Positions 1 through 64,000 of a stretch of 64,000 bases of DNA are shown here, one piece after another (the stretch's first letter is position 1; each line of letters opens with the position of its first letter). The position numbers were made by a program, and so were the translations under genes. The stretch comes from Alteromonas macleodii ATCC 27126 (lineage in GTDB: Bacteria; Pseudomonadota; Gammaproteobacteria; Enterobacterales; Alteromonadaceae): contig NC_018632.1 in the NCBI RefSeq assembly GCF_000172635.2, forward strand, positions 1,860,001 through 1,924,000, read 5' to 3'. Under the pieces are notes generated by a model. That model made no database searches. It was not told where the DNA came from and saw only the letters and a program-made list of their open reading frames with translations.

Positions 1-14
1 CAGGGGAAAGGTTA

Positions 15-902
15 ATGCAAGTAATGCCTTGGTTTGCTACAACGTTCTCGACGTTACTGTCGCGATATATGGCAAAGAAACTACACCATGGTTTATTGCT
101 GACAGGGCCAAAGGGAATTGGAAAATACCAACTCGCGTTAGGGTTAAGCAATGCGCTATTGTGTAAGCAGCCAAGCATAAATGGGCCATGTGAACAGTGT
201 CAAAGTTGCCATTTGAGGCAAGCTGGAAACCACCCAGACTTTCATGTTTTAGAAAGTGAAAAGCAGTTAGGTGTGGATAAAATTCGCGAGGGCATTGGTA
301 AGCTATCAGGTACTGCGCAAATGGGGGGCAATAAAGTGTTGTTGATTCCCCGTGCCGATACCATGACGGAAGCGGCAGCTAATGCACTGTTGAAAACCTT
401 GGAAGAGCCCACAAATAATACCTTCTTGCTGCTGATCACTGACAGTATCAATAAAATTATGCCGACCATATTAAGTCGATGTGAACGGCAGATACTTTCA
501 CTCCCGTCAGTGTCAGAGAGTTTGAACTACTTGAACGCCAAAGGCGTAGAAGACGCAAGCGAAGCGTTACTGGCAGCTTATGGCTATGCCCCTCTTCGCG
601 TAGAAGAGGCCCTCAGTGGTGAAGAAGACATTAGCTATCGCAATTTTAGCGATGGTATGCAAGCGCTCTTAGCAGGCGATGCAAATTTGCAAGTACAAAC
701 GCTTGCGAATAAGTGGCAGGACAATGCGCCTCAAATCGCATTGTGGTGTCAACAGATGGCCCATGACGAATACATAAAACGTCAACAGGCTGTTGATTTT
801 GAACGCTATGAAGCGTGTGTTGATGCGGTAAGAACGCTGCAGCACGCAGGTGTTAACAAATCAATGGTACTTTTTGGGTTACTAAAGCAATTTCAACGTT
901 AA
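15..902 (+). CDS. holB: DNA polymerase III subunit delta' (HolB)
   Basis: This is the delta' subunit of the DNA polymerase III clamp loader, which helps load the sliding clamp at primed sites. The protein has 295 residues. A P-loop-like GPKGIGK lies at residues 31-37, a zinc module has Cys at 50, 59, 62 and 65, and an SRC (arginine-finger) motif follows in ILSRCERQ, as expected for the DnaX/HolB AAA+ family. An AGGGGAAAGG ribosome site precedes ATG 15; ATG 24 is a possible alternative. It is somewhat shorter than the E. coli protein. The usual upstream neighbour, tmk, would lie outside the window. TatD follows, as in many gammaproteobacteria. Confidence 0.93.
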   Translation: MQVMPWFATTFSTLLSRYMAKKLHHGLLLTGPKGIGKYQLALGLSNALLCKQPSINGPCEQCQSCHLRQAGNHPDFHVLESEKQLGVDKIREGIGKLSGTAQMGGNKVLLIPRADTMTEAAANALLKTLEEPTNNTFLLLITDSINKIMPTILSRCERQILSLPSVSESLNYLNAKGVEDASEALLAAYGYAPLRVEEALSGEEDISYRNFSDGMQALLAGDANLQVQTLANKWQDNAPQIALWCQQMAHDEYIKRQQAVDFERYEACVDAVRTLQHAGVNKSMVLFGLLKQFQR

Positions 903-965
903 TAGGCAAACGCTGGCTTGTCGAAGCCCTTTTGTCTAACAGCAATTTTTTAAAACAGGTGTAGT

Positions 966-1748
966 TTGTTCGTAGATTCTCATTGTCACTTAGACCGACT
1001 TAAGCAAGGGCCAGAAGAGCTGGCTGAAACCTTAAATTTCGCAAGAACCCGAGGTGTTGAACACTTCCTTTGTGTGTGCGTATCTGTTGGTGATTACGAC
1101 AGCATGTTAGCTGCTGTAAGTCAGTTTGAAGATGTATCAGTATCTTGTGGTGTGCACCCACTACATCAAGATGAAGCGTGTAGCTATGAAGAACTGTTAG
1201 AGAAGGCGCAGCGTGAAGAAGTGGTAGCCATTGGCGAAACTGGGCTGGACTATTTTTATAGTCCGGAAAGTAAAGAAGTCCAGCTAACGTCTTTCGTCGA
1301 CCACATCAAAGTAGCTAACGAAACTAAAAAGCCGTTAATTATTCATACGCGGGATGCAAGGGAAGACACCATTAACTTACTCCGCCAACACAAAGCTGCG
1401 CACACCAAAGGTGTTTTGCATTGCTTTACTGAGTCATTAGACATGGCGCTGGCAGCAATAGAGATGGACTTCTATATCTCTATTTCAGGCATCGTAACCT
1501 TTAATTCAGCAGATGAATTGCGTGAAGTGGTAAAAGCGATCCCTTTAGAGCGACTACTTATTGAAACTGACTCACCATGGCTTGCGCCAGTTCCTCATCG
1601 AGGTAAACAAAACCAGCCAGGTTACGTGGTAGAAGTGGCAGAATTTATTGCTGAGCTTAAAGGCGTGACGGTAAAAGAACTAGCGGAAATTACCACGCAA
1701 AACTTCTACTCCCTGTTTTCTTTAGCTGCGAAGAAGAAAGCCGCGTAG
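966..1748 (+). CDS. TatD-family metal-dependent DNase (YcfH type)
   Basis: TatD-family hydrolases are TIM-barrel, two-metal nucleases. The N-terminal HCH metal motif is at residues 6-8. A Glu in GETGLDYF, His in the HTRDA and HCFT motifs and Asp in ETDSPWLAP complete the metal site. The length, 260 residues, is typical. The start is a TTG at 966: the family motif begins almost at once (FVDSHCH), no in-frame ATG lies close by, and AGGTG stands just upstream. The position directly after holB matches the ycfH place in other gammaproteobacteria. Confidence 0.9.
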   Translation: MFVDSHCHLDRLKQGPEELAETLNFARTRGVEHFLCVCVSVGDYDSMLAAVSQFEDVSVSCGVHPLHQDEACSYEELLEKAQREEVVAIGETGLDYFYSPESKEVQLTSFVDHIKVANETKKPLIIHTRDAREDTINLLRQHKAAHTKGVLHCFTESLDMALAAIEMDFYISISGIVTFNSADELREVVKAIPLERLLIETDSPWLAPVPHRGKQNQPGYVVEVAEFIAELKGVTVKELAEITTQNFYSLFSLAAKKKAA

Positions 1749-1784
1749 CGGTAAGTATAGGCGATTTTACTCTCGGAGGTGGTT

Positions 1785-2342
1785 ATGCCCCAGTGGCGAC
1801 AAGGGTTGACAAAGAGTCTTCACCAAACCCGCAGTATGCCAGAAAGTCGTTACTTTCAGTTAGCTACTGTGGACGGTAGTGGTGTACCGTACTGCCGTAC
1901 CGTGGTTTTTAGAGGGATCACCGACGACAACCAACTGGTGGTTATTTCTGACACCCGCTCAGATAAATATGACCAGCTTGGCCAGAATTCTCACTCGCAG
2001 GTTTGTTGGTATTTTTCTAAAACCAGGGAGCAATATCGCTTCTCTTGTACTGCAACAATAATAACGTTACATCAAGATGCTGACTTAGTTACTCAGCACT
2101 GGAATAAATTGTCAGATGCAGGCAAAAAGCAGTTTTTGTGGGGCGAGCCCGGCACGCCAAGAAACGATGGTTCGGCACTACAGGTTGAAGGGGATTTTGG
2201 TGTAGTTCCACCTCACTTTTGCGTGATCATGCTGGCTATTGATAGCGTAGATTACCTGAATTTGAGAGGTAACCCTCAAAGTCGAGAGTGGCATCAAAAA
2301 GACGGAAATGGCAACTGGGTTAGCCAGTCATTGATACCGTAG
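1785..2342 (+). CDS. Pyridoxamine 5'-phosphate oxidase-related FMN-binding protein
   Basis: This 185-residue protein resembles the PNPOx-like split-barrel flavoproteins (Npun_F5749/alr4036 type). The N-terminal half reads like the FMN-binding core: SRYFQLATVD, RTVVFRG and DTRSDKYDQL, which in the family contact FMN phosphate. The C-terminal half carries a family-like LWGEPGTPR stretch and ends in a beta-rich segment. The reading frame also offers GTG 1779, but the ribosome site CGGAGG at 1774-1779 is 5 bases from ATG 1785, so I use the ATG. It follows tatD by 36 bases and may be cotranscribed. The substrate is unknown and an oxidase role is only inferred from the fold. Confidence 0.8.
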   Translation: MPQWRQGLTKSLHQTRSMPESRYFQLATVDGSGVPYCRTVVFRGITDDNQLVVISDTRSDKYDQLGQNSHSQVCWYFSKTREQYRFSCTATIITLHQDADLVTQHWNKLSDAGKKQFLWGEPGTPRNDGSALQVEGDFGVVPPHFCVIMLAIDSVDYLNLRGNPQSREWHQKDGNGNWVSQSLIP

Positions 2343-2527
2343 GTAACCACCTCTAGTCTCTAAGTAGGCACATATTAAGTGCGTGATACTGCCTATTCTG
2401 GGCACCACCTAAGTCAGCGGCATACAAACCGGCGACCTAAGCAAAAAGTAAGCCCTCTCTAGCTTGAATAGACGCGATAACGCATTGGCAAATGAGAGGG
2501 CGCCGATCACCTAGAAAAGTCGCTCAC

Positions 2528-3160
2528 CTAGAAAATATGGGAAATTGGTGTATCACCTTTAAATAAATAGGTGATCAAGTCAGCATTACTTTCTCTTGCA
2601 ACGCTTTCGACAATAGCTGTCGCTACATCTTCTCTTGGTATTACAGCATCGTCCCTATTGCTTGGCATATCGGTTCGTACCAAATGCGTGCCCGGTTCAT
2701 TTAATAAAGTGCCAGGTCGAAGAATTACGTGATGTAAGCCGCTATTAATTAAATGCTCGTCGGCCATGTGTTTGGCAACCAAATATGGTTTTATTGCTGA
2801 CTCCACGGCGTCAGGATCGTCTGCACCAATAGAACTAACCATAACAAATTTGGGTGTCCCCGCCGCTTTTGCATAGTTAACCGCGTTGCGGGCCGCCCAA
2901 AGATCAATCATAAGTGTTTTATCTGCGCCGGTGCTACCGCCTGAACCCGCTGTGAATACCGCAACGTCCACACCTTCAAAATGTGCTGAAAAATCTTTTT
3001 CTAAATCCTGCTCAACCACTGTGAGGTTGGCATTTTGGATATCTGACAGTTTGTCTGGGCTTCTTACTGGCGCTACGACTTTGTGACCAGCATCCAACAA
3101 TTTCACTGTTGCTTGCTTACCAATTTGGCCTGATGCGCCGATTACTAATACATTTGCCAT
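2528..3160 (-). CDS. Atypical SDR / NAD(P)-binding Rossmann protein (YwnB/NmrA-like)
   Basis: This 210-residue protein is a Rossmann-fold NAD(P)-binding protein of the atypical SDR group. The dinucleotide motif GASGQIGK starts at about residue 8. Later segments VSSIGAD and YLVAKHMADEHL match the NAD(P)H-binding family often annotated as oxidoreductase or sugar epimerase. The frame is open 11 codons further upstream, but an AAGGAGG site lies 8 bases before ATG 3160, which fixes the start there. It stands alone on the minus strand. Its substrate cannot be told from sequence. Confidence 0.82.
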   Translation of the reverse strand: MANVLVIGASGQIGKQATVKLLDAGHKVVAPVRSPDKLSDIQNANLTVVEQDLEKDFSAHFEGVDVAVFTAGSGGSTGADKTLMIDLWAARNAVNYAKAAGTPKFVMVSSIGADDPDAVESAIKPYLVAKHMADEHLINSGLHHVILRPGTLLNEPGTHLVRTDMPSNRDDAVIPREDVATAIVESVARESNADLITYLFKGDTPISHIF

Positions 3161-3286
3161 GTTTTCATCCTCCTTGTGGGTGATTTCGCTCATCTTAAGC
3201 TACTTAAGAATTCACAATACATAGGCGGGTAAAAAGGAAAGCGATCAATTACTGCGATAAAATGCATGACAAAACGTTTGCCTGCA

Positions 3287-3312
3287 TGCATTGCCATTTA
3301 AACGGCAATGCA
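3287..3312. repeat. Inverted repeat between SDR and diguanylate cyclase genes
   Basis: TGCATTGCC (3287-3295) and GGCAATGCA (3304-3312) form a perfect 9-base stem around an 8-base loop. It lies 44 bases beyond the stop of the minus-strand cyclase gene. No T-run follows on either side, so it is a weak candidate terminator, an operator or a transcript-end structure. Confidence 0.5.
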
Positions 3313-3355
3313 ATGGGGGGAAGAGAAACTAATGGGTACGATGATCAGCCAGCGG

Positions 3356-6307
3356 CTATTTTATCACCGCATTTCGGCCTGATTCTTTGCCGACATATAG
3401 CTTTTTATCGATAGCGTGAATGCAAGCCTCGACGCTATCGTAATCTCGTATGTCCGCTACACCACAGGTTATGGTAGCCGATACCGAGTAGGGGGGAGCA
3501 TCAATTTCGTAATCCGCGACAGTTTTACGTAGCTTTTCTGCCACCCAAAATGCTTCTTGAACCTTTAATGAAGGCAGCAATATAAGAAACTCCTCACCGC
3601 CCCATCGCGCAATAACGTCACTTTCTCTTAAATTATCTTCCAGGATCCTAGCTATTTTGATCAGTACTGTGTCACCCACATGATGACCGTATTCATCGTT
3701 AATACGCTTAAAGAAGTCAATATCAACAATTAGCAAGGAGAAAGTATGATTATGGCGTTTATAATTTTGCCATGCTGCCTTGGCTCTTTGTGTAAAGTAG
3801 CGACGATTTTTGAGACCCGTCAATGCGTCCTGAGTTGAAAGCTGCGTTAACTTTTCTACGACCGCTTCTAAGTCTCGGGTTTTTTCCTCAACTTTTAGTG
3901 CAAGTTCAGCAGAGCGCTTTTTCAACGATGCTATCCTCAGCCACACCATCGATGAAATCAACAGCATGCCTAGCAGGGTAATCGCCACACGCCATATAGG
4001 CTTATCCCACCATGGTGGAACTACAACTATTTCAAGTTGCGCTGCATTGGTGCTCCATTCATTCTCTTGATTTATAGCTTTAACAGTGAAGCGGTAGCGT
4101 CCTGGGTCCAAGTTGGTGTAGGTGGCCGTTCTTGTCTTGTAGTCAGTAAAGCGCCAGCTGTTCTCAAAGTCTGCGAGTTTATAGGCATACCTAAGTTCAT
4201 TTGCATTCATATAATCAGTGGCGGCAAATTCAATCGTGAGCGCAATATCGTTATGTTTAAGTTCGATTACCTCGTCTAGGCGCTGTCTTTGCTGATAGGT
4301 TGTTCCGTTTTGCTCGTTCCTACTCACCGTTTCAACGTTTGTGAGGTGCACTCCAGGTGACCACTTTACATTTGCCACTTGTGAAGGAGTAAATTGTGTT
4401 AAGCCTTCCGCTCCACCAAACATTATTGTGTTATTTTCAGTTACGGTGACAGAGCCAATATAGTAACCCGTAGACAGTGCGCCGTTTTCTGCACCGAAAT
4501 AAGAAAGGGTAGACAAGTTAGGTGCTAAATACGCAATCCCTTCAATTGTAGAGATCCAAAGCCCATATTCATCATCTTCAACAATTGCCCCGATGGATAC
4601 ATTGCTCAATCGACTTTCAGGCTTAATTTGTGTCACTTTAATCGTTGACAAATCACTGCCTTCTTTAGACATAAAGAAGAGTCCAGCTGCTTGCGTTCCA
4701 ATCCAATAACCACCGCGTTTCGACTGAGAAATCCACGTCACTACAGTTTGATCTGAAATCTTGTCCGTTAACTCACTGATGCTGGTTAAGTCTCCAGTCA
4801 GTTTATTCGCAACAAATAAACCGGATACCGTACTTAACCATGCGTTCTCATTGTCGTCCAAAACAATTCTCGTTGTCAGCGACAATGGCCATTGCTTTAT
4901 TACCCTATCTTCTGACGGGCGATATACAAACAGCCCATCGCTGTAGCCGCCATACCAAATGTCTCCGTCATCATCGATATTAATGCTGTAACCCGACTTA
5001 CCATTCAGCGCAACAAATTCTAGGTTTCTGGTCTGAGGGTTCAGTTTGGCGAGGCCTGTGCGTGTGGTTACCCATAGTGCATCGCTCTTTGTATGATAAA
5101 ACACGCTCAACAGCTTATCGTTAGTGTCTTCGCTACTCGCAAATGCACCATTGGAAGTAAATGGGCCTTCTTGAGTTTTACTTATCGTGTCGTAAAGCCA
5201 AAGGCCCTTTTCGTTCGCTACCCATACTTGGTTATCTTTGTAATTTGATAAAGAGGAGATGATTCGTCCTTCGCCTATTTCCTGAGAATAGAAGTTGCTA
5301 AGCAGAGGATTACTGATCGCAAACCCATCGTCTCTGGTGCCAACGACAACCAGCCCAGCTTTCGTTTGATAAAGGCTTGAAACTCTCTCTTTGGCCGCAT
5401 CTTTCTCGTTAATCGGAGCACGCAGCACAGAGTTAGGGTTATGTGACGTTAAAATATTCAGCCCACGCTGAGTAGAAACCCATATATCACCGTTGTCCTT
5501 TAATAAGATGTCTGTAACGTAGTTATCAGATAATCCGTGAGTTTCAGAGGTACAGCTTTTGTCGATGGTAGTGCTTTGCTCGTCGGGATTGAACAAACAT
5601 GCGCCGTGGGTAGCGGTACCCAACCAGAATTGAGATTTCTCTGCTGCCACTAGTCGAGTAAAGTTCATGTTTTCAAAAGCCACTAGCTCAAGTGACTTTT
5701 TAAACGGATCAAGTTTATAAAGGCCTGAAGTGGAAGTGACATAAAGCGTGTTGCCGATAAGCTCTATGTCTGTCAGCGTACTCGTGGTACTGGGAAGGTA
5801 GCTGACCAGTTCTACACTGTCTGATTCTGGAGAGTATGTGTAAAGGTTTCGTTCAGAGACAATCCAAAGCTGGCCATTGTGGGTGGTCTTGATCCTATTA
5901 ATTACCTGTTTATTGAAAGGCTCTGACGCTGGTAACGTGTAGTGCTTGAACGACTCAGTATCAACATCTATACGGCTCAGCCCGCTATATGTCCCCACCC
6001 AAAGGTATTGACCGTCTAAGCTTGCCTCTATCTGGAGGGCGAACAGGGTCTGGAGGCCTGTTGACTTGTCTTCTCCCCACAAGCCGAAGTTTCGAAATGT
6101 ATAGCCGTCAAATTTATCGACACCAGACTGCGATGCCAACCACAGAAAACCATACTTATCTTCCGCAATATCTGAAATGGATACGTGGGCGATACCACTA
6201 TCCATATTGTAGGAGTGAAACGCTGGGGCAATAGGTTTCGCGCGTGCAGGTAGGCTGCAAGTTGCAGTAAAAACTATGATAAGCGAAAGTACCAACAGGG
6301 TGCGCAT
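3356..6307 (-). CDS. Two-component-regulator-propeller diguanylate cyclase
   Basis: This large membrane sensor, about 983 residues, probably makes cyclic di-GMP. From the N-terminus it shows a signal peptide, a long periplasmic region of repeated short beta-propeller blades (for example GLWLYD, WVTTRTGLAKLN, YWIGTQAAGLFF), a Y_Y_Y domain, a transmembrane helix near residue 770, a short coiled coil, and a C-terminal GGDEF domain. The active-site signature is GGEEF at residues 903-907, so catalysis looks intact. I start at ATG 6307, because the sequence from MRTLLVLSL onward makes a proper signal peptide; a start at 6340 would add 11 residues. No clear ribosome site precedes either. The ligand of the sensor is unknown. 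Confidence 0.9.
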   Translation of the reverse strand: MRTLLVLSLIIVFTATCSLPARAKPIAPAFHSYNMDSGIAHVSISDIAEDKYGFLWLASQSGVDKFDGYTFRNFGLWGEDKSTGLQTLFALQIEASLDGQYLWVGTYSGLSRIDVDTESFKHYTLPASEPFNKQVINRIKTTHNGQLWIVSERNLYTYSPESDSVELVSYLPSTTSTLTDIELIGNTLYVTSTSGLYKLDPFKKSLELVAFENMNFTRLVAAEKSQFWLGTATHGACLFNPDEQSTTIDKSCTSETHGLSDNYVTDILLKDNGDIWVSTQRGLNILTSHNPNSVLRAPINEKDAAKERVSSLYQTKAGLVVVGTRDDGFAISNPLLSNFYSQEIGEGRIISSLSNYKDNQVWVANEKGLWLYDTISKTQEGPFTSNGAFASSEDTNDKLLSVFYHTKSDALWVTTRTGLAKLNPQTRNLEFVALNGKSGYSINIDDDGDIWYGGYSDGLFVYRPSEDRVIKQWPLSLTTRIVLDDNENAWLSTVSGLFVANKLTGDLTSISELTDKISDQTVVTWISQSKRGGYWIGTQAAGLFFMSKEGSDLSTIKVTQIKPESRLSNVSIGAIVEDDEYGLWISTIEGIAYLAPNLSTLSYFGAENGALSTGYYIGSVTVTENNTIMFGGAEGLTQFTPSQVANVKWSPGVHLTNVETVSRNEQNGTTYQQRQRLDEVIELKHNDIALTIEFAATDYMNANELRYAYKLADFENSWRFTDYKTRTATYTNLDPGRYRFTVKAINQENEWSTNAAQLEIVVVPPWWDKPIWRVAITLLGMLLISSMVWLRIASLKKRSAELALKVEEKTRDLEAVVEKLTQLSTQDALTGLKNRRYFTQRAKAAWQNYKRHNHTFSLLIVDIDFFKRINDEYGHHVGDTVLIKIARILEDNLRESDVIARWGGEEFLILLPSLKVQEAFWVAEKLRKTVADYEIDAPPYSVSATITCGVADIRDYDSVEACIHAIDKKLYVGKESGRNAVIK

Positions 6308-6393
6308 AATATAATCAAAAATTACATAAAATTTATACACTAACGTTACGCTAATCTACCGCTCTTACAATGGTACAAAAGTTTAAATTCAAC

Positions 6394-6422
6394 AAAAAAA
6401 GCCTCGAAATTCGAGGCTTTTT
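6394..6422. terminator. Bidirectional intrinsic terminator
   Basis: The hairpin at 6401-6417, GCCTCG-N5-CGAGGC, is flanked by an A-run (6394-6400) and a T-run (6418-6422). It ends the minus-strand M2 peptidase transcript and sits between that gene and the diguanylate cyclase. Confidence 0.85.
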
Positions 6423-6469
6423 GGACTGCATGAATTATGTTAGCCAGTGGCTAATCATAACGGATATAG

Positions 6470-8290
6470 TTACCAGCCACACTGGCGTGTAGCATTTTGC
6501 TCATCTAACCACGTTTTTAGTGGCGCAAAGTAGTCAGCGATAGTACTGGCATCCATTTGCGGTGAGCCTGTCAGTGTTTCTAACGCATTTTGCCAAGGTT
6601 GGCTCATACCCATCTCTAGCATTTCGTTAAGTGCTTTACCGGCTTCTTCACTGCCGTAGATAGAACAGCGGTTAAGCGGGCCCTCATCACCTGCAATGTC
6701 ACACAGTGCTTTATGGAACTGGAATTGAAGGATATGCGCTAGAAAATAGCGTGTATAAGGTACGTTAGCAGGCACGTGATACTTTGCACCCGGATCAAAT
6801 GCGTCGGCGCTGCGCTCAACAGGAGCCATCACACCCTGATACTTTTCTCTCAATTCCCACCATAGTTGATTATATTGTTCAGGTGTTACTTCACCTGACA
6901 TCACTTTCCAGCGCCATTGGTCAACCATCAGACCAAAGGGAATGAAGGCAATCTTGTCTAACGCAACTTGCATTAACATACCGATATCGTTTGATGCGTC
7001 TGGGATCTCATCAATTAACTCGATTTGCTTAAGGTACTTAGGTGTTATTGATAAAGCGATGGTGTCGCCAATAGCCTCGTGGAAGCCGTCGTTTGCCGAA
7101 CCACGGTAAAGAAGTGGTTGGTCTTTATAAGCGCGTTGATAGTAGTTGTGACCTAATTCGTGGTGAATAACGTTAAATTCTTCGCCAGTCTTTTGAATAC
7201 ACATCTTTATACGAAGATCGTCTTTGTCATCTAAATCCCACGCAGAGGCATGACACTGAACGTCACGGCCTTCAGGCTTTTGAAACATAGAGCGTTCCCA
7301 AAAGGTATCTGGAAGTTCTTCAAAGCCAAGCGATGAGAAAAATGACTCTGCTTGTTTAACCATGGCGATTTCGTCATACCCCTGTTCAGCTAATGCGCCT
7401 GTAACATCAGGAACTTTCATTTCTTGCTGAGGTTTAACAATATCGTAAATATTCCCCCACGACTGTGCCCACATGTTACCTAATAAATGGGCTGGGATTG
7501 GTTTGTCTTGAGGTACTACGTCTTCGCCATAGTGTTCACCTAGCTTAGCGCGCACATGGCAATGTAGTGACTCGTAGAAAGGCTCTACTTGCGTCCATAA
7601 GCGATCCAATTCCTTGGGAAATTCATCTGCTGGCATATCGTACTTTCCACGCCACAAGGCGCTGACATTTTCAAAACCTAGCTCTGCAGCACCTTCGTTC
7701 GCTAGCGATACCTGTTCTGCGTATAGTCCAGCCATAGGTTTAGAAACTTCACGCCAACCTGTCCAATATTCTAGTAGCTTGTCAGCATCGCGTAGGGTGG
7801 CCATTTCAGAGCTCATTTCAACCAAGCTTTTGCACGTACCATCTTCGCTGCAATACTCACCAGAGCCGTACATGGCACTTAAGTCAGAACCAATTTTTGC
7901 AAGCCTCTCTGCTTTTTCGGCATCTGCCGGCGGCGGCATTGTTAAACTGTTTTTAAGTAGATCAAGCTGTCTGCGGGTGTCGGCATCTACGTCTACATCG
8001 TTAAATTTCGCCGCTTCTTTAGCTAACTTTGCAACCTTGGTAGAAAGCACTTCATTAAAGTAAGCACTGACTGCTGCTGTATCGAAATTGATATTCGTGG
8101 CGTAGCTCCACTCGGCGTGCGCGGCAGGAACTTGCATTTTTGCAATATCATTTTGCGCCTGTGTTAAAAACTGCTTGGCGTCTTGTGCAGTGAGTTGTGG
8201 TTTAGTTTCTGTCTGTGTTGTACTTTCGCCACACCCCATAAGCGAAACGCTTACCAATGCTGCTATCAGAGTACGTTTGTGATTGAGCAT
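6470..8290 (-). CDS. M2-family peptidyl-dipeptidase (ACE-like) lipoprotein
   Basis: This is a zinc metallopeptidase of the M2 family (angiotensin-converting-enzyme type), predicted to release C-terminal dipeptides from periplasmic or surface peptides. Its 606 residues start with a lipoprotein signal peptide ending in LMGC. The zinc motif HELGH is at residues 377-381, with the third-ligand region HEAIGDT about 24 residues later. The open frame runs further up, but ATTAAAGGA lies 6 bases before ATG 8290 and the signal peptide begins there. A strong terminator follows at 6401-6417. I see no operon partner. Confidence 0.92.
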   Translation of the reverse strand: MLNHKRTLIAALVSVSLMGCGESTTQTETKPQLTAQDAKQFLTQAQNDIAKMQVPAAHAEWSYATNINFDTAAVSAYFNEVLSTKVAKLAKEAAKFNDVDVDADTRRQLDLLKNSLTMPPPADAEKAERLAKIGSDLSAMYGSGEYCSEDGTCKSLVEMSSEMATLRDADKLLEYWTGWREVSKPMAGLYAEQVSLANEGAAELGFENVSALWRGKYDMPADEFPKELDRLWTQVEPFYESLHCHVRAKLGEHYGEDVVPQDKPIPAHLLGNMWAQSWGNIYDIVKPQQEMKVPDVTGALAEQGYDEIAMVKQAESFFSSLGFEELPDTFWERSMFQKPEGRDVQCHASAWDLDDKDDLRIKMCIQKTGEEFNVIHHELGHNYYQRAYKDQPLLYRGSANDGFHEAIGDTIALSITPKYLKQIELIDEIPDASNDIGMLMQVALDKIAFIPFGLMVDQWRWKVMSGEVTPEQYNQLWWELREKYQGVMAPVERSADAFDPGAKYHVPANVPYTRYFLAHILQFQFHKALCDIAGDEGPLNRCSIYGSEEAGKALNEMLEMGMSQPWQNALETLTGSPQMDASTIADYFAPLKTWLDEQNATRQCGW

Positions 8291-8514
8291 ACTTTGTCCT
8301 TTAATTATTGTGTTTTTACGTGAATCGACGTTCACATAGACATGCTCTAGCATTGTGTAACGCTGTGTTGCTTTTGTAAAACAAATTCGATATTACTCTC
8401 ACAAAAGCACTGGCTTTTTTAGGCAATTTATAACTAGCAATGCGAACGGTTGGGGCCTGTTTTTAAATTTGCCTCAACACCTGACGAAAAGTTTTTTAAT
8501 AATGGGTCAAAGTA

Positions 8515-8895
8515 ATGCAAAACAATGACAATGTAACGTCTGCTACACCTGATTTAGAAAGGTTGTTTATCTACGGAAGCCTTGCTCCTAATTGCCCAAA
8601 TCACCATATCGTCGCTCATATTGATGGCCAGTGGCAGTCTGGTACGGTAGAAGGGCACTTAGTTCAACAAGGGTGGGGAGCAGTTATGGGGTTTCCAGGA
8701 ATTGTTATTTCTGATCTAACTAAGGCAAAAGAAGAGGTGAAGGGCATGATGCTAACGTCTTCTCAACTTGCCGAAAACTGGGCCATGCTGGATGAGTTTG
8801 AAGGTGACCAATATGAGCGGGTCATTGTTTCTGTTAAGCTTGATGCCGGTCACACTGAAAACGCCTATATTTATCAAATCAAACCAACGCAATAA
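8515..8895 (+). CDS. Gamma-glutamylcyclotransferase-like (AIG2/GGCT) protein
   Basis: This 126-residue protein has the GGCT/AIG2 fold signature. LFIYGSL at about residues 17-23 is the family's substrate-binding loop, and LDEFEGDQYERV carries the acidic residues found in the family. Such enzymes cyclise gamma-glutamyl amines or peptides to 5-oxoproline, but bacterial members differ in substrate. The ribosome site is weak. The DUF4870 gene begins 11 bases after its stop, so the two probably form an operon. Confidence 0.83.
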   Translation: MQNNDNVTSATPDLERLFIYGSLAPNCPNHHIVAHIDGQWQSGTVEGHLVQQGWGAVMGFPGIVISDLTKAKEEVKGMMLTSSQLAENWAMLDEFEGDQYERVIVSVKLDAGHTENAYIYQIKPTQ

Positions 8896-8906
8896 AAAGG
8901 ACCATT

Positions 8907-9272
8907 ATGTCAACGGAAGAACCACTCTACTGGGGCTTGAACGCTCGAAGCTACTGTACACTCATTCATGTTTCTCAGTTATCCAGTTTCATTATACCTG
9001 GCTTAGGTATCATATTGCCTATCGTGCTATGGATTGCTCACAAAGATCAAAACGAAGACATCAATCAGCACGGCAGGGTGACAGCGAATTGGTTAATAAG
9101 CTTGCTCATTTACTCTGTTATTTGTTTTGTCTTGACGCTGATTATCATAGGAGCGCTAGGCTTCATCGCTCTTGGATTAATGAACATCGTCTTTGCTATC
9201 GTGGCAGCAGTCAAAGCGAACAAAGGGGAGTTGTGGGTGTACCCGCTAAGCTTTGAGTTTTTTAAACGTTAA
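8907..9272 (+). CDS. DUF4870 membrane protein
   Basis: This 121-residue protein has the DUF4870 pattern: an N-terminal HVSQLSSFIIPGLGIILP helix, the loop HKDQNEDINQHGR, then a long pair of hydrophobic helices (about residues 63-105), and a short C-terminal tail. It is an integral inner-membrane protein of unknown function. The start ATG 8907 has an AAAAAGGA site just upstream. It lies directly after the GGCT-like gene. Confidence 0.82.
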   Translation: MSTEEPLYWGLNARSYCTLIHVSQLSSFIIPGLGIILPIVLWIAHKDQNEDINQHGRVTANWLISLLIYSVICFVLTLIIIGALGFIALGLMNIVFAIVAAVKANKGELWVYPLSFEFFKR

Positions 9273-9327
9273 CCTAAAGAATCCTACGTCACGTCTAGCA
9301 AGAAACACTGCGACTTAAGATCGCTTT

Positions 9328-9358
9328 CGAAGGGCGTTTCCATGTTGAGACGCCTTCG
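9328..9358 (-). terminator. Hairpin displaying TCAACATGG in its loop
   Basis: The arms CGAAGGGCGT (9328-9337) and ACGCCTTCG (9350-9358) pair over nine base pairs with one bulged G and enclose a 12-base loop. On the minus strand the loop contains TCAACATGG, the same nine bases as the core of the anti-start sequence after the DUF3718 genes. It lies just after the stop of the 22-codon reading frame at 9362-9430. No clear T-run follows, so terminator function is uncertain. Confidence 0.4.
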
Positions 9359-9361
9359 TGC

Positions 9362-9430
9362 TTATCCCATTGCAGATACTGCAATTGCCAGCGTGAACAA
9401 TAACGCGATGTGTTTTGGTTTTAAAAGCAT
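9362..9430 (-). CDS. Candidate 22-residue hydrophobic peptide
   Basis: This short reading frame encodes MLLKPKHIALLFTLAIAVS followed by AMG: a charged start and one hydrophobic stretch, like a single-span membrane peptide or a bare signal sequence. The main support is a strong ribosome site, AGGAAAGAGGTG, four bases before ATG 9430. I do not recognise a family. The rest of the 455-base gap between 9273 and 9727 shows no other gene that I can support. Confidence 0.4.
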   Translation of the reverse strand: MLLKPKHIALLFTLAIAVSAMG

Positions 9431-9727
9431 GTTCACCTCTTTCCTGTGACTTCTTCTACCTGTGGTAATCTTGAAGATAGTTTTCAAATAGATGTCGCGC
9501 TATTCACAATTAGTATAATTAACTCATATGTCGCTAATGTCGTAACGAGGGCGCTACTTTTTCAGAAGCGCTATGTCGTCAGTTAGCACTTATCTATGCG
9601 GATTGGTATAAATATTTGATTCGTAGAATACTATTTCTAAGTGTGCGATAGAGTAAAAAAGAATAATAAACGAAAAGAATGGCGTTAAATAAAGGATTAA
9701 CCTGATAGACGAGTACTCGCCTACAAA

Positions 9728-10006
9728 TTACTTAGCGCTGAAGCGGTGACTTGGCAGTGCGCTATGAATAAGGTATTGGCTTTTGGATTGTTTGGTGGTT
9801 TGAAGCGAAACATCAGTACCGCGCTTTACTGTGCTTAGTGCTAGCGGTTTATTTTGACGTTGCTTCTTTAATAGTTGGGAAGAAGGCACTTCCTTCATAT
9901 TTACAAGCGTAGATTGGGCTTCTTGCGCAATACTAACGTTAATCAACGAATAGGTTATACAAAGTGTAGTAGCTAAAAAAATGTTTTTACTTGGCTTTTT
10001 CATCAC
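9728..10006 (-). CDS. Small exported hypothetical protein
   Basis: This 92-residue protein begins with a plausible Sec signal peptide: MMKKPSK, a hydrophobic stretch, then SIAQEA for cleavage near residue 27. The mature part is short, basic and rich in Gln, Ser and Lys; it has no Cys and no motif that I recognise. It carries no clear ribosome site (GAGAAAAATGTG). The gene is noteworthy for its promoter: it shares the operator and promoter plan of the three DUF3718 genes. The 5' untranslated region would be about 110 bases long and contains a GAGGCG-N8-CGCCTC hairpin. Confidence 0.6.
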   Translation of the reverse strand: MMKKPSKNIFLATTLCITYSLINVSIAQEAQSTLVNMKEVPSSQLLKKQRQNKPLALSTVKRGTDVSLQTTKQSKSQYLIHSALPSHRFSAK

Positions 10007-10114
10007 ATTTTTCTCTTTTTGTTCAACTTAATCGCTAAATAAAATTATTGGGTTTTACTTGATGGGGGTCGATTGCAGAGGCGGTTGCACTCGCCTCATT
10101 CATCGATTTTGTTT

Positions 10115-10189
10115 GTTCCTCTTCATTACACCTAAAGTAGAACGAAAGAGAAACATGATGAGTCATACAAAGGTATGTCAAAAAATACC
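10115..10189 (-). promoter_or_regulatory. Shared operator-promoter, copy 4 (small exported protein)
   Basis: The inverted repeat GGTATG-TCAAAA-AATACC is at 10172-10189, inside a longer AAAGGTAT/ATACCTTT palindrome. On the minus strand a -35-like TTTCTC (10053+95, i.e. 10153-10148), a 17-base spacer, the -10 box TGTAAT (10130-10125) and, six bases later, GAACAAAC (10118-10111) follow. The same elements occur at the same distances before the three DUF3718 genes. Confidence 0.6.
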
Positions 10190-10221
10190 TTTGCATGTAT
10201 TTCGAAACTGCGAGATAAAAA

Positions 10222-10986
10222 TTACCACGCTGTAACACCACCATCTACTGCTATGGTTTGCCCGTTCATGTAAGAGTTGCCAGGGGAAAGCATCAGCATC
10301 ATGGTGTTAACGATTTCTTGCGGTTCGCCTAGACGTTTCATAGGACTTCCCATGCCTAGTTGCTCGCGCGCTTCAGGGGTGTTGTACCCGTCTACGTTCA
10401 AAATATTGGTAGGACTATAGAATGGGCAAATTGCATTAACGCGAACATTCTTTCGGCCGTATTCCACCGCGGCTGTGCGGGTTATCCCCGAAACCGCGTG
10501 TTTTGCTGCAGCATAAGCACCGCCTTTAGGGGCTCCACCTAGTCCTGCAAGTGAGCTTACATTTAAAACGTGCCCTTGCTTTTGTGCAAGCATAACGGGT
10601 ATTTGGTACTTCATTCCAAACATAACGCCTTTTACATTCACAGCGAACTGCGAGTCCATGATTTCCTCTGTCATTTGATGAATTGGTGCAGGGTTATGCG
10701 CTATGCCTGCATTATTTACGGCTATATCCAGTTTGCCAAAGGTTTCAATGGCTGTTTCAACCAGCGCCTTATTTAGCGACTCGCTAGCAATATTACCCGC
10801 TAGCACCACGACATCAGTGAGTGCTTTTACATCCTTTTTCGTTTCCTCAAGGGCGGTTTCGTTAATGTCTGAAAGAACGAGTTTTGCTCCTCGGTTGGCA
10901 AGACCTAGCGATAACAAGCGGCCAAAGCCACTGCCTGCGCCGGTAATTAATACAACTTGCCCTGAAAAGTCGAGTAGAGCATCCAT
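10222..10986 (-). CDS. SDR-family oxidoreductase
   Basis: This is a classical short-chain dehydrogenase of 254 residues. The cofactor motif TGAGSGFG is near residue 15, NNAG follows in the middle, and the catalytic Ser and YAAAK (Tyr-x-x-x-Lys) are present, with a C-terminal VDGGVTAW. It probably interconverts an alcohol and a ketone with NAD(P)H. A GGAG site lies 6 bases before ATG 10986. It is 43 bases downstream of the dehalogenase-like gene on the same strand, so the pair probably forms an operon, divergent from the beta-oxidation genes. A role in lipid-related or hydroxyacyl metabolism is inferred from context only. Confidence 0.88.
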   Translation of the reverse strand: MDALLDFSGQVVLITGAGSGFGRLLSLGLANRGAKLVLSDINETALEETKKDVKALTDVVVLAGNIASESLNKALVETAIETFGKLDIAVNNAGIAHNPAPIHQMTEEIMDSQFAVNVKGVMFGMKYQIPVMLAQKQGHVLNVSSLAGLGGAPKGGAYAAAKHAVSGITRTAAVEYGRKNVRVNAICPFYSPTNILNVDGYNTPEAREQLGMGSPMKRLGEPQEIVNTMMLMLSPGNSYMNGQTIAVDGGVTAW

Positions 10987-11029
10987 GGTAATCTCCTATT
11001 GGTAACTGTTTAATGTTTTTGAAACGTGG

Positions 11030-11944
11030 CTATTTCAGCTGCGTTTGGTTTATAAATTGAATGAGTAATTTGGCTAGCATTTCCCCTTGGTCTTCCTGGA
11101 TAAAGTGACCACCGTTTTCTACAAGGGTATGAGCCATGCCGCTGCTGCCAGGAATGAGCTTTTGAAATACCTTATCGCCACCTTTAGTAACAGGGTCGCT
11201 ATCACCGAAAGCCGTAACAAAAGGTTTGTTATATTGCTTTAGCTTTTCCCATGCCTGTCTATTCGCCTGTGCCTCAGCATTGTCTGGGCTTGTAGGAACA
11301 AGAATAGGGAACATGCGTGCACCTGCTTTAAAGCTTTCGTCTGGAAAAGGGGCGTCGTAAGCAGCAAGCGTCGCCTCATCTAGAACAGTGGTTGTGGCGT
11401 TTTGAATGATCGTAGATGTGGGAAATACGGCGACATCCTGTGAGAATCGGCGCCATTTGATGAAAGCATCACTTGGCGGGTGGTCGCCAGTGGGCAAACC
11501 GGTATTAGACACCATTACACCCGAAAAACGCTCAGGCATATCGGCGACAAGTCGCAGGCCTAGTAAACCTCCCCAGTCTTGACAAAATAGTGTAACGGGG
11601 CCTTTAGTAGCCTGCGAAAACCAGTCTTTTAGCCATATCACATGACGAGCATAGGAGTAGTCCTCCTTTCTTACTGGTTTATCTGAGCGTCCAAAACCAA
11701 TGAGATCCGGCGCGATGACATTGAATCCCGCATCAGCCAATATGGGCATCATCTTGCGGTACAAATAAGCCCACGTCGGTTCGCCGTGTATTAATAGCAC
11801 GGTATGTCCATCTTTCGGTCCACATTGATAATGGGCCATTGTTATTTCACTGCTTACTGTGTCTGTTACTTCAGTGAAACAGGGGGAGTAGGGAAAGTCA
11901 GTGATCGTGTCGAAGGCGCTTTCCGGTGTTTTAAGCACTTGCAT
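11030..11944 (-). CDS. Haloalkane dehalogenase-like alpha/beta hydrolase (HLD-I type)
   Basis: This alpha/beta hydrolase, 304 residues from ATG 11944, closely follows subfamily I haloalkane dehalogenases (DhlA/DppA type), which hydrolyse carbon-halogen bonds. The oxyanion motif HGEPTW is at about residues 53-58. The nucleophile is Asp123 in QDWGG, with the halide-binding Trp124 next to it. A second Trp, Trp164 in the cap, may be the second halide ligand. The acid is probably Asp248 and the base His280 in GGHFIQEDQG. The open frame begins with a TTG two codons earlier, but AAAGGA is better spaced to the ATG. The activity is inferred from motifs; epoxide or ester hydrolysis remains possible. 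Confidence 0.82.
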   Translation of the reverse strand: MQVLKTPESAFDTITDFPYSPCFTEVTDTVSSEITMAHYQCGPKDGHTVLLIHGEPTWAYLYRKMMPILADAGFNVIAPDLIGFGRSDKPVRKEDYSYARHVIWLKDWFSQATKGPVTLFCQDWGGLLGLRLVADMPERFSGVMVSNTGLPTGDHPPSDAFIKWRRFSQDVAVFPTSTIIQNATTTVLDEATLAAYDAPFPDESFKAGARMFPILVPTSPDNAEAQANRQAWEKLKQYNKPFVTAFGDSDPVTKGGDKVFQKLIPGSSGMAHTLVENGGHFIQEDQGEMLAKLLIQFINQTQLK

Positions 11945-12183
11945 AGCCAATCATCCTTTTGTAAATAAAATGTAATTACAAGTGTTGCCCGATTAACAAA
12001 AACACCGGTTTTATTTTCTGTCAAATAAACCTTAGGCAAGGTAGGACAGGCTCTGCGCAGAGAAATGAATTCACAAAGGGGCTGGCGGTCAATATTAAAT
12101 ATTATGATAAATGTCTATAACACCAATAAACTTGGATGATTGACAACACTGCAATAACATCCAGTTAACGTGATAAACAGGAC

Positions 12184-14313
12184 ATGGTTATGACTGAGAT
12201 GGAAAATAAAGCCGTAGAATATGCAGTACAACAGGGTGTTGCCACGCTGACAATGCAAAGTGCGCCCGTTAATGCGCTGTCACGCGCTATCAGAGTAGGG
12301 TTGATAGAAGGCATAAACAATGCACTAGATGACGACAGCGTACGTGCCATTGTTATTACTTCTTCACTACCTATTTTTTCGGGTGGAGCTGACATCAGCG
12401 AATTCTCTGGTGGCGATTTGTCTCCCATGCTGCCTGAGGTACTAGACAAGATTGAAAATGCGTCTAAGCCGGTTGTTGCTGTTCTCCCTGGACCAGCATT
12501 CGGCGGTGGCTTAGAAGTGGCGTTAGCTTGCCATCATCGCATCACCTTTGCCGACAATAAGGTGGGTCTTCCAGAGGTAAATCTAGGCATATTACCGGGC
12601 GCAGGCGGTACTCAGCGCCTTCCTCGTTTAGCCGACGCACAAACATCGTTAGAAATGATCGTAACAGGCAAGCCTACGTCGGTGGTCAAACTTCCAGGTG
12701 TCTTCGACAAAATTTCTGATAAGCCTGAGCATTTACTTGAAGATACAAAAGCGTATTTACAAGCATTAACGCCAGATAAAGCGATTAAACGCACCAGTGA
12801 TATCACGCTGTCCATGTCTGACGAAACGCAGGCGGTGTTTGATGCAGTAACTGCACAAACTAAAAAAGCGACTCGTGGTTTCTTTGCTCCATTAAAATGT
12901 ATCGAAGCGGTACGCGGCGCTTACACGCTCGCTTTTGAAGATGGCCTTAAAAATGAAGGCAAGCTTTTCATGGAGTGTATGAATACGCCACAGGCGCGTG
13001 CCCAGCAGCATTTCTTTTTTGCTGAACGCGCAGCAGGTCATGTGAGCGATTTCGACAAAAATACTCCTGAGCGCAACATTGATAAAGTTGCGATTATCGG
13101 CGCCGGAACAATGGGCGGTGGTATCGCTATGAACTTCGCCAATGCCGGCATTCCAGTCACAATGCTTGAGCTCAAAGAAGAAGCGCTAGAGAAGGGATTA
13201 GCGCTTATTAGAAAGAACTACGAAAACTCAGCGAAAAAAGGCAAGTTAACCCAAGAGCAGGTAGAGAGCCGCATGGCACTGCTTTCAGGTACCACGTCGT
13301 ATGACGACTTAGCTGATGTTGATCTCGTCATCGAAGCCGTTTTCGAGAAGATGGAAGTAAAGAAAACCGTATTCTCGACGCTGGATAAAGTGTGTAAGCC
13401 AGGCGCCATTTTGGCTTCAAATACGTCAACACTGGATATAGACGAAATAGCGACAGCCACATCCCGTCCTGAAGATGTGATTGGTCTTCACTTCTTCTCG
13501 CCAGCGAATGTGATGAGACTGCTAGAAGTGGTTAAAGCAGAGAAGACATCTGCTGAAGTCATTAAAACCTGCATGAAGATGGCTAAACGCATCAAGAAAG
13601 TAGCGGTGTTGGTAGGCGTTTGCTTCGGATTCGTAGGTAACCGCATGATTGAGCCTTACGGCCGTGAAGCTAACCGCTTACTGCTTGAAGGAGCAACACC
13701 TGAGCAAGTTGATCGTGTTTTAACCGAGTTTGGCATGCCAATGGGGCCGTTCACTATGGGTGATATGGCTGGATTAGATATTGGTTACTATGTACGACAG
13801 TCTCGACAAGAGCACATTGCACACGACCCCGCTTACGGTGCAGTGGCAGATCGCTTGGTAGAAAAGGGGCGCAACGGACTCAAAACCGGACGCGGAGCTT
13901 ACAACTATGAACCTGGCAGTCGAGTTCCTGTCCCAGATCCAGAAGTACTAGAAATTGCCAAGCAAGAAGCAGAACGTTTAGGCGTGGTTCAGCGTTCAGA
14001 CATTAGCGATGAGGAAATTCTAGTTCGCGTCATGTACTCATTGATAAACGAAGGTGCTGCCATCTTAGAAGAAGGCATTGCAGCTAAATCTAGCGATATC
14101 GACGTGATTTATGTTTACGGTTATGGCTTCCCTGTGTATCGCGGCGGCCCTATGCAATATGCCGACGAAGTAGGGCTAGGCACTATTTTAGATAAGCTGA
14201 CTACCTATCGTGATCAATTGGGTGATTACGGAAAGATGTGGCTTGAACCAAGTGATTTGTTGGTGAAATTGGCCCAAAGCGGCGGCACGTTTAAAAGCTA
14301 TAAAGCGAAGTAG
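12184..14313 (+). CDS. Multifunctional enoyl-CoA hydratase / 3-hydroxyacyl-CoA dehydrogenase
   Basis: This 709-residue fatty-acid oxidation enzyme joins a crotonase domain with a 3-hydroxyacyl-CoA dehydrogenase domain. The crotonase half has the oxyanion motif FSGGADI and both catalytic glutamates, Glu111 and Glu131. The dehydrogenase half has the NAD motif GAGTMGGG near residue 301 and catalytic His436 in GLHFFSP. The C-terminal dehydrogenase domains are complete (GFVGNR, YGYGFPVYRGGP). Length and layout match FadJ or the peroxisomal-type protein rather than FadB. It heads a three-gene run with thiolase and acyl-CoA dehydrogenase. An ACAGGA site precedes ATG 12184; ATG 12190 is an alternative. 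Confidence 0.93.
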   Translation: MVMTEMENKAVEYAVQQGVATLTMQSAPVNALSRAIRVGLIEGINNALDDDSVRAIVITSSLPIFSGGADISEFSGGDLSPMLPEVLDKIENASKPVVAVLPGPAFGGGLEVALACHHRITFADNKVGLPEVNLGILPGAGGTQRLPRLADAQTSLEMIVTGKPTSVVKLPGVFDKISDKPEHLLEDTKAYLQALTPDKAIKRTSDITLSMSDETQAVFDAVTAQTKKATRGFFAPLKCIEAVRGAYTLAFEDGLKNEGKLFMECMNTPQARAQQHFFFAERAAGHVSDFDKNTPERNIDKVAIIGAGTMGGGIAMNFANAGIPVTMLELKEEALEKGLALIRKNYENSAKKGKLTQEQVESRMALLSGTTSYDDLADVDLVIEAVFEKMEVKKTVFSTLDKVCKPGAILASNTSTLDIDEIATATSRPEDVIGLHFFSPANVMRLLEVVKAEKTSAEVIKTCMKMAKRIKKVAVLVGVCFGFVGNRMIEPYGREANRLLLEGATPEQVDRVLTEFGMPMGPFTMGDMAGLDIGYYVRQSRQEHIAHDPAYGAVADRLVEKGRNGLKTGRGAYNYEPGSRVPVPDPEVLEIAKQEAERLGVVQRSDISDEEILVRVMYSLINEGAAILEEGIAAKSSDIDVIYVYGYGFPVYRGGPMQYADEVGLGTILDKLTTYRDQLGDYGKMWLEPSDLLVKLAQSGGTFKSYKAK

Positions 14314-14317
14314 ACAA

Positions 14318-14371
14318 AGCTCTCGTTAGCGAGAGTTAATCGACGGTGAGAGCTAGCGATAGCTCTCGTTA
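14318..14371 (+). repeat. Tandem hairpins in the beta-oxidation operon
   Basis: Two hairpins stand in the 154-base gap between the multifunctional enzyme and the thiolase. The first is CTCTCG-TTAG-CGAGAG (14320-14335). The second is GAGAGCTA-GCGA-TAGCTCTC (14348-14367), with a GNRA tetraloop. The sequence AGCTCTCGTTA occurs in both (14318-14328 and 14361-14371), so alternative pairings are possible. No T-run follows. RNA processing or stabilisation between two genes of an operon is a plausible role. Confidence 0.55.
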
Positions 14372-14473
14372 CCCGACATCCGAATTTGGTAAAGCTAGGT
14401 AACTTCGAGAAGAAGCACATAGGCCTAGCTAAACTTTGGCTGAACTTTCAGCCCAACTGAAAGGAATATGAAA

Positions 14474-15655
14474 ATGCGCGATGCAGTTATCGTAAGTACA
14501 GCACGTACGCCAATCGGGCGCGCTTATAAAGGTGCACTGAACAATTTACCAGCCCCTTCATTAGGTGGCCATGCTATTCAAAACGCAGTAGCACGCGCAG
14601 GGATCGACCCTGCCAGTGTTGATGACGTGGTAATGGGCGCAGCGTTAACCCAAGGCAGTGGCGGCATGAATATTGGCCGCTTGGCTGGCCTAGCGGGTGG
14701 TTTACCGGTCACCGTAGCGGGTATGACACTCGACCGCCAATGCAGTTCTGGCATGTATGCCATTGCTACCGCAGCGAATTCAATTCGTACGGGCGATACC
14801 AACATTATGGTTGCGGGCGGCTTAGATTCTATCTCTTTAGTGCAAAACAAAAATATGAATATGTTTCGTGCAGTAGACCCTGCACTGGTTGCTAAGCACA
14901 AAGATATTTATATGCCAATGCTTCAAACTGCAGAAGTGGTGGGTAAGCGCTACAACATTAGCCGTGACGTACAAGACGAATACGGTTACCAAAGCCAAAT
15001 GCGCACAGCAGCTGCTCAAGAAGCAGGTAAGTTTGATGATGAGATTGTACCTATCACAGCAACGCAAGCCTTATTTAATAAGGAAACAGGTGAAACCTCT
15101 GAGCGTGAAGTGACCTTGTCAAAAGACGAAGGAAATCGCCCAGAAACAACGCTAGAGGGGCTTAAAGCGCTTAACCCAGTGATAGAAGGTGGTTGTATTA
15201 CCGCAGGTAATGCAAGCCAGCTTTCTGATGGAGCCAGCGCGACAGTGATTATGGATGAGCACTCAGCGGCAAAAGGCAATGCTCAACCTCTTGGTATTTA
15301 TCGCGGTATTGCAGTGGCAGGCTGTGAGCCAGATGAAATGGGAATTGGCCCAGTGTTCGCCATTCCTAAGCTATTAAAGCAGCATGGATTGACCATGGAC
15401 GATATCGGTCTATGGGAGCTTAATGAAGCGTTTGCGGTACAGGTACTTTATTGCCGCGATAAGTTAGGCATTCCAGACGAATTATTAAACGTAAACGGTG
15501 GTGCCATTTCTATTGGTCACCCATACGGCATGAGCGGTGCTCGCATGGTGGGTCATGCACTCATCGAAGGTAAACGACGCGGTGCGAAATATGTTGTTTG
15601 CACCATGTGTATCGGTGGCGGCATGGGCGCTGCTGGTCTATTTGAAGTAATATAG
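14474..15655 (+). CDS. Acetyl-CoA acyltransferase (thiolase)
   Basis: This thiolase, 393 residues from ATG 14474, performs the last step of beta-oxidation or makes acetoacetyl-CoA. The acylated Cys is Cys90 in [25 protein letters not shown] and the C-terminal CIGGGMG give the remaining active-site His and Cys. The frame also has ATG 14468, but AAGGA ends 2 bases before it and 8 bases before 14474, so the later start is more likely. It follows the multifunctional enzyme and ends 9 bases before the acyl-CoA dehydrogenase start, so these three enzymes form a beta-oxidation set. Confidence 0.93.
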
Positions 15656-15664
15656 GTATTGGGT

Positions 15665-17464
15665 ATGGAAGGTTATAAAGCTCCACAACGTGACGCCATG
15701 TTTGTAACACATGAGCTACTAAATTATCAAAATCACTATCAAAAGCTAGGTTTCGACGAAGCATCTGAAGATCTGGTGTCGGCGATTTTCGCTGAAGCTG
15801 CAAAGTTTTCAGAGAACGTACTGGCACCCATCAATGCATCAGGCGATGAAGAAGGGTGTAAGTGGGTTGATGGTGAAGTAACAACGCCTAAAGGTTTTAA
15901 AGAAGCTTATCAAACGTATGTTGAGGGCGGATGGCCAGGAATGTCTCACCCTGAGGAATTTGGCGGTCAGGCATTACCATATTCATTGTCATCTATCATT
16001 GCTGAGTGGTTCTCAGGCGCAAACCATTCTTGGGCGATGTACCCAGGTCTAAGCCAGGGCTGTATGGCAACAATAAAAGCCCATGGCTCTGAATTGCTAC
16101 AAAAAATGTTCCTTGAAAAACTGGTTAGCGGTGAGTGGACAGGCACTATGTGTTTGACCGAAGCACACTGCGGTTCAGACCTTGGCATGTTGAAATGTCG
16201 CGCGGAACCTCAAGAAGATGGTACCTACAGCTTAACAGGAACGAAGATTTTTATTTCGGCAGGTGAACACGACTTGTCTGAAAATATCGTACACATTGTG
16301 TTAGCTCGATTGCCAGATGCGCCAGAGGGGACCAAAGGTATTTCACTATTTGTTGTACCTAAATTTAACGTATCTGAAGATGGCGAAAAGCAAGATAGAA
16401 ACGCAGTAGGCTGCGGAAGCATTGAACATAAAATGGGTATCAAAGCCAGCGCAACCTGCGTGATCAACTTCGATGGCGCAAAAGGTTATTTGATTGGACC
16501 ACCAAACCGCGGCCTAAACTGCATGTTTACGTTCATGAATACCGCACGTATTGGCACTGGTCTTGAAGGCTTGGCATCATCTGAAGCAGCATTCCAAGGT
16601 GCGCTTCGCTATGCAAAAGACCGCATTCAGTTCCGTTCATTAACAGGGCGTAAAAATCCTGATGGCCCAGCTGATCCTATTATTGTGCACCCTGATGTAC
16701 GTCGTATGCTGTTAACGCAGAAAGCGTTCGCGGAAGGCAACCGAGCGCTTGCCGCTTACTGTATGCAGTTAGTTGACGTTACTTTGTATGGTAGCGACGA
16801 GGCTGAGAAGCAACTTGCGGATGCAAAACTTGCATTCTTAACGCCTATCGTAAAAGCCTTTTTAACTGAAACCGCGCAAGAAGCCACGAGTTACGGTATG
16901 CAGGTTTATGGCGGCCACGGCTTTATCAAAGAATGGGGTATGGAGCAGCTAGCTCGCGATACCCGTATCTGCACCATGTATGAAGGTACTACAGGTATTC
17001 AAGCCGTTGACCTATTAGGTCGTAAAGTAATGGGCTCTAATGGCGAATTGCTTAATGTGTTTGTTCAAGAAGTGCGCGACTACTGTAATTCATTGCGCGA
17101 CAACGCTCAGTTTAGTGCTTGGACTAACGCGCTAAACTCTCACCTTGACGAGTGGCAGCAGATCACTATGGATATCGGTAAGGCAGCAGCATCGAACCCA
17201 GATGAAATTGGTGCAGCGTCTGTCGATTACTTAATGTATTCAGGTTATGTCACCGTTGCTTACTTCTGGTTAAAAATGGCAGTGAAAGCACAAGAACAGC
17301 TTGATGCAGGTAGCACCGAAACCGAGTTTTATAAGAGTAAAATCTTAACAACGGGCTTCTACTTTGACCGTTTGTTAACCCGTACTCGCTCACTGGTTTC
17401 GGCAATGCAATCAGGCGCAGACAACTTGATGTCTATGCCAGAGAGTATGTTCGCTATCGAGTAA
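15665..17464 (+). CDS. Acyl-CoA dehydrogenase (long form)
   Basis: This 599-residue flavoprotein carries out the first, FAD-dependent step of beta-oxidation. It belongs to the longer acyl-CoA dehydrogenase group with an added C-terminal domain. CLTEAHCGSDLGMLKC and KIFISAGEHD match the FAD and substrate region; MYEGTTGIQAVDLLGRK carries the catalytic Glu440. The frame opens at TTG 15659, but ATG 15665 is taken as the start, 9 bases after the thiolase stop. A strong hairpin follows at 17509-17586. Confidence 0.93.
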   Translation: MEGYKAPQRDAMFVTHELLNYQNHYQKLGFDEASEDLVSAIFAEAAKFSENVLAPINASGDEEGCKWVDGEVTTPKGFKEAYQTYVEGGWPGMSHPEEFGGQALPYSLSSIIAEWFSGANHSWAMYPGLSQGCMATIKAHGSELLQKMFLEKLVSGEWTGTMCLTEAHCGSDLGMLKCRAEPQEDGTYSLTGTKIFISAGEHDLSENIVHIVLARLPDAPEGTKGISLFVVPKFNVSEDGEKQDRNAVGCGSIEHKMGIKASATCVINFDGAKGYLIGPPNRGLNCMFTFMNTARIGTGLEGLASSEAAFQGALRYAKDRIQFRSLTGRKNPDGPADPIIVHPDVRRMLLTQKAFAEGNRALAAYCMQLVDVTLYGSDEAEKQLADAKLAFLTPIVKAFLTETAQEATSYGMQVYGGHGFIKEWGMEQLARDTRICTMYEGTTGIQAVDLLGRKVMGSNGELLNVFVQEVRDYCNSLRDNAQFSAWTNALNSHLDEWQQITMDIGKAAASNPDEIGAASVDYLMYSGYVTVAYFWLKMAVKAQEQLDAGSTETEFYKSKILTTGFYFDRLLTRTRSLVSAMQSGADNLMSMPESMFAIE

Positions 17465-17508
17465 CGACATAAAAGTAATACACGTGCGTTACTAAAAGAC
17501 GTACGAAA

Positions 17509-17586
17509 GGCCGAGAAAATAATGTAGCCGAGAAAATGATTTAACCAAATAATCATTTGGATGCGTTATTTTGCTCGGCCTTTTTG
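17509..17586 (+). terminator. Long-stem terminator after the beta-oxidation operon
   Basis: GGCCGAG (17509-17515) pairs with CTCGGCC (17574-17580), followed by TTTTTG. The stem extends through AAAATAA against TTATTTT with one bulge. It ends the acyl-CoA dehydrogenase transcript. Its right half overlaps the open frame of the next hydrolase, which argues that the hydrolase starts further downstream. Confidence 0.8.
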
Positions 17587-17619
17587 TTTCTTAAAAACAA
17601 CATAGAGGAAGTGAGCACA

Positions 17620-18504
17620 GTGGTTGTGTCAAAGTACGTGAATGTTGAGGGAGCCAGCCTTCATTATTTATCCCGAGAAGAAGAGAGCGCAGAGAACCCT
17701 CTGCTTATCATGTTTCATGGCTTCCCAGAAAATGCGCACACATGGGAAGCGTTAATGGCGACACTCCCCACATCACTTGACATCATTGCCCCAGATTTGC
17801 CCGGTTATCATTTATCGAGTCCACTACCCAGTGAAACGGACTACCAAGTTCCATCATTGATAAGTCGAATGGCCGCCTTCATCGAGAAAGTTCAAAAAGG
17901 CCGAAAGGTTATTTTGTTGGGACACGATTGGGGTGGGGCAATAGCGTGGCCCCTAGCAGCCTTTCACCAAACATTAATTAGCAAACTTATTATTGTTAAT
18001 GCTGCTCATCCTTCTTGCTTTACACGGGCAATAAAGACCTCTTCTACACAAAGAGCAAAAAGCCTGTATATCTCTGCGCTTATTGATAAGGGGGCAGAGC
18101 GGACCCTTACAAATACAAGCTTTACGTTATTGAAAAATATGTTAGGCAACGGCTTTTTTGAGAAAGAAACCAGCTATTCAAGGACTCTGCTTAACGACTG
18201 GAGTAAACCTGAAACCCTCAGCGCGATGCTCAATTACTATCGGCAAATGCCTCAACAAGTGCCACAAAAGAATGTACCTGAGCACGTGTTGGATGATATT
18301 CGTGTACCCGAAATATTCATTCACTGCCCAACCCTGTTATTGTGGGGAGAGCAGGATGATGCGTTTGATCTAAGTGTACTGGATAAAATCGAACACTATG
18401 TTCCATTGATAATTAAGCGGTTTAATCCGCACGCGTCGCACTGGTTACACAGGGAAAAACCTGAATGGGTACAAAAAGAAGTGATAAATTTTATAGGGCT
18501 CTAG
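17620..18504 (+). CDS. Alpha/beta hydrolase, epoxide-hydrolase-like
   Basis: This 294-residue alpha/beta hydrolase has HGFPE and the nucleophile elbow GHDWGG (Asp nucleophile), the pattern of epoxide hydrolases and haloacetate dehalogenases. The catalytic His is probably in HASHWLHREKP near the C-terminus, and WGEQDDAF supplies the acid region. The frame opens at TTG 17557, inside the preceding terminator. I choose GTG 17620, 10 bases after an AGAGGA site; GTG 17626 is also possible. Two Asp-nucleophile hydrolases in one fatty-acid cluster is notable. Confidence 0.8.
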   Translation: MVVSKYVNVEGASLHYLSREEESAENPLLIMFHGFPENAHTWEALMATLPTSLDIIAPDLPGYHLSSPLPSETDYQVPSLISRMAAFIEKVQKGRKVILLGHDWGGAIAWPLAAFHQTLISKLIIVNAAHPSCFTRAIKTSSTQRAKSLYISALIDKGAERTLTNTSFTLLKNMLGNGFFEKETSYSRTLLNDWSKPETLSAMLNYYRQMPQQVPQKNVPEHVLDDIRVPEIFIHCPTLLLWGEQDDAFDLSVLDKIEHYVPLIIKRFNPHASHWLHREKPEWVQKEVINFIGL

Positions 18505-18512
18505 AAAGGGGT

Positions 18513-18586
18513 GAGGCCCCTAAAAGGGGCCTCCAGTGCGGCGTCCTGCCGCTACCATGTTGAATCGTTACATCACATGGTGTGAT
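18513..18586 (-). ncRNA. DUF3718 3' element, copy 1 (three hairpins with anti-start)
   Basis: This 74-base element follows the first DUF3718 stop codon. Reading along the minus strand it has hairpin ATCACA-N3-TGTGAT (18586-18572), a linker with TTCAACATGGT (18564-18554), hairpin GCGGC-N5-GCCGC (18552-18538), and hairpin GAGGCCCC-N5-GGGGCCTC (18533-18513). The linker is the exact reverse complement of the gene's start region ACCATGTTGAA (19000-18990). The last hairpin lacks a T-run here and also follows the convergent hydrolase. Confidence 0.6.
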
Positions 18587-18598
18587 TAATTAGTTATA

Positions 18599-18997
18599 TT
18601 AGATTCTGCCGTTAAGCTCTGTTGAAATAGGAGAGCTTTGAAGACCTTGTTCAGCAATCCACGCTTGAAGTGTCTTACCGTCTGACTCAGGCTCTGCTAA
18701 GTCTTTGCTTGGCATTTTCTTAACCAGTAGAGTACCTACTTCAACCGCATTGCTAGTAAGAGCAGTGCGAATTAGGCTTTGGCCGTTACAAGAAATGCCA
18801 GAGTAGTAATCGCGAAGCTTAAGTTTGTAGTCTGATTGAACGCTACGCATTTTCTTACGTAGTTCGCCCTTGTCATCTGCTTGAACAATTGTGCAAATGT
18901 TTGCAAGTGCTTCGTTGATGTCATTAGCCTGAGCTGCGTTAGAAAAAGCTAAAGTTGATGCTGCAATTACTAGAGAAGTTTTAACGATTTTCAACAT
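18599..18997 (-). CDS. DUF3718 exported protein, paralogue 1
   Basis: This 132-residue protein has a Sec signal peptide ending in AQA at about residue 24 and a mature part of about 108 residues. Cys35 (NICTIVQADDK) and Cys70 (SCNGQSL) form a conserved pair that could make a disulfide. The pattern fits DUF3718, a small exported family of Alteromonadales with no known role; the assignment is from memory of the motif. It differs from paralogue 2 at only nine positions. The ribosome site AAGGAA precedes ATG 18997 closely. The start region is complementary to its own 3' element. Confidence 0.8.
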   Translation of the reverse strand: MLKIVKTSLVIAASTLAFSNAAQANDINEALANICTIVQADDKGELRKKMRSVQSDYKLKLRDYYSGISCNGQSLIRTALTSNAVEVGTLLVKKMPSKDLAEPESDGKTLQAWIAEQGLQSSPISTELNGRI

Positions 18998-19040
18998 GGT
19001 TAAATTCCTTCGGTTGTTGTTATTAAGATTGTGTTCGTTC

Positions 19041-19115
19041 GTTGAGATGCATTAAACCCGAATCTAACTATTTGAAAAACATGTTGTAAAATAACATGGT
19101 ATGTCAATCCATACC
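19041..19115 (-). promoter_or_regulatory. Shared operator-promoter, copy 1
   Basis: The inverted repeat GGTATG-TCAATC-CATACC is at 19098-19115, the most perfect of the four copies. Reading along the minus strand there follow a -35-like TTTTTC (19079-19074), a 17-base spacer, -10 TTTAAT (19056-19051), and six bases later CAACGAAC (19044-19037). Transcription would begin close to there, about 45 bases before ATG 18997. Confidence 0.6.
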
Positions 19116-19213
19116 TAAAGTGTGAGCTTGCGTTACGAGCTCACGCATACCGTAGCTTGATTACCCAAGTCACTGGGTTGAAGAACGTGAAAATTTAAAG
19201 AGACAGAAAGTAA

Positions 19214-19287
19214 AAAGGCCCCGTAGCGGGGCCTTTCATTGCAGCTGACGCTGCAACCATGTTGAATCGACTCACATGGCTATGTGA
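19214..19287 (-). ncRNA. DUF3718 3' element, copy 2 (three hairpins with anti-start)
   Basis: This 74-base element has the same order as copy 1: hairpin TCACAT-N4-ATGTGA (19287-19272), linker with TTCAACATGGTT (19266-19255), hairpin TTGCAGC-N4-GCTGCAA (19256-19239), and terminator hairpin AAAGGCCCCG-N3-CGGGGCCTTT (19236-19214) followed by T/A-rich sequence on the minus strand. The linker is the reverse complement, over 12 bases, of the start region AACCATGTTGAA at 19698-19687. Confidence 0.65.
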
Positions 19288-19295
19288 ATTAGTGC

Positions 19296-19694
19296 TTAGA
19301 TTCTATCGTTAAGCTCAGCAGAAATTGGCGAGCTCTGTAAGCCTTGCTCTGCTATCCACGCTTGAAGTGTTTTGCCGTCTGATTCGGGCTCAGAAAGGTC
19401 TTTGCTTGGCATTTTCTTAACAAGCAGTGTACCTACCTCAACTGCGTTGTTCGTTAAGGCCGTGCGGATAAGGCTTTGACCACCGCATGAAACACCTGAG
19501 TAATAATCACGTAACTTTAATTTGAAGTCTGACTGTACGCGACGCATCTTCTTACGCAATTCGCCTTTGTCGTCAGCCTGAACAATAGTACAGATGTTTG
19601 CTAGTGCCTCGTTTACGTCATTTGCTTGTGCTGCGTTTGAAAAAGCTAATGTTGATGCTGCGATGACTAGAGAAGTTTTAACGATTTTCAACAT
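19296..19694 (-). CDS. DUF3718 exported protein, paralogue 2
   Basis: This 132-residue protein is 123/132 identical to paralogue 1, with the same signal peptide and the same Cys pair (Cys35, Cys70). The two genes are in tandem on the minus strand, about 300 bases apart, each with its own promoter and 3' element, so this is a recent tandem duplication that carried the regulatory parts along. Ribosome site AAGGAAA precedes ATG 19694. Function is unknown. Confidence 0.8.
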   Translation of the reverse strand: MLKIVKTSLVIAASTLAFSNAAQANDVNEALANICTIVQADDKGELRKKMRRVQSDFKLKLRDYYSGVSCGGQSLIRTALTNNAVEVGTLLVKKMPSKDLSEPESDGKTLQAWIAEQGLQSSPISAELNDRI

Positions 19695-19739
19695 GGTTAA
19701 ATTTCCTTCGTTATATTTGTTTAATTAATCGGTTTGTCT

Positions 19740-19815
19740 GTTCGGGATTAATTAAAAAACAATCAGGTCGAATGAAAAACATTCATTCAAATAACAAGGT
19801 ATATCGAATAATACG
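19740..19815 (-). promoter_or_regulatory. Shared operator-promoter, copy 2
   Basis: The site GGTATA-TCGAAT-AATACG at 19798-19815 is a degraded form of the inverted repeat. Along the minus strand follow -35-like TTTTTC (19779-19774), a 17-base spacer, -10 TTTAAT (19756-19751) and GAACAGAC (19743-19736). The remaining sequence up to the SorC stop at 20027 is A/T-rich; I see no gene in it. Confidence 0.55.
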
Positions 19816-20026
19816 TTAGACTAAAGATGTAAGAGGTATGAAATGCGCTGTAGCCTTTAGTATTAAAGGGCGCAGGCAAACTAAGTTGAATTGCAATTGC
19901 AGATCAATAAATAGCCAAGTAAAGTGCAAAAAAACAACGTTAATGCTGTTATTTTGCTTTTTGTTGAAGTTAATGCGTATTAAAAATGTACGCAATAGGC
20001 ATTGTATTAATAAGAAAAGAACGAAA

Positions 20027-20983
20027 TTAAGAAGTAAGCAGTGCTGAGGCAGTACGTTCTGTCGTGATGAGCCCATTGAGCAATTTCGATCGCAGAGCGC
20101 CTCTTATAGCGTGCAGTTTGTTGTCGCCCGCTGCAACACCTACTACAGGCTTTTCTGGCGTTGCTTTCAACTTAAAGCTCGTTACTCTCTCGTTAATATC
20201 GCAACTAATCAACGCACCTTCTTCATTAAAGATCCAGCTTATGATTTCGCCACTTGCACCAGATTCAGCGAGGGTTGCTAATTGATCATCGTCGATAAAT
20301 CCGTCTTTATACAATGGAGACACACTGCCTAAGTTACCAATGCCTACGAAGCTAATATCCGCTTGTTCGGCAAGCGTGTGAATTCTAGATATGTGTTGTT
20401 GCTGTTGCCAAATTTCCCGTTCTAGTTTACTTGATGCTATTACAGGGATAGGCATAGGATAATGCTGTGCTTTAACTCTGTCGGCTACGTGAACAGCAAC
20501 GTCATAACGCGTCGCCTCTCCGTTATCAGCAATATTACCAACAAGGGAAACAATTTTATGCTGAGGGCAGTGAAGTATTGACAATTCATCAGCACAGGCA
20601 CGCAGTACACGGCCAGTGCCAAACGCGATGGTTTGTGGAGCGTCGAATTTTAAAGCTCTTTCTATTGCTGCTGCACCCGCTTGACCAAGGCCAAGCGTTG
20701 AATTGGGATCGTCATCAACACTGGGCACAACTTCACAGAAAGTTAATCCGAATTTTTTCTTTATGCCTTGCGCTAATTCCATACATCTAGCAATCGGGTG
20801 TTCTAAGCGCACTTTCACAAGACCTTCCGACATGGATAACGCCACTAAGCGTTGTGCGCTTTGGCGTGATGTTTTGAGCGTTTTAGCTATCTCATCTTGC
20901 GTCTTACCACCAACATAGTACATCCATCCTGCTCTGGCGGCCTCGTCGAGTTTATTGAGTTCGTTTTGTGCTTTCTTACTCAT
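20027..20983 (-). CDS. SorC-family sugar-binding transcriptional regulator
   Basis: This 318-residue regulator has an N-terminal helix-turn-helix (GKTQDEIAKTLKTSRQSAQRLV, residues about 26-47) and a SorC/DeoR-type sugar-phosphate effector domain with FGTGRVLRACADEL and GIGNLG motifs. Such proteins respond to phosphorylated sugars or polyols. Its start overlaps the stop of the HAD phosphatase gene (ATGA at 20983-20980), so the two are translationally coupled. Divergent from it lie a permease and a mannitol-type dehydrogenase, its likely targets; an 18-base palindrome at 22015-22032 is a candidate operator. Confidence 0.86.
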   Translation of the reverse strand: MSKKAQNELNKLDEAARAGWMYYVGGKTQDEIAKTLKTSRQSAQRLVALSMSEGLVKVRLEHPIARCMELAQGIKKKFGLTFCEVVPSVDDDPNSTLGLGQAGAAAIERALKFDAPQTIAFGTGRVLRACADELSILHCPQHKIVSLVGNIADNGEATRYDVAVHVADRVKAQHYPMPIPVIASSKLEREIWQQQQHISRIHTLAEQADISFVGIGNLGSVSPLYKDGFIDDDQLATLAESGASGEIISWIFNEEGALISCDINERVTSFKLKATPEKPVVGVAAGDNKLHAIRGALRSKLLNGLITTERTASALLTS

Positions 20984-21660
20984 TTAATTTTTCTCATGTC
21001 AAAAATGTCAGGGATTCGAGAGCAAAACTCGTCCCATGAATTAATGGTGTTGTCCGATGTCACAATACAATTCTGTAGATGTGCGCCACCTGTATAGTGG
21101 AAGTAGCGCATGTCTGCGGCTTTAGCGGCAGCGATCCCCGGCTGAGAGTCTTCAATAACTAGGCAGTTTTTAGGGGCAATGTTGAGCGCATTTGCCGCAT
21201 ATAAAAATAAATCTGGTGCTGGCTTGCCTTTATTTACGAGTGCTCGCGTGAAAATGCGGCCTTCAAAATAGGAAAGAAGCCCTGTACTGGTTAACGCCTT
21301 TGTTGTTCTTTCAGGTGAACTGCTTGTGGCGACACAAAATGGAATACCTAGTGAGTTAAGTGCAGAAAGTACAGAGGTGATACCGGTAGTCTTTTGTAAA
21401 TGGCACTCGAAGCTGTCGAACAGTAATCCATGGAATTTGTTTTTCATGGACGTGGTAAGTGTGAGCGCAAAGTCATCTTTTAACTTACCCTGAACGTGCT
21501 CCATGCTCTTGCCAAGAAAATGCTCTATAAAATATTGTTTCGATAATGCAATATCGAAACTAGACAGAAGTGCTTGCCACGCCTGCATCGACAGCACTTC
21601 ACTGTCAATCAGTACGCCATCACAATCAAAAATCACCAGTTCCACGTTGTGTGCCTGCAA
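20980..21660 (-). CDS. HAD-superfamily phosphatase (beta-phosphoglucomutase/YieH-like)
   Basis: This 226-residue HAD subfamily IA protein has the nucleophile motif DCDGVLIDSE (Asp12, Asp14), the Ser/Thr motif ATSSSPERT, the Lys motif NKGKPAPD and the acidic motif VIEDSQPG. Members dephosphorylate sugar or polyol phosphates, or isomerise them. Context with a polyol dehydrogenase and SorC regulator suggests that it acts on a polyol or sugar phosphate, perhaps setting the effector level. That role is inferred. It heads a two-gene operon with the regulator. Confidence 0.85.
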   Translation of the reverse strand: MQAHNVELVIFDCDGVLIDSEVLSMQAWQALLSSFDIALSKQYFIEHFLGKSMEHVQGKLKDDFALTLTTSMKNKFHGLLFDSFECHLQKTTGITSVLSALNSLGIPFCVATSSSPERTTKALTSTGLLSYFEGRIFTRALVNKGKPAPDLFLYAANALNIAPKNCLVIEDSQPGIAAAKAADMRYFHYTGGAHLQNCIVTSDNTINSWDEFCSRIPDIFDMRKIK

Positions 21661-22100
21661 GAGTCACCTTCCTTTAAGTATTAACATTTAACCAACGTCC
21701 CCTTGCCAATTCCGTATTCGTACACCAAAGGTCAACAGGCCCTAATTATATGAACATTTGCCTAAGTGTAAGGTAATTGATGGCGTTTGTTCTACCTTAA
21801 CAAGCAGTTCTTGAGTCATACGACTACATACGCGGTTTTCGGCCTCAAATTTCGTCTCTAAAATTTCTTCATAGTATCAATTGGATAAATTATATCGCGT
21901 TTATTTTGATTGGTTAAATGTGCATTTTTATTGTGTTAATTAAATAAACAAGCCTCCATTTATTTTGTTAATGGCTGTTTACAAAGTAGAGGGTATATGC
22001 AAATATTTACAAAAATTGAGATATATCTCAATGCCTGGGCAAATGCTCTTGAAGTATTTTGAAACCAGTGGGAAATACACCTACAACACGAGATTTGAAG
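21661..22100. promoter_or_regulatory. Divergent intergenic region of the polyol locus, with 18-base palindrome
   Basis: This 440-base gap separates the HAD-SorC operon from the permease-dehydrogenase operon. The perfect palindrome ATTGAGATATATCTCAAT lies at 22015-22032, about 69 bases before the permease start, a good place for an operator. A copy of a dispersed repeat (CAAAGGTCAACAGG, then CCCTAA) is at 21726-21745. The remainder is A/T-rich; I see no gene there. Confidence 0.55.
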
Positions 22101-23816
22101 ATGAAGTCGACGTCTAGTGATATTGATATTTCACAAGTTAGTGACGAGCAACTCCCCGTCGCTAAACATAAACTGAAAGGCTGGAAGCATTTCATGGGCT
22201 TGTACGCCGGTGAACATGTTGCAGCCACTGAATTTGTATTTGGTGCAACCTTTGTTGCGCTAGGCGCCACCATGACCGACATTCTGTTGGGTTTATTAAT
22301 TGGTAATCTACTTGCTGTCCTAAGCTGGACACTTATCACTACGCCTATCGCTGTAGATACCCGTTTGAGCTTGTACTCGTATCTTCAGAAAATAGCTGGC
22401 GACTCTATGACCAAGCTCTATAACTGGGCGAATGTCATCATATTTACAGTGATATCGGCCGCTATGATTACGGTGTCGGCAACCGCCGTGCGTTTTGCAT
22501 TGAACATTCCGGCGCAGTTAAATTGGTATCCGACTAATTTAGCTTTTGTTGCCGTCGTGCTTGCAGTCGGTGTGATAGTTGTCTTTGTCGCTATGTATGG
22601 CTTTAACGCCGTTTCCAATTTTTCTCGTATTTGTGCGCCTTGGTTGTTCACCATGTTCATTTGCGGTCCACTTATTCTAATGCCTGCACTCGCTGAATCT
22701 GTAATTGGGCAAACGTTTCTTACATCGTGGAATGACTTTATTCATATCGGTAGTACATCGGTGTGGACGGGCTTCACCCAAAGTGGTGAGCCTGGTATTG
22801 GTTTATTAGAAGTGATTGGCTTTTCGTGGGCAGCGAACACAATAACGCATTTCGGCCTTATTGATATGGCATTACTGCGTTTTGCCAAGCGTAAACGTTA
22901 CGGTTTATGTACGTCGGCGGGTATGTTATTTGGTCATTATATTGCATGGATTTCAGCCGGTATTATGGGCGCAGGAACAGCGGTTATTGTTCAAAAGTCC
23001 ATTGGTAAATTAGACCCGGGCGATGTGGCTTTCCATGCATTAGGTCTTTCTGGACTCGTTATTGTTATCGTTGCAGGTTGGACTACAGCAAACGCGAATC
23101 TCTATCGCGCTGGACTTGCCGCGCAAGCCATTTTTAAAGATAAATCACGTACCACAACGACCGCGGTCGTCGGTATGGTCACCGTTGCAATTGCGTGTTT
23201 CCCGTTCGTGTTTACTAAATTACTGCCACTGTTAACGTATGCTGGATTACTTGTTGTTCCTGTAGGAGCAATTGTGTTCGCAGAGCACATGATTTTTCCG
23301 CGTATTGGATTCACACGTTATTGGGCACATTATCAAAGCCTTACTCACAGCACGCCAGCGGTAGCGAGTTGGGGTTTGGGGCTTGTGTTTGGCTTTGGTT
23401 TAAACGTCTTAGACGTCATGTCTTTCTACTATCTATTCATACCCACGTGGTTCTTCACCATAGTTGTCTATACAGCGCTGGCCGCCAAGTATGGCGCAAA
23501 ACAAGCTTATCCTGAGCAAGAAGCACAAGTAGATGCTTTCAATGCACGTGTTGAAGCTTATCAGCAGCAAGAAGCGGCGTTAGAAAACGAACACGTTGAA
23601 GACGTTACTGCCGTATCTAAATTACTGCGTCTTACTTCGCTAGCGAGTTTGTTGGTGTCCATAGCATTGGCAATCAAAACTTTTTCTCTTAGTGACACGG
23701 TTGCCGCTTACGAATTGAACCGAGACCTATTCTTTAATGTTGGGTTCGCGTGCACCGTTATCTATTTCGTTACTGCGTATTGGGCGATGCGTCGCCACAA
23801 AGCGTTACAAAGCTAA
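22101..23816 (+). CDS. NCS1-family permease (purine/cytosine permease-like)
   Basis: This integral membrane protein, about 571 residues from ATG 22101, has some twelve hydrophobic segments and the NCS1 look: GEHVAATEFVFGATFVALG in the first helix and IGFSWAANTITHFGL in the middle. The best-known NCS1 members carry cytosine, hydantoin or allantoin with H+ or Na+. Here the gene is followed 10 bases later by a mannitol-type dehydrogenase and faces a SorC regulator, so a polyol is a likely cargo; that is inference. The frame opens at TTG 22059; I chose the first ATG, though the ribosome site is weak. Confidence 0.82.
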   Translation: MKSTSSDIDISQVSDEQLPVAKHKLKGWKHFMGLYAGEHVAATEFVFGATFVALGATMTDILLGLLIGNLLAVLSWTLITTPIAVDTRLSLYSYLQKIAGDSMTKLYNWANVIIFTVISAAMITVSATAVRFALNIPAQLNWYPTNLAFVAVVLAVGVIVVFVAMYGFNAVSNFSRICAPWLFTMFICGPLILMPALAESVIGQTFLTSWNDFIHIGSTSVWTGFTQSGEPGIGLLEVIGFSWAANTITHFGLIDMALLRFAKRKRYGLCTSAGMLFGHYIAWISAGIMGAGTAVIVQKSIGKLDPGDVAFHALGLSGLVIVIVAGWTTANANLYRAGLAAQAIFKDKSRTTTTAVVGMVTVAIACFPFVFTKLLPLLTYAGLLVVPVGAIVFAEHMIFPRIGFTRYWAHYQSLTHSTPAVASWGLGLVFGFGLNVLDVMSFYYLFIPTWFFTIVVYTALAAKYGAKQAYPEQEAQVDAFNARVEAYQQQEAALENEHVEDVTAVSKLLRLTSLASLLVSIALAIKTFSLSDTVAAYELNRDLFFNVGFACTVIYFVTAYWAMRRHKALQS

Positions 23817-23826
23817 TAAGGTTCTT

Positions 23827-25344
23827 ATGCAATCTCAAACGTCTATTTTATTGAACAGAGCGAACTTATCGTCGTTGCCAAATGACATAAGGCGTCCAGC
23901 TTATGATGTGGAGAACGTTCAAACGGGTATTGTTCACATTGGTGTGGGTGGTTTTCATCGGGCACATGAAGCCATGTATGTAGACAGATTAATGGCAAAA
24001 ACCGGCGATCTATCGTGGGGCATTTGTGGTGTGGGTCTTCGCGAGAACGACCGTGCGATGAAAAAAGTGTTCGACGAACAAGATAACTTATATACCTTGG
24101 TTGAAAAGCACAATGACGGTTCCCGCAGTGCATCAGTTATCGGTGCAATGACGGGGTTTTTAATGGCGCCGGACGATCCTCAAGCAGTCATTGATAAAAT
24201 GGCTGAGCCCGAAGTACGCATCGTATCGTTAACCATTACCGAAGGTGGCTATAATTTTGATGCTTCCTCAGGGGAATTTATTACCACTAACCCTGATGTC
24301 ATTCACGATATCGAAAACCCCAAAACGCCTAAACTGGTTTTCGGCTATTTAGTTGCAGCGCTTAAAAAACGCAAAGAAAATAACGTAAGGCCTTTTACCG
24401 TTATGTCCTGTGACAATATTCAACACAATGGCCATGTGTTAAAGAAAATGCTGCTTGCGTATATTGAACTGTTTGACCAAGCGTTTGCTAGTTGGGTTGA
24501 CGAAAACGTGAGTTTCCCTAATTCAATGGTAGACAGAATAACGCCTGCAACCACAAATGAAGATATCGCAACGTTATGGGCTCAGGGCGTAGAAGATGCT
24601 TGGCCTGTAGTGTGTGAGCCTTTTGACCAGTGGGTTATTGAAGATGACTTTTGCAATACCAAGCCGTGTTTAGATTTAGTAGGCGCGCAGTTTGTAAGCG
24701 ATGTGGCACCGTACGAAAAGCTTAAGCTTCGTATGCTTAATGCGGGCCATTCAGTACTTGGGTTGGTTGGTTCTGTAGCAGGGCTTGAAACTATCCATGA
24801 AAGTGTTGAAGCGAAACAGTTAAAGCGTCTTCTATCAATCTTTATGGAACAAGAGGTTATGCCAACACTCGACCCAGTAGAGGGGATTGACGTGTATGAA
24901 TACAGAGATACGCTGCTATCTCGTTTCTCCAACCCTTTCATTAAAGATACGCTAGCGCGAATTTGCCTTGAAAGTTCGGCTAAGCTTCCGGTGTTTTTAT
25001 TTCCCACCGTACGAGATAATTTGGCGGCCAACAGAGACACCGATATAAGTGCTTTAGTTGTTGCTTGCTGGGCCTTCTATTCAGACAGGCATGCCTCTCA
25101 AGACGGGAAGTCACTTGAAATCAACGATGTGTTAGCTGATAAGTTACACAACGCGGCTAGTAATAACCAAATAGACAGCCTTAGTTTTTTAATGCTAGAA
25201 GAAGTATTTGGTAAGCTGGTTGATGAAGCGCGTTTTACCGCTAGTTTCCAGGGCTTTGTAGAGCGCTTGTATCAACAAGAGCCGGTGTTGCTGATTAGCG
25301 AAAAGGTAGCAAACAATAAACTCGAGCTTGCCAGAGCTTGTTAG
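23827..25344 (+). CDS. Mannitol 2-dehydrogenase-family polyol dehydrogenase
   Basis: This long-chain polyol dehydrogenase, 505 residues from ATG 23827, oxidises a polyol such as mannitol to a ketose with NAD+. It has the N-terminal NAD motif HIGVGGFHRAH and the active-site run with Lys300, Asn305 and His308 (KLRMLNAGH), as in Pseudomonas mannitol 2-dehydrogenase. D-arabinitol dehydrogenase and fructuronate reductase are relatives and cannot be excluded. The frame is open 30 codons further up inside the permease gene, but AAGG just before ATG 23827 and the usual length favour this start. A terminator follows at 25374-25400. Confidence 0.88.
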   Translation: MQSQTSILLNRANLSSLPNDIRRPAYDVENVQTGIVHIGVGGFHRAHEAMYVDRLMAKTGDLSWGICGVGLRENDRAMKKVFDEQDNLYTLVEKHNDGSRSASVIGAMTGFLMAPDDPQAVIDKMAEPEVRIVSLTITEGGYNFDASSGEFITTNPDVIHDIENPKTPKLVFGYLVAALKKRKENNVRPFTVMSCDNIQHNGHVLKKMLLAYIELFDQAFASWVDENVSFPNSMVDRITPATTNEDIATLWAQGVEDAWPVVCEPFDQWVIEDDFCNTKPCLDLVGAQFVSDVAPYEKLKLRMLNAGHSVLGLVGSVAGLETIHESVEAKQLKRLLSIFMEQEVMPTLDPVEGIDVYEYRDTLLSRFSNPFIKDTLARICLESSAKLPVFLFPTVRDNLAANRDTDISALVVACWAFYSDRHASQDGKSLEINDVLADKLHNAASNNQIDSLSFLMLEEVFGKLVDEARFTASFQGFVERLYQQEPVLLISEKVANNKLELARAC

Positions 25345-25373
25345 ATTGTATTGGTAATCTGCATTAGTACGAA

Positions 25374-25400
25374 GGGGAGTAGGGAATACTCTCCTTTTTT
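25374..25400 (+). terminator. Terminator of the permease-dehydrogenase operon
   Basis: GGGGAGTA (25374-25381) pairs with TACTCTCC (25387-25394) with one G-U pair, followed by six T residues. Confidence 0.8.
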
Positions 25401-25434
25401 ATGCATTGAATTTTATAGACTGATACAAAAGAAA

Positions 25435-25508
25435 AAAGCGACCCGAGGGTCGCTTTCTAAAGTGCAGATTTCTCTGCAACCATGTTGAACTGGTTCACAT
25501 GGTGTGAA
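25435..25508 (-). ncRNA. DUF3718 3' element, copy 3 (three hairpins with anti-start)
   Basis: The third 74-base copy reads along the minus strand: hairpin TTCACA-N3-TGTGAA (25508-25494), linker with TTCAACATGGTT (25489-25478), hairpin TGCAGA-N4-TCTGCA (25478-25463), and terminator hairpin AAAGCGACC-N4-GGTCGCTTT (25456-25435) followed by a T-run. The linker is the reverse complement, over 12 bases, of the start region AACCATGTTGAA at 25911-25900. Confidence 0.65.
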
Positions 25509-25514
25509 ACTGTT

Positions 25515-25907
25515 TTATAGGCGGTCGTTGATAACCGCAGCAATTGGGTTATCTTGCAGACCGTTTTCCGCAACCCAAGCTTGAAGTGTTTTTCCGTCAG
25601 CTTCAGGTGCTTCTAAATCACTTTTTGGCATTTTCTTAACAAGTAACTCGCCAGCTTCTAAAGCATTGTTTAGCAGTGCTGTACGAATTAGGCTGTTACC
25701 GCCACAGCTAATTGCTGAGTAGTAGTCTTTAAGTTTCATACGGTAGTCTGATTCGACTGAACGCATTTTCTTACGTAGTTCGCCTTTATCGTCCGCTTGA
25801 ACGATAGTGCAAATATTCGCTAGTGCTTCGTTAACATCAGCCTGTGCTACGCCCGACACACCTAATGTCGCTGCGATAACAAGAGAAGTTTTAACAATTT
25901 TCAACAT
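25515..25907 (-). CDS. DUF3718 exported protein, paralogue 3
   Basis: This 130-residue protein is a more diverged member of the set. The signal peptide differs (IAATLGVSGVAQAD), but the core with Cys33 and Cys68 and the C-terminal DGKTLQAWVAENGLQ are kept. It is about 5.8 kb from the tandem pair, on the other side of the polyol locus, and again has its own shared promoter and 3' element. Ribosome site GAGGAA precedes ATG 25907. Function is unknown. Confidence 0.8.
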   Translation of the reverse strand: MLKIVKTSLVIAATLGVSGVAQADVNEALANICTIVQADDKGELRKKMRSVESDYRMKLKDYYSAISCGGNSLIRTALLNNALEAGELLVKKMPKSDLEAPEADGKTLQAWVAENGLQDNPIAAVINDRL

Positions 25908-25944
25908 GGTTAATTCCTCAAGTACTTCTATAGATTGTTTGTTT

Positions 25945-26020
25945 GTTCGGGAGGATTAAACGACAAAAATGAAATCTTGAAAACGTTCTAAGCGATACTT
26001 AGGTATGTGGTTTCATAAGT
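25945..26020 (-). promoter_or_regulatory. Shared operator-promoter, copy 3
   Basis: The site GGTATG-TGGTTT-CATAAG at 26003-26020 matches the inverted repeat with two changes. Along the minus strand follow -35-like TTTTCA (25983-25978), a 17-base spacer, -10 TTTAAT (25960-25955) and, six bases on, GAACAAAC (25948-25941). Confidence 0.6.
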
Positions 26021-26135
26021 ATAGTAAGGTAATTGAATTAAGCCTCTGTCGTTCGCATCGAGGCTTGAACCACTCTTTTACAAAAACAATTCTTTAGTGC
26101 CTTTTTGTGGTGCAGGGCTGACAATAATCACTTGA

Positions 26136-26161
26136 AAGTGATATGTTATAAAGTAACACTT
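26136..26161 (+). promoter_or_regulatory. Zur box upstream of zur
   Basis: AAGTGATATGTTA and TAAAGTAACACTT form an imperfect inverted repeat around a GTTATA core that resembles the gammaproteobacterial Zur operator. It lies 84 bases before the Zur-like gene, so autoregulation of a Zur-dihydroorotase operon is likely. Confidence 0.65.
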
Positions 26162-26244
26162 AAGGTGCGTAATTAATCGCTTTGGGTTGTGAACGCCATG
26201 CCATTTAATGTCACAGGAAATCGTCATTTTGACGCTAGGGTTAT

Positions 26245-26697
26245 ATGAATCGACGGTTTGTAAATTTACTTGCGGTAGCAAAGGATAAATGCGACTCGGA
26301 CGGTTTGCGCTTAACAGAAAAACGCAAAAGAGTATTGAACTTATTAATAGATGCCCAAGCTCCGCTTTCCGCTTACGAGATAAAGGATATGTTCACTACG
26401 AGGTATTCTGAAGATGTAAAGCCTATGACGATATATCGCGCACTAGAGTTTCTCACTGAGACTGATTTAGTACACAAACTGAATTTGAACAACAAGTTTG
26501 TCGCGTGTTCTCAAGCAAAATGTTGCGAGCATCACGGGTACTCACAGTTTTTAATTTGTGTTCAATGTGGCTCTGTTGAAGAAGTTGCGATAGACCCAAT
26601 CATATCTGAAAATCTTGTTAAGCAAGCTAAAAATCTAGGGTGCGATATTGTAACGCCACACCTTGAAGTGGCGTGTATCTGCAAGCACTGCAAGTAA
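26245..26697 (+). CDS. zur: Fur-family zinc uptake regulator (Zur)
   Basis: This 150-residue Fur-family repressor has an N-terminal winged helix (LTEKRKRVLNLLID and DVKPMTIYRALEFL) and a metal domain with CVQC (Cys105, Cys108) and CKHC (Cys146, Cys149), the structural zinc pairs of Zur. The CEHHGYSQFLICVQCG segment is Zur-like, rather than Fur-like. Neighbours support this: an alternative dihydroorotase 40 bases downstream and a COG0523 GTPase, both known members of Zur regulons in other bacteria, and two Zur-like operators nearby. Confidence 0.88.
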   Translation: MNRRFVNLLAVAKDKCDSDGLRLTEKRKRVLNLLIDAQAPLSAYEIKDMFTTRYSEDVKPMTIYRALEFLTETDLVHKLNLNNKFVACSQAKCCEHHGYSQFLICVQCGSVEEVAIDPIISENLVKQAKNLGCDIVTPHLEVACICKHCK

Positions 26698-26737
26698 TGC
26701 AGCGCTACTTTTTTAATCTACTCATATCTTTAGTGTC

Positions 26738-28051
26738 ATGAAACTAATTATAAATAATGCCTCTACCTCGTCACGGTTATTAGGCAAAAATGAAGATGAA
26801 ATAACGTCTGTTTCACTATTAATTGATGGCGGAAAAATAGCTGCTCTTTCGGAAACCCCCATCACTATAAAGTCGGTAAAGACCATAGATGCGAAAGCCT
26901 TGTTTTTATCGCCTGGCCTTCTTGATCCCCAAGTACATTTCAGGGAACCGGGGATGGAATACAAAGAAGACATAGAATCGGGTAGTAAAGCCGCGGTTAA
27001 AGGTGGGTTTACAGCAGTAGTTTCAATGCCTAATACAACGCCTACAGCTGATAATGCAGATACTGTACGTTTCATGGTAGAAACAGCAGCTAAAAAAGGC
27101 TTGTGTAAAGTCTACCCAACGGGCGCGCTTTCAAAGGGATTAGAAGGAAAGTCCATGACTGACTTCAGCGCCTTAACAAGCGCTGGTGCAGTGGCAATTA
27201 CCGACGACGGTAAAGGCGTTCAAAACAATGCGTTATTTAAGCAAGCTCTCGTTAGTGCTAAGCACCTAGGGGTTCCAGTTCTCGATCACAGTGAAGACGA
27301 GACTTTATCAAATGGGGGAGCAATACATGAAGGCGAAATTTCAAAAAAATTCAATGTGAAGGGTATAAAGTCAGCCTCTGAATCTGTGCACGTCGAACGT
27401 GGTTGTGACTATAGTTTGGAAACCGGTGGTCATTATCACGTATTGCATGTTTCCACATCGGCTTCTATTGAAGCGGTAAAGCAAGCAAAAGAACGTGGCG
27501 CCAACGTTACTGTAGAAGTTTCTCCTCATCACTTGTTGTTATGTGACGAAGATATCGCCATAAAATCTGATGGGACTTTAGATGCGAATTGGAAAATGAA
27601 TCCACCACTTCGTTCTAGAGAAGATATGCTGGCGTGTCAAAATGCCCTTGTTGAGGGTGTAATAGACGCTATAGCAACGGATCATGCACCTCACTCACCT
27701 GAGGAAAAAAAGCAACCTATTGAACAGGCACCGTTTGGGATTATTGGTCTTGAAACTGCGTTTCCTCTGATCTTCACCCATTTCGTAAAAACCGAAAAGC
27801 TAACGCTTGGTCGTGCCATCGATTTAATGAGTAAAAATGCAGGTGACATTTTCGGCATACGCTGTGGAAGAATTAAACAAGGCGAAGTGGCTGATCTTGT
27901 GCTGTTCGACTTAAATAACGCGTTTACGGTAACGCCATCCTTTTTCGCCTCTAAGTCTCAGAACTCGCCATTTATAGGAAAAACTCTGTATGGAGAAACG
28001 CATACAACCATAGTTGCAGGCAACATTGTGTATTCACGGGGTAATATTTAG
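26738..28051 (+). CDS. Dihydroorotase-family protein (alternative PyrC)
   Basis: This 437-residue type I dihydroorotase-like amidohydrolase would close carbamoyl-aspartate to dihydroorotate in pyrimidine synthesis. The usual HxHxR metal motif reads QVHFREPG: the first His is replaced by Gln65, while His67 stays. ITDDGKGVQ, VLDHSED, HVLHVSTSAS and IATDHAPHS keep other active-site regions. A Zur-controlled second dihydroorotase that works with little zinc, or a non-catalytic paralogue, both fit. It lies 40 bases after zur on the same strand and is probably cotranscribed. Confidence 0.85.
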   Translation: MKLIINNASTSSRLLGKNEDEITSVSLLIDGGKIAALSETPITIKSVKTIDAKALFLSPGLLDPQVHFREPGMEYKEDIESGSKAAVKGGFTAVVSMPNTTPTADNADTVRFMVETAAKKGLCKVYPTGALSKGLEGKSMTDFSALTSAGAVAITDDGKGVQNNALFKQALVSAKHLGVPVLDHSEDETLSNGGAIHEGEISKKFNVKGIKSASESVHVERGCDYSLETGGHYHVLHVSTSASIEAVKQAKERGANVTVEVSPHHLLLCDEDIAIKSDGTLDANWKMNPPLRSREDMLACQNALVEGVIDAIATDHAPHSPEEKKQPIEQAPFGIIGLETAFPLIFTHFVKTEKLTLGRAIDLMSKNAGDIFGIRCGRIKQGEVADLVLFDLNNAFTVTPSFFASKSQNSPFIGKTLYGETHTTIVAGNIVYSRGNI

Positions 28052-28180
28052 ACAAATACACCACCTCTAATTTCAATAATACTACGGCGGCGCTTCTCTC
28101 TTTGGTGCCGCGTGATAGCCTCGCGCTGTTGCTGCGTCAAATGTTATAAAAAGACTGCCTTGATGCTAAACATTATTGCA

Positions 28181-29200
28181 CTAGTAAACCGAAAGACACT
28201 TTGTGAGCTCTTCATCCCATATAGGGTTAAGTTCAATAGCGATAATTTCAATTTTAGTTTCACTACACTCACTTAATTCGGCTTCGGTAACCTCGTTGTC
28301 AACAACGTTATAGCTGAAGACACCGTCACTTGTTATGACAACTGCTTTAAGCCTTTCAACGTTAAGGTTGTGCATCCATTTTAGTAGTGCAATGCGGTCA
28401 AACTCCCTGGAAGGTGAGAAACGCCACCCGACAGCTTTAAAACCTTCGCCTTTATTCTCTACTCTCAATACACCTGAGTCAGGAAAAGGCTGTTCATTTA
28501 TTGAGGGCGTAGTGGTAGTTTTGTGGTCGTGCAATTTTTGTGCTTTGATATGAGTAAGTGCACTTGAGTTTCCCTTTAATACGCTAATTGGGAACTCTCC
28601 CTTTTCGCACAGTAAGACGGGCGTGTTTGGCTTGGTACGTTGGACGACATAGGTCTCCAATGCTTCGGCATCTGAATGAGTGTAAAGGTCTTGTTTGTTC
28701 CCCACAATAACGTCAGCAATGGCGATTTGCTGATTGAAGGTATCATGAGAGGTATAGCGAGGATCAGCGAGCTTTCTTGCGTCAACCAAAGTTACCGTTT
28801 TTTGTATGTCGAGAACGTCTTGATAATGCTCGGCAGCTAGTGTTTGTAGTACTTCTATAGGATGCCCCAAACCAGTAGGCTCAATAAGCAAACGGTCTGG
28901 TTTAGATTCGGCCAACAGCTGATTAAGAGCAATCTGCATTGGCAGCCCCGCGGCACAGCACATACATCCACCTGGCACTTCTTTAATAAATACCCGCTTT
29001 TCACCGCTGGCGTCATTGTTAGGTGCTTTATTTCGCGAGCCGTTTACCAATGAACCATCGATACCAATCTCACCAAACTCATTGATTAGTATTGCCCAGC
29101 GTTCATTTGCAGGTTTTTGTTTTAATAAATGTAATAGCGAGGATGTTTTACCCACACCCAAAAAGCCAGTAATGATGTTAGTAGGTACAGCTTTTATCAT
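28181..29200 (-). CDS. COG0523 G3E-family GTPase (CobW/ZigA-like metallochaperone)
   Basis: This 339-residue GTPase has a P-loop GFLGVGKTS (residues 12-20), the CxCC metal motif at Cys79, Cys81 and Cys82, GTPase motifs IEPTGLGHP and NKQD, and a C-terminal CobW_C domain. Zur-controlled COG0523 proteins deliver zinc to enzymes under zinc shortage. The gene converges on the zur-dihydroorotase operon and has a perfect Zur box 95 bases upstream. A His-rich stretch is weak (only HDHK). The 129 bases before the stop show no clear terminator. Confidence 0.88.
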   Translation of the reverse strand: MIKAVPTNIITGFLGVGKTSSLLHLLKQKPANERWAILINEFGEIGIDGSLVNGSRNKAPNNDASGEKRVFIKEVPGGCMCCAAGLPMQIALNQLLAESKPDRLLIEPTGLGHPIEVLQTLAAEHYQDVLDIQKTVTLVDARKLADPRYTSHDTFNQQIAIADVIVGNKQDLYTHSDAEALETYVVQRTKPNTPVLLCEKGEFPISVLKGNSSALTHIKAQKLHDHKTTTTPSINEQPFPDSGVLRVENKGEGFKAVGWRFSPSREFDRIALLKWMHNLNVERLKAVVITSDGVFSYNVVDNEVTEAELSECSETKIEIIAIELNPIWDEELTKCLSVY

Positions 29201-29294
29201 TGTGAATGTCTTCGTTGAAAGTCATATGAAAATATCAAAACTCTCACACAAGGCTATCATAGCAGGGAGTACATCCCTATGAATTAATAATAAT

Positions 29295-29311
29295 ATGTTA
29301 TATTATAACAT
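29295..29311. promoter_or_regulatory. Perfect Zur box between COG0523 and ydiJ
   Basis: ATGTTATA-T-TATAACAT is a perfect 8-1-8 palindrome and matches the E. coli Zur operator core. It lies about 95 bases from the COG0523 start and 93 bases from the ydiJ start, so either or both divergent genes could be zinc-repressed. Confidence 0.8.
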
Positions 29312-29403
29312 TTGAGCGGGGTGTTCACCGCGATATACGCTTAAGGTAAGAAAATTTCGCAGTAACAAAATCTCCCTCATTTTTAACATAGGAAAATCAA
29401 CAA

Positions 29404-32400
29404 GTGACTCTTCCCGCGTTGACGGTCGAATCCAATCTAGCCGCACAATATAAAGCATTTGTAGAGCGCCTAAAGATGAGTGCCTTCACCGGTGATATCG
29501 AAACGGCCTATAGTGCTCGCATCGCGCATGCTACTGACAACTCAGTCTATTACAAAGTCCCGCAGGCCATTATTTACCCAAAATCTACTGAAGATTGTCA
29601 GTGTATAGGTAAATTAGCCAGCCACTTCCCAGATGTCGCATTCTCTGCCCGTGGTGGTGGCACTGGTACTAATGGGCAGAGTTTAACCGATGGTATCGTT
29701 GTCGATATCCGTCGTTATCTAAATGAGATCATTGAACTGAACCTGGAAGAAGGGTGGGTTAGGGTTCAAGCGGGTATAGTCAAAGATTCACTCAACGACG
29801 CATTGTGCCCGCACGGCCTGTTCTTTTCCCCTGATCTATCAACCAGCAATCGCGCTACGCTTGGCGGTATGATAAGCACTGATGCGTCGGGGCAGGGGTC
29901 ATTAGTGTATGGTAAAACCAGCGACCACGTCATCGGACTCAAAGCAGTGCTTGCGAATGGCGAGATAATTGAAACCGCAAAAATTTCGCGGGATGAAGCT
30001 TTACTTAAAGCAAGTGGCTGTGCGTCAGAAGCCGCAATTTATCAACAAGCAATGCGTACCTGTATTCAACATCGAGAGGGCATTTTAAAAACATTTCCCC
30101 GCTTAAACCGCTTTTTGACGGGGTACGATTTAGAACACGTAGTTGACGGTGATAACATTGACATTGGTAGGCTAATCACAGGTGCAGAGGGCTCACTTGC
30201 GTTTGTTACGGAAGCGACGTTAACACTTGATAAAATAGCGCCACTGAAAGCGCTTGTTAACATATCCTACCGTTCATTTGACGCGGCGCTTCGACATGCG
30301 CCAGTGTTGGTAAAAGCCAAAGCAACCAGTGTTGAAACCATCGATAGCACGGTACTTAACTTTGCGAAAACCGACATTGTGTGGCATTCCATTCATCATT
30401 TAATAGCAGATGTTCCAGATAACGAGTTGTTGGGTTTAAATCTTGTAGAGTTCAACGCCGATTCTGCAGAAGAAACGAAAGTTCATATTGAACAGTTAGA
30501 AGTGGCAATTACACAAGGGATAGGACGAGATGGCAGCAGTATAACAGGCTATAGCGTCACCTATGACAAGCCCGATATTCAGCGCATCTATGCCATGCGG
30601 AAAAAAGCCGTTGGGCTGCTTGGTAAGGTAAAGGGCAATCAAAAGCCCATTGCATTTGCCGAAGATACCGCTGTGCCGCCGGAAAACTTGGCCGACTTCA
30701 TTGGTGAGTTTCGAGCATTATTAGACAGCCATAATTTAAAATATGGCATGTTCGGTCACGTTGATGCTGGTGTTTTGCACGTGAGGCCGGCACTAGATTT
30801 ATCAGATCCACAGCAAGAAGCACTGATGCATACGCTTTCTGATGAGGTAGTGGCACTTGTTGCTAAGTACGGTGGATTGATGTGGGGAGAGCATGGCAAG
30901 GGATTTCGAAGTGAATACGGCCCCGCATTTTTTGGCGAAACACTGTTCAATGAAATGCGCAAGATCAAAGCCGTATTTGACCCCCATAACCAGATGAACC
31001 CCGGCAAAATCTGCACACCGATAGAGAGTGATGATAAATTAGTCTCGGTGAAAGATATTAAAAGAGCAGGGATTGAGCGGGTTATTCCCGTCAGCATAAA
31101 ACAAGATGTGTTTCCTGCTTTTGAATGTAACGGCAATGGACTGTGTTTCAACTACGAGCCTACATCACCTATGTGCCCGTCTAGCAAGGTTACCCACGAT
31201 AGGCGGCACACACCGAAAGGGCGCGCAAGCATGCTAAGAGAGTGGACGCGGCTACTATCGCTTAGTACCAAATTCGGCACTACATTAGAAAGTGAAGGGT
31301 TGTCGTATAAGCAGTTCAAAAGTAACTTTCTATCTCGGTTTAAGAACTCCATTTTAAGTAACAAGCCAGACTTTTCACACGAAGTCAAAGAGGTCATGGA
31401 TGGGTGTTTGGCGTGCAAATCATGTACACATCAATGCCCGGTGAATATTGATGTGCCGCACTTCAGGTCAATATTTTTGTCTATTTACTATCGACGGTAT
31501 TTGCGACCTTTAAAAGATATGCTGGTTGCTAATATAGAAACGATTGCTCCATTGAGCGCGCGTGCGCCTAAACTTCATAATGCCCTAATAGAGCTAAAAT
31601 GGGTGAAGCGCTTCTTGGAGAAGCAAGTAGGGTATAAAGATGCTCCTCAGCTTTCTTATCCAACGTTAACTAGCCGAGTAAAAGCACAAACAGTGCCGTT
31701 TGATTTACAACGCCTTTCCCAAATGAATACAGAAGAGCGAAAAAATTATATCGCTGTCGTTCAAGATCCCTTTACCAGTTATTACGATGCGGCTAGCGTC
31801 GAGAAGCTGATAAGTGTGATCTATAAGCTTGGCTTTAAACCCATGGTAGTGCCGTATACGCCCAATGGAAAACCTGCTCACGTAAAAGGCTTTCTGGATA
31901 AGTTCGAAAAACAAGCGATAAAGACCGCTAACTTACTCAATCAACTCCATGCACTAGACATAACTATGGTAGGCACTGATGCGTCGCTAGTGTTGTGTTA
32001 CAGAGATGAATACAAGAAGTATTTGCGTGATAAAAGAGGTAACTTCTTTGTGCATACTATCGATGAATGGCTGGATTTGGTTTTAACTGAAAAGCACATA
32101 GTAAAGGCGATGATTAAAAAGCGATTCAGTTTGCTTGCACACTGTAGTGAAAAAACGGCTATGCCGGCGCTGACAACCCGCTGGCAAAGCATTTTTGAGA
32201 AACTTGGTGCTAATTTAACAGTGCAGCCCTCAGGATGTTGCGGTATGGCTGGAACCTATGGTCACGAAGCTTCACATTATAAAAATTCAAAAGCGCTTTA
32301 CGAATTAAGTTGGTCAGGTGTGTTCAAGCAATGTAGCACACAGCATGAAGTGCTTGTAAGCGGCTTTTCATGTCGAAGCCAAGTTGCAAGGTTTGAAGGT

Positions 32401-32448
32401 AAAAAGCCACGTCACCCTATCGCGGTGGTAAATGAATTAATCCAATAA
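29404..32448 (+). CDS. ydiJ: YdiJ-type FAD/Fe-S oxidoreductase (D-2-hydroxyglutarate dehydrogenase-like)
   Basis: This 1014-residue enzyme fuses an FAD-binding oxidase domain (FSARGGGTGTNGQSL, residues about 81-95, and a C-terminal FAD-oxidase lobe ending NPGKICTP) to an Fe-S domain with CLACKSCTHQCP and a CCG-type SGCCGMAG. This is the layout of E. coli YdiJ, which oxidises D-2-hydroxyglutarate. The start is GTG 29404, with AGGA about 11 bases upstream. It may share the Zur box with the COG0523 gene; since related D-2-hydroxyglutarate dehydrogenases use zinc, that link is interesting but unproved. The next gene starts 16 bases after its stop. Confidence 0.9.
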   Translation: MTLPALTVESNLAAQYKAFVERLKMSAFTGDIETAYSARIAHATDNSVYYKVPQAIIYPKSTEDCQCIGKLASHFPDVAFSARGGGTGTNGQSLTDGIVVDIRRYLNEIIELNLEEGWVRVQAGIVKDSLNDALCPHGLFFSPDLSTSNRATLGGMISTDASGQGSLVYGKTSDHVIGLKAVLANGEIIETAKISRDEALLKASGCASEAAIYQQAMRTCIQHREGILKTFPRLNRFLTGYDLEHVVDGDNIDIGRLITGAEGSLAFVTEATLTLDKIAPLKALVNISYRSFDAALRHAPVLVKAKATSVETIDSTVLNFAKTDIVWHSIHHLIADVPDNELLGLNLVEFNADSAEETKVHIEQLEVAITQGIGRDGSSITGYSVTYDKPDIQRIYAMRKKAVGLLGKVKGNQKPIAFAEDTAVPPENLADFIGEFRALLDSHNLKYGMFGHVDAGVLHVRPALDLSDPQQEALMHTLSDEVVALVAKYGGLMWGEHGKGFRSEYGPAFFGETLFNEMRKIKAVFDPHNQMNPGKICTPIESDDKLVSVKDIKRAGIERVIPVSIKQDVFPAFECNGNGLCFNYEPTSPMCPSSKVTHDRRHTPKGRASMLREWTRLLSLSTKFGTTLESEGLSYKQFKSNFLSRFKNSILSNKPDFSHEVKEVMDGCLACKSCTHQCPVNIDVPHFRSIFLSIYYRRYLRPLKDMLVANIETIAPLSARAPKLHNALIELKWVKRFLEKQVGYKDAPQLSYPTLTSRVKAQTVPFDLQRLSQMNTEERKNYIAVVQDPFTSYYDAASVEKLISVIYKLGFKPMVVPYTPNGKPAHVKGFLDKFEKQAIKTANLLNQLHALDITMVGTDASLVLCYRDEYKKYLRDKRGNFFVHTIDEWLDLVLTEKHIVKAMIKKRFSLLAHCSEKTAMPALTTRWQSIFEKLGANLTVQPSGCCGMAGTYGHEASHYKNSKALYELSWSGVFKQCSTQHEVLVSGFSCRSQVARFEGKKPRHPIAVVNELIQ

Positions 32449-32464
32449 CAAAAAAGGACAGAAA

Positions 32465-34339
32465 ATGAAGGTGGTAATGCGCAGCATTATGCTGGTGGTA
32501 CTTTTGTTAACAACTACGTATGCATTCAGTGAACAAAGTGAAACCGATGCTAGGGAAGCCTATATAAGGGCAAACTACACGAAATACGAATACCAAATTC
32601 CAATGCGTGATGGCGTAAAACTGTTTACGTCAGTCTATGTGCCAAACGATAGAACAGACGCTTACCCTTTTATGATGCAGCGTACGCCTTATCGCGTTGC
32701 TCCTTATGGTGTTAGTAAGTACAAAAAGCGCTTGGGACCGAGCGAAGCTTTCGAAAAGGAAGGTTTTATTTTTGTGTTCCAAGATGTGCGTGGCAAATTC
32801 ATGTCTGAAGGAGAGTTTGTCAATATGCGTCCTCAAGACGCTTATAAGCGCGGTAAAGATGCGACGGATGATGCTACTGATACCTATGACACTATCGAGT
32901 GGCTCGTAAAAAATGTTGAAGGCAATAACGGTAAAGTGGGGATGTGGGGCACATCGTATCCTGGCTATTACACGTCAGTCGCCTCTATAAATAGCCACCC
33001 CGCGCTAAAGGCTATTTCTCCACAAGCTCCAATTGCAGATTGGTTTTTTGATGACTTCCATCGAAATGGGGCGTTTGTGACCCCTATGGCGTTTATATTT
33101 TTCGACACGTTTGATAAGCAGCGTGATGGTACGTTTGCGTATTGGCCTGAAGGAATGAAGTCAGAAACACCAGATGGCTATCAATTTTTTAAAAATTTAG
33201 GCCCGCTTTCCAATGTCAACGACAAGTACTTTCACGGTGAACGACCATTTTGGAATGAAGTTATTCAACACCCTAATTATGACGACTATTGGAAGTCACG
33301 AGATGTATTGCAACATTTATCTAAGACAAAGCCTGCGACGCTGGTTGTCGGCGGTTGGTACGACACCGAAGACTTATACGGCCCGCTTTACACCTACCAA
33401 ACCATGTCACATAACAACAAAAAGGATCATGTAAAGCTGGTGATGGGTCCTTGGTATCACGGTCAATGGCAGAGTGAAAAAGGTGGAACGGAACTCGGCG
33501 AAGCGCATTTCGGATTTGACACCAGCGCTTGGTTTCAAAAAGACGTGTTATTACCGTTCTTCAAGCAACACTTGAAAGGGGCCAATGATGCAAACATTGC
33601 CACTGCAACTATGTTTGAAACGGGGAGTAATCGTTGGCGTCACTTTGATGTCTGGCCACCCAAAGATACATCTCAAAAAACGTTGTTCTTAGCAGGAAAG
33701 GAAAAGCTGGTTGAAAATGCAAATAACACCGGAAGCAGCGAATATGTGAGCGATCCGAACAAACCCGTTCCACACTCTGCAAAAATTAGCCGCGGGTGGG
33801 ATAGACCCTATATGGTCGAAGATCAGAGGTTTGCAGCGAGAAGGCCTGATGTGCTGGTATTCGAAACAGAAATACTAGAAAACGACCTCACTATCGCTGG
33901 CGCCATAGACCTAAATTTGTGGTTTTCAACAAACAAATCTGCTGCCGATGTAGTCGTAAAACTGGTCGATGTTTTTCCGTCTGTAGATGACAATGTCAAT
34001 AAGGCGGATATGGAGAAAGGTAATCGCCATGAGTTGGTGCGTTGGGGCGTGTTACGCGGTCGTTTTAGAGAAAGTATGAGTAAGCCCAAAGCGTTTGTTC
34101 CTAATCAGCCCACGGAAATTGGCTTTGAACTTTACGATGTATTACATACATTCAAACGAGGACATAAGCTACAAATTCAAATACAAAGTAGCATGTTTCC
34201 GTTCCTTGATTTAAACCCGCAGAATTATGTTGAAAACATTTTTAACGCTAAAGAGAGCGATTTCACCAGAGCATTCCACACGATTTATCACAATGATGAG
34301 CATCAGAGTTCGATAAGCTTCAACGTGCTGAAAGTTTAA
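32465..34339 (+). CDS. CocE/NonD-family serine hydrolase, exported
   Basis: This 624-residue protein of the X-Pro dipeptidyl-peptidase S15/CocE family has a signal peptide (cleavage near residue 22, TYAFSEQ), an alpha/beta hydrolase domain with nucleophile Ser164 in GTSYPGY, Asp in GGWYDTED and His in GPWYHGQW, and a C-terminal jelly-roll domain. It probably hydrolyses esters or amides, such as acyl esters or glutaryl amides, in the periplasm. AAAAAAGGA precedes ATG 32465, 16 bases after ydiJ. A terminator follows at 34360-34377. Confidence 0.88.
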   Translation: MKVVMRSIMLVVLLLTTTYAFSEQSETDAREAYIRANYTKYEYQIPMRDGVKLFTSVYVPNDRTDAYPFMMQRTPYRVAPYGVSKYKKRLGPSEAFEKEGFIFVFQDVRGKFMSEGEFVNMRPQDAYKRGKDATDDATDTYDTIEWLVKNVEGNNGKVGMWGTSYPGYYTSVASINSHPALKAISPQAPIADWFFDDFHRNGAFVTPMAFIFFDTFDKQRDGTFAYWPEGMKSETPDGYQFFKNLGPLSNVNDKYFHGERPFWNEVIQHPNYDDYWKSRDVLQHLSKTKPATLVVGGWYDTEDLYGPLYTYQTMSHNNKKDHVKLVMGPWYHGQWQSEKGGTELGEAHFGFDTSAWFQKDVLLPFFKQHLKGANDANIATATMFETGSNRWRHFDVWPPKDTSQKTLFLAGKEKLVENANNTGSSEYVSDPNKPVPHSAKISRGWDRPYMVEDQRFAARRPDVLVFETEILENDLTIAGAIDLNLWFSTNKSAADVVVKLVDVFPSVDDNVNKADMEKGNRHELVRWGVLRGRFRESMSKPKAFVPNQPTEIGFELYDVLHTFKRGHKLQIQIQSSMFPFLDLNPQNYVENIFNAKESDFTRAFHTIYHNDEHQSSISFNVLKV

Positions 34340-34353
34340 TTTACTCAAAAGTA

Positions 34354-34380
34354 AAAAAAGCCCTGTTTAAACAGGGCTTT
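34354..34380. terminator. Bidirectional terminator (CocE-like / LysR)
   Basis: GCCCTGTTTAAACAGGGC (34360-34377) is a perfect hairpin with A-run before and T-run after. It separates the convergent CocE-like and LysR genes. Confidence 0.85.
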
Positions 34381-34393
34381 TGCTTTGTCTATG

Positions 34394-35296
34394 TTAGTGA
34401 GGTTTATAGTTGCTCGCTACTTCCATTATTTGTTCACGCATCCACATATGAGCGTGATCATGGTCGGCGCTTACATGCCAATAAAGGAAATACTCTACAG
34501 GCGGTAAATCAAAAGGAACCTCGTACAACGCAAGATCGTAGTGTTTAGCAAGGTGATACGGCAGGCACGCGATTAGGTCTGTCTTTACTATCGTACTTGG
34601 TACGGTTAAAAAATGTTGACCTCGCATAACTTCCTTGCGTCTTTTGCCCATTTTATCTAACGCAATATCTATCGGGCCCACACCAGACTTACGCTGTGAC
34701 ACATTAATATGGCCTAATCGTAGAAAGGTATCTAAGTTAAGCCCGTTTTTGAGCGCGGGGTGATTTTTACGCGCTAACACAACAAGTCTGTCTTGGGCGA
34801 TTTTTTCTTTACACAAATGAGGGTCTGTAAATGTCGATGCATCTGAGTAAAAGTCCAACGTGCCCGATGCCATCGCCGAAACAACTTGGCTTCTAGGAAT
34901 CTCGTAATTGGTTAACCCAATATTTGGCGCCAAATTCTGCAAACGTGAAATGAGACGAGGCATAATGCTTACTTCAAGCAAATCACGGCTGGCAAAGTTA
35001 AAGGACTTCTCGGCTGTGAGAGGGTCGAATGTATGACTTTCTTGCACGCTTCTGCGTAGTAAGGCTAAGGCTTGTCGAGCTGGAACAATAATATTTTGCG
35101 CTACGGGGGTAGGCGTCATACTGTGGCCGGTACGAACGAACAGCGGGTCGTTAAGCATTTCTCTTAGCCTTGCTAAAGAGTTACTTACCGCTGGTTGAGT
35201 AATGCATAAGACATCTGCTGCCTTGGTTAAGCTTCCTGCCGTGTAAATGGCGTCGAATACTGCAAAAAGGTTCAAATCGATTCTATTGAGATTCAT
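34394..35296 (-). CDS. LysR-family transcriptional regulator
   Basis: This 300-residue regulator has the LysR N-terminal helix-turn-helix (DLNLFAVFDAIYTAGSLTKAA, then ITQPAVSNSLARLRE) and a periplasmic-binding-like effector domain with a short C-terminus. It resembles the NodD/LeuO-type group. The frame opens at 35335, but AAGGA lies 6 bases before ATG 35296, where the domain also begins. It is divergent from the MaoC gene (231-base gap), its likely target. Confidence 0.88.
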   Translation of the reverse strand: MNLNRIDLNLFAVFDAIYTAGSLTKAADVLCITQPAVSNSLARLREMLNDPLFVRTGHSMTPTPVAQNIIVPARQALALLRRSVQESHTFDPLTAEKSFNFASRDLLEVSIMPRLISRLQNLAPNIGLTNYEIPRSQVVSAMASGTLDFYSDASTFTDPHLCKEKIAQDRLVVLARKNHPALKNGLNLDTFLRLGHINVSQRKSGVGPIDIALDKMGKRRKEVMRGQHFLTVPSTIVKTDLIACLPYHLAKHYDLALYEVPFDLPPVEYFLYWHVSADHDHAHMWMREQIMEVASNYKPH

Positions 35297-35527
35297 AACT
35301 AATCCTTTAAGAGCGAGTGCCCTGAAAAAAGCCAATAGATGAAGAGGCGCTAGTTTGTATCACGGTGCGTTTAATAGAAAACTGTGATCCAATGCTACAT
35401 AGCATCTACGAATAATTTACGTTAGTGTAACAAGAATATTTATAAATACCTATTATTAAAAGTTAATTGAAACATTCAAGGTAATAATAGTAGTTTTATC
35501 GTCAATAAATGGAGATTGGACTGAAAA

Positions 35528-35977
35528 ATGAGAACACTTTTAGACTTAGCAGTGGGAGATACCCTTGAACAACCTGAATGGCTGACGGTTACGCAGGACA
35601 TGATCAATCAGTTTGCAGACGCTACCGGCGATCACCAGTGGATACATTTAGATGCTGCGCGCTGTGAAAAAGAAAGTCCCTTTAAAACAACAATTGCTCA
35701 CGGCTTCTTGACTGCCAGTCTCATGCCTAAAGCATTCGCTGAGGTAATCGCGCCAGACGAACGTATCGCGTCTATGATCAATTATGGCATTGATAAGTTA
35801 CGTTTTCTTGAACCAGTAAAAAGTAATGATGCCGTTAAATACCGATTCAAACTTGTCGAAATCACTGAAAAGGCGCAAGGGAAGCTTTATAAAGTAGAGG
35901 CAAGTTGCTTACTTAAATCGAATGGGAATCCAGCGCTAATAGGTGGCTTTCTCATGCTCGCGGTGCTTAAGCCTTGA
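35528..35977 (+). CDS. MaoC-family (R)-specific enoyl-CoA hydratase-like protein
   Basis: This 149-residue hotdog-fold protein has the hydratase-2 motif ATGDHQWIHLDAARC (catalytic Asp and His) and FKTTIAHGFLTASLM. It belongs to the MaoC/NodN group, which hydrates enoyl-CoA to (R)-3-hydroxyacyl-CoA. A GGAG site stands 12 bases before the ATG. It stands alone, divergent from LysR. Confidence 0.88.
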   Translation: MRTLLDLAVGDTLEQPEWLTVTQDMINQFADATGDHQWIHLDAARCEKESPFKTTIAHGFLTASLMPKAFAEVIAPDERIASMINYGIDKLRFLEPVKSNDAVKYRFKLVEITEKAQGKLYKVEASCLLKSNGNPALIGGFLMLAVLKP

Positions 35978-36119
35978 TAGATTGCTGTTTTACGCAGTAA
36001 AAGTGGCTGTACAGACTAGTACGGCATATTGCCAAATGCGTATGACGATGCGTGTGCTACGTCGTTGTCTAGTTGATATGTCGCACCGTGTATTACAAAA
36101 ACATGGTGCCACAAAATAA

Positions 36120-36202
36120 AAAAGCCTGAGATGCTGGCGGTTGTTGACCTTTGATATAAAGCAAAGGTCAACAGGGCCTAGTTTAGCAATCGTCAGGCTT
36201 TT
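36120..36202. repeat. Nested inverted repeat with dispersed motif (possible terminator)
   Basis: The outer arms AAAAGCCTGA (36120-36129) and TCAGGCTTTT (36193-36202) enclose an inner perfect 11-base stem, GTTGACCTTTG (36143-36153) with CAAAGGTCAAC (36162-36172). The right inner arm continues as AGGGCCTA, a 19-base motif that recurs with one change at 21726-21744. T-rich sequence follows on the minus strand and it lies at the end of both convergent transcripts, so it may act as a terminator in both directions. Confidence 0.65.
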
Positions 36203-36251
36203 ACCTACACAGTCGTACTTTATCGGCAAGACCTATGTCGACAGAAACGAG

Positions 36252-36416
36252 TTAGTTAGACGCTTCCTCGGCACCTTCTTCAATGGCTTCTCCAGCACTT
36301 TGAATATCTTTACCGGCCCCTTCAACTGTTGCACAACCGCCTAAACTCCCAAAACTGGCTGCGAGTATAAGTACTAAAAAAGCGTGTTTAAGTGTTTTTG
36401 AATTTAACATTTCCAT
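36252..36416 (-). CDS. Entericidin-like small lipoprotein
   Basis: This small protein, 54 residues from ATG 36416, has a hydrophobic signal and a lipobox LGGC, then ATVEGAGKDIQSAGEAIEEG, the typical EcnA/EcnB pattern. In E. coli entericidins are membrane lipoproteins linked to envelope stress. ACGGAG stands 6 bases before ATG 36416; other in-frame ATG codons lie at 36437, 36422 and 36410. The first would overlap the stop of the MscS gene, so the two genes are probably cotranscribed. Confidence 0.8.
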   Translation of the reverse strand: MEMLNSKTLKHAFLVLILAASFGSLGGCATVEGAGKDIQSAGEAIEEGAEEASN

Positions 36417-36433
36417 TTGCATCTCCGTTAGTT

Positions 36434-37420
36434 TCATTCTTCTGCGGGTTGCTCAGGGTTATCACCCGCTTTCACATCAGACTGCTCAGTTGATGAATTT
36501 GTATTACCTTTACTTGAACTTCTCTCATCCTGCTTTTTAAGCATGCTATTAAGCTTATCTCCCCCTTTAGCATTGAAATCCAATGTTCTGATAGGGAAAG
36601 GAATAAGAATATCGTTTTCTTCTAATACCGTTTTTACTGTACTGATCGCGTCGTGGCGTACGACCATAAATCCTGGCTCTCCTGGATATCGAATCCAAAA
36701 CCACAGTAATAGGTTGATACTTGAATCGCCAAAAGACTCTGCGTAAACCGCGGTCTCTTCTTTTTTGATGACATAATCTTTTTCATTCATAGCATCCGTA
36801 ATAACTTTGGCGGCTTCTTCTATATCATCAGCATAAGAAATGCCGACAGGGATCTCTATTCTTCGATAACCAAGATATGAATAATTGGTCAATATATTTC
36901 GGAAAAGAATCTTGTTGGGTATAACTTCAAGTTGACCATAAAAGGTTTCAACTAAGGTGTTTCTAAGGTTTATTTCCTTTACGTTACCAAATACACCTTC
37001 TGCCTCAATGACGTCACCAATTTCAAAGGGTTTTCGAATTCCCATGGCTACACCGGCAATGAAGTTTTCCGTCATGTCCTGAAACGCAAAACCAATGGCC
37101 AACCCGACGATACCTGCGCCTGCAAGTAAAGAGGTGACAGTACCTTTAAGGCCAACAAAGTCTAGCGCAATGAAAATTCCCGCTATTAAAACGATAGATT
37201 TGATTATGGAGGTGAGGAGGCTTGCAATTTGTCGAGACTCAAACGTTCTGCGCATAATCTTGCCAGCAACGTTGCCGATCACTTTGGCGATAATGCCAAA
37301 GGCTATCGCAATAAAAAATGCGACAACAATGTTAGGAAGAAGCGTAATGCCACCTTCTATCCAAGACTCTAGCTTTTCGCTGAGTAATTTATAAACCTCA
37401 TCTATTTTTGGAAACTCCAT
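36434..37420 (-). CDS. MscS-family mechanosensitive ion channel
   Basis: This 328-residue protein has the MscS pore region (SLLAGAGIVGLAIGFAFQDMTENFIAG, residues about 93-120), a beta domain (IGDVIEAEGVFGNVKEINLRNT) and a C-terminal alpha/beta domain, ending in a hydrophilic tail. It opens when membrane tension rises and protects against hypo-osmotic shock. Three hydrophobic segments precede the pore. The entericidin-like gene follows directly, suggesting an envelope or osmotic-stress pair. Confidence 0.9.
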   Translation of the reverse strand: MEFPKIDEVYKLLSEKLESWIEGGITLLPNIVVAFFIAIAFGIIAKVIGNVAGKIMRRTFESRQIASLLTSIIKSIVLIAGIFIALDFVGLKGTVTSLLAGAGIVGLAIGFAFQDMTENFIAGVAMGIRKPFEIGDVIEAEGVFGNVKEINLRNTLVETFYGQLEVIPNKILFRNILTNYSYLGYRRIEIPVGISYADDIEEAAKVITDAMNEKDYVIKKEETAVYAESFGDSSINLLLWFWIRYPGEPGFMVVRHDAISTVKTVLEENDILIPFPIRTLDFNAKGGDKLNSMLKKQDERSSSKGNTNSSTEQSDVKAGDNPEQPAEE

Positions 37421-37841
37421 AGACCTCGTGCACCTTCATATAAAGTGTTCCTGATGTTTCAAGAATCATTCCTTTCAAAATAATCTTGTAACGCATTGAA
37501 AATTGGAGGGTATGCCTGGTTTTTGAGGTGCGCGATCCATCAAGCGTAATGAATAAATTTCCCATATTGGGAAACATATTCTCAATTGGGATATGGCTAA
37601 ATTCAGTGGAGAGGCTTCAATTTATCCTAAAGGATATCTGGTCAGACCATGTGTAAAATTAATGTAAACATATTATTCACAATAAATTTACAAAGGTGAA
37701 ATTCAAGCATAGTATCAATTGCGTAGGTCAATATTTGTTCATGGCCTCAGACAATAACAACACGAAATCGAACAGCCTGTCGCTAGCGGAAAGTGTGGGT
37801 AGTAATGCCGGTAGTGATAAGCCCAGATTTGGAATCACACT
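37421..37841 (+). promoter_or_regulatory. TonB-receptor upstream region with two inverted repeats
   Basis: This 421-base gap holds TTTCCC-N5-GGGAAA at 37558-37574 and TGGTC-A-GACCA at 37639-37649. The second matches the core of operators bound by FadR and other GntR-family regulators. A short reading frame at 37741-37845 overlaps the receptor start. I see no other gene in it. Confidence 0.5.
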
Positions 37842-37845
37842 ATGA
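37741..37845 (+). CDS. Candidate 34-codon upstream reading frame overlapping the TonB receptor start
   Basis: ATG 37741 opens 34 codons (MASDNNNTKSNSLSLAESVG and so on) and ends with TGA 37843-37845, which overlaps the receptor's ATG 37842 as ATGA. The receptor itself has only a weak ribosome site (GGA, 8 bases away), so translational coupling is possible. The upstream frame's own ribosome site is weak and I do not recognise the peptide. Confidence 0.35.
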   Translation: MASDNNNTKSNSLSLAESVGSNAGSDKPRFGITL

Positions 37846-40547
37846 AATTTAAAACGCGTAAGACAGCAGTGGCGGCAATGGTCGGTACTGCTTTATTTTG
37901 CTCTCCTTATATCGCATCAGCCCAAGAAGCAGACGTTGAAAGTGAGCAAGAAGCTAAGAAAGACGTAGAACTCATTTTGGTTACTGGTAGTTTTGTCCGC
38001 CGTAGCGAAAACTTCGAATCTCCTTCTCCACTAGCCGTGGTAGATAGCGTGGCTATAGACGCGATTGGCGCAAAGAATATTGCGGATATTACACAAACAC
38101 TCACTATTAACACGGGTGCTGAAAACAACCCAGATGCTTTTACGCAAAACGCAACAGCGGGTACGTCGAATATTAACCTTCGTGGTTTAGGCGTAGCGTC
38201 TACTCTGGTTTTACTTAACAACAAGCGTCAGGTCGTTACAGCGCAACCAACGAACGAAGGCCTGAACTTCGTCGATACCAGTTCACTTGTGCCAATGATT
38301 GCCATTGATCGTATGGAAGTGGTTAAAGATGGTGCGTCGGCTCTGTATGGTTCTGATGCCGTTGCAGGTGTCGTTAACTTTATCACCAAACGCAATTATG
38401 ACGGAGCAATGGTAAGCCTTGACTATCAAGATGGTGCGCATGGCGACAACAAAGAATACATTTTACAAGGTTTATGGGGCGCAACCGGTGATAACGGAAG
38501 CGTACTAGCGGCGATAAGCTATACCAACCGTTCGCCGCTTTTTCTCAGCGATAGACGACTAAGTCGTCCCCAAGACGATACAAGTGCTCTGGGTAACCCA
38601 GGCTCTTTCTTCTTAAACATTCCAGGTGCAGGGGCACTGCCCATTATCGACCCGTACGGATGTGAGGAGTTTGGTGGTGCACCCAGTTTACTTGCGCCAA
38701 GTGGTACAGTGCCAGGTTTAGAAATTGGTTTTTGTGGTTTTGATTTCGGTAAATTCTATTCATATGTTGCTGATGAGAGCCGAACAAATGCTTATGTACG
38801 TGCAGACTACGAGTTCGATAACGATATTACATGGTCGGCTGAATTCAGTTTAGCGAGAAACCGTGCTGAACGTGGTGGAGCACCGAGCTTCCCAATTTTA
38901 ACCTCTCCAATTGTTCCGGATTATCATCCGCAGAATCCATTTGGTCAGCCTGTCGCTTTCTTCGGCCGCGCTGAAGGTAACGGCTTCCCTGGTGACCCAG
39001 CGAATACCGAATCAGATACCTTTCGCTTTAGCACCAGTTTACAAGGTGTGACAGACACTGGGTTCTGGGAAGTAAGCTATACACGTGCGGTTAACGATTT
39101 TGTATTTAGGGTTCCTGACGTACTAAATACCGAGTTTCAGCTTGCGCTATACGGTCTAGGTGGCTCTAATTGTGACCCTATCGCTGGAACGCCAGGGGTA
39201 GGGGATTGCGAATTCTTCAACCCATTTGCAACGTCTTACACAACGGCGCCTAACTCTGATTACGTGGTTAGCTCCTTTACGGGAACCGAAGTGATTGACT
39301 CTAAAGCTGACCTTGAAGTTTTCGAAGCGTTTACATCGTTTGATGTGTTCGAAATGGGCGGTGGCTTTGCGGCGTTAGCATTGGGTGTTCAATATCGTGA
39401 AAACCAGCTTAGCCAAGATTACGATGACCTTGCTAACCAAGACAGTTTCACATTCGTTATCGGCAACCCTGATATTGATGGTAGCCAGGATGTATGGGCA
39501 GCGTTCGGTGAACTTGCATTACCAATAAATGACGAATTAGATGTTCAGCTAGCGGTTCGTTATGAAGATTACGGCGGTACCATTGGAAGTACGGTGGATC
39601 CAAAGTTAGCGATTTCGTGGCGTGCGACTGATGAGTTTTCACTTCGCGGCTCGATATCTACGTCGTTTAGAGCGCCAACAGTGTTCTTAGCACAAGGTGG
39701 CGCAACGTCGTTGCAACAGCTTATTGACCCCGTTCAAGGTGCTACGGCATTTGTAGCTGTTAGAACATCGGGTAATGAAGAGCTAAAACCTGAAGAGTCG
39801 ACAGCCTATAATATTGGCTTCTCATACGAGCCTTTCAGAGACTTTTCTGTTGAAGTTGATTATTGGAATTTCGAGTTTGAAGACTTGATCATTCAAGAGA
39901 ACGCGCAGGCGGTACTAAATGATGATCCGACTAACCCAGACCGCGTCATCCGTGCTGGAGACCCGCTGACTGGGCCTGTTCTTCAAGTAAATAACACGTA
40001 TGTTAACGCGAGTTCTTTGGAAACATCGGGTCTTGATTTTGTAACTAGTTATAAAATAGAGACAGACTTCGGTAACTTTACACCTACGTTGAATGCGACC
40101 TACATCACTAAGTATGACTTGATGGACCCACAGGCAGGGAACATTGATGGTGCAGGACGCCGTAACTTCAATAACATTGGTGTGTCTTCTCCTGAATTGC
40201 GCGCGAACTTGGGACTGGCTTGGCAAAACGATATCCATGCAGCCAATATCTTCCTTCGCTACATCTCATCATATGATGATGATCAAAATTGCGCGGACGG
40301 TACTGCAAATGTGGGTGGTTGTTCAGGTGGCTTTTACGAAGTGGATAGTCACTTGACGGTAGATGCTCAATACAACATCGACTTAGGCGGCTTATATGAT
40401 ACAGAACAAAGTTATGTGTTGACGTTAGGCGCAATTAACATGTTCGACGAAGAGCCTCCACAGCTATTCACTAACAGCGGGTTTGACTCTAAGGTTCACG
40501 ATCCACGAGGTCGTCAAATCTATGCGCGCTTAGCTATCGAGTTCTAA
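37842..40547 (+). CDS. TonB-dependent outer-membrane receptor
   Basis: This 901-residue receptor has a signal peptide (cleavage near ASAQEA, residue 28), a TonB box-like EEVLVTG equivalent (VELILVTGSFVRR), a plug domain with INLRGLG and KDGASALYGSDAVAGVVNFIT, and a C-terminal beta barrel ending in IEF with a terminal aromatic residue. It imports an unknown ligand across the outer membrane. Long receptors of this type in Alteromonadales often serve oligosaccharides. No transport or degradative partner is adjacent. A terminator follows. Confidence 0.93.
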   Translation: MKFKTRKTAVAAMVGTALFCSPYIASAQEADVESEQEAKKDVELILVTGSFVRRSENFESPSPLAVVDSVAIDAIGAKNIADITQTLTINTGAENNPDAFTQNATAGTSNINLRGLGVASTLVLLNNKRQVVTAQPTNEGLNFVDTSSLVPMIAIDRMEVVKDGASALYGSDAVAGVVNFITKRNYDGAMVSLDYQDGAHGDNKEYILQGLWGATGDNGSVLAAISYTNRSPLFLSDRRLSRPQDDTSALGNPGSFFLNIPGAGALPIIDPYGCEEFGGAPSLLAPSGTVPGLEIGFCGFDFGKFYSYVADESRTNAYVRADYEFDNDITWSAEFSLARNRAERGGAPSFPILTSPIVPDYHPQNPFGQPVAFFGRAEGNGFPGDPANTESDTFRFSTSLQGVTDTGFWEVSYTRAVNDFVFRVPDVLNTEFQLALYGLGGSNCDPIAGTPGVGDCEFFNPFATSYTTAPNSDYVVSSFTGTEVIDSKADLEVFEAFTSFDVFEMGGGFAALALGVQYRENQLSQDYDDLANQDSFTFVIGNPDIDGSQDVWAAFGELALPINDELDVQLAVRYEDYGGTIGSTVDPKLAISWRATDEFSLRGSISTSFRAPTVFLAQGGATSLQQLIDPVQGATAFVAVRTSGNEELKPEESTAYNIGFSYEPFRDFSVEVDYWNFEFEDLIIQENAQAVLNDDPTNPDRVIRAGDPLTGPVLQVNNTYVNASSLETSGLDFVTSYKIETDFGNFTPTLNATYITKYDLMDPQAGNIDGAGRRNFNNIGVSSPELRANLGLAWQNDIHAANIFLRYISSYDDDQNCADGTANVGGCSGGFYEVDSHLTVDAQYNIDLGGLYDTEQSYVLTLGAINMFDEEPPQLFTNSGFDSKVHDPRGRQIYARLAIEF

Positions 40548-40570
40548 TCTGTTAATAAGGTAGAAGTATA

Positions 40571-40609
40571 GCCACCCTTTGACTATAAAAGTTGAAGGGT
40601 GGCTTTTTT
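40571..40609 (+). terminator. Terminator of the TonB receptor gene
   Basis: GCCACCCTT (40571-40579) and AAGGGTGGC (40595-40603) form a stem followed by six T residues. Confidence 0.85.
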
Positions 40610-40737
40610 GTAAACCTTAGCCTCCACTCCTCTTTGTGATTTTGTCTCCAGTCTCTTCTAATGTTAAACCAATCGATTAAAGTATCTCGTAGTAGGTAAG
40701 ACTTTTACGTAATCATCAGTGATTGAAGGAGATAAGA

Positions 40738-41040
40738 ATGGCGACGAAGCTGTCTGATAATGAAATTAACGAAAAATTGAAAGCGCTCAATGAACTGGTT
40801 TCCGATGACACACCATGGGAGCAAAGTGGAGACACTATCAAAAAGACGTTTATGTTTAAGAGCTTTATCCGAGCTTTTGGGTGGATGTCTCAAATTGCGA
40901 TTTGGGCGGAAAAGCTAAAACATCATCCGGAGTGGTTCAATGTTTATAATAAAGTAGAGGTAACATTGACTACGCACGACGCTGGTGGGCTAACAGAATT
41001 AGATTTTTCGTTGGCTGAAAAAATGGAAAAATTTAAATAG
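40738..41040 (+). CDS. phhB: 4a-hydroxytetrahydrobiopterin dehydratase (PhhB/PCD-like)
   Basis: This 100-residue protein carries the pterin-4a-carbinolamine dehydratase signature [20 protein letters not shown]. The enzyme recycles the pterin cofactor after aromatic amino-acid hydroxylation. GAAGGAG stands 6 bases before ATG 40738, so the five codons upstream are not used. No phenylalanine hydroxylase gene is adjacent, so it may serve another pterin-dependent process. Confidence 0.88.
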
Positions 41041-41157
41041 CTTTAATCAACGTGTGTAAATAGGAGCTAAAAATCGGTTAATTCGTATTAACTTTGTTCA
41101 TGTTGGTCAATTAAACCGCTAACAGTCAGAAAAATGAAATATTTCGCATGCTGGTAC

Positions 41158-41185
41158 TTGTGTTGCGAAAGTCCCTATGTATAAT
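41158..41185 (+). promoter_or_regulatory. Promoter of the tRNA-fMet pair
   Basis: -35 TTGTGT (41158-41163), 16-base spacer and a consensus -10 TATAAT (41180-41185), followed by a GC-rich start region (ACGCACC), about 55 bases before the first tRNA. Confidence 0.65.
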
Positions 41186-41241
41186 ACGCACCACGTTGAA
41201 GCGAGGCATTAAATGAAGCGCTTACAACAATAATTTTCTGG

Positions 41242-41318
<77 letters not shown>

Positions 41319-41368
41319 AACAAAACCAGAATTACAAAGCATTGCAAATGCAAGCTTTACCGTACAGC

Positions 41369-41445
<77 letters not shown>

Positions 41446-41452
41446 CATTTAA

Positions 41453-41476
41453 AACCCAGCTTTTGCTGGGTTTTTT
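41453..41476 (+). terminator. Terminator of the tRNA operon
   Basis: AACCCAGC-TTTT-GCTGGGTT (41453-41472) followed by a T-run. Confidence 0.85.
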
Positions 41477-41616
41477 CTTTTTATACGGCAAAACATAATA
41501 GCGTTCCTTGATTTACACGATAATTTTGAATTAATTACTACACTGTGTAAATGAGTGTGCTAAGTTAACCTCACGCCACCATTGAAAATTAAACTAATAG
41601 GTAGTATGGCCGCGTT

Positions 41617-44600
41617 ATGATATCCCGTTTTTTTACTTTTGAAGAACACGCCACCTTAATAGAAGGTGTTTATCATTTTCCTTTGGTCATTCTATCGCTT
41701 ATGGTGGCTGTGTTTGCCTCATTTATGGCGTTTAATGTGGCAGGGCAAGCCGCGATCACCGAAGACAAACTTCGACGAAATGCCTTATTAGGCACCGGCA
41801 GCATTGCATTAGGCGGTGGTATTTGGTCTATGCATTTCTTGGGGATGACCGCTTTTGATTTATGTCTGCCCGTTGACTATGATCCTCTGATTACCGGGCT
41901 CTCTGCCGTTCCCGGGATTGCCGCAGCTTGGGTGGCGCTTCACCTTTTAACTAAGTCCCGTATTAGCCTCGCTGAAATAATATTAGGTGGTGTACTGGTA
42001 GGTGCTGGTATTGGCACTATGCACTATAGTGGTATGGCCGCTATGGAAATGGCACCGCTTCTTCGTTACGACCTTGGTATGTTTGCCCTTTCTATTGTGG
42101 TAGCTGTGTGTTTAGCCATGCTGTCGCTGTGGATTAAATTCGGCATTACAGCTGCTACGAAAAGTAAAAAGCTGTTAGGAAAACATGTATTACTTGCAAG
42201 TATCGTCATGGGACTGGCTATTTCTGGTATGCACTATACGGGGATGGCGGCAGCAAGATTCGTATTGCCACCAGGAATGGAAACGTCGGGTCAGTCTTCA
42301 GATATTGCTGTTTATCTAGCAATTTCGATTGCTATCGTTACGTTAATATTAATTACGATGGTATTGGGCATTAGCCTTCTTTTTAAATATCGCGATGTAA
42401 TGGTACGCGCCATTGAAAGTGAGCGAATTCAAAGTGCTATTACCGATACCGCCGTCGACGCCATCCTGACCGTTGATGACAAAGGCATTATAAAAACCGC
42501 TAACCCCGCTGTTGAGCGCATCTATGGCTATACTCAGCAAGAAATAATCGGTATGCACGCAGCTGAGGTAGTAACTCCTGAAAGACGTCATTTATACGGT
42601 GATGACTTCTTCAGTCAGCGAGTAGTACCAACTGAGCAAATTATTGGTACAGGAAGAGAAGTAGAAGTACTTCGCAAAGACGGTGAGCGTATACCAGTGC
42701 GCTTGGGTGTCGGCTACACAAAAATTGATGGTAAGCCCGTTTTTGTCTCTTTCGCTTCTGATTTACGTAAACGCAAGGAAATGGAAGATGCATTGCGCGA
42801 GAGCGAAGCTAAATTTAGAAGTCTTATCTCAAATATTCCTGGTATGGCTTATCGCTGTTTAAGTATGCCAGGGTGGCCCATGGTATTTATTAGTGATGCT
42901 GTAACAGAAGTAACCGGATACCCGCCTGAAGATTTTACCTTGCCCAATCCGAAGCGCTCTTTCACCGATCTTTACCATCCTGATGATGTAGAGCGTCTAT
43001 CATCTATTAGTCCTGATGTAGGCGCCTTTTCATATGAATATAGAATCGTCGCAAAATCCGGAGAGGTGAAGTGGGTTATCGAGCATGGAGTACAGGTTAA
43101 AGACGATGATGGCATGGTGCTCTATGTAGACGGCTTCATATCTGACATTACACATCGAAAAGTGATGGAGAATGAATTAAAAGCGGCAAAGGAAAAAGCA
43201 GAGCAAGCTGCCGCTGCGCGTACCGCATTTCTTGCTAATATGAGTCATGAAATCCGTACGCCTATGAATGCAATAATAGGCTTTAGCGACCTCATGTTAG
43301 GAGAAGCCTTACGCGAAGAGCAAAAATCTCACTTAACCACGATAAACCGTTCCGCACGTTCATTGCTGCATCTTCTTAACGACATACTTGATAGCGCGAA
43401 GTTGGATAAAGGTAAGCTTGATTTAGATTATCGCGATTTCCTTATTCGCGAAGAGTTGGATTTGGTTATTTCAACATTTTGGTTAGAAGCCAAGCGCAAA
43501 AAAGTTGGACTTGTACTTAATGTCGATGATTCGGTAGCTAACGGATACAGAGGTGTACCGGAGCGAATGCGACAGGTACTTAACAATCTGATAGGCAACG
43601 CCGTTAAATTCACTCACGAGGGTGAAGTGACTATCAATGTCAAAAGTGATGAAAAGTATGTGTATTTTGACGTGACAGATACCGGCATTGGTATGACGCA
43701 AGAGCAAGTAGAAAGAGTATTCGACCCGTTCTCTCAAGCAGATGCATCGATGAGTCGAAAGTACGGCGGCACGGGGCTGGGAACAACTATTTCCAAGCAG
43801 TTAGTTGAACTGATGGGCGGTAATATTTGTGCAACTAGTGAAAAAGGTAAAGGAACGACCTTTACTTTCAGACTTCCTCTAGAAGTTGTAGAAATTGATG
43901 ATTATGTATCTAGTGAGCTCTCCTCGAAAGCAGCACGTATTGAAACCTCGTTAACCGTACTGGTTGTTGACGATGTGCAGCAAAACCTTGAGCTGCTTTC
44001 GTTGCTGCTAAAACGCGCTGGCCACATTGTAGAAACGGCAACAGATGGACAGATTGCATTAGATAAAATGCGCGCTAAGTCGTTTGACGTGGTACTGATG
44101 GATTTACAGATGCCAAAGTTAGATGGCCTAGAGGCAGCCAAACAGCGTCGAGAGTTTGAAAAAGAAAATAGCTTACCACCTACGCCCATTATTGCGCTGA
44201 CCGCTAGCGTGTTAGTACAGGACAAACATGCCGCGCAGCAGGCGGGAATGGAAGGGTTCGCCAACAAGCCCGTCGATTTCCCTCAATTGATGGACGAGAT
44301 TGCTCGCGTGCTTAACATAGATACACTTCAGTTGGACTCGGTACCAGACACATTAGAAGTAAATGCTCCAGCATCTGCGCTTAAAGTTGATAAAAACGTG
44401 TTGGATTTGAAGAAGGCCATCGATTTATGGGGGAGTGAAGAGGTCGTCCTACAAGAGGTGGATAAATTCTCTACTACCTGCAGGGATAAAGTCGACGACT
44501 TAATGGGGGCGGCAATTCGTGAAGACTATAAAGCGGTTGCTACACTTTCACACGGTTTAAAAGGTACATCGGGTAATCTTTGCTTAACCACCTTCTATCA

Positions 44601-44868
44601 TACAACCAGGGAAATTGAAGCTCAGGCTCTAAAATCAGAGGTGAATATTGAAGACGTTAACCGTCTTCGTGATGCCTTAGATAAAATCGAGTTGATGCTT
44701 AGCGAATCGCCACTGTATGCCGAAAATGCCATTAATGAAAGTATCGATAATGCATTGCTGCTGAGTCATTTGGAGGCTATGCTCGATAGTGTAGAGCAAA
44801 ACATGGTAGATGAAGATGAATTGTCATTTTACGCGAGGTTGGGTGTTCTAGTCACAAAGAACAGATAA
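41617..44868 (+). CDS. MHYT-domain hybrid sensor histidine kinase (3' end probably frameshifted)
   Basis: This 1083-residue membrane kinase has an MHYT sensor (seven membrane segments with MHFLGM, MHYSGM and MHYTGM, thought to bind a gas or metal), two PAS domains (about 270-520), HisKA with phosphorylated His544, an ATPase domain, a receiver with Asp829, and an Hpt domain with His979 in HGLKGTSGNL. It should pass phosphate on to the HD-GYP regulator just downstream. The annotated stop at 44868 comes early. In the -1 frame, sequence up to TAG 44949-44951 encodes QILLDIDDFEFELAHERIS and so on, which looks like the proper C-terminus. Confidence 0.92.
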   Translation: MISRFFTFEEHATLIEGVYHFPLVILSLMVAVFASFMAFNVAGQAAITEDKLRRNALLGTGSIALGGGIWSMHFLGMTAFDLCLPVDYDPLITGLSAVPGIAAAWVALHLLTKSRISLAEIILGGVLVGAGIGTMHYSGMAAMEMAPLLRYDLGMFALSIVVAVCLAMLSLWIKFGITAATKSKKLLGKHVLLASIVMGLAISGMHYTGMAAARFVLPPGMETSGQSSDIAVYLAISIAIVTLILITMVLGISLLFKYRDVMVRAIESERIQSAITDTAVDAILTVDDKGIIKTANPAVERIYGYTQQEIIGMHAAEVVTPERRHLYGDDFFSQRVVPTEQIIGTGREVEVLRKDGERIPVRLGVGYTKIDGKPVFVSFASDLRKRKEMEDALRESEAKFRSLISNIPGMAYRCLSMPGWPMVFISDAVTEVTGYPPEDFTLPNPKRSFTDLYHPDDVERLSSISPDVGAFSYEYRIVAKSGEVKWVIEHGVQVKDDDGMVLYVDGFISDITHRKVMENELKAAKEKAEQAAAARTAFLANMSHEIRTPMNAIIGFSDLMLGEALREEQKSHLTTINRSARSLLHLLNDILDSAKLDKGKLDLDYRDFLIREELDLVISTFWLEAKRKKVGLVLNVDDSVANGYRGVPERMRQVLNNLIGNAVKFTHEGEVTINVKSDEKYVYFDVTDTGIGMTQEQVERVFDPFSQADASMSRKYGGTGLGTTISKQLVELMGGNICATSEKGKGTTFTFRLPLEVVEIDDYVSSELSSKAARIETSLTVLVVDDVQQNLELLSLLLKRAGHIVETATDGQIALDKMRAKSFDVVLMDLQMPKLDGLEAAKQRREFEKENSLPPTPIIALTASVLVQDKHAAQQAGMEGFANKPVDFPQLMDEIARVLNIDTLQLDSVPDTLEVNAPASALKVDKNVLDLKKAIDLWGSEEVVLQEVDKFSTTCRDKVDDLMGAAIREDYKAVATLSHGLKGTSGNLCLTTFYHTTREIEAQALKSEVNIEDVNRLRDALDKIELMLSESPLYAENAINESIDNALLLSHLEAMLDSVEQNMVDEDELSFYARLGVLVTKNR

Positions 44869-44951
44869 CTCAAATTCTCTTAGATATCGATGATTTTGAG
44901 TTCGAGTTGGCGCATGAGCGCATCTCTACATTGATACAAGAATTAAAGTAG
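44849..44951 (+). pseudogene. Probable displaced C-terminus of the hybrid kinase (-1 frame)
   Basis: From about 44849 the frame one base back reads HKEQITQILLDIDDFEF, then ELAHERISTLIQELK to TAG 44951: amphipathic helices typical of Hpt-linked C-termini. Using it would leave only 14 bases to the next gene, instead of 97. A one-base deletion, a sequencing error or a programmed shift could explain it; I see no classical slippery heptamer. Confidence 0.55.
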
Positions 44952-44965
44952 CCAAGAGACGCGGC

Positions 44966-45967
44966 ATGTTAAACATTGAAATCACAAAACCTACTTTATT
45001 ACTCGTTGACGATGAGCCAGTAAACCTAAGGGTTTTAAAGCAACTTCTCGCTAATGATTATCAGCTTATTTTTGCGAGAAATGGCGAAGAAGCGTTAAAG
45101 CTCACTGAGACTAGACAGCCAAATTTGATATTGCTTGACGTTATGATGCCAGGACTGACGGGTTTTGAAGTATGCCGCCAGCTTAAACAGCAAGCAGATA
45201 CAAGGCACATCCCCGTTATATTTGTCACCGCCTTAAATGATGAACACGAAGAAACGGAAGGCTTCGAAGCGGGCGCTGTGGACTACATTACTAAGCCTAT
45301 ATCTCCGGCCATCGTAAAAGCGCGGGTTAAAACCCACCTCAGTTTGGTGCAAGCTGACGAGCTACTTGATAGCCGTTTACAAGTTGTACAGCGTTTAGGT
45401 AAGGCGGCGGAATATAAAGACAATGAGACGGGCATGCATGTCATGCGCATGAGCCATTATTCGAAAGAACTTGCGCTTGCCTATGGACTTACAGATAAAC
45501 AGGCTGAAATTCTGCTTCATGCTGCCCCGATGCACGACATCGGCAAAATTGGTATTGCTGATAGTATAATGTTGAAACCAGGGAAGCTGACAGACGAAGA
45601 GTTTGCCACCATGAAAAACCACCCTGAGATTGGTGCGGAAATCATTGGTGATTGCGGCGATTCTTTGTTGTTGAAAGTTGCGAAGTCTGTTTCGCTAACC
45701 CACCATGAAAAATGGGACGGGTCAGGCTATCCTAAAGGGCTTGCGGGTGAAGATATTCCCATTGAGGGACGTATTTGTGCCATTGCTGATGTTTTCGATG
45801 CCTTAACCAGCAAGCGTCCTTATAAAGACGCCTGGAGTATTGAAAAAACGGTAGACTTTCTTCAAAGCCAAAAGGGAAAGCATTTCGAACCCAGACTTGT
45901 CGATTTGATGATAGAAATTATGCCTAAAATTCTTGATATTAAAGCGACATTTAAAGACGAAGACTAA
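44966..45967 (+). CDS. Response regulator with HD-GYP domain (cyclic di-GMP phosphodiesterase)
   Basis: This 333-residue protein of the RpfG type has an N-terminal receiver (Asp58 in LLLDVMMPG-like LILLDVMMPG) and a C-terminal HD-GYP domain with HDIGKIGI, HPEIGAEI, HHEKWDGSGYP and ADVFDALTSKRPY. The GYP motif is intact as GSGYPKGL. Such proteins break cyclic di-GMP to GMP when phosphorylated. The gene follows the MHYT hybrid kinase in the same direction, its likely partner. Confidence 0.92.
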   Translation: MLNIEITKPTLLLVDDEPVNLRVLKQLLANDYQLIFARNGEEALKLTETRQPNLILLDVMMPGLTGFEVCRQLKQQADTRHIPVIFVTALNDEHEETEGFEAGAVDYITKPISPAIVKARVKTHLSLVQADELLDSRLQVVQRLGKAAEYKDNETGMHVMRMSHYSKELALAYGLTDKQAEILLHAAPMHDIGKIGIADSIMLKPGKLTDEEFATMKNHPEIGAEIIGDCGDSLLLKVAKSVSLTHHEKWDGSGYPKGLAGEDIPIEGRICAIADVFDALTSKRPYKDAWSIEKTVDFLQSQKGKHFEPRLVDLMIEIMPKILDIKATFKDED

Positions 45968-46062
45968 GTCTGCTGGACTAAACCGCAATTAAAATACTTT
46001 CATGCAGGCCGAATTTTGCACAGAAAAAATCGACACCCTCCCGTGTCTGCGCCTATTGGCTG

Positions 46063-46091
46063 TTGCTTAATGCGACGGCTATACGTATAAT
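46063..46091 (+). promoter_or_regulatory. Promoter of the rimP-nusA-infB leader
   Basis: -35 TTGCTT (46063-46068), a 17-base spacer and consensus -10 TATAAT (46086-46091). Transcription should start near 46098. Confidence 0.7.
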
Positions 46092-46097
46092 GTGCTC

Positions 46098-46258
46098 ATT
46101 AAGTGATGAGAGCGGGCTCCCTCAGAACAGGAAAGTAACGCACTTATCATTGGCAAGCTATCACCTAACGGTGGTTTTACCCATAGGTTTGCAACTGCCC
46201 TTGTTGGCAGGTATGGGTTCAGAATTTTAATAAAAGCCCCGCTAGTCCGGGGCTTTTT
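46098..46258 (+). ncRNA. Structured leader with terminator before rimP
   Basis: About 160 bases of leader RNA lie between the promoter and an intrinsic terminator. A TAAGTG/CACTTA pair near the 5' end, a nested hairpin ACCCATA (46179-46185) with TATGGGT (46212-46218) enclosing CTGCC-N6-GGCAG, and then the terminator AAGCCCCG-N6-CGGGGCTT plus T-run (46234-46258) are visible. It fits a rimP-leader attenuator, known from other gammaproteobacteria; it could instead be a separate small RNA. A weaker GGGC-N5-GCCC hairpin with six T residues follows at 46308-46326. Confidence 0.55.
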
Positions 46259-46344
46259 GTTGTATTAAAACCTGGAGTCAGCCTCGCTGAGCCGGGTGAT
46301 GACAGGTGGGCTTTAGGCCCTTTTTTCGTTTTTGGAGGTTTGCA

Positions 46345-46803
46345 TTGGCAAAACTTGAAGAGAAACTAACCGAAATGCTAGAGCCAGGTGTTGAAGCACT
46401 GGGTTTTGAGTTGGTTGGGATCGAGTTTGTACGAGCGGGGAAGCATTCTATTCTTCGCGTTTTTATTGATCATGAAAACGGTATTACCGTTGATGATTGT
46501 GCAGATGTAAGTCATCAGGTTAGCGCAATTTTGGACGTTGAAGATCCAATTAGCACTGAATACAACTTGGAAGTGTCATCACCGGGTATGGACAGACCGC
46601 TTTTCAAAGAGAAGCACTATATCGAGTCTGTGGGTGAAGTGGTTCAAATTCGTTTGTCTATGCCAATGGATGACAGACGTAATTTTAAAGGCAAAGTACT
46701 CGCGTGCGAAAATGGCATCGTAAGTATTGAAGTGGATGGCCAGCAGTTCCAGTTAGCTGTGGCGAATATCGAAAAAGGTAACGTTGTTCCCACGTTCGAT
46801 TAA
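46345..46803 (+). CDS. rimP: Ribosome maturation factor RimP
   Basis: RimP helps the maturation of the 30S ribosomal subunit. The 152-residue protein (family length about 150) starts at TTG 46345: GGAGG ends 6 bases upstream and the sequence from there (AKLEEKLTEMLEPGVEALGFELVGIEF) is family-typical. A start at 46306 would add 13 residues that overlap the leader hairpin. LEVSSPGMDRPL is the conserved core. nusA follows 45 bases later. Confidence 0.93.
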   Translation: MAKLEEKLTEMLEPGVEALGFELVGIEFVRAGKHSILRVFIDHENGITVDDCADVSHQVSAILDVEDPISTEYNLEVSSPGMDRPLFKEKHYIESVGEVVQIRLSMPMDDRRNFKGKVLACENGIVSIEVDGQQFQLAVANIEKGNVVPTFD

Positions 46804-46848
46804 CGGAACAGCTCTGCTTTCATCGACGAAAGCAAAAGAGAGGCGAAA

Positions 46849-48345
46849 ATGAATAAAGAAATTTTGTTAGTGGCGGAAGCCGTTTCAAATGAAAAACAAG
46901 TGCCTAGAGAGAAAATTTTTGAAGCGCTAGAGTTTGCGATCGCTAGTGCAACAAAAAAGAAAAACGAAGGCGAAATTGAAGTTCGTGTAAGCATCGACAG
47001 AACGTCTGGTGACTTTGATACATTCCGTCGCTGGTTGGTTATCCCTGATGATCAAGAACAGGAAAACCCATTTGCTGAAATTACGATTTCTGCTGCACAA
47101 ATCGACGAACCAGAGATACAACTCGGCGATTATGTGGAAGAACAGATTGAATCTATTAAATTCGACCGCATAACTACGCAGACCGCAAAGCAAGTGATTG
47201 TACAAAAAGTACGTGAAGCTGAGCGTCAGCAAATGATTGCTGAGTACGAAGACAAAGTAGGTGAGCTGGTTACAGGTACGGTTAAGAAAGTAAACCGCGA
47301 CAACATCATCATCGACTTAGGTAACAACGCTGAAGGTGTTATCTACCGCGATGACATGCTTCCTCGTGAAACTTTCCGTCCGGGCGACCGTGTACGTGGC
47401 CTTCTTTACGTTATTCGTCCAGAAGCACGTGGCGCACAGCTATTTATTAGCCGTACGCACCCAGACATGCTAGTTGAGCTTTTCCGTCTGGAAGTACCAG
47501 AAATTGCGGAAGAGACACTAGAAATTAAATCTGCAGCGCGTGACCCAGGTTCTCGTGCAAAGATTGCGGTTAAAACTAATGACAAACGCTTAGACCCGGT
47601 TGGTGCGTGCGTTGGTATGCGTGGTTCACGTGTACAAGCCGTATCAGGGGAACTTGGCGGTGAACGTGTTGATATCGTGTTATGGGACGAAAACCCAGCG
47701 CAATTCGTTATCAATGCTATGGCTCCCGCCGAAGTGGCGTCAATCGTTGTTGATGAAGACAGCAACAGCATGGACGTAGCGGTTGAAGCAGACAACCTAG
47801 CACAGGCAATTGGCCGTAGTGGTCAAAACGTTCGCCTAGCTAGCCAGCTTACAGGCTGGGAACTTAACGTGATGACGGTTGAAGATCTCAACAAGAAGCA
47901 TGAAGAAGAAAACGCGAAGGTACTTGATCTATTTACTGCTGGTTTGGACATTGACGAAGAGTTCGCGTCTGTCTTGGTAGATGAAGGCTTTACAACGTTA
48001 GAAGAAGTGGCATACGTGCCTGCAAGTGAGCTTCTAGCGGTTGAAGGGTTAGATGAAGAAATGGTTGAAGAGCTGCGCAACAGAGCGCGCGCTTTCCTAA
48101 CCACGCGTGCACTGGCGAACGAAGAATCGCTTGAAGGTGCAGAGCCTACAGAAGCCTTATTAAATCTTGAAGGTATGAGTAAACACGTGGCCTATGTGTT
48201 GGCCAGCCGCGGTGTTACCGACCTGGAAGAATTAGCAGAACAAGGTACCGATGATATCAGTGATATCGATGAACTAGACGAAGAGAAAGCCGGTGCGTTA
48301 ATCATGGCGGCTCGTAATATCGTATGGTTCAGTGAAGAAGAGTAA
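46849..48345 (+). CDS. nusA: Transcription termination/antitermination protein NusA
   Basis: NusA binds RNA polymerase and controls pausing, termination and antitermination. The 498-residue protein has the N-terminal polymerase-binding domain, an S1 domain ([22 protein letters not shown]), two KH domains ([15 protein letters not shown] and [18 protein letters not shown]) and two C-terminal acidic repeats ([20 protein letters not shown] and, further on, [20 protein letters not shown]), as in E. coli. GAGAGGCGAAA precedes ATG 46849. infB starts 24 bases after its stop. Confidence 0.96.
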
Positions 48346-48369
48346 GGTCAACAGGGGGAAAATTACGTA

Positions 48370-50976
48370 ATGGCAGATGTATCTATTGAAAAGCTCGCCA
48401 GCGACATTGGTACGACCGTTGACCGATTGGTTGGCCAGTTTAAAGACGCGGGTATCACTAAGAATGCCGGCGATCAGGTAAACGAAGACGAGAAACAAAA
48501 ACTATTGGATCATTTAAGTAAGCAACACGGCAGCGCAGCTGAACCGACACGTATGACACTTAAGCGTAAGACAACCAGCACGCTAAGTGTTGGTAAGTCT
48601 AAAGAAGTGAAAGTAGAAGTACGTAAAAAGCGCACTTACGTCAAGCGTAGCGATGTTGAAGAACAGCAGCGTCAAGCAGAAGAAGAGGCGAAGCGTCTTG
48701 AAGAAGAAGCTCGTCTGAAGCGCGAAGCGGAAGAAAAAGCAGCAGCTGAAGCGAAAAAAGCCGCTGAAGAGAAAGCACGTAAAGCTGAAGAAGCGAAGAA
48801 AGCTGCTGAAGAAGAGCGTGCCCGTCGTGCAGAACAAGCGAAAAAAGAAGCTGAAGCACGAAAAGCCGACGAACCTGAGCTAACTGAAGCTGAAAAAGCG
48901 GAAGCAGAAGCGGCTCGTCAGGAAGAAGAGCGTCTGCGCAAAGCGCAAGAAGAAGAAGCGCAGAAGAAGCTTGAAGAAGACGCGAAGAAAGCGGCTGATG
49001 AAGCGCGCAAACTTGCTGAAGAGAACGAGCGTCGCTGGAAGGAAGAAGAAGAGCGTCGTAAGAAAGAAGAAGCTGAAGAAGTTCACTTGCACTCTAACCG
49101 TTATGCTCAAGAAGCTGAAGACGAAGAAGACATGCAGGTTGAGCGTTCATCACGCCGTCGTCGTAAGTCGAAGAAAAATGCGGGTGAGCATCTTAAGCAA
49201 GGCTTTAACAAGCCAGCTGCACCTGTAGAGCGTGTAGTTAAGCTTGGCGCAACCATCACAGTTGGCGAACTTGCAAGTAAACTTGCAATTAAGTCTAACG
49301 AAGTTATCAAAACGATGATGAAGATGGGCGAAATGGCAACCATTAACCAAGTACTAGACCAAGATACTGCGGTACTAGTAATTGAAGAAATGGGTCATAA
49401 GTACGAGCTTGTTAACGACAACGCACTTGAAGATGAGTTGTTGGCAGATGGCACTGGCGGTGAAAAAACCACACGTGCACCTGTTGTAACCATCATGGGT
49501 CACGTTGACCACGGTAAAACGTCATTGCTTGACTACATTCGTCGCGCGAAAGTTGCAGACGGTGAAGCCGGTGGTATTACCCAGCACATTGGTGCATATA
49601 AAGTAGAAACAGAAAATGGCGAAATCACGTTCCTAGATACACCTGGACACGCCGCATTTACCGCAATGCGTGCTCGTGGTGCTACGGCGACGGATATCGT
49701 TATTCTTGTAGTTGCTGCAGATGACGGCGTAATGCCTCAAACGAAAGAAGCGGTACAGCACGCTCGCGCTGCTGGCGTACCTCTTATCGTTGCAGTGAAC
49801 AAAATGGATAAAGAAACAGCTGACCCTGATCGCGTTAAAACTGAGCTATCTCAACTAGAAGTTATCTCAGAAGAGTGGGGCGGTGAGCACCAGTTCTGTA
49901 ACGTTTCTGCGAAAACAGGTATGGGCGTAGACGAACTGCTTGAAGCTATCGTTCTACAAGCTGAAGTTCTAGACCTTAAAGCAGTAGCTGAAGGCCCAGG
50001 TCGCGGTATTGTTATTGAATCTCGCCTTGATAAAGGCCGTGGTCCAGTAGCATCTGTATTGGTTCAAGAAGGCCAATTACGTGCTGGTGACATTCTACTT
50101 TGTGGTGAAGAATACGGCCGTGTTCGTGCAATGCGTGACGAAAACGGTAATGAAATTAAGATTGCTGGTCCTTCTACGCCTGTGGAAGTACTTGGTCTGT
50201 CTGGTGTTCCGGTAGCGGGTGAAGACGCAGCCGTTGTTAAAGACGAGCGTAAAGCGCGTGAAGTAGCAGCGAAACGTCATCAGAAGAAACGTGAACTTAA
50301 ACTTGCTCGTCAGCAGAAAGCGAAACTTGAAAATATGTTTGCGAACATGGAATCAGGTGATGTTAGCGAACTTAACATCGTACTTAAAGCTGACGTACAG
50401 GGTTCTGTAGAAGCAATTTCTGAATCATTGGTTAAGCTTTCTACTTCTGAAGTAAAAGTGAACATTGTAGGTAGTGGTGTAGGTGGTATCACTGAAACTG
50501 ACGCAACCCTTGCGGCTGCATCAGGCGCTATTGTACTAGGCTTTAACGTTCGTGCCGATGCTACAGCGCGTCGCGTACTAGAAGCTGAAGAAATTGATTT
50601 ACGTTACTACAGCGTTATCTATAACCTAATTGACGAAGTGAAAGCGGCCATGAGTGGTATGCTTGCACCAGAATTCAAGCAGGAAATCATTGGTCTTGCA
50701 GAAGTACGTGACGTATTTAAGTCACCGAAACTGGGCGCAATTGCGGGCTGTATGGTTACTGAAGGTAACGTTAAGCGTAGCAACCCAATCCGTGTACTTC
50801 GCGACAACGTAGTAATTTACGAAGGTGAACTAGAGTCACTGCGTCGCTTTAAAGATGACGTACAAGAAGTACGTAACGGTATGGAATGTGGTATCGGCGT
50901 TAAGAACTACAACGACGTGAAAGTAGGCGACCAAATCGAGGTCTTCGAAATCGTTGAGGTTAAGCGCGAAATTTAA
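48370..50976 (+). CDS. infB: Translation initiation factor IF-2
   Basis: IF-2 brings initiator tRNA to the 30S subunit in a GTP-dependent way. The 868-residue protein has an N-terminal IF2-N domain, a long charged Glu/Lys/Ala-rich region (about 90-260), the second IF2-N region, the G domain (GHVDHGKT near 377, [13 protein letters not shown]) and domains 2-4. Two initiator tRNA genes lie 7 kb upstream. The charged region explains several long open frames on the other strand. An internal start for a shorter IF-2 form is possible, but I cannot place it. Confidence 0.97.
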
Positions 50977-51090
50977 CTGCCTTAGTTAATTCGGCATGTG
51001 AGAAACGGGGGCCGAGTGCTCCCGTTTTTGTCTGTATACAACAAACAGACCTCGCGCATGCTCAGCGTTAAATAAGGAAAGGAGAGAATA

Positions 51091-51492
51091 ATGGCCCGTG
51101 AATTTTCACGTACCGACAGAGTGGCTCAGCAAGTCCATAAAGAAGTGGCGAGCATTCTGCAAAATGAATACAAGCACCGCGTTGGCGACATGCCCTTGAT
51201 CACGGTTTCTGACGTAGATGTGTCGCGCGACCTGGCGCATGCAAAAATCTTTGTGACTATCTACAACAGCACCGAAGAAGAAGGTAAAGCGCAAATTAAA
51301 CAACTGGCAGAATACAAAAAGTTTATTCGCAGTATTCTAGCTAAACGTATTCGCATGCGCTCAGTGCCTGATCTTCACTTCTTTGAAGATAAGTCGATTG
51401 TTGAAGGTATGCGTATCTCTAATCTTGTGTCTCAGACCATCGCAAAAGATGAGTCAAAGCGCGATAAAGACGATCCACAAGAGCAGGAGTAA
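51091..51492 (+). CDS. rbfA: Ribosome-binding factor A
   Basis: RbfA is a KH-fold protein that binds the 30S subunit during late 16S rRNA maturation and cold adaptation. The 133-residue protein has REFSRTDRVAQQVHKEVASIL at the N-terminus and RMRSVPDLHFFEDKSI near the end, both family marks. AAGGAAAGGAGAG precedes ATG 51091. It ends directly against truB (TAA then ATG). Confidence 0.96.
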   Translation: MAREFSRTDRVAQQVHKEVASILQNEYKHRVGDMPLITVSDVDVSRDLAHAKIFVTIYNSTEEEGKAQIKQLAEYKKFIRSILAKRIRMRSVPDLHFFEDKSIVEGMRISNLVSQTIAKDESKRDKDDPQEQE

Positions 51493-52467
51493 ATGGCAAG
51501 ACGTCGTAAAGGCCGTGAGATTAACGGCATAGTATTGCTTGATAAACCGCTTGGTGGGTCATCTAACCAACTGCTTCAAAAAGTGCGCTGGCTGTACAAA
51601 GCTGCGAAGGCTGGGCATACAGGCGCACTTGATCCACTTGCCAGTGGCATGTTGCCGCTGTGCTTGGGTGAAGCTACGAAGTTTTCTCAGTTTCTTCTGG
51701 ATGCAGAAAAGACCTACGAGGTAACTGCTCAACTGGGTGTTCGCACCACCACGTCTGATGCCGATGGCGAAGTGGTTGAAGAAAAGCCTGTTGATGTAAG
51801 CGAAGAACAAGTACGTGATGCGTGCTTGGCGTTTCTAGGTAAGAGTAAACAAATCCCGTCCATGTTTTCAGCGCTTAAACATCAAGGTAAGCCACTTTAT
51901 CACTATGCACGTCAAGGTATAGAGATTGAGCGTGAACCTCGTGATATTGAAGTGTATGAATTAGATGTACTGCGTATTGAACTGCCGTTTGTAGAAATGC
52001 GCATTAAATGCAGCAAGGGCACTTATATTCGCTCAATCGTAGATGATTTAGGTCAGAACCTTGGCTGTGGCGCCTACGTGACTCGCTTACACCGTACGGA
52101 AGTAGCAGACTATCCTACGGATAAAATGGTCTCGCTGGATAAGTTAATTGAAATTCAGGAATCACTGGAAGAAGGTGACTTTAAAGCGCTGGATGACTTA
52201 TTGATTCCTATGGATACCGCCGTAAGTCGGTTGCCATTTGTGACCATTAACGACGCTGAAAGAAACCGTTTTGATAACGGCCAATCTGTAAAAGGGACTT
52301 GTAGCGAAACGCTGAGTGAAGGCATGTCTTACCGCGTTTACCATGGCGACGATACCAGTGGTATTTTCTTAGGCGTAGGGGAAGGGGTTCTTGACCCGAA
52401 AGACCAAGGTATCCCTAAACAAGAAGTGTTTGTTAACCCAAAACGTCGAGTTGTTTATCCATTGTAG
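51493..52467 (+). CDS. truB: tRNA pseudouridine-55 synthase TruB
   Basis: TruB makes pseudouridine 55 in the T-loop of tRNAs. The 324-residue protein has the catalytic Asp47 in [14 protein letters not shown], the KTYEV motif, [16 protein letters not shown] and a C-terminal PUA-like domain. Its ATG follows the rbfA stop at once, so the two are coupled. Confidence 0.96.
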
Positions 52468-52497
52468 CTGCGCCGGTAAATAAAGACGGTTTATGGC

Positions 52498-52525
52498 TTG
52501 CTAAGTCTGTAAACGTCATTATAAT
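52498..52525 (+). promoter_or_regulatory. Promoter of rpsO
   Basis: -35 TTGCTA (52498-52503), 16-base spacer, -10 TATAAT (52520-52525), about 60 bases before rpsO, in the truB-rpsO gap. Confidence 0.65.
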
Positions 52526-52587
52526 ACGGCGCTCATTCCGCTTTGCTGAATTAGTGATCGGCGAAGCATTAATATTAGGAGAATGAT

Positions 52588-52857
52588 ATGTCACTAACTA
52601 AAGCAGAAACCGCAAAAATCATTGCTGAGTACGGCGTTAAAGAAGGCGACACTGGTTCACCAGAAGTTCAAGTTGCTTTGCTTACTCACAACATCAACAA
52701 GCTTCAAGGTCACTTTGCTGATCACAAGAAAGATCACCACTCACGTCGTGGTCTTCTACGTATGGTTAGCCAACGTCGTAAGCTTCTAGACTACCTTAAA
52801 GGCAAGAACGCAGAGCGTTACCTTGACCTTATCAAGCGTCTAGGTCTACGTCGATAA
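52588..52857 (+). CDS. rpsO: 30S ribosomal protein S15
   Basis: S15 binds the central domain of 16S rRNA early in 30S assembly. The 89-residue protein is complete, with [22 protein letters not shown] and the [24 protein letters not shown] core. TTAGGAG precedes ATG 52588. A strong terminator follows, and unlike in E. coli pnp is not the next gene. Confidence 0.97.
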
Positions 52858-52874
52858 GACTAGGTTTCAAGAAA

Positions 52875-52899
52875 AGCGCCCAATGGGCGCTTTTTTTTT
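52875..52899 (+). terminator. Terminator of rpsO
   Basis: AGCGCCC-AAT-GGGCGCT (52875-52891) followed by a T-run of nine. Confidence 0.9.
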
Positions 52900-52978
52900 G
52901 CAAAAATGTACAGCGAAGTGCAATACACCCTAGTACATGTATGAAGCCGGCCAATTAACCTTGTGTTTGTACTACGCG

Positions 52979-55357
52979 TTAGTTCGACGGTATGTTTTGC
53001 TTTTTATCTTCAAACATCCGCTCATCTGCAATGTAAATTAACTCTTCTAGCGTCTTGCCTTCTTCTGGATAGCTCGCGTGACCTATGCTGACGCCAACGC
53101 TGAACGCGCCTTGTGTGGTAGTAATAGGCTGTGTAAGCTTTTTAGCAAGTCGGGCTTTAAGTGTCTCTACATTGTATTCAGTGCTTAGCTCGGTGATTAC
53201 TACGATAAACTCATCACCACCAACCCGTGATGCAATATCGTACACGCGACACATGGATTGAAGCCTTTGTGCGAGCTCAACAAGAACTTCGTCACCGATA
53301 GTATGGCCGTATTCGTCATTAATGGGCTTAAATCGATTGAGATCCAGATAAAGTAGCGTACACACCTTATTGTTTCTCTCTAATCGAGGAAGCTCATTTC
53401 GCATATAGGTAGATAGGGCAAGCCTATTCGCTAAACCTGTTAGCGTATCGCTATTTGCCAGTTTTCTAATTTTCTGTTCTGCTTCGACTTGCTCGGTGAT
53501 ATCAACATTAATTCCAAACATCTTGTTGCCTTCAATGCGACCATAACCGCTAACATGACGGTATTTGTCGCCAGCGGCTTTCACTCTAAAAATTGCGTGA
53601 AATCCTGAGCTATCTTTTATTGATTGCTCTATCTTTTGCTTCACATTGGCAATATCGTCATCGTGAACTGTGTATTCCCAGTCACTAAATTGACCACTAA
53701 AACCAGCTTTGGAGACATTGTAGATTTTATGCATCCACTCATCCCAAATGAGCTCGTTAGTAGCGATGTCCCACTCCCATACACCTATGTGTGCTGCGTC
53801 AGCGGCCATAGACATGCGGCGGTTTAACGTTTTAAGCGTTTGTTGAGCTTCCCGCCATTTTGTTACGTCTTCGGATAGTGCCAATATATATTGAGGGGTG
53901 CCGTAGTTGTCATCAATGACAATCTTTTTGGTCTCAAAAAAGCGCGTCACACCACCTATATTGAGTTTGAATTCGTTAACGATTTGCTTTTCAGAACTTG
54001 AAAGTAATTGCTTGTCGTCAGATACAAATTTCTTGGCCTCCGCCTCGTCGAATATATCAAAGTCAGATAGCCCCACGAGTGACGCTTTGTCGGTGCCCAA
54101 TATTCTACTTCCCGCATCATTTACATGGGTAATCGAAAGGCTGTCGGCACGCTTTACAATCAACATATTGGGCAGTGCGTCAAACACCGTTTGTGCAAAA
54201 ACTTCTTGGTTCTTTACGTCAGACAAATCTTTTACCGTACACACATATGAAATATGGTTTCCCGGCAGCAAATTAATGCGAAGTGTCAAAGGAAAAACCT
54301 TTCCGCTTTTCCGAATACCGTCCAAAGTTAAAGGCACGTTGTGCGCTGCGCTATTCTTTGCCGCTTTTTTTAATCCTATCAGGAGTGGCTCATGGGCATG
54401 CTCAGAAGGGCTCACAAGCTCGCGTATGTGAATGGTCTGAGGAGAAAAACTGTCGAGACCAAACATGCTTAACGCGACAGGGTTGGCAAATTCAACCATG
54501 CCGGCACTGTCGAAAGTCAATACGCCTTCTTGTACTGTATTTAACACCGCGTTATAGCGCTCTAGCAGTAACGTACGTGCTCGCAGCTCGATAAAAATAA
54601 GAATAGTAAACGCGAAAAGCATCACCATTAGCATGACCAAATAAGCGAGGTTTTTGGTTTCTGGCTCTTGTAGTATTTGCGTAGAAGGCAGTGCATATAC
54701 GTGCATAGACAGCATACCGGTGTAATGCATACCGGATATAGCACTGCCCATTATAATAGCTGGAACAATTTGTTTAAGTATTCGCAGTTGCGAAGTGGTG
54801 ACATATTCATGGGTTTTTAAAGCAATACCTGCCAGACCGACGGCAACCACAATAGACAAAGAGAAGTACCAGCCATCGTACGCCATGATGGCATTCATCT
54901 GCATTGCCATCATGCCGATGTAGTGCATGCTGCCAATGCCAAGTCCCATATATAAACTGCGAAGCAAAAGCGAGTTAGCTTTATGTGGCAGTTTACTCAT
55001 CACAACAATACTCGCAAGAATCGCGGGTAACACAGAGAGTAGGGTTATGAAAGGGTCGTACGAAACCTCAAGAGGGAGCTGATAGGCAAGCATCCCAACA
55101 AAATGCATCGCCCAAATGCCAAAACCAAGAAAGCACGCTGATGCCAGCGACCAAAATGCTCGCTCATTTTGTAACTCTGTTTGCGACATCTTCGCAGAAA
55201 GAACGAAAGAGATAAGGGAAGCAGATATTGCAATAACAACAGAAGCCACCACGAAAAATACATCGTAGTTAGCCAATATTTCAGCACTAGGGGGAAAATC
55301 CTTTACCGAAAAAAAATGATAATGTCCGTTTTTCAAAGTCTTAAATTGTCTTATCAA
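52979..55357 (-). CDS. MHYT-PAS-GGDEF diguanylate cyclase
   Basis: This 792-residue membrane protein has an N-terminal MHYT sensor (three MHxxGM-type motifs, MHFVGM, MHYIGM, MHYTGM), then PAS domains (about 270-640), and a C-terminal GGDEF domain with an intact GGDEF signature near residue 712 (SRVGGDEFIVV). It should make cyclic di-GMP. No ATG is available near the N-terminus; the frame opens at TTG 55357, with TTG 55336 as alternative, and neither has a clear ribosome site. The TTG lies beside a 25-base palindrome. It is the second MHYT protein in the window. Confidence 0.9.
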   Translation of the reverse strand: MIRQFKTLKNGHYHFFSVKDFPPSAEILANYDVFFVVASVVIAISASLISFVLSAKMSQTELQNERAFWSLASACFLGFGIWAMHFVGMLAYQLPLEVSYDPFITLLSVLPAILASIVVMSKLPHKANSLLLRSLYMGLGIGSMHYIGMMAMQMNAIMAYDGWYFSLSIVVAVGLAGIALKTHEYVTTSQLRILKQIVPAIIMGSAISGMHYTGMLSMHVYALPSTQILQEPETKNLAYLVMLMVMLFAFTILIFIELRARTLLLERYNAVLNTVQEGVLTFDSAGMVEFANPVALSMFGLDSFSPQTIHIRELVSPSEHAHEPLLIGLKKAAKNSAAHNVPLTLDGIRKSGKVFPLTLRINLLPGNHISYVCTVKDLSDVKNQEVFAQTVFDALPNMLIVKRADSLSITHVNDAGSRILGTDKASLVGLSDFDIFDEAEAKKFVSDDKQLLSSSEKQIVNEFKLNIGGVTRFFETKKIVIDDNYGTPQYILALSEDVTKWREAQQTLKTLNRRMSMAADAAHIGVWEWDIATNELIWDEWMHKIYNVSKAGFSGQFSDWEYTVHDDDIANVKQKIEQSIKDSSGFHAIFRVKAAGDKYRHVSGYGRIEGNKMFGINVDITEQVEAEQKIRKLANSDTLTGLANRLALSTYMRNELPRLERNNKVCTLLYLDLNRFKPINDEYGHTIGDEVLVELAQRLQSMCRVYDIASRVGGDEFIVVITELSTEYNVETLKARLAKKLTQPITTTQGAFSVGVSIGHASYPEEGKTLEELIYIADERMFEDKKQNIPSN

Positions 55358-55358
55358 T

Positions 55359-55383
55359 AAACTACTACTAAATGTAGTAGTTT
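55359..55383. repeat. Perfect 10-base inverted repeat between rluF and the MHYT cyclase
   Basis: AAACTACTAC (55359-55368) and GTAGTAGTTT (55374-55383) enclose five bases. It lies four bases after the rluF stop and directly before the TTG start of the cyclase on the minus strand, so it may be a weak rluF terminator, an operator or a structure that hides the cyclase start. Confidence 0.6.
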
Positions 55384-55386
55384 CAT

Positions 55387-56145
55387 TTATTTACGCAACT
55401 CAACTTTGCTCGCTGTTTTTGTAGAAGAGCGAACTGCATTTTGCATAATAGTTAGTTCACGGCTTGTTAGGTTACGCCACTGGCCAGGTTTTAGTGAGCC
55501 GAGTTCAAGGTGCATGATTCGGGTTCGTTTTAGTTTGGTGACCTCGTACCCTAAAAACTCACACATTCTGCGGATTTGTCGATTAAGACCCTGAGTTAGA
55601 ATAATGGTAAATGTATTTTTGCCCGTGGGTTTAACCACACAAGGCTTCGTCACCGTCCCTAAAATTGGTACTCCGCGAGACATACGGTTGACGAAGCGCT
55701 CACTGATTGGTTGGTTAACCGTAACTTCGTATTCTTTGTCATGAGCATTTTCAGCGCGCAGGATCTTGTTCACGATGTCCCCATCGCTGGTTAAAATGAT
55801 TAAGCCTTCCGATGGTTTATCTAACCTTCCTACGGGGAAAATACGTTCCTTGTGACCGATAGCGTCAATAATGTTGCCTTTGACATGACGCTCAGTTGTA
55901 CAGGTGATACCAATGGGTTTGTTATAGACAATATATACGCGATCTGACTTGTCTGAGGCAACGGCACCTACAACTTTACCGTCTACCTTTACAGTGTCAC
56001 CAGGCCCCACTTTCGTACCCAGTTCAGGTGGTTGGTTATTAACGGTAACGCGATTTTGCTCAATGAGTTTATCCGCTTCACGGCGAGAACACAGGCCAGT
56101 GTCGCTAATATATTTATTTAAACGTTTGGGCGCTTGCTCACTCAT
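55387..56145 (-). CDS. rluF: 23S rRNA pseudouridine-2604 synthase RluF
   Basis: This 252-residue RsuA/RluF-type pseudouridine synthase has an N-terminal S4 domain (RLNKYISDTGLCSRREADKLI), the catalytic Asp109 in GRLDKPSEGLI, and the RluF-like segments VPILGTVTKPC and GLNRQIRRMCEFLGYEV. RluF modifies U2604 of 23S rRNA and also tRNA-Tyr in E. coli. The following MHYT gene begins about 30 bases downstream. Confidence 0.92.
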   Translation of the reverse strand: MSEQAPKRLNKYISDTGLCSRREADKLIEQNRVTVNNQPPELGTKVGPGDTVKVDGKVVGAVASDKSDRVYIVYNKPIGITCTTERHVKGNIIDAIGHKERIFPVGRLDKPSEGLIILTSDGDIVNKILRAENAHDKEYEVTVNQPISERFVNRMSRGVPILGTVTKPCVVKPTGKNTFTIILTQGLNRQIRRMCEFLGYEVTKLKRTRIMHLELGSLKPGQWRNLTSRELTIMQNAVRSSTKTASKVELRK

Positions 56146-56193
56146 TGCGCATTAGGTCCTATAGATTTCAAAAGAGGGCAATATTATCACGGC

Positions 56194-56227
56194 AAAAAGA
56201 AAGGGGCGATTCGCCCCTTTCTTTTTT
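56194..56227. terminator. Bidirectional terminator
   Basis: GAAAGGGGCGA and TTCGCCCCTTTC (56199-56221) form a strong hairpin with A-run before and T-run after. It ends the coiled-coil gene on the minus strand, upstream of rluF. Confidence 0.85.
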
Positions 56228-56287
56228 ATGCGTTAAACCGTGGTTTTTATTCTCGGTTGTATACTATTACAACAGATTTAATCTGGT

Positions 56288-57100
56288 TTACTGGTTACCT
56301 GCAGCTGAAGGAGCCGAACCACTTCCACCCGTTGAACCACCGCTAGATACTACTTTGGTTGCTATATCGCGAATTTCGTTTTCCAAACTGGTAATGCGGC
56401 CAGATAAGGTCGTATTGCGTTGCTCTAACACAGACAATTTGTCGGTTAAATTGCGTACGCTTTGCTGAGCGCTTTGTTTATCGCTTGCTGCTTGCTCAAG
56501 TTGAACATTAACAGCGAGCAGTTCATCAGCTAACGAAGCAAGTTGATTCTTAACCGAGCCAATGGCCGCCGCTTGCGATTTTACATTTTCTGAAACTGAG
56601 TTGATGTTCTTATTCAAGGCGTTTTGAACGTTACCCACGCGGTCGCCAAGATCAGCAATCTCTTGTTGATTACGACGCCAAGCTGACGCCCACAACTTAT
56701 CCATTTGTTCCCAAAGCTCGTTTGTCTTGTTGGTTAGCTCAGTAACTTTAACTTGCAGGGCAACAGTAGATTCACCAATTTCTTCACCTGTAGCAGATAA
56801 CTTGTTTTCTAACTGCAAAATGCGCTGCTCCGCTTGCTCAGCAACCGCTTTCTGTTGCTCAAGCATGGTGTACAGGTAATAGCAACCACCACAGGCGGCC
56901 AAGGCGATGACGGCAACGAATACAACCCAGATTCCATTACCGTTTCCACCACCAGAGGGTTGGCGGTTTGCTGATGGGGCAGATGAAGGTGGAGGCGTTG
57001 CTTTTGTTGGCGCCGCCTGACGTTTTGTTTGGTAATCACGACGGTCTTCTTCATCCAATCTAATGGTTGGAAACTCATCGTTTTTCGAATTATTTGCCAT
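56288..57100 (-). CDS. Membrane-anchored coiled-coil protein of unknown function
   Basis: This 270-residue protein has a disordered Pro/Gln/Ser-rich N-terminus (1-56), one membrane helix (about 57-78, VVFVAVIALAACGGCYYLY), then about 160 residues of heptad-like coiled coil (Leu, Gln, Glu, Lys-rich), and a Gly/Ser-rich tail. I do not recognise a named family. The topology suggests a small cytoplasmic part and a long periplasmic coiled coil. ATG 57100 has no strong ribosome site (ACTATG after TTTA). It lies alone between terminators. Confidence 0.75.
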   Translation of the reverse strand: MANNSKNDEFPTIRLDEEDRRDYQTKRQAAPTKATPPPSSAPSANRQPSGGGNGNGIWVVFVAVIALAACGGCYYLYTMLEQQKAVAEQAEQRILQLENKLSATGEEIGESTVALQVKVTELTNKTNELWEQMDKLWASAWRRNQQEIADLGDRVGNVQNALNKNINSVSENVKSQAAAIGSVKNQLASLADELLAVNVQLEQAASDKQSAQQSVRNLTDKLSVLEQRNTTLSGRITSLENEIRDIATKVVSSGGSTGGSGSAPSAAGNQ

Positions 57101-57214
57101 AGTAAATTTATAATCTCGTTATGTAGTGCTAACTTCATCGCATTTAGATGCTTTAACTCAATAAGAAGACAGCACATTTATATTTGCGCGCTAAAGCATG
57201 TTATCGCTAAATTA

Positions 57215-57280
57215 AAGGAAATTCTACGGCTTATGCTCAATGTCAATTATACATAAGCCATAAAATCCGAGAATTTCCTT
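57215..57280. repeat. Nested inverted repeat after the GNAT-nitrilase gene
   Basis: The outer arms AAGGAAATTCT (57215-57225) and AGAATTTCCTT (57270-57280) are a perfect 11-base pair; inside, GGCTTATG (57228-57235) pairs with CATAAGCC (57252-57259). It starts 12 bases beyond the stop codon at 57292. No T-run follows, so an RNA-stabilising or processing end is as likely as termination. Confidence 0.55.
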
Positions 57281-57291
57281 AAAGCGTAGCG

Positions 57292-58848
57292 CTACTGCTT
57301 ATCGCCGATCCATTCAACGCGATACAAATCTCGTCTTCTATCAAGATAATTCCGCACAGAACCTTCATTTTGAAGCTTAGTGAGTTTATCCAAATCCAAA
57401 TCAACAATGAGCGTCATTTCTGTGTTTGGCGTGGTCTCAGAGACAATTGCGTCATGTGGGAACGCGAAATCACTTGGCGAGAAAACCGCGGTTTGCCCAT
57501 ATTGAATATCTACGTTGTCCACTTTGGGTAAGTTACCTACGCTACCTGCAATTGCCACGTAGCATTCGTTTTCAATAGCGCGGGCCTGCGCACAGCGTCG
57601 CACGCGCAAATAACCGTTTTTGGTATCTGTCCAGAAGGGGACAAACAAAATTTGCATTTCCTGATCGGCAAGAATACGTGCAAGCTCTGGAAACTCAACG
57701 TCATAGCAGATCAAAACGCCGATTTTGCCGAAGTCGGTATCAAATGTCTTAAGGCTGTTTCCGCCTTTCATTATCCAATCTTCTTTTTCGTGAGGTGTTG
57801 GATGAAGCTTATACTGGCTTTCAATCGTGCCGTCGCGTTTGCAAATGTAGCTGACGTTATAGAGCTCTTCCTCTTCTACCACAGGCATAGAACCTGCGAT
57901 AATCGTAATATTGTACGATACGGCCAAATGAGACACGGCAGTTAAAATCTCATCGGTATAGGTCGCTAAATGCCAAATTGCATCAATTGATGAATCTGAC
58001 GGGCTCAGGCCCATTAACGGCGCGTTAAAAAACTCAGGGAACAGGGCAACGTCGCAAGAATAGTCAGACAAGGCATCGACGAAGTACTCTACTTGTTGTA
58101 AAAGCTCTTCTACATTATTGAAGTAACGCATTTGCCATTGAATACATCCGATTCGTGCGCTGGTCTTCCTGCTGGCGATGAGCGAAGGCGTGCCCGGTTC
58201 ATAATAAATATTGTGCCACTGAAGTAGCGTCGCATAACCCTGTGAGGCTTCATCCTCTGGAAGGTAAGCCGACATGACTTGCTTGACTTCAAATCCATTT
58301 GAAAGTTGAAAAGTTAAAATGGGGTCGTAGATGTCTTTGAGCTTTACTTGCTCAATGTATTCATAAGGCGACAGCTCATGCGCATGGTTTTTATAGTTCG
58401 GGATTCGACCGCCCGCCATAATGGATTTTAGATTCAAGTTACGACAGAGCTCTTTACGCGCTTCGTAGAGACGACGACCAAGGCGTAGACCTCGATACTC
58501 GGGTGAAACAATTACCTCAACACCATAAAGCACATCACCGTTAGGATCGTGTGTGGTCAAATAAGCATCACCCGTAATTTCATCGTAGCTGTGTTTATCC
58601 CCAAACTGGTCATAATCTACAATCACTGAAATGGCGAAAGCGACCACTTTGCCTTTATCTTCAATACATATTTGCCCATCGGGAAATGTAGTAACTTGGG
58701 CTTTATAGTTAGAGTAAGGCCATGCGCCTCCAACGTTGGCGTATACCTCATCCATTAACGCTTTAACATCGTTGTAGTCGTCCAGTCTCAAGTTTCTTAA
58801 GTCTAGATGATGTTCCGTTTCTTCTATTTGTGTTTGATCTTGACTCAT
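57292..58848 (-). CDS. GNAT acetyltransferase-nitrilase fusion protein
   Basis: This 518-residue protein fuses an N-terminal GNAT domain (acetyl-CoA loop in VSPEYRGLRLGRRLYEAR, about residues 112-130) with a C-terminal carbon-nitrogen hydrolase. The nitrilase triad is visible: Glu in LFPEFFNAP, Lys in HPTPHEKEDW and Cys in LICYDVEFPE. Such fusions occur widely, and their substrate is unknown; an amide made or cut by the two domains is a fair guess. The start ATG 58848 has GAGTAAC just upstream. Confidence 0.9.
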   Translation of the reverse strand: MSQDQTQIEETEHHLDLRNLRLDDYNDVKALMDEVYANVGGAWPYSNYKAQVTTFPDGQICIEDKGKVVAFAISVIVDYDQFGDKHSYDEITGDAYLTTHDPNGDVLYGVEVIVSPEYRGLRLGRRLYEARKELCRNLNLKSIMAGGRIPNYKNHAHELSPYEYIEQVKLKDIYDPILTFQLSNGFEVKQVMSAYLPEDEASQGYATLLQWHNIYYEPGTPSLIASRKTSARIGCIQWQMRYFNNVEELLQQVEYFVDALSDYSCDVALFPEFFNAPLMGLSPSDSSIDAIWHLATYTDEILTAVSHLAVSYNITIIAGSMPVVEEEELYNVSYICKRDGTIESQYKLHPTPHEKEDWIMKGGNSLKTFDTDFGKIGVLICYDVEFPELARILADQEMQILFVPFWTDTKNGYLRVRRCAQARAIENECYVAIAGSVGNLPKVDNVDIQYGQTAVFSPSDFAFPHDAIVSETTPNTEMTLIVDLDLDKLTKLQNEGSVRNYLDRRRDLYRVEWIGDKQ

Positions 58849-59274
58849 GGGTTACTCTTTTTGCTAAAAATTTTAATACGTACATTGCGTATATCTTTAC
58901 TAAACCGCCTTGCCATGCGTTTTTCAACTGTTAATTACAATCCGTATGTGCAGACGTAATGGCAACGGAAACAAGGGCAGAAGAAAAGTCTCTCAATCAA
59001 CCCTCTTAAAATATACACCTCGGTTTACTTATTGATTTAGTTTACCTTTACCGTCATTTGTTCACTTTAAAATTGATAATAAATAAGCAAGAAGCGTGCG
59101 ACTTCTTAACGACAAATAATTTTTCTTTTATCGATAAAAAAATAGCGCGGAAAATGCGTGGTGATGCAATTGCTATAGGATTCAACCCCGCGTATAAGTT
59201 CGCTAGTTTTTTAACGTACACAACCCGCTCCTAACTACACGATTAGTTAACCGCTCAAAGGTAGAAATGCTCTG
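58849..59274. other. Intergenic region with palindrome
   Basis: This 426-base A/T-rich gap lies between divergent genes. It contains the perfect palindrome TTTTATCGATAAAA at 59126-59139, a possible regulator site for either neighbour. I found no coding region with a convincing ribosome site. Confidence 0.4.
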
Positions 59275-59946
59275 ATGAATAGAGAACAACTTGCGTCGTA
59301 TCAGCCTCTCCACGTTTTCGATGAAGCCATATTTGAAAATATCGTCGATGACTTAGTCACGAAAGGCTTTTCTATTCAAGAGCATGGTTTACCTGATTTC
59401 ATTACACAAGCACTTTTGGCCTGCCAGCGTTCAATCTCTGAAGCTGAATATCAAGCGGCAGGTATTGGTCGCGCAGAGAATTATCAAAAGGCTGAAAAAG
59501 TTAGAGGGGACGAGATTTGCTGGATTACAGGTTCATCTAGCGAAGGCGCTTTGTGGCTTTCGTGGTGTGAAGCCATGCAGCAGTATGTAAATCGTTCGCT
59601 CTTTATGGGGCTTTTTTCTTTTGAAAGTCATTTTGCCTGCTATGAGCCGGGTAAATTTTACAAACGCCATGTAGATGCGTTTAAAGGTCAGGGCAATCGC
59701 GTGTTGTCTTTAGTCGCCTATTTGAATGACGACTGGACTTCAGAAGATGGGGGAGAACTCGTGCTCTACGCTGATGAAAGTGATCTAATTGGAACAAGGG
59801 TGCTGCCAACGAAAGGTACTTTCGTTGTCTTTTTGAGCGAACAATTCCCTCATGAAGTATTACCTGCTGCCCGCAGCCGTCACTCGGTTGCAGGTTGGTT
59901 TAGGGTTAACGGAAGCGTTAACGACGCGATTGATCCGCCTCGATAA
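59275..59946 (+). CDS. 2-oxoglutarate/Fe(II) oxygenase, prolyl 4-hydroxylase-like
   Basis: This 223-residue protein has the double-stranded beta-helix oxygenase core with iron ligands His132 and Asp134 (RHVDAF) and His193 (FPHEVLP), followed by an Arg for 2-oxoglutarate in the SRHSVAGWFR segment. It resembles the P4Hc group and bacterial EF-Tu prolyl hydroxylase-like proteins. The substrate is unknown. It faces the GNAT-nitrilase gene across the 58849-59274 gap. Confidence 0.88.
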   Translation: MNREQLASYQPLHVFDEAIFENIVDDLVTKGFSIQEHGLPDFITQALLACQRSISEAEYQAAGIGRAENYQKAEKVRGDEICWITGSSSEGALWLSWCEAMQQYVNRSLFMGLFSFESHFACYEPGKFYKRHVDAFKGQGNRVLSLVAYLNDDWTSEDGGELVLYADESDLIGTRVLPTKGTFVVFLSEQFPHEVLPAARSRHSVAGWFRVNGSVNDAIDPPR

Positions 59947-60154
59947 AAGCACTAATCACGTTGTGAAACGCATGTGTATCTAAAAACCAAGACTTATGTA
60001 TAATAAGTTTAGGCTGTATGCGCGCTATTATTACAAAACTGGTTTGAATTATGGGCCAGCTCCTCTCGCGCACAGCTCGCGCAACATTGTGCCGTCGCAA
60101 TAGCAAGTATTCTATTACGACGCTTAGGGAAAAGACGTTAGAAGTGATTGGTAA

Positions 60155-61840
60155 ATGCTGGAAAAAATACCTGCCCCAACCCCAAGAGAAGAATTACATG
60201 TGCTGGTTATCGATAACCAGGGGCTTGTACATGATGTAGTGTCATCAGCTTTGCATGAAATTGGAATAAAAAACGTAAGCAGTGCTTTTAATGCCTTTCA
60301 CGCGAAAAGGTTATGTGCTGCAAGACAATACGACTTTGTTTTACTGGCGTTTAACGTCAGTCACGACAAAGATGGCTTTCACCTTTTTGAAGAATTAAAA
60401 CACCTCAATCACATCAACGACACCACCACGGTCATTTTTCTCAGTGCAGAGACATCGCCTGAATTGGTTAATTGTATTGTTGAATTGCAACCGGATGACT
60501 TTTGGGTCAAACCTCTTCAGCGCAACAAAATTGAGCTGCGTTTGGAATACCTTATCCAAATAAGGTTAAAGCTACATAAAATGCTTCATTGTATGCAGGT
60601 GGGGGACTATTCCACCGCTATGTACTATGCAGAGCGCCAGTTAAAAGATCCTTCGCTATCGGAGTATCACACCAGAATTAAACGCTTAATTGGTGATTGC
60701 TTATTGCAGCTTCGCGATTATCAAACTGCGGAAGACTACTTTAGAAGCTTATTGCAGAGCATGGATCATGCGTGGGTTCACATTGGTTTAACCCGGTCGT
60801 TGCTTCGACAAGATGAATTAGAAGAAGCCCAGCTACTGGTTGATGACTTATTGCAGCGCCACGACACGCGGTTCTTAACCTTCGACTTGCTTGCCCAGTA
60901 TTTCATAGAGAAAGAGCAGTTCGATATTGCCTACGAACAAATGAAAGAGGCGAGTAGGCTAGCACCTCGCAATATTGAGCGTAACAAACGGTTATGGGAT
61001 CTTGCTCGATTGAACCACGATAAGGCAGGGCAACTTTCAGCCGTTCAAAATATGGCAAAGTTTGCTAAAAATTCTATCCATGACTCACCTCAGCTAACGC
61101 TCAATGTTATTCGTTCAACCATTGATTTAGCCACAAGTCTTGGCAGTACGGAAGGCGAACGCTATATGAAACGCGCAGAATCTGAACTGGAAGAATTGAA
61201 ACAACAAAAGGGCATGCAGTCTCAGCTTGGCGAGCAGATTGACGTCGTAAAAGCGCGTGTCTTGTGCTTGCGAGACGACAAAAAAGGGGCTGAAAAGTTG
61301 ATGAAGGATCGTTCGGCATCTACCGACGGCCTCTCGATGGAAGATAGCCTCGATAAAATGAAAGCATTTCACGAGCTAGGAATGCGTGAACACTGTGTGA
61401 GTATATTAGATAAGCTTAGAAAGCAAATTGAGGGGGACACGTTTACTTCTCAAGTGGTAAATGAATACCTGAATCAAGAGTCGATTGAACGTACTGAAAT
61501 TCAATTTACCACAAAAGAGCTTAAGCAAATGGCTGCGGTTAACTACAAAGAGAATCGGTTGTCACCAGCCTTCAACAATTTACGCCAGGCACTAACACTG
61601 TCGCCTAAAGACAAACAAGTTGCGCTTAGCTTGTTAAAAGTTATTACTCAAATTCACTTAGGGGATAATTTAACAGACGAGCAGATGGAAGCGGCCTATA
61701 AAGCGGCGAAGTTTCTTCTAAGTAGCGACTTGTCGCCAACCCAGGCTGAAAAGCGGGATCAGTACATAAGCCGAATAGGCATAGAAGTGGACGACAGTAA
61801 AGCTGCTGACTTAGTTGGTGTGGTGGCTGTTAAAGCATAA
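60155..61840 (+). CDS. Receiver-like TPR protein with degenerate phosphorylation site
   Basis: This 561-residue protein has an N-terminal receiver-like domain (1-125) and a long helical TPR region (about 140-540). In the receiver, Asp20 stays but the acceptor Asp is replaced: YDFVLLAFNV has Ala65 where LLD is expected. The Lys of WVKPLQ is kept. It probably cannot be phosphorylated in the usual way and may act as a protein-binding module. The TPR pattern appears in GDCLLQLRDYQTAEDYFRSL. A terminator follows. Confidence 0.82.
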   Translation: MLEKIPAPTPREELHVLVIDNQGLVHDVVSSALHEIGIKNVSSAFNAFHAKRLCAARQYDFVLLAFNVSHDKDGFHLFEELKHLNHINDTTTVIFLSAETSPELVNCIVELQPDDFWVKPLQRNKIELRLEYLIQIRLKLHKMLHCMQVGDYSTAMYYAERQLKDPSLSEYHTRIKRLIGDCLLQLRDYQTAEDYFRSLLQSMDHAWVHIGLTRSLLRQDELEEAQLLVDDLLQRHDTRFLTFDLLAQYFIEKEQFDIAYEQMKEASRLAPRNIERNKRLWDLARLNHDKAGQLSAVQNMAKFAKNSIHDSPQLTLNVIRSTIDLATSLGSTEGERYMKRAESELEELKQQKGMQSQLGEQIDVVKARVLCLRDDKKGAEKLMKDRSASTDGLSMEDSLDKMKAFHELGMREHCVSILDKLRKQIEGDTFTSQVVNEYLNQESIERTEIQFTTKELKQMAAVNYKENRLSPAFNNLRQALTLSPKDKQVALSLLKVITQIHLGDNLTDEQMEAAYKAAKFLLSSDLSPTQAEKRDQYISRIGIEVDDSKAADLVGVVAVKA

Positions 61841-61878
61841 CGGTTACTACACAGACTGTCATTGGAAAGAGTACCAAT

Positions 61879-61911
61879 AAAAAAGCTGCCTCCATTGAGG
61901 CAGCTTTTTTT
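61879..61911. terminator. Bidirectional terminator (REC-TPR / ExeM nuclease)
   Basis: AGCTGCCTC-CATT-GAGGCAGCT (61884-61905) with A-run before and T-run after separates two convergent genes. Confidence 0.88.
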
Positions 61912-61959
61912 ATGTGAATGAAGCACACCCGTTAGGCGTGTACTTCATTCTTTCACTTT

Positions 61960-64000
61960 TTACTTCTTAGCAGTAGTCGAACGACGACGAAAGCCAATCG
62001 CTGCAGCTAGCAGGGCAAGAATTCCTCCCATTGCTCCACCTGAGCTATCATTGTTTTCTTCTTCCTCTTCAACTACGTCTGCTTGTAGGTCAAAGGTTGC
62101 GATGAATGGGTCGTGATCTGAGCTTCTAAATGGACCAACATCAGTAAAGGCGTAACCGTCTTCATCTGGGTAATAACGAAGCGCTTGATCGTACTGCAAC
62201 TGGTAAGCTTCAACAGAGTTGATGTTCCAGTGAGCACCGTCAATGGCGTCTGCAAGCATGGCTTCACTTGCTAGTACGTGATCTAAACTACCCACCTGTT
62301 CAGTTCCGTAGAACCAATATGAGAAGCCTTCTGCATCAAACTCTTCAGCCAAGTTGTGATAGCCGAAGCTAGACTCTACGTCCACTGACGAGCCTTCATC
62401 CATACCTGTATTGACCGCAGTCGTAATAGTGTATCCACGAGACTCAGGTGTGTAATCGGTGAGTACAGCTACTGGATCTTCAGCGCTATAAGCGTTTAAG
62501 TCGCCTAAGATTACCTTGCGCTCAGGCAGGCTCTCATCACTTAATGCGTTGCCTAATGTGATAGCTGCCGATACACGAAGTGCGTTACAGCTACCCTGAA
62601 TCGTGGTGATTTCAGACGGCGCTTCTGCCACATCTTCTGCACACTGTGAACCTTTTGATTTAAAGTGATTCACGGCAACAAGGAACGATTTGCTGCTTTC
62701 AGTGTGTACAAACGATTGAAGAAGGCTTGGGCGCATGCGTGCCAGGCTATCTTCATCAATTTTTTGCTCTGGCATAGCAACTACCATGGCATCATTTTCT
62801 GGCGTCACTACTGTAGCTTTGTATAATAAGCCTACAGTAATCGCATCCGTACCAATTTCACTACCATCACTGGTTGCGATGAATGAGTATTGCTCGGTTT
62901 CACCAAGTTCGGCGTTTATAGCATTAACTAGAGATTGGATAGCACTATCTTCGCCAAAACCATCGTTTTCGATTTCCATCAAACCGACAACGTCTGCGTT
63001 AAGGTTAACGATAGCTTCAACGATACGACCCTCTTGCAATTCAAACGCCACTTCATCGTCTGCGCCGCGGTTTTCGTCATAATCGAAAGTTACGTCGCCA
63101 TTTGCATCTACTTCACCATTAAAGTAGTTAAGCACGTTGAACGTAGCAATAGATAGGTTGCCTTCTGTAACCACTGGGTTTGCTTCGCGAGAAGACGTTA
63201 CTTCGATAACGTCGCTTGGATTAATTCTGTAAGTGCCAAAACTGTAGTTTAGTGGGCCAGCAGCAGAAACCGAATCACCAATGCGAATGGCATTAACGTA
63301 GCTGAAAGTAGGGAAGTAATTAAGAGCATCTGGGTACTGCGAGCTGCTGTTATCTTCGATTGTAAGAAGGCTTGTCTCGCTCGCTTCTTCTGCCGCAGTA
63401 TAAGCTTCTGACAAAGGCGCAGCTACGTCGCTTGGTTGGCGTTTAACTGTGTCGCTAACAACGATTTCACCAAAACGCCACAGGTTGTTTGTACTTGTCA
63501 CTGTTGCATCAGTCACGCTAACAACCATACCTTCAACGGTTTCAAGGTCAAGTTCGTACGGCATAGAAAGTTCTACCGCTGCTACAGCATCCGCTGTACC
63601 ACAATCAAGTGCAGCCACATCACTATCCATAGCAAGTGTGGTCATACCGTAGTTTTCTTCTACTTCACCGTAAAGGCGAACCAGGTTACCTGTTTCAACG
63701 TCAACAGAACCTTCTACAAATAAGCCTTCAGACGTGGCGTCGTCAGCGTCGTAATCAGACGCTTCTTCTTGGACAAAGAAGCCGCCAGCACGTGTGCCAG
63801 TTACAATAGCTTCAATTATAACGTTATTGCCAACTTCAGCAGAGCTGCTTTCACTGCCCTGTATAGCACTAATAAGTGTCGCGTCTGCACCGCAAATACC
63901 TAGCTCAACAGCAGGCTCTTCTGGAACTTCTACAACGTCACCGCCACCTTCAGTGGTAAATGTACCCGCTGGAAACGGCGTTGCAGCGTCAGTGTTAGTG
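61960..64000 (-). CDS. ExeM/NucH-family extracellular endonuclease, GlyGly-CTERM (5' end outside window)
   Basis: The frame stays open to the window edge, so the N-terminus is missing; the ATG at 63645 is internal. About 680 residues are visible. The N-terminal part repeats OB-like strands (AIVTGTRAGGFFVQEE, VEGMVVSVTD). The C-terminal half is an endonuclease/exonuclease/phosphatase domain: LSIATFNVLNYF, MEIENDG, GDLNAY and SDHDPFIA. It ends in GGAMGGILALLAAAIGFRRR, a GlyGly-CTERM sorting signal that a rhombosortase would cut. Such enzymes degrade extracellular DNA and can serve nutrient uptake or biofilm turnover. Confidence 0.9.
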   Translation of the reverse strand, partial: TNTDAATPFPAGTFTTEGGGDVVEVPEEPAVELGICGADATLISAIQGSESSSAEVGNNVIIEAIVTGTRAGGFFVQEEASDYDADDATSEGLFVEGSVDVETGNLVRLYGEVEENYGMTTLAMDSDVAALDCGTADAVAAVELSMPYELDLETVEGMVVSVTDATVTSTNNLWRFGEIVVSDTVKRQPSDVAAPLSEAYTAAEEASETSLLTIEDNSSSQYPDALNYFPTFSYVNAIRIGDSVSAAGPLNYSFGTYRINPSDVIEVTSSREANPVVTEGNLSIATFNVLNYFNGEVDANGDVTFDYDENRGADDEVAFELQEGRIVEAIVNLNADVVGLMEIENDGFGEDSAIQSLVNAINAELGETEQYSFIATSDGSEIGTDAITVGLLYKATVVTPENDAMVVAMPEQKIDEDSLARMRPSLLQSFVHTESSKSFLVAVNHFKSKGSQCAEDVAEAPSEITTIQGSCNALRVSAAITLGNALSDESLPERKVILGDLNAYSAEDPVAVLTDYTPESRGYTITTAVNTGMDEGSSVDVESSFGYHNLAEEFDAEGFSYWFYGTEQVGSLDHVLASEAMLADAIDGAHWNINSVEAYQLQYDQALRYYPDEDGYAFTDVGPFRSSDHDPFIATFDLQADVVEEEEENNDSSGGAMGGILALLAAAIGFRRRSTTAKK

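Follow-up and report, generated by a model that had tools for sequence, protein, structure and literature searches.

Antisense pairing over a start codon or ribosome-binding site is the usual layout for translational repression. In hok mRNA, the 3' end is complementary to the message's own initiation part and refolds between alternative hairpins; the type I toxin of hok/Sok is a small toxic membrane peptide of about 50 aa. This fold-back element is mentioned in the report on icaR (PMC3868564), and precedents for autoregulatory sRNAs derived from 3' UTRs are OppZ and CarZ of Vibrio cholerae (PMC7398697). The window analyzed here (the whole 64,000-nucleotide stretch from Alteromonas macleodii ATCC 27126) has features of the OppZ/CarZ type at three genes: a 3'-UTR element carries a seed complementary to the parent's translation initiation region (over 11, 12 and 12 nt) and closes with an apparent intrinsic terminator, although a terminator scan misses that of copy A.

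All three genes encode DUF3718 proteins (PF12514) on the minus strand of this Alteromonas-type genome. Gene A (18599..18997; 132 aa; PF12514 E=1.6e-21) has an N-terminus that, judged by eye, resembles a signal peptide. Gene B (19296..19694; 132 aa) is 93% identical to A and gene C (25515..25907; 130 aa) 75% identical. A sequence-only reading of this DNA had placed an element 6-12 nt past each stop, and direct inspection confirms these minus-strand positions: 18513..18586 (A), 19214..19287 (B, including its terminator) and 25435..25508 (C). Covariance model R1 matches them with 71.7 bits (copy A, over 18507-18596), 63.7 bits (B) and 76.6 bits (C). Three potential hairpins occur in the same order in every copy, the layout being a hairpin region, then TTCAACATGGT(T), a GC hairpin and a terminator-like hairpin. 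The length of exactly 74 bases given in that reading varies with the hairpin boundaries chosen (an arm of copy B extends to 19288). Each element region folds better than 200 of 200 dinucleotide shuffles (z of -4.6, -5.0 and -6.0).

The elements are antisense to the start codon, as had been claimed. Seed A, UUCAACAUGGU (18554..18564), is complementary to ACCAUGUUGAA (18990..19000), which spans the start codon of gene A (18997-18995). In copies B and C the seed is UUCAACAUGGUU (19255..19266 and 25478..25489) and the target AACCAUGUUGAA (19687..19698 and 25900..25911), all on the minus strand. The longest exact complement between a gene's own start and its own 3' UTR is 11, 12 and 12 nt for A, B and C. 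Among 37 other window ORFs of at least 150 aa, an unfiltered control that includes some non-genes, it is 5-8 nt for 35 and reaches 9 nt and 10 nt for one ORF each. Folding of the whole transcripts predicts that seed and start region pair in cis with probabilities of 0.98, 0.96 and 0.94; ddG is -15.2 (in trans), -13.3 and -8.3 kcal/mol, respectively.

The last hairpin looks like a Rho-independent terminator. A consensus scan of positions 18400-19900 called the terminator of copy B and missed that of copy A, in which the U tract is weak; copy C, by reading, shows a run of six U behind a strong stem. Promoter-like matches in the same interval were near chance (4 found, 2.9 expected). The covariance models of Rfam 15 gave four matches in the window, none at the elements above the gathering score.

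Conservation among relatives indicates great age and not recent duplication, as, among 135 close DUF3718 genes of full length from several genera, 118 have TCAACATGG within 150 nt of the stop. The start is CATGTTGAA in all 118 of these, and the T directly after TCAACATGG is kept in 117. Whether model matches follow DUF3718 genes had been posed as a check, and they do: among the 150 matches listed genus-wide, 134 adjoin a listed DUF3718 gene on the same strand and downstream (-11 to +120 nt from one of 150 DUF3718 places listed). The alignment behind R1 (A1) comprises three window rows and 37 locus rows hand-picked from 59, with some row ends extended and the terminator poorly aligned. All of its rows were picked for holding TCAACATGG, so those nine columns are invariant by construction. 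In the duplex-energy test, only 17 of 69 tested genes of the Alteromonas-type lineage (149 in total) beat all 100 shuffles, with a mean z of -2.06.

Conservation of the start does not in itself demonstrate pairing, because 20 of 107 element-free DUF3718 genes start with ATGTTGAA. Codon 2 is TTG in 125 of 126 element-bearing genes, compared with 202 of the 1699 Leu codons at other positions in these genes, and the one exception is a mis-called start (L215). Start-codon conservation was nevertheless dropped as evidence, since ATGTTG is also present in 16 of 17 element-free genes. The start shared by 20 element-free copies fits an improbable alternative in which a protein recognizes the element as DNA or RNA, or the element serves only as terminator or 3'-end protection, and the element's match to the start is left over from an inverted duplication. 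The terminator-like closing hairpin and the palindromic character of the hairpin formed by seed and start mimic (below) also fit. A leftover should diverge along with the neighbouring sequence, yet the 9-mer is unaltered in the great majority of close genes counted above and is also kept behind another host gene, and in other lineages some genes have different sequences that nevertheless remain antisense to the starts of those genes.

Selection on RNA structure, proposed from the three copies, is supported by covariation in the GC hairpin. This hairpin is paired in 91.0% of cells, and both sides have changed in three of its five pairs (for example, A-U to G-C in 14 sequences); the mimic-seed hairpin is paired in 94.4%. 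Together, the two hairpins have a covariation score of 0.257; shuffles give 0.128, and none of 500 scores as high, although neither the number of pairs with both sides altered (3) nor that of additional pair types (11) exceeds the shuffles. The statement that arm changes preserve pairing holds for the GC hairpin. The first hairpin is paired in only 66.1% of cells, a figure that understates pairing since it uses the register drawn for copy A, and copies such as B form a shifted register. The linker had been described as a free strand between two hairpins; instead, folding of the free RNA predicts that it pairs with a start-site mimic, ACCAUGU, lying upstream. The hairpin 1 drawn earlier is probably, on this predicted fold, the bound state of the RNA. 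What the sequence-only reading had named as counting against it (a drifting linker, arms that do not covary, a recent duplication) was not found: the seed is without drift, the GC hairpin covaries and the duplication is not recent.

The complementarity, its conservation, the RNA structure, the association with the gene family and the elements behind other hosts are read from sequence or computed, and with them in view we lean towards the structured 3' UTR being an antisense RNA against the start codons of its own and sister DUF3718 mRNAs, acting in negative feedback. Each DUF3718 mRNA would end in a structured 3' UTR of about 75-90 nt that acts as antisense either released or still attached. 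Its seed (as written for copy A) would pair across the start codon of its own and the sister mRNAs and block ribosome loading, giving a feedback common to the paralogues. In the free RNA, most of the seed would be closed in a hairpin with the ACCAUGU target mimic; binding of the target would free the mimic, which could then refold into hairpin 1. Through its 3' tail, a DUF3718 message of these marine bacteria can thus probably shut down itself and its sister messages. We infer release of the RNA, dependence on Hfq and RNase E, action in trans, and repression; hfq is present in the genome.

The proposal of a hok-like fold-back has a strict form in which each mRNA molecule pairs its 3' end only with its own start codon and releases no RNA. 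The predicted cis pairing of all three window mRNAs and the listed DUF3718 gene preceding 134 of the 150 elements listed speak for it, and icaR is a studied case of 5'-3' UTR pairing (PMC3868564). We nonetheless regard it as unlikely given the elements found away from such hosts. Among the genus matches listed, seven elements follow a different small gene. Against the start of window gene A these give -16.9 to -20.0 kcal/mol, and against their own host starts just -3.7 to -9.5 kcal/mol. One element (L398) follows no ORF of at least 40 aa, and a DUF3718 copy (L437) has a changed start that no longer matches while retaining the seed. By a criterion of our own for cis-only action, that the element match the start of the mRNA carrying it, all 120 element-bearing DUF3718 genes compared match and L437 and the seven other-gene elements (7/7) do not, so that the set as a whole does not conform. 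A further argument is that coupled translation would load ribosomes before the 3' UTR exists. This point is also discussed in PMC3868564. Since the element also follows genes with non-matching starts and persists at L398 and L437, a released RNA fits better, and the sequences favour a trans-acting, OppZ/CarZ-like 3'-UTR sRNA that would repress all paralogues.

In total, 16 of the 150 genus matches listed lie away from listed DUF3718 genes, including the seven behind the other small gene. Two (L399, L400) hold the seed and are located at contig ends. For the match G044:C1:280, the locus whose coordinates agree (L039) has a DUF3718 end at that position. Those without TCAACATGG (L404-L407, L412) are probably chance or decayed matches. 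Among 20 non-genus matches examined, a DUF3718 match lies upstream in 16 (weak for L431, partial for L438 and L444), two sequences (L436, L442) are too short to tell and L447 and L448 were rejected as false positives. For the small partner proteins, three run against Pfam gave no family above the cut-off, and a PDB search by sequence gave weak matches only (best E 0.015).

Covariation between linker and start, the other check proposed, is invisible in the Alteromonas-type lineage because seed and start are both invariant; it is found in part in other lineages. In a second lineage (clade B), a different UTR, antisense to the gene's own ribosome-binding site, is present in 13 of the 61 genes tested; over the 61 tested of 89 the mean z is -1.49 and the median only -0.42, the signal being confined to those 13. 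Clade C (family f7) has a signal in four of 20 tested genes from a cluster of 23, and in six of 32 f7 genes by reading. No such signal was identified in a Shewanella-like cluster, labelled by resemblance (mean z 0.01; 28 of its 42 genes were tested and none outdid every shuffle), and nothing clear was seen in the duplex test of smaller DUF3718 clusters. Exact complements of at least 10 nt outside the Alteromonas-type lineage occur in seven of 167 genes (1.0 expected from swapped UTRs), some of the seven being close relatives; L253 (11 nt) and L258 (14 nt) are isolated examples. With one representative for each of 31 protein clusters, the mean is 1.28 for own and 0.31 for swapped UTRs, a weak excess.

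A protective or activating role, with pairing guarding the 5' end against decay or keeping the mRNA as a reserve, is very improbable: the sign of regulation is not given by sequence alone, yet the start codon lies under the seed, and the antisense of some clade B genes extends across the entire ribosome-binding site. More tentatively than for negative feedback itself, we suggest that DUF3718 genes may have repeatedly gained, or kept through sequence change, a 3' UTR that is antisense to the gene's own ribosome-binding site. These would be the start-codon seed in Alteromonas and relatives, a collinear antisense of about 40 nt spanning the complete ribosome-binding site in some genes of the second lineage and, in a third family, possibly an anti-Shine-Dalgarno loop. 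As an sRNA controlling all paralogues, the seed RNA of Alteromonas would also have moved to another host gene and a free-standing place.

In the window's own genome, CCATGTTGAA has 26 sites (5 for the reversed control), six of which are the three starts and three seeds. The other 20 mostly look gene-internal; five of them begin an ATG frame longer than 40 aa, with no established start among these. In the paper library searched, no paper names DUF3718, and the proposed regulation, if true, would give a first handle on this family and a paralogue-wide, ancient case of an autoregulatory 3'-UTR sRNA beside OppZ and CarZ. Differing sequences with the same antisense logic, element-free copies and a swapped host gene make up a built-in natural experiment, and such ready-made variants could allow the cis-or-trans question, left open for icaR, to be tested.

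Like hok, DUF3718 mRNAs have a 3' end complementary to their own initiation part and a predicted refolding between alternative hairpins; unlike the hok/Sok toxin, the protein is not a small toxin-like peptide, judged by size only (130-132 aa), and reading of the sequence revealed no antitoxin RNA. As with icaR of S. aureus, the 3' UTR is complementary to the ribosome-binding region of its own mRNA. In PMC3868564, however, the icaR pairing involves the Shine-Dalgarno region and a UCCCCUG motif, and an ectopic 3' UTR left the chromosomal gene unchanged, whereas the DUF3718 seed covers the start codon and its elements occur behind another gene. The elements share with OppZ and CarZ the 3'-UTR location, what looks like a Rho-independent terminator and predicted pairing with the parent's translation initiation region. 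OppZ and CarZ come from operon ends (PMC7398697), whereas DUF3718 elements end single small genes, occur in several paralogous copies with one common seed across several genera, and are also found behind a different gene.

The elements that the sequence-only reading had placed behind the three DUF3718 genes (PF12514) of the window are present, at 18513-18586, 19214-19287 and 25435-25508. They lie 6-12 nt past the stops of gene A (18599-18997), gene B (19296-19694) and gene C (25515-25907), all on the minus strand, and end in a terminator-like hairpin. The complementarity of the linker (hereafter the seed) to the gene's own start was reproduced over 11, 12 and 12 nt (copies A, B and C). In copies A and B, predicted pairing resumes past a two-base bulge, adding 7 and 4 further pairs. 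Among 37 other window ORFs of at least 150 aa, used as a control, the longest match was 5-8 nt in 35, 9 nt in one and 10 nt in one. A Fur-family regulator gene (PF01475; 26245-26697) is divergent and upstream of gene C. Residues C35, R47 and C70 (gene A, 18599-18997) are invariant in 47 chosen DUF3718 sequences, and the C-terminal half shows weak similarity to designed ankyrin-repeat-like proteins (best E 0.015).

A covariance model was built on 40 hand-chosen, seed-bearing elements (3 from the window, 37 from retrieved loci). In the second (GC) hairpin, 91.0% of cells are paired, with both-side changes in 3 of 5 pairs; for the first, the register of copy A gives 66.1%, an underestimate. Arm changes that keep pairing, as had been claimed, are supported for the GC hairpin. 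The pairing ACCAUGU:ACAUGGU, in which an upstream start-like mimic closes most of the seed, is found in 94.4% of cells. The joint covariation score of this pairing and the GC hairpin was above all 500 shuffles, although kinship of sequences can produce such a score without structure, and there was no excess over shuffles in both-side pairs (3 vs 2.6) or further pair types (11 vs 11.9). The proposed three-hairpin fold probably needs amendment: folded alone, all three copies are predicted to adopt the mimic-seed hairpin, and hairpin 1 is predicted in all three, along with seed-start pairing, when the target is added. We read the former as the free state and the latter as the bound state of the modelled RNA.

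DUF3718 genes occur in 58 of 59 genomes of the genus, and model matches in 58 of 59. The seed TCAACATGG lies within 150 nt of the stop in 118 of 135 full-length DUF3718 genes from retrieved loci, and all 118 (from Alteromonas, Salinimonas, Marisediminitalea, Aestuariibacter, Aliiglaciecola and Paraglaciecola) have the start CATGTTGAA. In a 227-gene set, the start is ATGTTGAA in 120/120 genes with the 9-mer seed and 20/107 without it. Four loci of one further genus (L185, L212, L214, L215) retain start and seed while the N-terminus past MLK is changed, and some Aliiglaciecola and Aestuariibacter copies have lost the first hairpin and retained the seed. Family-wide, the model matched 64 of 395 genomes and 11 of 52 genera, two of these genera through false positives only. 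The Shewanella-like DUF3718 genes examined have different starts and no such element.

Among the 150 model matches listed for the genus, 134 stand just downstream of a DUF3718 gene, the gene list likewise comprising 150 places. Seven others listed lie downstream of a gene for a different small protein (~90 aa), 0.5-8 kb from a DUF3718 gene. Their seeds are predicted to pair with the gene A start at -16.9 to -20.0 kcal/mol, versus -3.7 to -9.5 kcal/mol for their own hosts' starts. Such partner proteins, with the same 3' element and near DUF3718 genes, are encoded at L401:694-966, L402, L403 and L408-L411; they end LPxxL(I/V)A(R/NP) or similar, were judged by eye to be secreted and of common family, and gave no Pfam family for the three searched. 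At L398, seed and terminator follow an SDR gene with no intervening ORF of at least 40 aa, possibly a free-standing sRNA gene; a seedless copy follows a similar SDR gene at L407 and L412. A DUF3718 gene outside the genus (L437) has kept the seed and changed the start. Of the two actions first proposed, a fold-back acting only in cis explains neither the other-host elements nor L398 and L437, whereas a released RNA aimed in trans at DUF3718 mRNAs explains them all. The 20 element-free genes with a kept start fit trans targets, and also plain inheritance. From sequence, we infer that the element, a conserved 3'-UTR antisense RNA, most likely serves as an autoregulatory, paralogue-wide sRNA.

In another DUF3718 lineage, clade B (start AAGGUUAUUAAAAUGAAAAAAUUAUUACUAG), certain 3' UTRs contain sequence antisense to the ribosome-binding site of the same gene. 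Of 89 genes in the clade, 61 were tested; 13 of these, from six genera, scored beyond all 100 shuffles, and the clade median z is -0.42. The L268 duplex reaches -36.6 kcal/mol (z -10.9), and nineteen consecutive pairs, one G-U, are readable at L304. Position +20 is C-G in 10 of the 13 duplexes and U-A in 3, the genes having been picked by z and each duplex fitted separately. Co-variation of 3' UTR and start was found in part among 86 clade B genes: start AATA goes with UTR TATTT in 10/20 and in none with TAG at the corresponding site, and ACTA with TAG in 27/48, with TATTT in none and CTATT and CTAGA once each, an association that may reflect one or few events. Six of the 32 genes of family f7 (L228, L229, L231, L233, L234, L242) show an 8-10 nt match between the 3' stretch GUUAGCUCCUCUC and the Shine-Dalgarno region. 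Most other DUF3718 genes gave no antisense signal, and the cluster-level excess is weak. In genus g9, a DUF3718 3' UTR (L258) has a long stem GUCACUCACC/GGUGAGUGAC, whose arms have changed together in L260 (GUCACUUGCC/GGCAAGUGAC), around a loop with UUGACGCCUC; this is possibly a separate RNA element.

The literature searched contained no mention of DUF3718 and no match for Alteromonadales sRNA with untranslated region, and titles and abstract openings on Alteromonas sRNAs gave nothing on this element. Known relatives include hok. A review in this area is PMC9438474. OppZ and CarZ, sRNAs derived from 3' UTRs, act with Hfq to repress the transcripts they come from (PMC7398697), and the icaR 3' UTR pairs with the Shine-Dalgarno sequence, a case in which cis versus trans was left open (PMC3868564).
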